Source of the DNA: Acidobacteriota bacterium
GTDB lineage: Bacteria; Acidobacteriota; Terriglobia; Terriglobales; Acidobacteriaceae
Reading direction: 5' to 3'
Assembly: GCA_021780415.1 (NCBI GenBank)
Contig: JAJXYW010000286.1
Span: 1 to 10,823, forward strand
DNA: 10,823 bases
The position numbers were made by a program, and so were the translations under genes. The notes beneath the pieces were generated by a model. The model was not told where the DNA came from and did no database searches. It saw only the letters and a list, made by a program, of their open reading frames with translations. Shown one piece after another: positions 1 to 10,823 of this stretch. How positions within the stretch are numbered: position 1 is the first letter of the stretch; every line of letters begins with the position of its first letter.

Positions 1-451
1 CCTTGCGCAGCTTGGCGAGGCGCTCCGTGAGCCGGTGCGCGGTGTAGATGGGGAAGGGCATCAGGGTCGGGGTCTCGTCGCATGCGAAGCCGAACATGAG
101 TCCCTGGTCTCCGGCCCCGCCCGCGTCGACCCCCATGGCGATGTTGGGCGACTGCGGGTCTATGGAGGAGATGACGGAGCAGGTCTTGTAATCCATGCCA
201 TAGGCGCCATCCACGTACCCAATATCGCGGATGGTGCTCCGCACGACCGTAGGAAGATCGACGTAAGCCTTGGTGGTGATCTCACCGGCCACGAGCGCCA
301 GCCCCGTGGTGACCAGCGTCTCGCAGGCCACTCGGCCGAGGGGATCCTGGTCGAGTACGGCGTCCAGGACGGCGTCGCTGATCTGATCGGCAATCTTGTC
401 GGGGTGCCCCTCGGTCACTGACTCGGAGCTAAACAGGTAGTTTTTCAGCAT
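1..451 (-). CDS. metK: S-adenosylmethionine synthetase (MetK), N-terminal 150 residues, cut by the window edge
   Basis: Makes S-adenosylmethionine from methionine and ATP in the cytoplasm, releasing phosphate and pyrophosphate. The visible part starts [20 protein letters not shown]; the [19 protein letters not shown] block (residues 9-27, with ATP/metal-binding His16 and Asp18) and the family signature [10 protein letters not shown] (112-121) are both intact, so identification is secure. The C-terminal part, roughly 230-250 residues in a normal family member, lies beyond base 1. The start at 449-451 is preceded on the minus strand by AGAAAGGA four bases upstream, and a near-consensus promoter lies about 40 bp upstream, so the leader is only about 30 nt. 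No frame disruption is visible. It is transcribed in the same direction as the gene at 564-1184 but has its own promoter. Confidence 0.97.
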
Positions 452-489
452 TGTATCCTTTCTCCACGGGCTTGGAAGAACAAAGTGCG

Positions 490-518
490 GTTATAGCACC
501 TGCCCCGTGCAGGGTCAA
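490..518 (-). promoter_or_regulatory. sigma70-like promoter of metK
   Basis: On the minus strand, TTGACC (513-518) and TATAAC (490-495) are separated by exactly 17 bp. The predicted transcription start near 483 leaves a leader of about 30 nt before the metK ATG. That is too short for a SAM riboswitch, so expression is probably driven from this promoter without a riboswitch. Confidence 0.75.
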
Positions 519-563
519 GGCATAGGGCACTGCTACCTGGGGTGCGAGGGCGTCTGATGGCGG

Positions 564-1184
564 CTATTTGATGACCTTCGCCTTGAGGGTGACCTTGCCC
601 CCTTTGGTCTGGACCGAGAAGGCCACGTCCGAGCCTTTGTACTTCTGGAGTATGGCCGCCTTCTGCTGGGCGAGGTGCTGCTCGAAGGAGGCGAGATCCC
701 ACTTGGGCACTTCGCCCTCCCTGAGCTTGGCGTTGACGAACTCCTCGAAGAGTGCCCGGGTGTGGCCTCCGCCTCCCGCGGGCGCCCGTTTCGCCTGGGC
801 AGGCGCCACAGGCGGCGGCTCAGGTACGGAGGCTGGAGGGAGGGGACGGCCCCTTTCCAGCTCCTGCAGCTCCCGCTTGGCTCGTCGGACCGACGCCAGC
901 AAACGCGGGTCCTGAACCAGCCCGTCCTCCCTGGCCCGCATCCACTTGTTCCACTGCTCGCACCGCATGACGTAGCTGCTGTTGAAGGTGGTGAAGCGGA
1001 ACTGTTGGGCGAGCCTGGGAAGGCTGGCGTTTCCGTAAGTCCTCACCAGCGCGTCCAGCTCCTTCTGCTCCTTGCGCGGGGGGTCGCGCCGCGCGCCGGC
1101 GAAGTAGAGGTCGTATTCGTGCTTCAGGATATTCAGCAAGGTCTCCATCCGCTGGATGTCCCGCTCGAAATCCATCTCGGGCAT
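564..1184 (-). CDS. MXAN_5187-like conserved protein of unknown function
   Basis: A 206-residue soluble protein with no signal peptide or membrane segment. Residues 1-110 are mainly charged helix: an N-terminal heptad-like stretch (about 5-25), a YxxYFxGxRRDPPRKEQKEL-like segment (24-43), then FRFTTFNSSYVMRCEQWNKW (62-81) and a further coiled-coil-like helix to 111. A Pro/Ala-rich linker (114-140) leads to a compact C-terminal domain (141-206) ending in a short beta-rich GGKVTLKAKVIK tail. This order matches my memory of proteins with the MXAN_5187 C-terminal domain from Myxococcota and relatives; no biochemical role is known to me. The start at 1182-1184 has GGGAG about 11 bases upstream; an in-frame ATG three codons later (residue 4) is an alternative start. 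It is divergent from gdhA and lies 112 bp upstream of metK on the same strand. Confidence 0.8.
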   Translation of the reverse strand: MPEMDFERDIQRMETLLNILKHEYDLYFAGARRDPPRKEQKELDALVRTYGNASLPRLAQQFRFTTFNSSYVMRCEQWNKWMRAREDGLVQDPRLLASVRRAKRELQELERGRPLPPASVPEPPPVAPAQAKRAPAGGGGHTRALFEEFVNAKLREGEVPKWDLASFEQHLAQQKAAILQKYKGSDVAFSVQTKGGKVTLKAKVIK

Positions 1185-1207
1185 GCTTCGTCCCGCTCCC
1201 TGTAGGC

Positions 1208-1236
1208 ACTTTAAGGCAGAGGGCCCTCCTCTTCAA
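1208..1236 (-). promoter_or_regulatory. candidate promoter of the MXAN_5187-like gene with an internal palindrome
   Basis: On the minus strand, TTGAAG (1231-1236) and TAAAGT (1208-1213) are separated by 17 bp. The spacer contains the perfect 10-bp palindrome GAGGGCCCTC (1219-1228), which could be an operator or chance in GC-rich DNA. The predicted leader is under 20 nt. The match is moderate and no experiment supports it. Confidence 0.4.
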
Positions 1237-1283
1237 GGTTACCGATCATTTCCCCCACTGCATCGGCTTTTTCGGTGCCCGGC

Positions 1284-1313
1284 TTGACACCCCAGCCGGC
1301 CAATTGCTAGATT
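1284..1313 (+). promoter_or_regulatory. candidate promoter of gdhA
   Basis: A perfect TTGACA (1284-1289) is followed after 18 bp by TAGATT (1308-1313). The predicted start near 1320 leaves an unusually long leader of about 210 nt before gdhA, in contrast to the short leaders inferred for its neighbours. The -10 is imperfect (4 of 6) and the spacing is one base longer than ideal. Confidence 0.6.
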
Positions 1314-1362
1314 CACCCCTCTGGAGGGGGGATTACCGAAGCCCTTATTTCGAGGAGGTTTG

Positions 1363-1458
1363 TTGGGGTCGGTTGGGGTGGAAGGGGACCGGGGGCCGCC
1401 TTCCGGGTTCTACTTCTGCGACAGATCGATCCCGTTGGCCTCGGCTGCTCTTGTGTGA
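1363..1458 (+). CDS. possible 31-codon upstream reading frame in the gdhA leader
   Basis: The leader contains a strong Shine-Dalgarno-like GAGGAGG (1352-1358) that is not near any ATG. The nearest in-frame candidate is TTG at 1363, four bases later, giving a 31-residue peptide that ends with TGA at 1456-1458. The peptide (MGSVGVEGDRGPPSGFYFCD at its N terminus) resembles nothing I know and has no run of a regulatory amino acid. It could be a leader peptide, or the SD may be a chance purine run. Kept only as a low-confidence entry because such a site in a long leader otherwise lacks explanation. Confidence 0.15.
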   Translation: MGSVGVEGDRGPPSGFYFCDRSIPLASAALV

Positions 1459-1493
1459 AGAACACGTTCTGCTAGAACCGCTACGCCTGGTGC

Positions 1494-1512
1494 CCGGATC
1501 GCGGTGATCCGG
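1494..1512 (+). promoter_or_regulatory. perfect 7-bp stem-loop just upstream of the gdhA ribosome binding site
   Basis: CCGGATC (1494-1500) and GATCCGG (1506-1512) form a perfect inverted repeat around GCGGT, ending six bases before the AAAGGAG (1518-1524) of gdhA. It could be an RNA hairpin affecting initiation or mRNA stability, or a protein-binding palindrome. No T-tract follows, so it is not an intrinsic terminator. A second small inverted repeat, AGAACACGTTCT (1459-1470), lies upstream. Confidence 0.4.
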
Positions 1513-1531
1513 ACCGCAAAGGAGAACAGTG

Positions 1532-2818
1532 ATGACGACCAAGCCCTTCAACCCGTTTGAGATGGCCCAGCAGCAATTCGACGCCGTGGCGGAGAGGCTG
1601 GGACTGGACCAGGCCACCCGCGACCTGCTGCGCACCCCGCTTCGTGAATACCACTTCAACATCCCGGTCCGCATGGACGACGGATCGTACAAGGTCTTTC
1701 ACGGCTTCCGCATCCAGCACAACGACGCGCGGGGCCCGTGCAAGGGCGGCATCCGCTTCCACCCCCACGAGACCGTGGACACGGTGCGCGCCCTGGCCAC
1801 GTGGATGACCTGGAAGTGCGCCGTGGTGGACATTCCCCTGGGCGGCGGCAAGGGCGGCGTCATCTGCGACCCGCACAACCTCTCCGACCGCGAGCAGGAA
1901 GCGCTCTGCCGCGGCTGGGTGCGCCAGGTGGCGCGGAACGTCGGCCCCACGCAGGACGTCCCCGCGCCGGATGTGATGACCAATGGACAGCACATGCTCT
2001 GGATGATGGACGAGCTGGAGAAGATCCGCGGCGAGAAGCTGCCCGGCTTCATCACGGGCAAGCCCGTGGGCATGGGCGGCTCCCTCGGACGCACCGAGGC
2101 CACCGGCCACGCCGTCATTTATACGGTCCGCGAAGCCATGAAGGAGCTGGGCATCGACATCAAGAAGTCCACCGCCTCCATCCAGGGCTCGGGCAACGTG
2201 GCCCAATATTCGGTGGACCTCTTCACGCAGTACGGCGGGAAGGTGATCGCCATCGCATGCTGGGACAACAACGACAAGAAGGCCTACACCTATCGCTCCG
2301 AGGCGGGCATCCAGTTCAACCAGCTCATGGCCGCCGTGGACAAATTCGGAACCATCAACCCCGCCAAGGCCAAGGAGTACGGCTGGCAGCAGCTCCCGGG
2401 CGACGCCTGGATCGAGCAGGAGGTGACCCTCCTCATCCCCGCGGCCCAAGAGGGCATGATCACCGGCGACAACGTGGGCAAGATCAAGCCCTCGGTCAAG
2501 ATCATCGCGGAGGGCGCCAACGGCCCCACGACGGTGGAGGCCGACAAGGTCCTCTTCGAGCGCGGCATTTTCGTTGTGCCCGACTTCCTCTGCAACGCCG
2601 GCGGGGTCACCTGCTCCTACTTCGAGCAGGTGCAGTGCAACATGAACTACTACTGGGAGAAGGAGGAGGTCTTGCAAAAGCTCGACCAGAAGATGACGAG
2701 CGCCTTCAAGGCCGTCTCCAAGCTCCACAGGGACAAGAAGATCTACATGCGCGACGCGGCCTACATGATCGCCATCTCGCGCGTGGCCGAGGCCTGCAAG
2801 CTGCGCGGCTGGGTGTAG
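1532..2818 (+). CDS. gdhA: Glutamate dehydrogenase, catalytically intact
   Basis: Interconverts glutamate and 2-oxoglutarate plus ammonia with NAD(P). It has 428 residues, normal for the short hexameric class. The N-terminal ELFV dehydrogenase domain is at about 38-170 and the nucleotide-binding domain at about 185-425. By alignment to the well-studied Clostridium symbiosum enzyme I see all key residues: Lys71 in GPCKGG (substrate side-chain carboxylate), Lys95 in MTWK, catalytic Lys107 in GGGKGG, catalytic Asp147 in PAPDV, and Ser362 in GGVTCSYFE. Lys71 with Ser362 favours glutamate over leucine, phenylalanine or valine. The Rossmann loop is GSGNVA (219-224), and EGANGPT (327-333) is intact. 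Coenzyme preference cannot be fixed by eye. The ATG at 1532 lies seven bases after GGAG; the GTG directly before it is spaced less well. A strong terminator closes the unit. Confidence 0.96.
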   Translation: MTTKPFNPFEMAQQQFDAVAERLGLDQATRDLLRTPLREYHFNIPVRMDDGSYKVFHGFRIQHNDARGPCKGGIRFHPHETVDTVRALATWMTWKCAVVDIPLGGGKGGVICDPHNLSDREQEALCRGWVRQVARNVGPTQDVPAPDVMTNGQHMLWMMDELEKIRGEKLPGFITGKPVGMGGSLGRTEATGHAVIYTVREAMKELGIDIKKSTASIQGSGNVAQYSVDLFTQYGGKVIAIACWDNNDKKAYTYRSEAGIQFNQLMAAVDKFGTINPAKAKEYGWQQLPGDAWIEQEVTLLIPAAQEGMITGDNVGKIKPSVKIIAEGANGPTTVEADKVLFERGIFVVPDFLCNAGGVTCSYFEQVQCNMNYYWEKEEVLQKLDQKMTSAFKAVSKLHRDKKIYMRDAAYMIAISRVAEACKLRGWV

Positions 2819-2843
2819 ATCCCCGCATCTGTTTCTCCCCTGA

Positions 2844-2875
2844 GGGGCCCGCCCTTGCCGGCGGGTCCCTTTTTT
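2844..2875 (+). terminator. intrinsic terminator after gdhA
   Basis: GGGGCCCGCC (2844-2853) pairs with GGCGGGTCCC (2860-2869) as a 10-bp stem with one G-U pair and a CTTGCC loop, followed at once by six T residues (2870-2875). It lies 25 bp past the gdhA stop and should separate gdhA transcription from the gene at 2958. Confidence 0.93.
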
Positions 2876-2922
2876 GCGCCCTAGCGCCCCGCCGGTTGCT
2901 GGCCCGGGGCACCGAGCTCCTG

Positions 2923-2928
2923 TATACT
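2923..2928 (+). promoter_or_regulatory. candidate -10 element for the PEP/pyruvate-binding gene
   Basis: TATACT, directly preceded by TG, lies 29 bp before the ATG at 2958 and after the gdhA terminator, so a promoter is expected about here. There is no good -35 at 17 bp; TTGCTG (2896-2901) is 21 bp away. The implied leader is about 20-25 nt and includes the GAGGGG ribosome site (2942-2947). Confidence 0.4.
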
Positions 2929-2957
2929 TCGGCCCATGGCAGAGGGGGAAGCGGTCC

Positions 2958-5714
2958 ATGACGGCAAAGAGCCGGGGCCAGGAGAGGCAGCTCCAGTGCC
3001 TGTTCCAGATCGCCGCGATCCTGGTGAACCCCGAATTCTCGATCCAGCAAGTCCTCGACCGGGTCATCAAGGCCCTTCCGCTGGGGCTTCGCCACCCGGA
3101 GGCCGGCCGGGTGAGGATCACCCTGGGCGAACGGGTTTTTGAATCAGAAGGGTTTGAAGAGACCCCGTGGAAGCTGCGGGCGCACCTCGTGGTCCACGGG
3201 AAGCTCGCGGGCAAGCTGGACGTCGTCTACCTGGAAAACCGCTCCCAATACGGGGAGAACCCCTTTCTCCTGGACGAGCGAAAGCTCGTGGAGATCACGG
3301 CGCAGAAGCTCGGTCCGGCCATTGAATCGCGGGAGAATGAGGGAAGGGCCGCCGGGTCTCCGGAAACGGCGGCCTCCACCACCCCATCCGACCACAAGCC
3401 CGAGTGGCGGACGATTCTGGACCTCATCCAGGAGACCGACAAGGCCCTCTACAAGCGTCTCGTCAGGAGGCTGATGAACCACCTGACAAAGCTGAACCTT
3501 CCCGCCATCCAGAAGATCATCACCCGCCTGGATCCGGCCGTCTACGCCGAAAGGGAACGCGATTCCTGGGGCTCCAACCAGCCTCTGCCCAAGCGGGACA
3601 TAGCAGTCCTCGATACGGCCTTCGAGGAGGTCATCAGGGTGGCCTCCACCACCATCCAGGAGCCGGAGCTGGCCCAGCTGATCAAGCAGTGGATGAAGCA
3701 GGACAAGCTCGGCTTCTTCGCCATGGCCATCGAAAGGCGGGATATCTCGCTCATCGAGATCTCCGATATCGTGAACCGCTTCTGCAGGGACACCAAGGAG
3801 GAGGAGCACGCCCTGTCTCACTCCGACGACATGAACGTGCGCGTGGCGCTGACCCGGCGCTTTCTCACCGACAGCCTCCCCTTCATCCGCGTCGCCAAGG
3901 AACACCTGACGGTGTATGACTTCGGCCGGATCCTGTCCAGGGTGGCTGGGCCCGGCCAGGGCAACGGGCGGCTGGGAGGCAAGGCGGCGGGGCTGATCCT
4001 GGCCGCGCACATTCTCGGCCGCCTCGGCAAGGACAATCCCCTCCTGTCCCATTTCAAGGTGCCTCACACCTGGTACATCGCCTCCGACGGAATGCTCGAC
4101 TTCGTACATTACAACTCGCTCGAGGACCTTCAGAGCTTCAAGTTCTCGAGCATCAGCGAGGTCCGGCACAACTATCCCTACATCGAACAGGTGTTCAAGC
4201 ACTCCTCCTTTTCGCTCGAGATGCTCAACCAGCTCAAGGTGGCCCTGGACGACCTGGGGGAGGGCCCTCTCATCGTCCGCTCCTCCAGCCTGCTGGAGGA
4301 CAGCCTCGGCACGGCCTTTTCGGGCAAGTACCGTAGCCTCTTCCTGGCCAACACCGGCTCCAAGCAGGAGCGCCTGGAGGCCCTAACCGACGCCGTGGCC
4401 GAGGTGTACGCCTCGATCTTCGGGCCCGACCCCATCCAGTACCGCGCCGAGCGTGGCCTGCTGGACTTCATGGAGGAGATGGGGGTCATCATCCAGCGCG
4501 TCGTCGGGCGGAGGATCGGCAAGTACTTCTTCCCTGCCTTCGCGGGCGTGGCCTTCTCCACCAACGAATTCCGTTGGTCGCCGAGGATCAAGCGGGAGGA
4601 CGGCATCCTCCGCATGGTCGCCGGGCTGGGCACCAGGGCCGTGGACCGGATCGGAGACGACTTCCCCGTCCTCGTGTCGCCGGGCCATCCCGATCTGCGG
4701 GTCAACGTGACGCCGGAGCAGGTCTTTCACTACGCGCAGCGGTACATCGACGTCATCAACCTGGAGACGGGAAGGTTCGAATCCGCGAGCATCGAGCGGA
4801 TCTTCCAGGAGGTCGGGGAGGAGTTCCCGCTCCTCGAGCGCATCGTCTCCATCTACGATGGGAGCTCCCTGCGTAGACCCATGCCGGGCTTGGTGGATCC
4901 CCGCGGGAGCGATCTGGTGGTGACCTTCGCGGGACTCATCGAGAGCACCGATTTCGTCCCTCAGATGCGCGAGATCATGCGCACCCTCCAGGCCACCATC
5001 GGCATGCCCGTGGATCTTGAATTCGCCCACGACGGGGAGTCGCTTCACCTTCTCCAGTGCCGGCCTCAGAGCAGGCTCGGGGACGAAGGGCCCGTCACGA
5101 TCCCCCACTGGATTCCTGAAAAGCGCAAGCTCTTCTCGGCCAAGAAGTACGTGACCAACGGGCAGGTCGGCGGCGTCCGTTACATCGTTTACGTGGATCC
5201 CGAGGCCTATTCGAAGTTGCCGAGCCACGACGACATGGTGCAGGTGGCCGATGCCATCAGCCGCCTCAACGGCATCCTCCCCCGCCGCTCCTTCATCCTC
5301 ATGGGCCCCGGGCGCTGGGGAAGCCGGGGCGACATTACCCTGGGAGTGGGGGTGACCTACTCGGGCATCAACAACACGCAGATGCTGATCGAAATCGCCC
5401 GCCGCAAGGGAAGCTACGTTCCCGACCTCTCCTTCGGAACCCATTTTTTCCAGGACCTCGTCGAGGCCAAGATACGCTACCTGGCTCTCTTCCCGGACGA
5501 GGATGGGATCATCTTCAACGAGGGCTTCTTTCGCGAGGTCTCCAACATGCTTCCCGTCCTGTTGCCCGAATACGGCCACCTTCAGCACGTGATCAGGGTG
5601 ATCGACGTCGAGCAAGCCTCCGGCGGGCTCGAGCTCCAGGTGATGATGGACGGGATCAAGGAGCAGGCCCTGGGATTCCTGGCGGAGAAGAGCGCCCCGA
5701 CTGTCTTTTCGTAG
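2958..5714 (+). CDS. GAF-like / PPDK_N (ATP-grasp) PEP/pyruvate-binding protein without a phosphohistidine domain
   Basis: A 918-residue cytoplasmic protein. Residues about 1-115 look like a GAF-like sensor segment (LFQIAAILVNPEFSIQQVLD near the start, then TPWKLRAHLVVHGKLAGKLD). A helical region (about 150-335) follows. The PPDK_N/ATP-grasp domain of PEP synthase and pyruvate phosphate dikinase spans about 339-705: LGGKAAG (339-345), VRSSSLLEDS (440-449, nucleotide-binding Arg441), VIIQRVVGRRIGKYFFPAFA, and the terminal LLQCRPQ around Arg702. The swivelling TxCHT-type phosphohistidine domain and the PEP-binding barrel are absent. A C-terminal region (about 706-918) carries MGPGRWGSRGD (782-792) and SFGTHFFQD (825-833), which I recall as conserved in this poorly characterised family. 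The start at 2958 has GAGGGG nine bases upstream; the frame stays open upstream but with no site. It probably binds or phosphorylates a ligand using ATP; substrate unknown. Confidence 0.88.
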   Translation: MTAKSRGQERQLQCLFQIAAILVNPEFSIQQVLDRVIKALPLGLRHPEAGRVRITLGERVFESEGFEETPWKLRAHLVVHGKLAGKLDVVYLENRSQYGENPFLLDERKLVEITAQKLGPAIESRENEGRAAGSPETAASTTPSDHKPEWRTILDLIQETDKALYKRLVRRLMNHLTKLNLPAIQKIITRLDPAVYAERERDSWGSNQPLPKRDIAVLDTAFEEVIRVASTTIQEPELAQLIKQWMKQDKLGFFAMAIERRDISLIEISDIVNRFCRDTKEEEHALSHSDDMNVRVALTRRFLTDSLPFIRVAKEHLTVYDFGRILSRVAGPGQGNGRLGGKAAGLILAAHILGRLGKDNPLLSHFKVPHTWYIASDGMLDFVHYNSLEDLQSFKFSSISEVRHNYPYIEQVFKHSSFSLEMLNQLKVALDDLGEGPLIVRSSSLLEDSLGTAFSGKYRSLFLANTGSKQERLEALTDAVAEVYASIFGPDPIQYRAERGLLDFMEEMGVIIQRVVGRRIGKYFFPAFAGVAFSTNEFRWSPRIKREDGILRMVAGLGTRAVDRIGDDFPVLVSPGHPDLRVNVTPEQVFHYAQRYIDVINLETGRFESASIERIFQEVGEEFPLLERIVSIYDGSSLRRPMPGLVDPRGSDLVVTFAGLIESTDFVPQMREIMRTLQATIGMPVDLEFAHDGESLHLLQCRPQSRLGDEGPVTIPHWIPEKRKLFSAKKYVTNGQVGGVRYIVYVDPEAYSKLPSHDDMVQVADAISRLNGILPRRSFILMGPGRWGSRGDITLGVGVTYSGINNTQMLIEIARRKGSYVPDLSFGTHFFQDLVEAKIRYLALFPDEDGIIFNEGFFREVSNMLPVLLPEYGHLQHVIRVIDVEQASGGLELQVMMDGIKEQALGFLAEKSAPTVFS

Positions 5715-5731
5715 GAGATTCCCCGCAGAGC

Positions 5732-5760
5732 TTGCACGGAGGAGAGGGTCTGACCATACT
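5732..5760 (+). promoter_or_regulatory. candidate promoter for the tandem GDH-like pair
   Basis: TTGCAC (5732-5737) and CATACT (5755-5760) are separated by exactly 17 bp, just after the stop of the upstream gene. The start of transcription would be near 5767, giving a leader of about 145 nt. The match is moderate. I see no intrinsic terminator between the gene ending at 5714 and this site, so read-through is also possible. Confidence 0.45.
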
Positions 5761-5854
5761 GAGCCCGTTTCGTCCGGTTCTTCGGGGCGCCGTCGCCGTG
5801 ATCGTGCAGGGTTGTGAGGGAATGTTCCACCCAGTGCCCCACTTTTGAGGCGCC

Positions 5855-5870
5855 GAATGGTGGACCATTC
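5855..5870 (+). repeat. 16-bp near-perfect palindrome in the leader of the GDH-like pair
   Basis: GAATGGT (5855-5861) and ACCATTC (5864-5870) are perfect inverted repeats around GG, lying 43 bp before the TTG start at 5913. It may be an operator, an RNA hairpin, or part of an old transposon end. On the minus strand the surrounding bases (about 5819-5879) contain TGTCCCC, TGGTCCACC and AAAAGTGGGGCAC, which resemble short repeats at insertion-sequence ends. Confidence 0.4.
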
Positions 5871-5900
5871 TGGGGACAGGCCGCGGGTGACTTGAACAGC

Positions 5901-5915
5901 GGAGGCTCGGCTTTG
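5901..5915 (+). promoter_or_regulatory. ribosome binding site that decides a TTG start
   Basis: GGAGG (5901-5905) lies seven bases before TTG (5913-5915). This start gives an N terminus colinear with the paralogue at 7165 (a conserved NFPVKMDD block at residue 34 versus 38). The only earlier candidate in the frame, GTG at 5814, has no comparable site and would add 33 residues unlike any GDH. Confidence 0.75.
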
Positions 5916-7151
5916 GACGTTCGAGACTGCTTCGAAAGGGCCGCCGATCTCGCGGGGTTGTCCCCCGGCGTCCGGCGCCTGCTCGCCCTGCCCTGCGACG
6001 AGCTGACCCTCAACTTTCCCGTCAAGATGGACGACGAGTCGGTGGAGACCTTCCGTGGGTTTCGCGTGCACCACAACGACGCCCTGGGACCCTACCTGGG
6101 AGGGCTCCGTTACCACCCCTCGGTGACCCTCAAGGCCATGCGGACTCAGGCCGCGCAGAGAACCTGGCAGGCCGCCCTGGCGGGCCTCCCCTTCGGGGGC
6201 TCCATGGGGGGGATTCAGCTGGATCCCTCCCGCCACACGCTGTCGGAGCTGGAGCGGATCACGCGCCGCTTCGTGTTCGCCCTGGGCAACAACATCGGGC
6301 CGGACTACGACGTTCTCACGACGGAGGTCAACACGAACAGCCAGATCATGAGCTGGGTCCTGGACACCTACTTTTCCACCGTGCCGCCCCAGGAGAGAAA
6401 CCGCGCCTTCCCGGTGGTCACCGGCAAACCGCTGGAGGCGGGGGGGCTCCCGGGGCGAAACCGCGCGGTGGGTCTGGGCATGGCCATGCTCATCGAGCGC
6501 TGGGCGAGCGATCACGCCGTAGATCTCGCCGCCTCGACCTACACCCTCCAGGGATTCGGAACGGTAGGCTCCTCGGTGGCGCGAGTCCTCCAGTCCAAGG
6601 GCGCCAGGCTGCTGGCCGTGGAGGACGTGACCGGAGCCGTATCCCATCCGGGCGGCATCGATGCGGAAGACCTGTTCGCTTACTCCAGACGGCGCTTCGG
6701 TCTGCGGGGCTACCCGAGGGCAACCCCCCTCAGCCACGAGGCCTTCCTGCGCACTCCGGCCACGATCTTCATTCCGGCCGCCCTGGCCACGGGCTTCACG
6801 AGCGAGTTGCTGGAGCTCCTGGACGTGCGCCTCGTGGCCGAGGGTGCTTGCATCCTGACCGAACCGGGGATGGACGACGTGCTCCGGCGAAAGGGAACGG
6901 ACCTTCTGCCCGACGTGCTCTGCACCGCGGGAGGAGCCACCGCCAGCTACTTCGAGTGGCTCCAGAACAAGCGCGGCGAACGGTGGGAGCTCGAGGAGGT
7001 GGAGAAGCGCCTTCAGGACACGCTCTACCGCGCCTACGACCGGGTGGCGAGGGCCTCCCAGGAGTTCGGCGCCGATTGGAGAACCACCAGCGTGGCCCTC
7101 GCTCTGGGGGATCTGGAGGGGGTCTACAGAGACCGGGGATTCTTCCCCTGA
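5913..7151 (+). CDS. Catalytically dead glutamate dehydrogenase paralogue 1 (putative regulatory subunit)
   Basis: A 412-residue protein of the Glu/Leu/Phe/Val dehydrogenase family, colinear with gdhA at 1532. Fold elements are kept: the NFPVKMDD block (34-41), GPYLGGLRYHP (59-69), LPFGGSMGG (92-100), the Rossmann loop GFGTVG (214-219) and AGGATASYFEW (339-349). Active-site residues are not: the substrate Lys is Leu62, the second Lys is Gln86, the catalytic Lys is Met98, the catalytic Asp is Glu138, and EGAN becomes EGAC (310-313). Ser345, a glutamate-enzyme residue, stays. No frameshift or internal stop is present and coding character is normal, so this is a selected gene and not a decaying one. 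It is most likely an inactive regulatory partner, possibly still binding nucleotide or amino acid. It is the first gene of a two-gene unit, 13 bp before its sister. Confidence 0.9.
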   Translation: MDVRDCFERAADLAGLSPGVRRLLALPCDELTLNFPVKMDDESVETFRGFRVHHNDALGPYLGGLRYHPSVTLKAMRTQAAQRTWQAALAGLPFGGSMGGIQLDPSRHTLSELERITRRFVFALGNNIGPDYDVLTTEVNTNSQIMSWVLDTYFSTVPPQERNRAFPVVTGKPLEAGGLPGRNRAVGLGMAMLIERWASDHAVDLAASTYTLQGFGTVGSSVARVLQSKGARLLAVEDVTGAVSHPGGIDAEDLFAYSRRRFGLRGYPRATPLSHEAFLRTPATIFIPAALATGFTSELLELLDVRLVAEGACILTEPGMDDVLRRKGTDLLPDVLCTAGGATASYFEWLQNKRGERWELEEVEKRLQDTLYRAYDRVARASQEFGADWRTTSVALALGDLEGVYRDRGFFP

Positions 7152-7164
7152 CGGGAGGGGTGCC

Positions 7165-8415
7165 ATGACGAGCTACGACGAAGCGCTCCGCCAGCTCAAC
7201 CAGGCCGCCGAACGCATGGGCCTGGACCCGGACGTGCGCAAGATCCTTTCCCAGACCGCCAGCGAGATCACCGTAAACTTTCCCGTCAAGATGGACGACG
7301 GAGAGGTCCGCATGTTCACCGGCCACCTGGCGCAGCACAACAACGTCCTCGGGCCCTTCGCGGGGGGGCTGCGCTACCAGGAGGCGGTGGACACGGACGA
7401 CGTCAGGGCTCTGGCGATCCGGATGACCTGGAAACACGCGGTTCTCGGACTGCCCTTCGGCGGCGCCATGGGCGGTGTGGACGTGGACCCGCTGCGATGC
7501 TCTCCGGCCGAACTGGAGCGCGCCACCCGGCGCTTCACCTTCGGTCTGGGCGGCAATATCGGTCCCGAGTACGGCGTGCTCTGCCCCGAATTGGGCACCG
7601 ACGGACAGATCATGGCCTGGATCCTGGATACCTATGCCTCGACCATGTCGCCCCACGAGCGAAACCTCTGCCGCCACGTGGTCATGGGCAAGCCCGCGAC
7701 CCTGGGAGGAAGCGCGGGGCGGGAGCAGGCGGCCGGCCAGGCCGTCGCGATCATGCTCGCTGAGTGGGCGCGGAACGAGCAGCTGGACCTGAGGCAGGCG
7801 ACCTTCTTCGTCCAGGGCTTTGGAGCCACCGGCTCCTGGGCGGCCCGCCTCCTGGCGGTGCGCGGGGCGCGCCTCCTGGCCGTGGAGGATGCCAGCGGCG
7901 CCATCGCCCATCCGGACGGCATCGATCCCGGCGATCTGGACTCCTTTGCTCGCCAGCACGGGGGCATCACGGGCTATCCCCAAGCCACCCCCACGGACCA
8001 CGCCGGCTTCCTCTCAACACGGGCGGACATCTTCATTCCCGCCTCACCGCAGAAGCCCGTTTCGCGGGACTGCGCCTCCATGCTGAGGGTCCGGGTCGTG
8101 GCGGAGGCTGCCGACTCCCTCACCGACCGCGAGGCAGAGGCCCTGCTCCAGGAGAGGGGCATCCAGGTCCTGCCGGACCTTCTCTGCCATTCGGGCGACA
8201 CCATCGTCTACTACTACGAATGGCTTCAAAACCGCAGAAGCGAAAGATGGGAGGCGGAGGAGGTCGGCTCAAAGATGCGCCGCCTCCTCCTCTCGGTCTA
8301 CGAAGAGGCCCGCGGCATCGCTTCCGAACTCCAGACCGACCTGCGTTCGGCCGCCCTCATAGCGGGTCTCCGCAGGATCGAAACGGCCTATCTCAAGCGG
8401 GGCATCTTCCCCTGA
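7165..8415 (+). CDS. Catalytically dead glutamate dehydrogenase paralogue 2 (putative regulatory subunit)
   Basis: A 416-residue sister of the preceding gene. Shared features absent from gdhA include GGLRY, LPFGGxMGG, an ARLLAVEDxxGAxxHPxGID block (residues 235-254 here) and YEWLQNxRxERWE (351-363), so the two arose from one already-altered ancestor. Relative to gdhA the substrate Lys is Ala66, the catalytic Lys is Met102, the catalytic Asp is Glu142, and the Ser of the glutamate pocket is Tyr349. Lys90 in MTWK is retained, and the Rossmann loop is GFGATG (218-223). EGAN becomes EAAD (314-317) and the GG before the pocket becomes GD (344-345). ATG at 7165 follows GGGAGGGG by four bases, 13 bp after the previous stop, so the two are surely co-transcribed. 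A role as a non-catalytic subunit is inferred, not shown. Confidence 0.9.
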   Translation: MTSYDEALRQLNQAAERMGLDPDVRKILSQTASEITVNFPVKMDDGEVRMFTGHLAQHNNVLGPFAGGLRYQEAVDTDDVRALAIRMTWKHAVLGLPFGGAMGGVDVDPLRCSPAELERATRRFTFGLGGNIGPEYGVLCPELGTDGQIMAWILDTYASTMSPHERNLCRHVVMGKPATLGGSAGREQAAGQAVAIMLAEWARNEQLDLRQATFFVQGFGATGSWAARLLAVRGARLLAVEDASGAIAHPDGIDPGDLDSFARQHGGITGYPQATPTDHAGFLSTRADIFIPASPQKPVSRDCASMLRVRVVAEAADSLTDREAEALLQERGIQVLPDLLCHSGDTIVYYYEWLQNRRSERWEAEEVGSKMRRLLLSVYEEARGIASELQTDLRSAALIAGLRRIETAYLKRGIFP

Positions 8416-8557
8416 GGCTGGCCCGTCGGCGGCGGGACGCGCTTTCCTCCGCCCCGCTCCTGAAGGCAGCCCCCTCAAGGGCGGGGCGGGGCCCCAGCGG
8501 GCCTTGCCCATAGGAAGGAGCCCTTGGCGCTCCACCCTCCGCCCTCAACCCTCCACT
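8416..8557 (+). other. GC-rich intergenic stretch without a gene
   Basis: It follows the GDH-like pair and precedes the hairpin at 8558. It contains no convincing reading frame, tRNA or repeat array. GCCCCGC and GCGGGGC could pair across a loop of nearly 30 bases, and GGAGC and GCTCC across a short one, but neither is followed by a T-tract. Confidence 0.6.
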
Positions 8558-8586
8558 GTTCCCATCCGGACCTTCCGGATGGGAAC
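8558..8586 (+). terminator. 13-bp perfect hairpin, probable terminator after the GDH-like operon
   Basis: GTTCCCATCCGGA (8558-8570) pairs perfectly with TCCGGATGGGAAC (8574-8586) around a CCT loop. The tail TTGTTAGC is only weakly T-rich, so termination may be inefficient or the hairpin may instead protect the 3' end. It lies 142 bp after the stop of the second GDH-like gene and 46 bp before the nrdJ promoter. A smaller inverted repeat, GGGCCT-CC-AGGCCC (8596-8609), follows. Confidence 0.65.
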
Positions 8587-8632
8587 TTGTTAGCGGGGCC
8601 TCCAGGCCCTTCTCCAGGGCCCTCCAGACCCC

Positions 8633-8661
8633 TTGACACCCACTATATGTTGCGCTATATT
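8633..8661 (+). promoter_or_regulatory. strong sigma70-like promoter of nrdJ
   Basis: A perfect TTGACA (8633-8638) and TATATT (8656-8661) are separated by exactly 17 bp. The predicted start near 8668 leaves a leader of about 95 nt. An NrdR-like box fills most of the spacer and a second one covers the region just after the start, so the promoter would be blocked by a bound repressor. Confidence 0.85.
8640..8655 (+). promoter_or_regulatory. NrdR box 1
   Basis: The core CTATATGTTG (8643-8652) matches the NrdR consensus core CWATATATWG at 9 of 10 positions. It lies between the -35 and -10 elements of the nrdJ promoter. NrdR is the ATP/dATP-sensing repressor of ribonucleotide reductase genes in many bacteria. 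Confidence 0.75.
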
Positions 8662-8670
8662 ACCCCTGCT

Positions 8671-8686
8671 TAGCTAAATATAGGGG
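8671..8686 (+). promoter_or_regulatory. NrdR box 2
   Basis: The core CTAAATATAG (8674-8683) matches CWATATATWG at 9 of 10 positions. Its core begins exactly 31 bp after that of box 1, three helical turns, which is the usual arrangement of paired NrdR boxes and puts both on one face of the DNA. Confidence 0.75.
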
Positions 8687-8714
8687 TGTCCTGGGGCATA
8701 AGCCCTTTGGACAC
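8686..8714 (+). promoter_or_regulatory. stem-loop in the nrdJ leader
   Basis: GTGTCC (8686-8691) pairs with GGACAC (8709-8714), and inside it GGGC (8694-8697) pairs with GCCC (8702-8705) around an ATAA loop. It lies about 20 nt after the predicted start and before the ribosome site AAGGGAGGT (8747-8755). Its function is unknown; it is too small for a cobalamin riboswitch. Confidence 0.4.
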
Positions 8715-8762
8715 ATGAACTTGGGATGCAGTGTCTCCACGAGAACAAGGGAGGTCAGTCGG

Positions 8763-10823
8763 ATGGACACGCACAAGGGTGGCGGACAGGCTGGCAGCAC
8801 CGGCAACCGCAAGGCCACAGCCACGCCCCAGATCAGCACCTCGAAAGATCCTTCACCTCTAGACCATTCGCAGCCGCCTGAAGTTGGCTTATCCACGGAG
8901 GCCTTGGTTCCGTTTCGCCTGGATCGGCGGTTCATCTCTCCAGACTGCGATCCGCTGGACGGCGCCGCCTACCAGCGACGCTCCTCCAAGATCATGAACA
9001 CGGATGGCTCCACGGTGTTCGCCATGGAGAACGCCGAGGTCCCCGCGGACTGGAGCCAGCTGGCCACGGACATCCTGATCAGCAAGTACTTCCGAAAAGC
9101 CGGGGTGCCGGGCACGGGGCACGAAACCTCCATCCGCCAGGTGATCCGCCGCATCGCCCACACGATTCGGATCGAGGGCGAGAAGTTCGGGGGCTACTTC
9201 ACGGACAAGGAGGAGGCCGATGCCTTCGAGGCCGAGCTCTCTTACCTGCTCCTGACCCAGAGGGGGGCATTCAATTCTCCCGTCTGGTTCAACCTGGGGC
9301 TCTGGCACGAATACGGGATCGAGGGGTCGGGCGGCGCCTACTACTGGAGCGCCGAGACCGGGCAGATCGAGGAGACCTCCAACGCCTATCAGCACCCCCA
9401 GTGCTCCGCGTGCTTCATCCAGAGCGTGGACGACGACCTGATGAGCATCTTCCAGCTGGCCAAGAACGAGGCCCGGCTGTTCAAGTACGGTTCCGGCACA
9501 GGCAGCAACTTCTCGCGGATCCGCTCCCGGGAGGAGAGGCTCTCCGGCGGGGGCACCTCATCGGGCCTGATGAGCTTTCTGGAGGTCCTGGATCGCGCCG
9601 CCGGCGCCACCAAGTCCGGCGGAACCACCCGCCGCGCCGCCAAGATGGTCTGCCTGGACATGGACCATCCCGAGGTGGAGGACTTCATCAACTGGAAGCG
9701 CCGGGAGGAGAGCAAGGCGAGGGTGCTGGCCGAGGCGGGAATCGACCTGGACGATGCGGTGCACACCGTCTCGGGCCAGAACGCCAACAACTCGCTGCGC
9801 ATCACCGACGCCTTCATGGAGGCCTACGAAAAGGACGGGGAGTGGACCACCACCTACCGGACCAGCGGAGAGCCCGCGCACACCCACCGGGCCCGGGATC
9901 TCATGCGCCAGATCGCCGTGGCCGCGTGGGAGTGCGGCGATCCGGGGCTGCAATTCGACAGCACCATCAACCGCTGGCACACGTGCAAGGCCACCGACCG
10001 CATCCACGCCTCCAACCCCTGCTCCGAGTACATGTTCCTGGACGACTCGGCCTGCAACCTCGCCAGCCTGAACCTCATGAAGTTCCTGAATGAAGAGGGC
10101 GACTTCGACGTGGAGGGCTACAAGCACGCCGTGGGCGTCTTCATCATCGCCCAGGAGATCCTCGTGGACCTCTCCTCCTACCCCACCGAAACCATCGCCA
10201 AGAACAGCCACGACTTCCGGCCCCTCGGCCTCGGCTACGCCAACCTCGGCACCCTTCTGATGGTCCTGGGCATCCCCTACGACAGTCCCAAGGCCTTCGC
10301 GTGGTGCGGCGCGCTCACCAGCCTCATGACCGGCCAGGCCTACCTGGTCTCCTCCCTGCTGGCCAAGCGCAAAGGCCCCTTCTCCGGCTACGCCAAGAAC
10401 CGGGAGTCCATGCTGGACGTCATCAAGATGCACCGGGACGCCAGCCACAAGGTGGAGCTGGATTACCTCCCGGAGAGCCTCGGGCTCGCCAGCCGGCAGG
10501 TCTGGGACGACGCCCTGGTCTTCGGCCGCCAGTTCGGCTTCCGCAACGCCCAGGCCACGGTGCTGGCCCCCACGGGAACCATCGGCCTGCTCATGGATTG
10601 CGATACCACCGGCATCGAGCCCGACTTCTCCCAGGTCAAGTTCAAGAAGCTGGCGGGCGGCGGCTACTTCAAGATCGTGAACCAGTCGGTGGAGCGCGCC
10701 CTGCACGCTCTCGGCTATCCCCCCGCCCAGATCCAGGAGATGCTGCGGTATCTGGTGGGCACGGGGCAGCTGGCCGGCACGCCCCACATCCATCCGGCCA
10801 GCCTTATGGCCAAGGGATTCACG
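8763..10823 (+). CDS. nrdJ: Adenosylcobalamin-dependent (class II) ribonucleotide reductase, N-terminal 687 residues
   Basis: Reduces ribonucleotides to deoxyribonucleotides using a thiyl radical generated from adenosylcobalamin, so it needs neither oxygen nor a separate radical subunit. Residues 1-45 are a low-complexity, Ser/Pro/Gly-rich extension. The class II pattern follows: FNSPVWFN (170-177), QHPQCSACF (210-218, redox Cys217), FKYGSGTGSNFS (240-251), SGGTTRRAAKMVCLD (285-299), NPCSE (418-422, with Asn418, radical Cys420 and Glu422), CNLASLNL (431-438, partner Cys431) and APTGTIG (602-608). No ATP-cone is seen at the N terminus. The reading frame is still open at the right edge; the C-terminal redox cysteines would lie beyond it. 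ATG at 8763 has AAGGGAGGT eight bases upstream. Regulation by NrdR is indicated by two boxes over its promoter. Confidence 0.97.
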   Translation, partial: MDTHKGGGQAGSTGNRKATATPQISTSKDPSPLDHSQPPEVGLSTEALVPFRLDRRFISPDCDPLDGAAYQRRSSKIMNTDGSTVFAMENAEVPADWSQLATDILISKYFRKAGVPGTGHETSIRQVIRRIAHTIRIEGEKFGGYFTDKEEADAFEAELSYLLLTQRGAFNSPVWFNLGLWHEYGIEGSGGAYYWSAETGQIEETSNAYQHPQCSACFIQSVDDDLMSIFQLAKNEARLFKYGSGTGSNFSRIRSREERLSGGGTSSGLMSFLEVLDRAAGATKSGGTTRRAAKMVCLDMDHPEVEDFINWKRREESKARVLAEAGIDLDDAVHTVSGQNANNSLRITDAFMEAYEKDGEWTTTYRTSGEPAHTHRARDLMRQIAVAAWECGDPGLQFDSTINRWHTCKATDRIHASNPCSEYMFLDDSACNLASLNLMKFLNEEGDFDVEGYKHAVGVFIIAQEILVDLSSYPTETIAKNSHDFRPLGLGYANLGTLLMVLGIPYDSPKAFAWCGALTSLMTGQAYLVSSLLAKRKGPFSGYAKNRESMLDVIKMHRDASHKVELDYLPESLGLASRQVWDDALVFGRQFGFRNAQATVLAPTGTIGLLMDCDTTGIEPDFSQVKFKKLAGGGYFKIVNQSVERALHALGYPPAQIQEMLRYLVGTGQLAGTPHIHPASLMAKGFT

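What the first reader, a model, noticed from the sequence alone, without database searches (positions are those of the whole stretch)
5913..8415. Tandem pair of glutamate dehydrogenase pseudoenzymes beside an intact gdhA
Both proteins keep the full GDH fold and a GxGxxG nucleotide loop, but both replace the catalytic Lys with Met (98 and 102) and the catalytic Asp with Glu (138 and 142). The frames are intact with no internal stops, so selection is keeping them for something other than GDH catalysis. The nearest known parallel is Thermus thermophilus, where a regulatory GDH homologue partners a catalytic one. Here there are two different dead paralogues plus one live one, which would allow a three-component allosteric enzyme or a stand-alone amino-acid/nucleotide sensor. 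This is the best candidate for an undescribed system in the window.
Basis: partly seen in the sequence, partly recalled or inferred. Interest (0 to 1): 0.82.

Follow-up and report, generated by a model that had tools for sequence, protein, structure and literature searches.

The report
Paired dead glutamate dehydrogenases as regulators
In an uncultured acidobacterium, two neighbouring genes make proteins shaped like the enzyme glutamate dehydrogenase but lacking its key catalytic lysine; they are kept by selection and were inserted near the cell's working version, so they probably regulate it.

Summary
L1 (5913-7151) and L2 (7165-8415) are intact, full-length GDH-fold proteins. The catalytic Lys is Met98/Met102 and the catalytic Asp is Glu138/Glu142; L1 has also lost the other two active-site lysines. 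gdhA (1529-2818) is intact and is the only other GDH gene found in the two nearest genomes.

New here: (1) L1 and L2 are sister families (26 listed proteins) nested inside live GDHs. Lys loss is general in both; Asp-to-Glu is 14 of 14 in L2 but 3 of 12 in L1. (2) Selection is purifying (dN/dS about 0.05 and 0.15). (3) They form a two-gene insert between a gdhA-linked PPDK-like gene and nrdJ, absent from order relatives. (4) Lys-to-Met GDH paralogues do not form one clade; 9 of 12 found in Planctomycetota overlap a live GDH gene.

Best reading: non-catalytic, ligand-binding GDH-type subunits that regulate the GDH step, as Thermus GdhA does, but doubled. Hexamers, leucine binding and contact with GdhA are inference. 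GdhA is 32% identical and lacks the leucine-site Arg, so Thermus-style mixing is possible but not favoured. New variant of a known kind.

The parts
1529..2818 (+). gdhA, live-type GDH (GTG start); Lys/Lys/Lys/Asp intact; best PDB matches are Thermococcales GDHs
2874..5714 (+). PPDK_N (ATP-binding) protein whose N-terminal part resembles the sensor region of two histidine kinases; likely start ATG 2958; follows gdhA in order relatives
5732..5760 (+). possible promoter of L1-L2: TTGCAC, 17 nt, CATACT; same in L001 and L002. Read by eye; the scan did not report it
5913..7151 (+). L1 pseudo-GDH (TTG start, GGAGG upstream); Leu62, Gln86, Met98, Glu138
7165..8415 (+). L2 pseudo-GDH (ATG start); Ala66, Lys90, Met102, Glu142
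8633..8661 (+). sigma-70-like promoter ahead of the nrdJ-like ORF, homologous in three relatives without L1-L2; the insert ends 5' of it

Best explanation
L1 and L2 are a two-gene insert, probably acquired horizontally, of catalytically dead GDH paralogues. Most likely they assemble, mainly with each other, into a GDH-type hexamer that can still bind small ligands (an amino acid at the conserved leucine site and/or in the remodelled active-site cleft, a dinucleotide in the Rossmann domain) but cannot oxidise glutamate. The liganded complex then regulates the GDH step, its likeliest target being GdhA, the only live-type GDH seen in the nearest genomes. Shown: loss of the catalytic Lys, GDH fold by sequence, purifying selection, pair linkage, insertion beside gdhA and its PPDK-like neighbour, and Lys-to-Met GDH paralogues of separate clades beside live GDHs elsewhere. 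Inferred: loss of activity, hexamer, ligand, target, direction of regulation.
For: At the catalytic Lys, 25 of 26 L1/L2 rows have Met and 1 Val, against Lys in all 244 other listed relatives (the lists are the best 120 of each search). L1 has Leu/Met at the substrate-carboxylate Lys and Gln at the second Lys in 12 of 12; Leu there is the LeuDH state (alignment; PMC2723916 passages). Leucine-site Arg and Asp are kept in 12 of 12 L1 and 14 of 14 L2 rows, the Arg aligning with Thermus GdhB R135. dN/dS 0.05 and 0.15. L1 and L2 are sister clades (SH-aLRT 99, 99, joined 93) inside live-type GDHs. Five contigs probably carry one of each. Insert beside gdhA-PPDK, absent in order relatives; no fourth PF00208 gene in G001/G002. 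In Planctomycetota 10 of 11 L(K/R)MD paralogues lie next to a live-type GDH gene, 8 overlapping it by 8 nt and one by 17. One clade for all Met-type rows is rejected (AU p 0.00057).
Against: No biochemistry. gdhA is 32% identical and lacks the leucine-site Arg (Gly129), so contact is not implied by similarity. All 244 live-type relatives keep the leucine site too, so it is ancestral, not gained; the L2 of L002 has Asn for the site's Asp. L2's dN/dS is about three times L1's and its substrate-Lys position varies freely. L1 and L2 distances over six pairs correlate only moderately (Mantel r 0.50, 29 of 720 permutations as high). P0005, P0015 (L1) and P0133 (L2), on contigs over 5 kb, had no listed partner. 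Five Acidobacteriota Met-type paralogues stand alone within the fetched stretch, so a neighbouring live GDH is not the rule everywhere. Whether another Lys could fill the site was not tested in 3D: the L1 model is weak (pLDDT 69.9) and residues 130-172 of L2 are under 50.
Confidence: 0.4

Rival explanations
1. Three-component enzyme, the reader's idea: L1 and L2 enter mixed hexamers with GdhA itself, as the regulatory GdhA does with GdhB in Thermus.
For: The only live-type GDH of the two nearest genomes is one gene away; dead/live pairs of 43-49% identity, mostly overlapping, occur in Planctomycetota; mixing of an inactive and a live subunit is known in Thermus (PMC9570180 passages).
Against: gdhA is 32% identical to L1 and L2 and closest to archaeal GDHs; its C-terminus and leucine-site Arg differ; in order relatives gdhA stands without L1/L2; L1-L2 may have their own promoter.
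Confidence: 0.25
2. Stand-alone sensor: L1-L2 bind an amino acid or nucleotide and act on something other than GDH, for example the PPDK-like protein or expression of the nrdJ-like gene.
For: Possible transcription unit of their own between the PPDK-like gene and nrdJ; the L1 pocket is changed in the same way across its family.
Against: Insertion beside the only GDH locus of a genome of about 3.4 Mb would be a coincidence; no Pfam domain besides the GDH ones passes its cut-off in L1 or L2.
Confidence: 0.17
3. Changed catalysis: L1 and/or L2 run a different reaction, for example on a hydrophobic oxo or imino acid, without the lysine.
For: Rossmann loop GxGxxG in all 12 L1 rows and 13 of 14 L2 rows; L1 keeps Asp in 9 of 12 and the Ser in 12 of 12; Leu at K89 is the LeuDH state.
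Against: LeuDH keeps both other lysines (alignment); L1 keeps none of the three; Met at this place recurs in other clades beside live-type GDHs.
Confidence: 0.1
4. Decaying relics on the way to loss.
For: L2 has dN/dS about 0.15 and several changed pocket residues; the pair was seen in 2 of 396 Acidobacteriota genomes.
Against: Open frames in window, L001 and L002; dN/dS far below 1; Met kept across deep branches.
Confidence: 0.04

Closest known systems
Thermus thermophilus GdhA/GdhB hetero-hexameric GDH (PDB 3AOE), with a TTC1249-encoded AMP-sensing partner (PMC9570180 passages; that partner is a dead APRT homologue by the title of reference 20)
   Same: A GDH paralogue inactive in catalysis acts with a live GDH; leucine-site Arg and Asp conserved; same fold (Foldseek TM 0.78 of the L2 model to 3aoe_A).
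   Different: Two distinct dead paralogues, sister to each other and not to the local live GDH; Lys-to-Met; an insert in relatives' gdhA-PPDK-nrdJ order; the extra gene is PPDK_N-like. Active-site residues of Thermus GdhA could not be read here.
Planctomycetota GDH pairs seen here (live-type plus L(K/R)MD)
   Same: Lys-to-Leu and Lys-to-Met paralogue beside a live-type GDH.
   Different: Not one clade with L1/L2 (AU p 3.8e-7 for L1+L2+LKMD+QTMD held together); one dead gene, not two; genes mostly overlap.
Leucine dehydrogenase
   Same: Leu at the substrate-carboxylate Lys position in 10 of 12 L1 rows.
   Different: LeuDH keeps the other two lysines; L1 has Gln and Met, and keeps the GDH Ser in 12 of 12.
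Staphylococcus aureus YwlG (PMC9522360 passages)
   Same: Proposed there as possible pseudo-GDH or stimulator of a GDH.
   Different: 174 aa, half-size, about 11% identical to GudB; a different family; role unproven.
Trypanosomatid deoxyhypusine synthase with a dead paralogue (PMC3663545; title and abstract start in the listing)
   Same: A dead paralogue activates its partner in a hetero-oligomer.
   Different: Unrelated enzyme.

Membership tests
ELFV / glutamate dehydrogenase fold family | Matches to PF02812 and PF00208 above cut-off | tested here: met
   Both proteins, E 1e-42 or better for each domain.
Catalytically competent glutamate dehydrogenase | Catalytic Lys and Asp, substrate-binding lysines | tested here: not met
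   L1 Leu/Gln/Met/Glu, L2 Ala/Lys/Met/Glu; gdhA Lys/Lys/Lys/Asp. Activity itself not testable here.
Leucine dehydrogenase | Leu at the K89 position with the two other lysines kept | tested here: not met
   L1 has the Leu but Gln and Met for the lysines.
Thermus-type regulatory GDH subunit | Paralogue inactive in catalysis, working with a live GDH | tested here: inconclusive
   Inactivity inferred from residues; gdhA lies in the same locus with one gene between.
Thermus-type regulatory GDH subunit | Leucine-site residues (Thermus R135 and D166) | tested here: met
   Arg119/Asp151 in L1, Arg123/Asp155 in L2; 12 of 12 and 14 of 14 rows, but Asn in the L2 of L002. Arg aligns to GdhB R135; the Asp to chain index 167, against 166 in the paper.
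Thermus-type regulatory GDH subunit | Forms a mixed hexamer with the live subunit | not testable with these tools
   Needs co-purification.
Thermus-type regulatory GDH subunit | Same active-site changes as Thermus GdhA | not tested
   3aoe_E was listed but its sequence never displayed; the two Thermus papers asked for are not held.

The most novel reading that the evidence does not exclude
A transferable allosteric module: two dead GDH sisters that form a hexamer of their own, read leucine-like amino acids and nucleotides, and gate the host's distantly related GDH, perhaps together with the gdhA-linked ATP-binding PPDK-like protein. On this reading Met at the catalytic Lys is a repeated evolutionary route by which bacteria turn a GDH copy into a regulator.
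Probability: 0.2. Interest if true: 0.75.

Novelty: new variant of a known kind. Interest (0 to 1): 0.55.

Why it matters
Regulation of GDH by a dead full-length paralogue is, to my knowledge, worked out for Thermus only. Here one strict DNA pattern found Lys-to-Met GDH paralogues in 20 of 984 genomes searched in five phyla, in three of the five; G001, G002 and G399 among these 20 were known to carry one beforehand. Seven of the 24 L1/L2 rows other than the window's own bear the database name glutamate dehydrogenase (NAD(P)+), a function their residues contradict. The system also makes testable how a pseudoenzyme gene pair can be moved and attached to a foreign enzyme.

Tried and rejected
Search of the window's own genome: none held. 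Origin of L1/L2 by duplication of the local gdhA: not supported by the tree. One clade for all Lys-to-Met rows: rejected. Thermus GdhA residues: not obtained. Plasmid search: 506 records, all under 60% identity, none followed. Exact direct repeat of 9-14 nt flanking the insert: none found. Profile search with L1+L2: the 53 newly listed proteins are all live-type. Literature on dead GDH paralogues (open-licence papers only): in the titles and abstract starts listed I saw none beyond Thermus and the YwlG proposal (passages); other papers were not read through.

A count labelled 'R135 eq' is of the neighbouring Arg; one search gives the right column. only printed a number.
Full report
What is there. 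The window reads, left to right: metK (minus strand, cut), an unnamed 206-aa ORF (minus), gdhA (1529-2818), a PPDK_N protein (2874-5714, probable start ATG 2958), L1 (5913-7151), L2 (7165-8415) and a long ORF from 8715 that runs off the window (MetK and the NrdJ-type reductase are my reading of the translations and were not scanned). No tRNA. L1 and L2 carry both ELFV domains. Their best NCBIfam models are GDH models, all three proteins, gdhA included, scoring below the curated cut-offs. Two Acidobacteria MAGs hold the same locus in the same order gdhA, PPDK-like, L1, L2: L001 (JAJYLT010000003.1) and L002 (JAJYCJ010000048.1). In both genomes (G001, G002) these are the only three PF00208 genes, so GdhA is the only live-type GDH if the MAGs are complete, which is not known.

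Active sites. With gdhA as ruler the four positions (K89, K113, K125, D165 in C. symbiosum numbering, recalled) read Lys/Lys/Lys/Asp in gdhA, Leu/Gln/Met/Glu in L1, Ala/Lys/Met/Glu in L2. The Arabidopsis GDH1 paper gives Lys102 and Asp142 the catalytic roles (section 10 read), the numbers of L2 Met102 and Glu142. Of 218 proteins aligned (219 held, the PPDK-like one left out), 192 have Lys at the catalytic position, 25 Met, 1 Val. The 26 without Lys split into L1 (12 rows) and L2 (14 rows), the window's two and close copies P0005 and P0125 (95% identical) included; P0015 and P0017 are also near-copies. In L1: K89 is Leu 10, Met 2; K113 is Gln 12; K125 is Met 11, Val 1; D165 is Asp 9, Glu 3; the S380-type Ser is kept in 12 of 12. 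In L2: K89 takes six residues; K113 is Lys in 12 of 14; K125 is Met 14 of 14; D165 is Glu 14 of 14; the Ser is replaced in 14 of 14. Of 160 columns at least 97% conserved in 191 live-type relatives, L1 keeps 90 and L2 111 by the thresholds. L1 thus looks like a remodelled, more hydrophobic pocket, L2 like a pocket freed of substrate binding. Leu at the K89 place is what leucine dehydrogenases have (alignment; PMC2723916 passages). A profile search listed 53 further proteins, all live-type, so the two families look small; only the best 120 of 6432 hits were listed.

Selection. Against L001 and L002, dN/dS (NG86) is 0.041/0.037 for gdhA, 0.048/0.058 for L1, 0.151/0.155 for L2, 0.072/0.086 for the PPDK-like gene, 0.081/0.081 for the nrdJ-like part. 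Both pseudoenzymes are under purifying selection, L2 more weakly.

The pair. P0005, P0015 and P0133 had no listed partner. That the contigs are the same is inferred. In the tree (93 rows, four active-site columns removed, quick method) L1 and L2 are each a clade (99, 99) and sisters (93), inside live-type GDHs. Distance matrices of six pairs correlate with r 0.50 (29 of 720 permutations as high): weak support for joint descent.

An insert. In 13 genomes of the same order the PPDK-like protein was found in 8. Of the six besides G001 and G002, five have gdhA, or part of it (G092, G128), directly before it (also G110, G101, G046). Three have the nrdJ homologue directly after it with no L1/L2 between (G046, G128, G004). 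G092 and G110 have 1.6-1.8 kb after it without L1/L2 or nrdJ; the contig of G101 ends there; the contig of G004 begins inside the PPDK-like gene. At E 1e-138 the L1 profile matched only G001 and G002 of the 13 genomes of the class. Among 396 Acidobacteriota genomes the L2 profile gave matches in 373; of the 30 best loci opened only those of G001 and G002 are L2, the other 28 live-type, including two that score highly (G145, G072). The promoter at 8633-8661 is homologous in G128, G004 and G046, so the insert lies between the PPDK stop and it. TTGCAC-17-CATACT at 5732-5760, unchanged in L001 and L002 in a spacer that differs around it, may drive L1-L2; the scan did not report it. Since L1/L2 do not descend from gdhA, arrival of both beside the only GDH locus is unlikely by chance and points to a GDH-linked role. 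No donor was identified.

Not unique. The pattern for PFGGxMGG matched 13 of 392 Planctomycetota genomes (12 with a GDH ORF at the match, one without), 12 of 396 Acidobacteriota (7 with: G001, G002, G165, G124, G097, G052, G064; five without), 1 of 17 of the phylum of G399 (G399), 1 of 132 of the phylum of Zixibacteria G398 (no GDH ORF), 0 of 47 of the phylum of G397. It misses Lys losses spelled otherwise. In Planctomycetota 11 of the 12 read Leu-Lys/Arg-Met-Asp and one Lys-Lys-Met-Asp without a live GDH in the fetched 19.5 kb. Ten of the 11 sit next to a live-type GDH gene: 8 overlap by 8 nt, one by 17 nt by first-start calls, one has a 204-nt gap and an odd live-type ORF; the eleventh begins at a contig end. 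Nine of the ten pairs are 43-49% identical over at least 411 residues, the odd one 44% over 284. The five other Acidobacteriota read Gln/His-Thr-Met-Asp and stand alone within about 10 kb on each side. G399 has a live-type plus Lys-Lys-Met-Asp tandem, G398 a live-type plus Glu-Lys-Ser-Asp tandem. Holding all 44 Met-type rows together is rejected (p-AU 0.00057), likewise L1+L2 with the two other large groups (3.8e-7); the fewest changes of state are 4, reversals counted alike. The tree has some long branches.

Leucine site. In Thermus GDH, R135 and D166 bind the leucine (PMC9570180 passages). GdhB R135 aligns with L2 Arg123; the Asp of DTY is chain index 167 in the displayed alignment, one off the paper's number. 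Both are kept in 12 of 12 L1, 14 of 14 L2 and 244 of 244 live-type rows, so retention is ancestral. gdhA has Gly129 for the Arg, keeps the Asp, and ends RGWV instead of RG(I/F)FP. The L2 of L002 has Asn for the Asp.

Structure. The L2 model (14-row alignment) has mean pLDDT 80.5 and matches T. maritima GDH 1b26 (TM 0.80, rmsd 5.5) and Thermus 3aoe_A (0.78); residues 130-172, which include Glu142, are under 50. The L1 model is weaker (69.9) and was not searched. They support the fold, not the pocket.

Mechanism. Shown by sequence: dead-looking sites, selection, linkage, insertion near gdhA. Inferred: that the proteins are inactive, oligomerise, bind a ligand and act on GdhA. I favour an L1-L2 hexamer acting on the GDH step (0.40) over direct three-way mixing with GdhA (0.25), because GdhA is distant and differs at the leucine site, while L1 and L2 (46% identical) are about as alike as the Planctomycetota partners.

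Known or new. An inactive regulatory GDH subunit is known in Thermus, and YwlG of S. aureus, a different and half-size family, has been proposed as a possible pseudo-GDH. Two sister dead families as one insert and the recurrent Met were not seen in the titles and abstract starts listed, which cover open-licence papers only.

Noticed in passing
window 2874-5714; L005 1-1755; L179 3122-5911: About residues 25-156 of the gdhA-linked PPDK_N protein resemble (26-34% identity) a region of histidine kinases that, with a sigma-54 response regulator, precede GDH genes in G399 and G145: a possibly shared sensor near GDH genes.
   Followed up: partly
   Followed up: partly
   Followed up: partly
L004 1-2465 (same stretch as L178 929-3393): Zixibacteria tandem of a live-type GDH and a 79% identical paralogue with Glu-Lys-Ser-Asp, so a rather recent loss of the Lys.
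   Followed up: no
L164 9207-10460: Single Planctomycetota GDH homologue with Lys-Lys-Met-Asp; long branch in the tree.
   Followed up: no
window 8633-8700: Strong sigma-70-like promoter and AT-rich repeated boxes ahead of the nrdJ-like ORF, conserved in three order relatives; the boxes look like NrdR sites (name recalled, not tested).
   Followed up: no
window 564-1184 (minus): 206-aa protein without a Pfam match, also upstream of gdhA in L001 and, as a 33-residue piece at a contig end, in G101.
   Followed up: no
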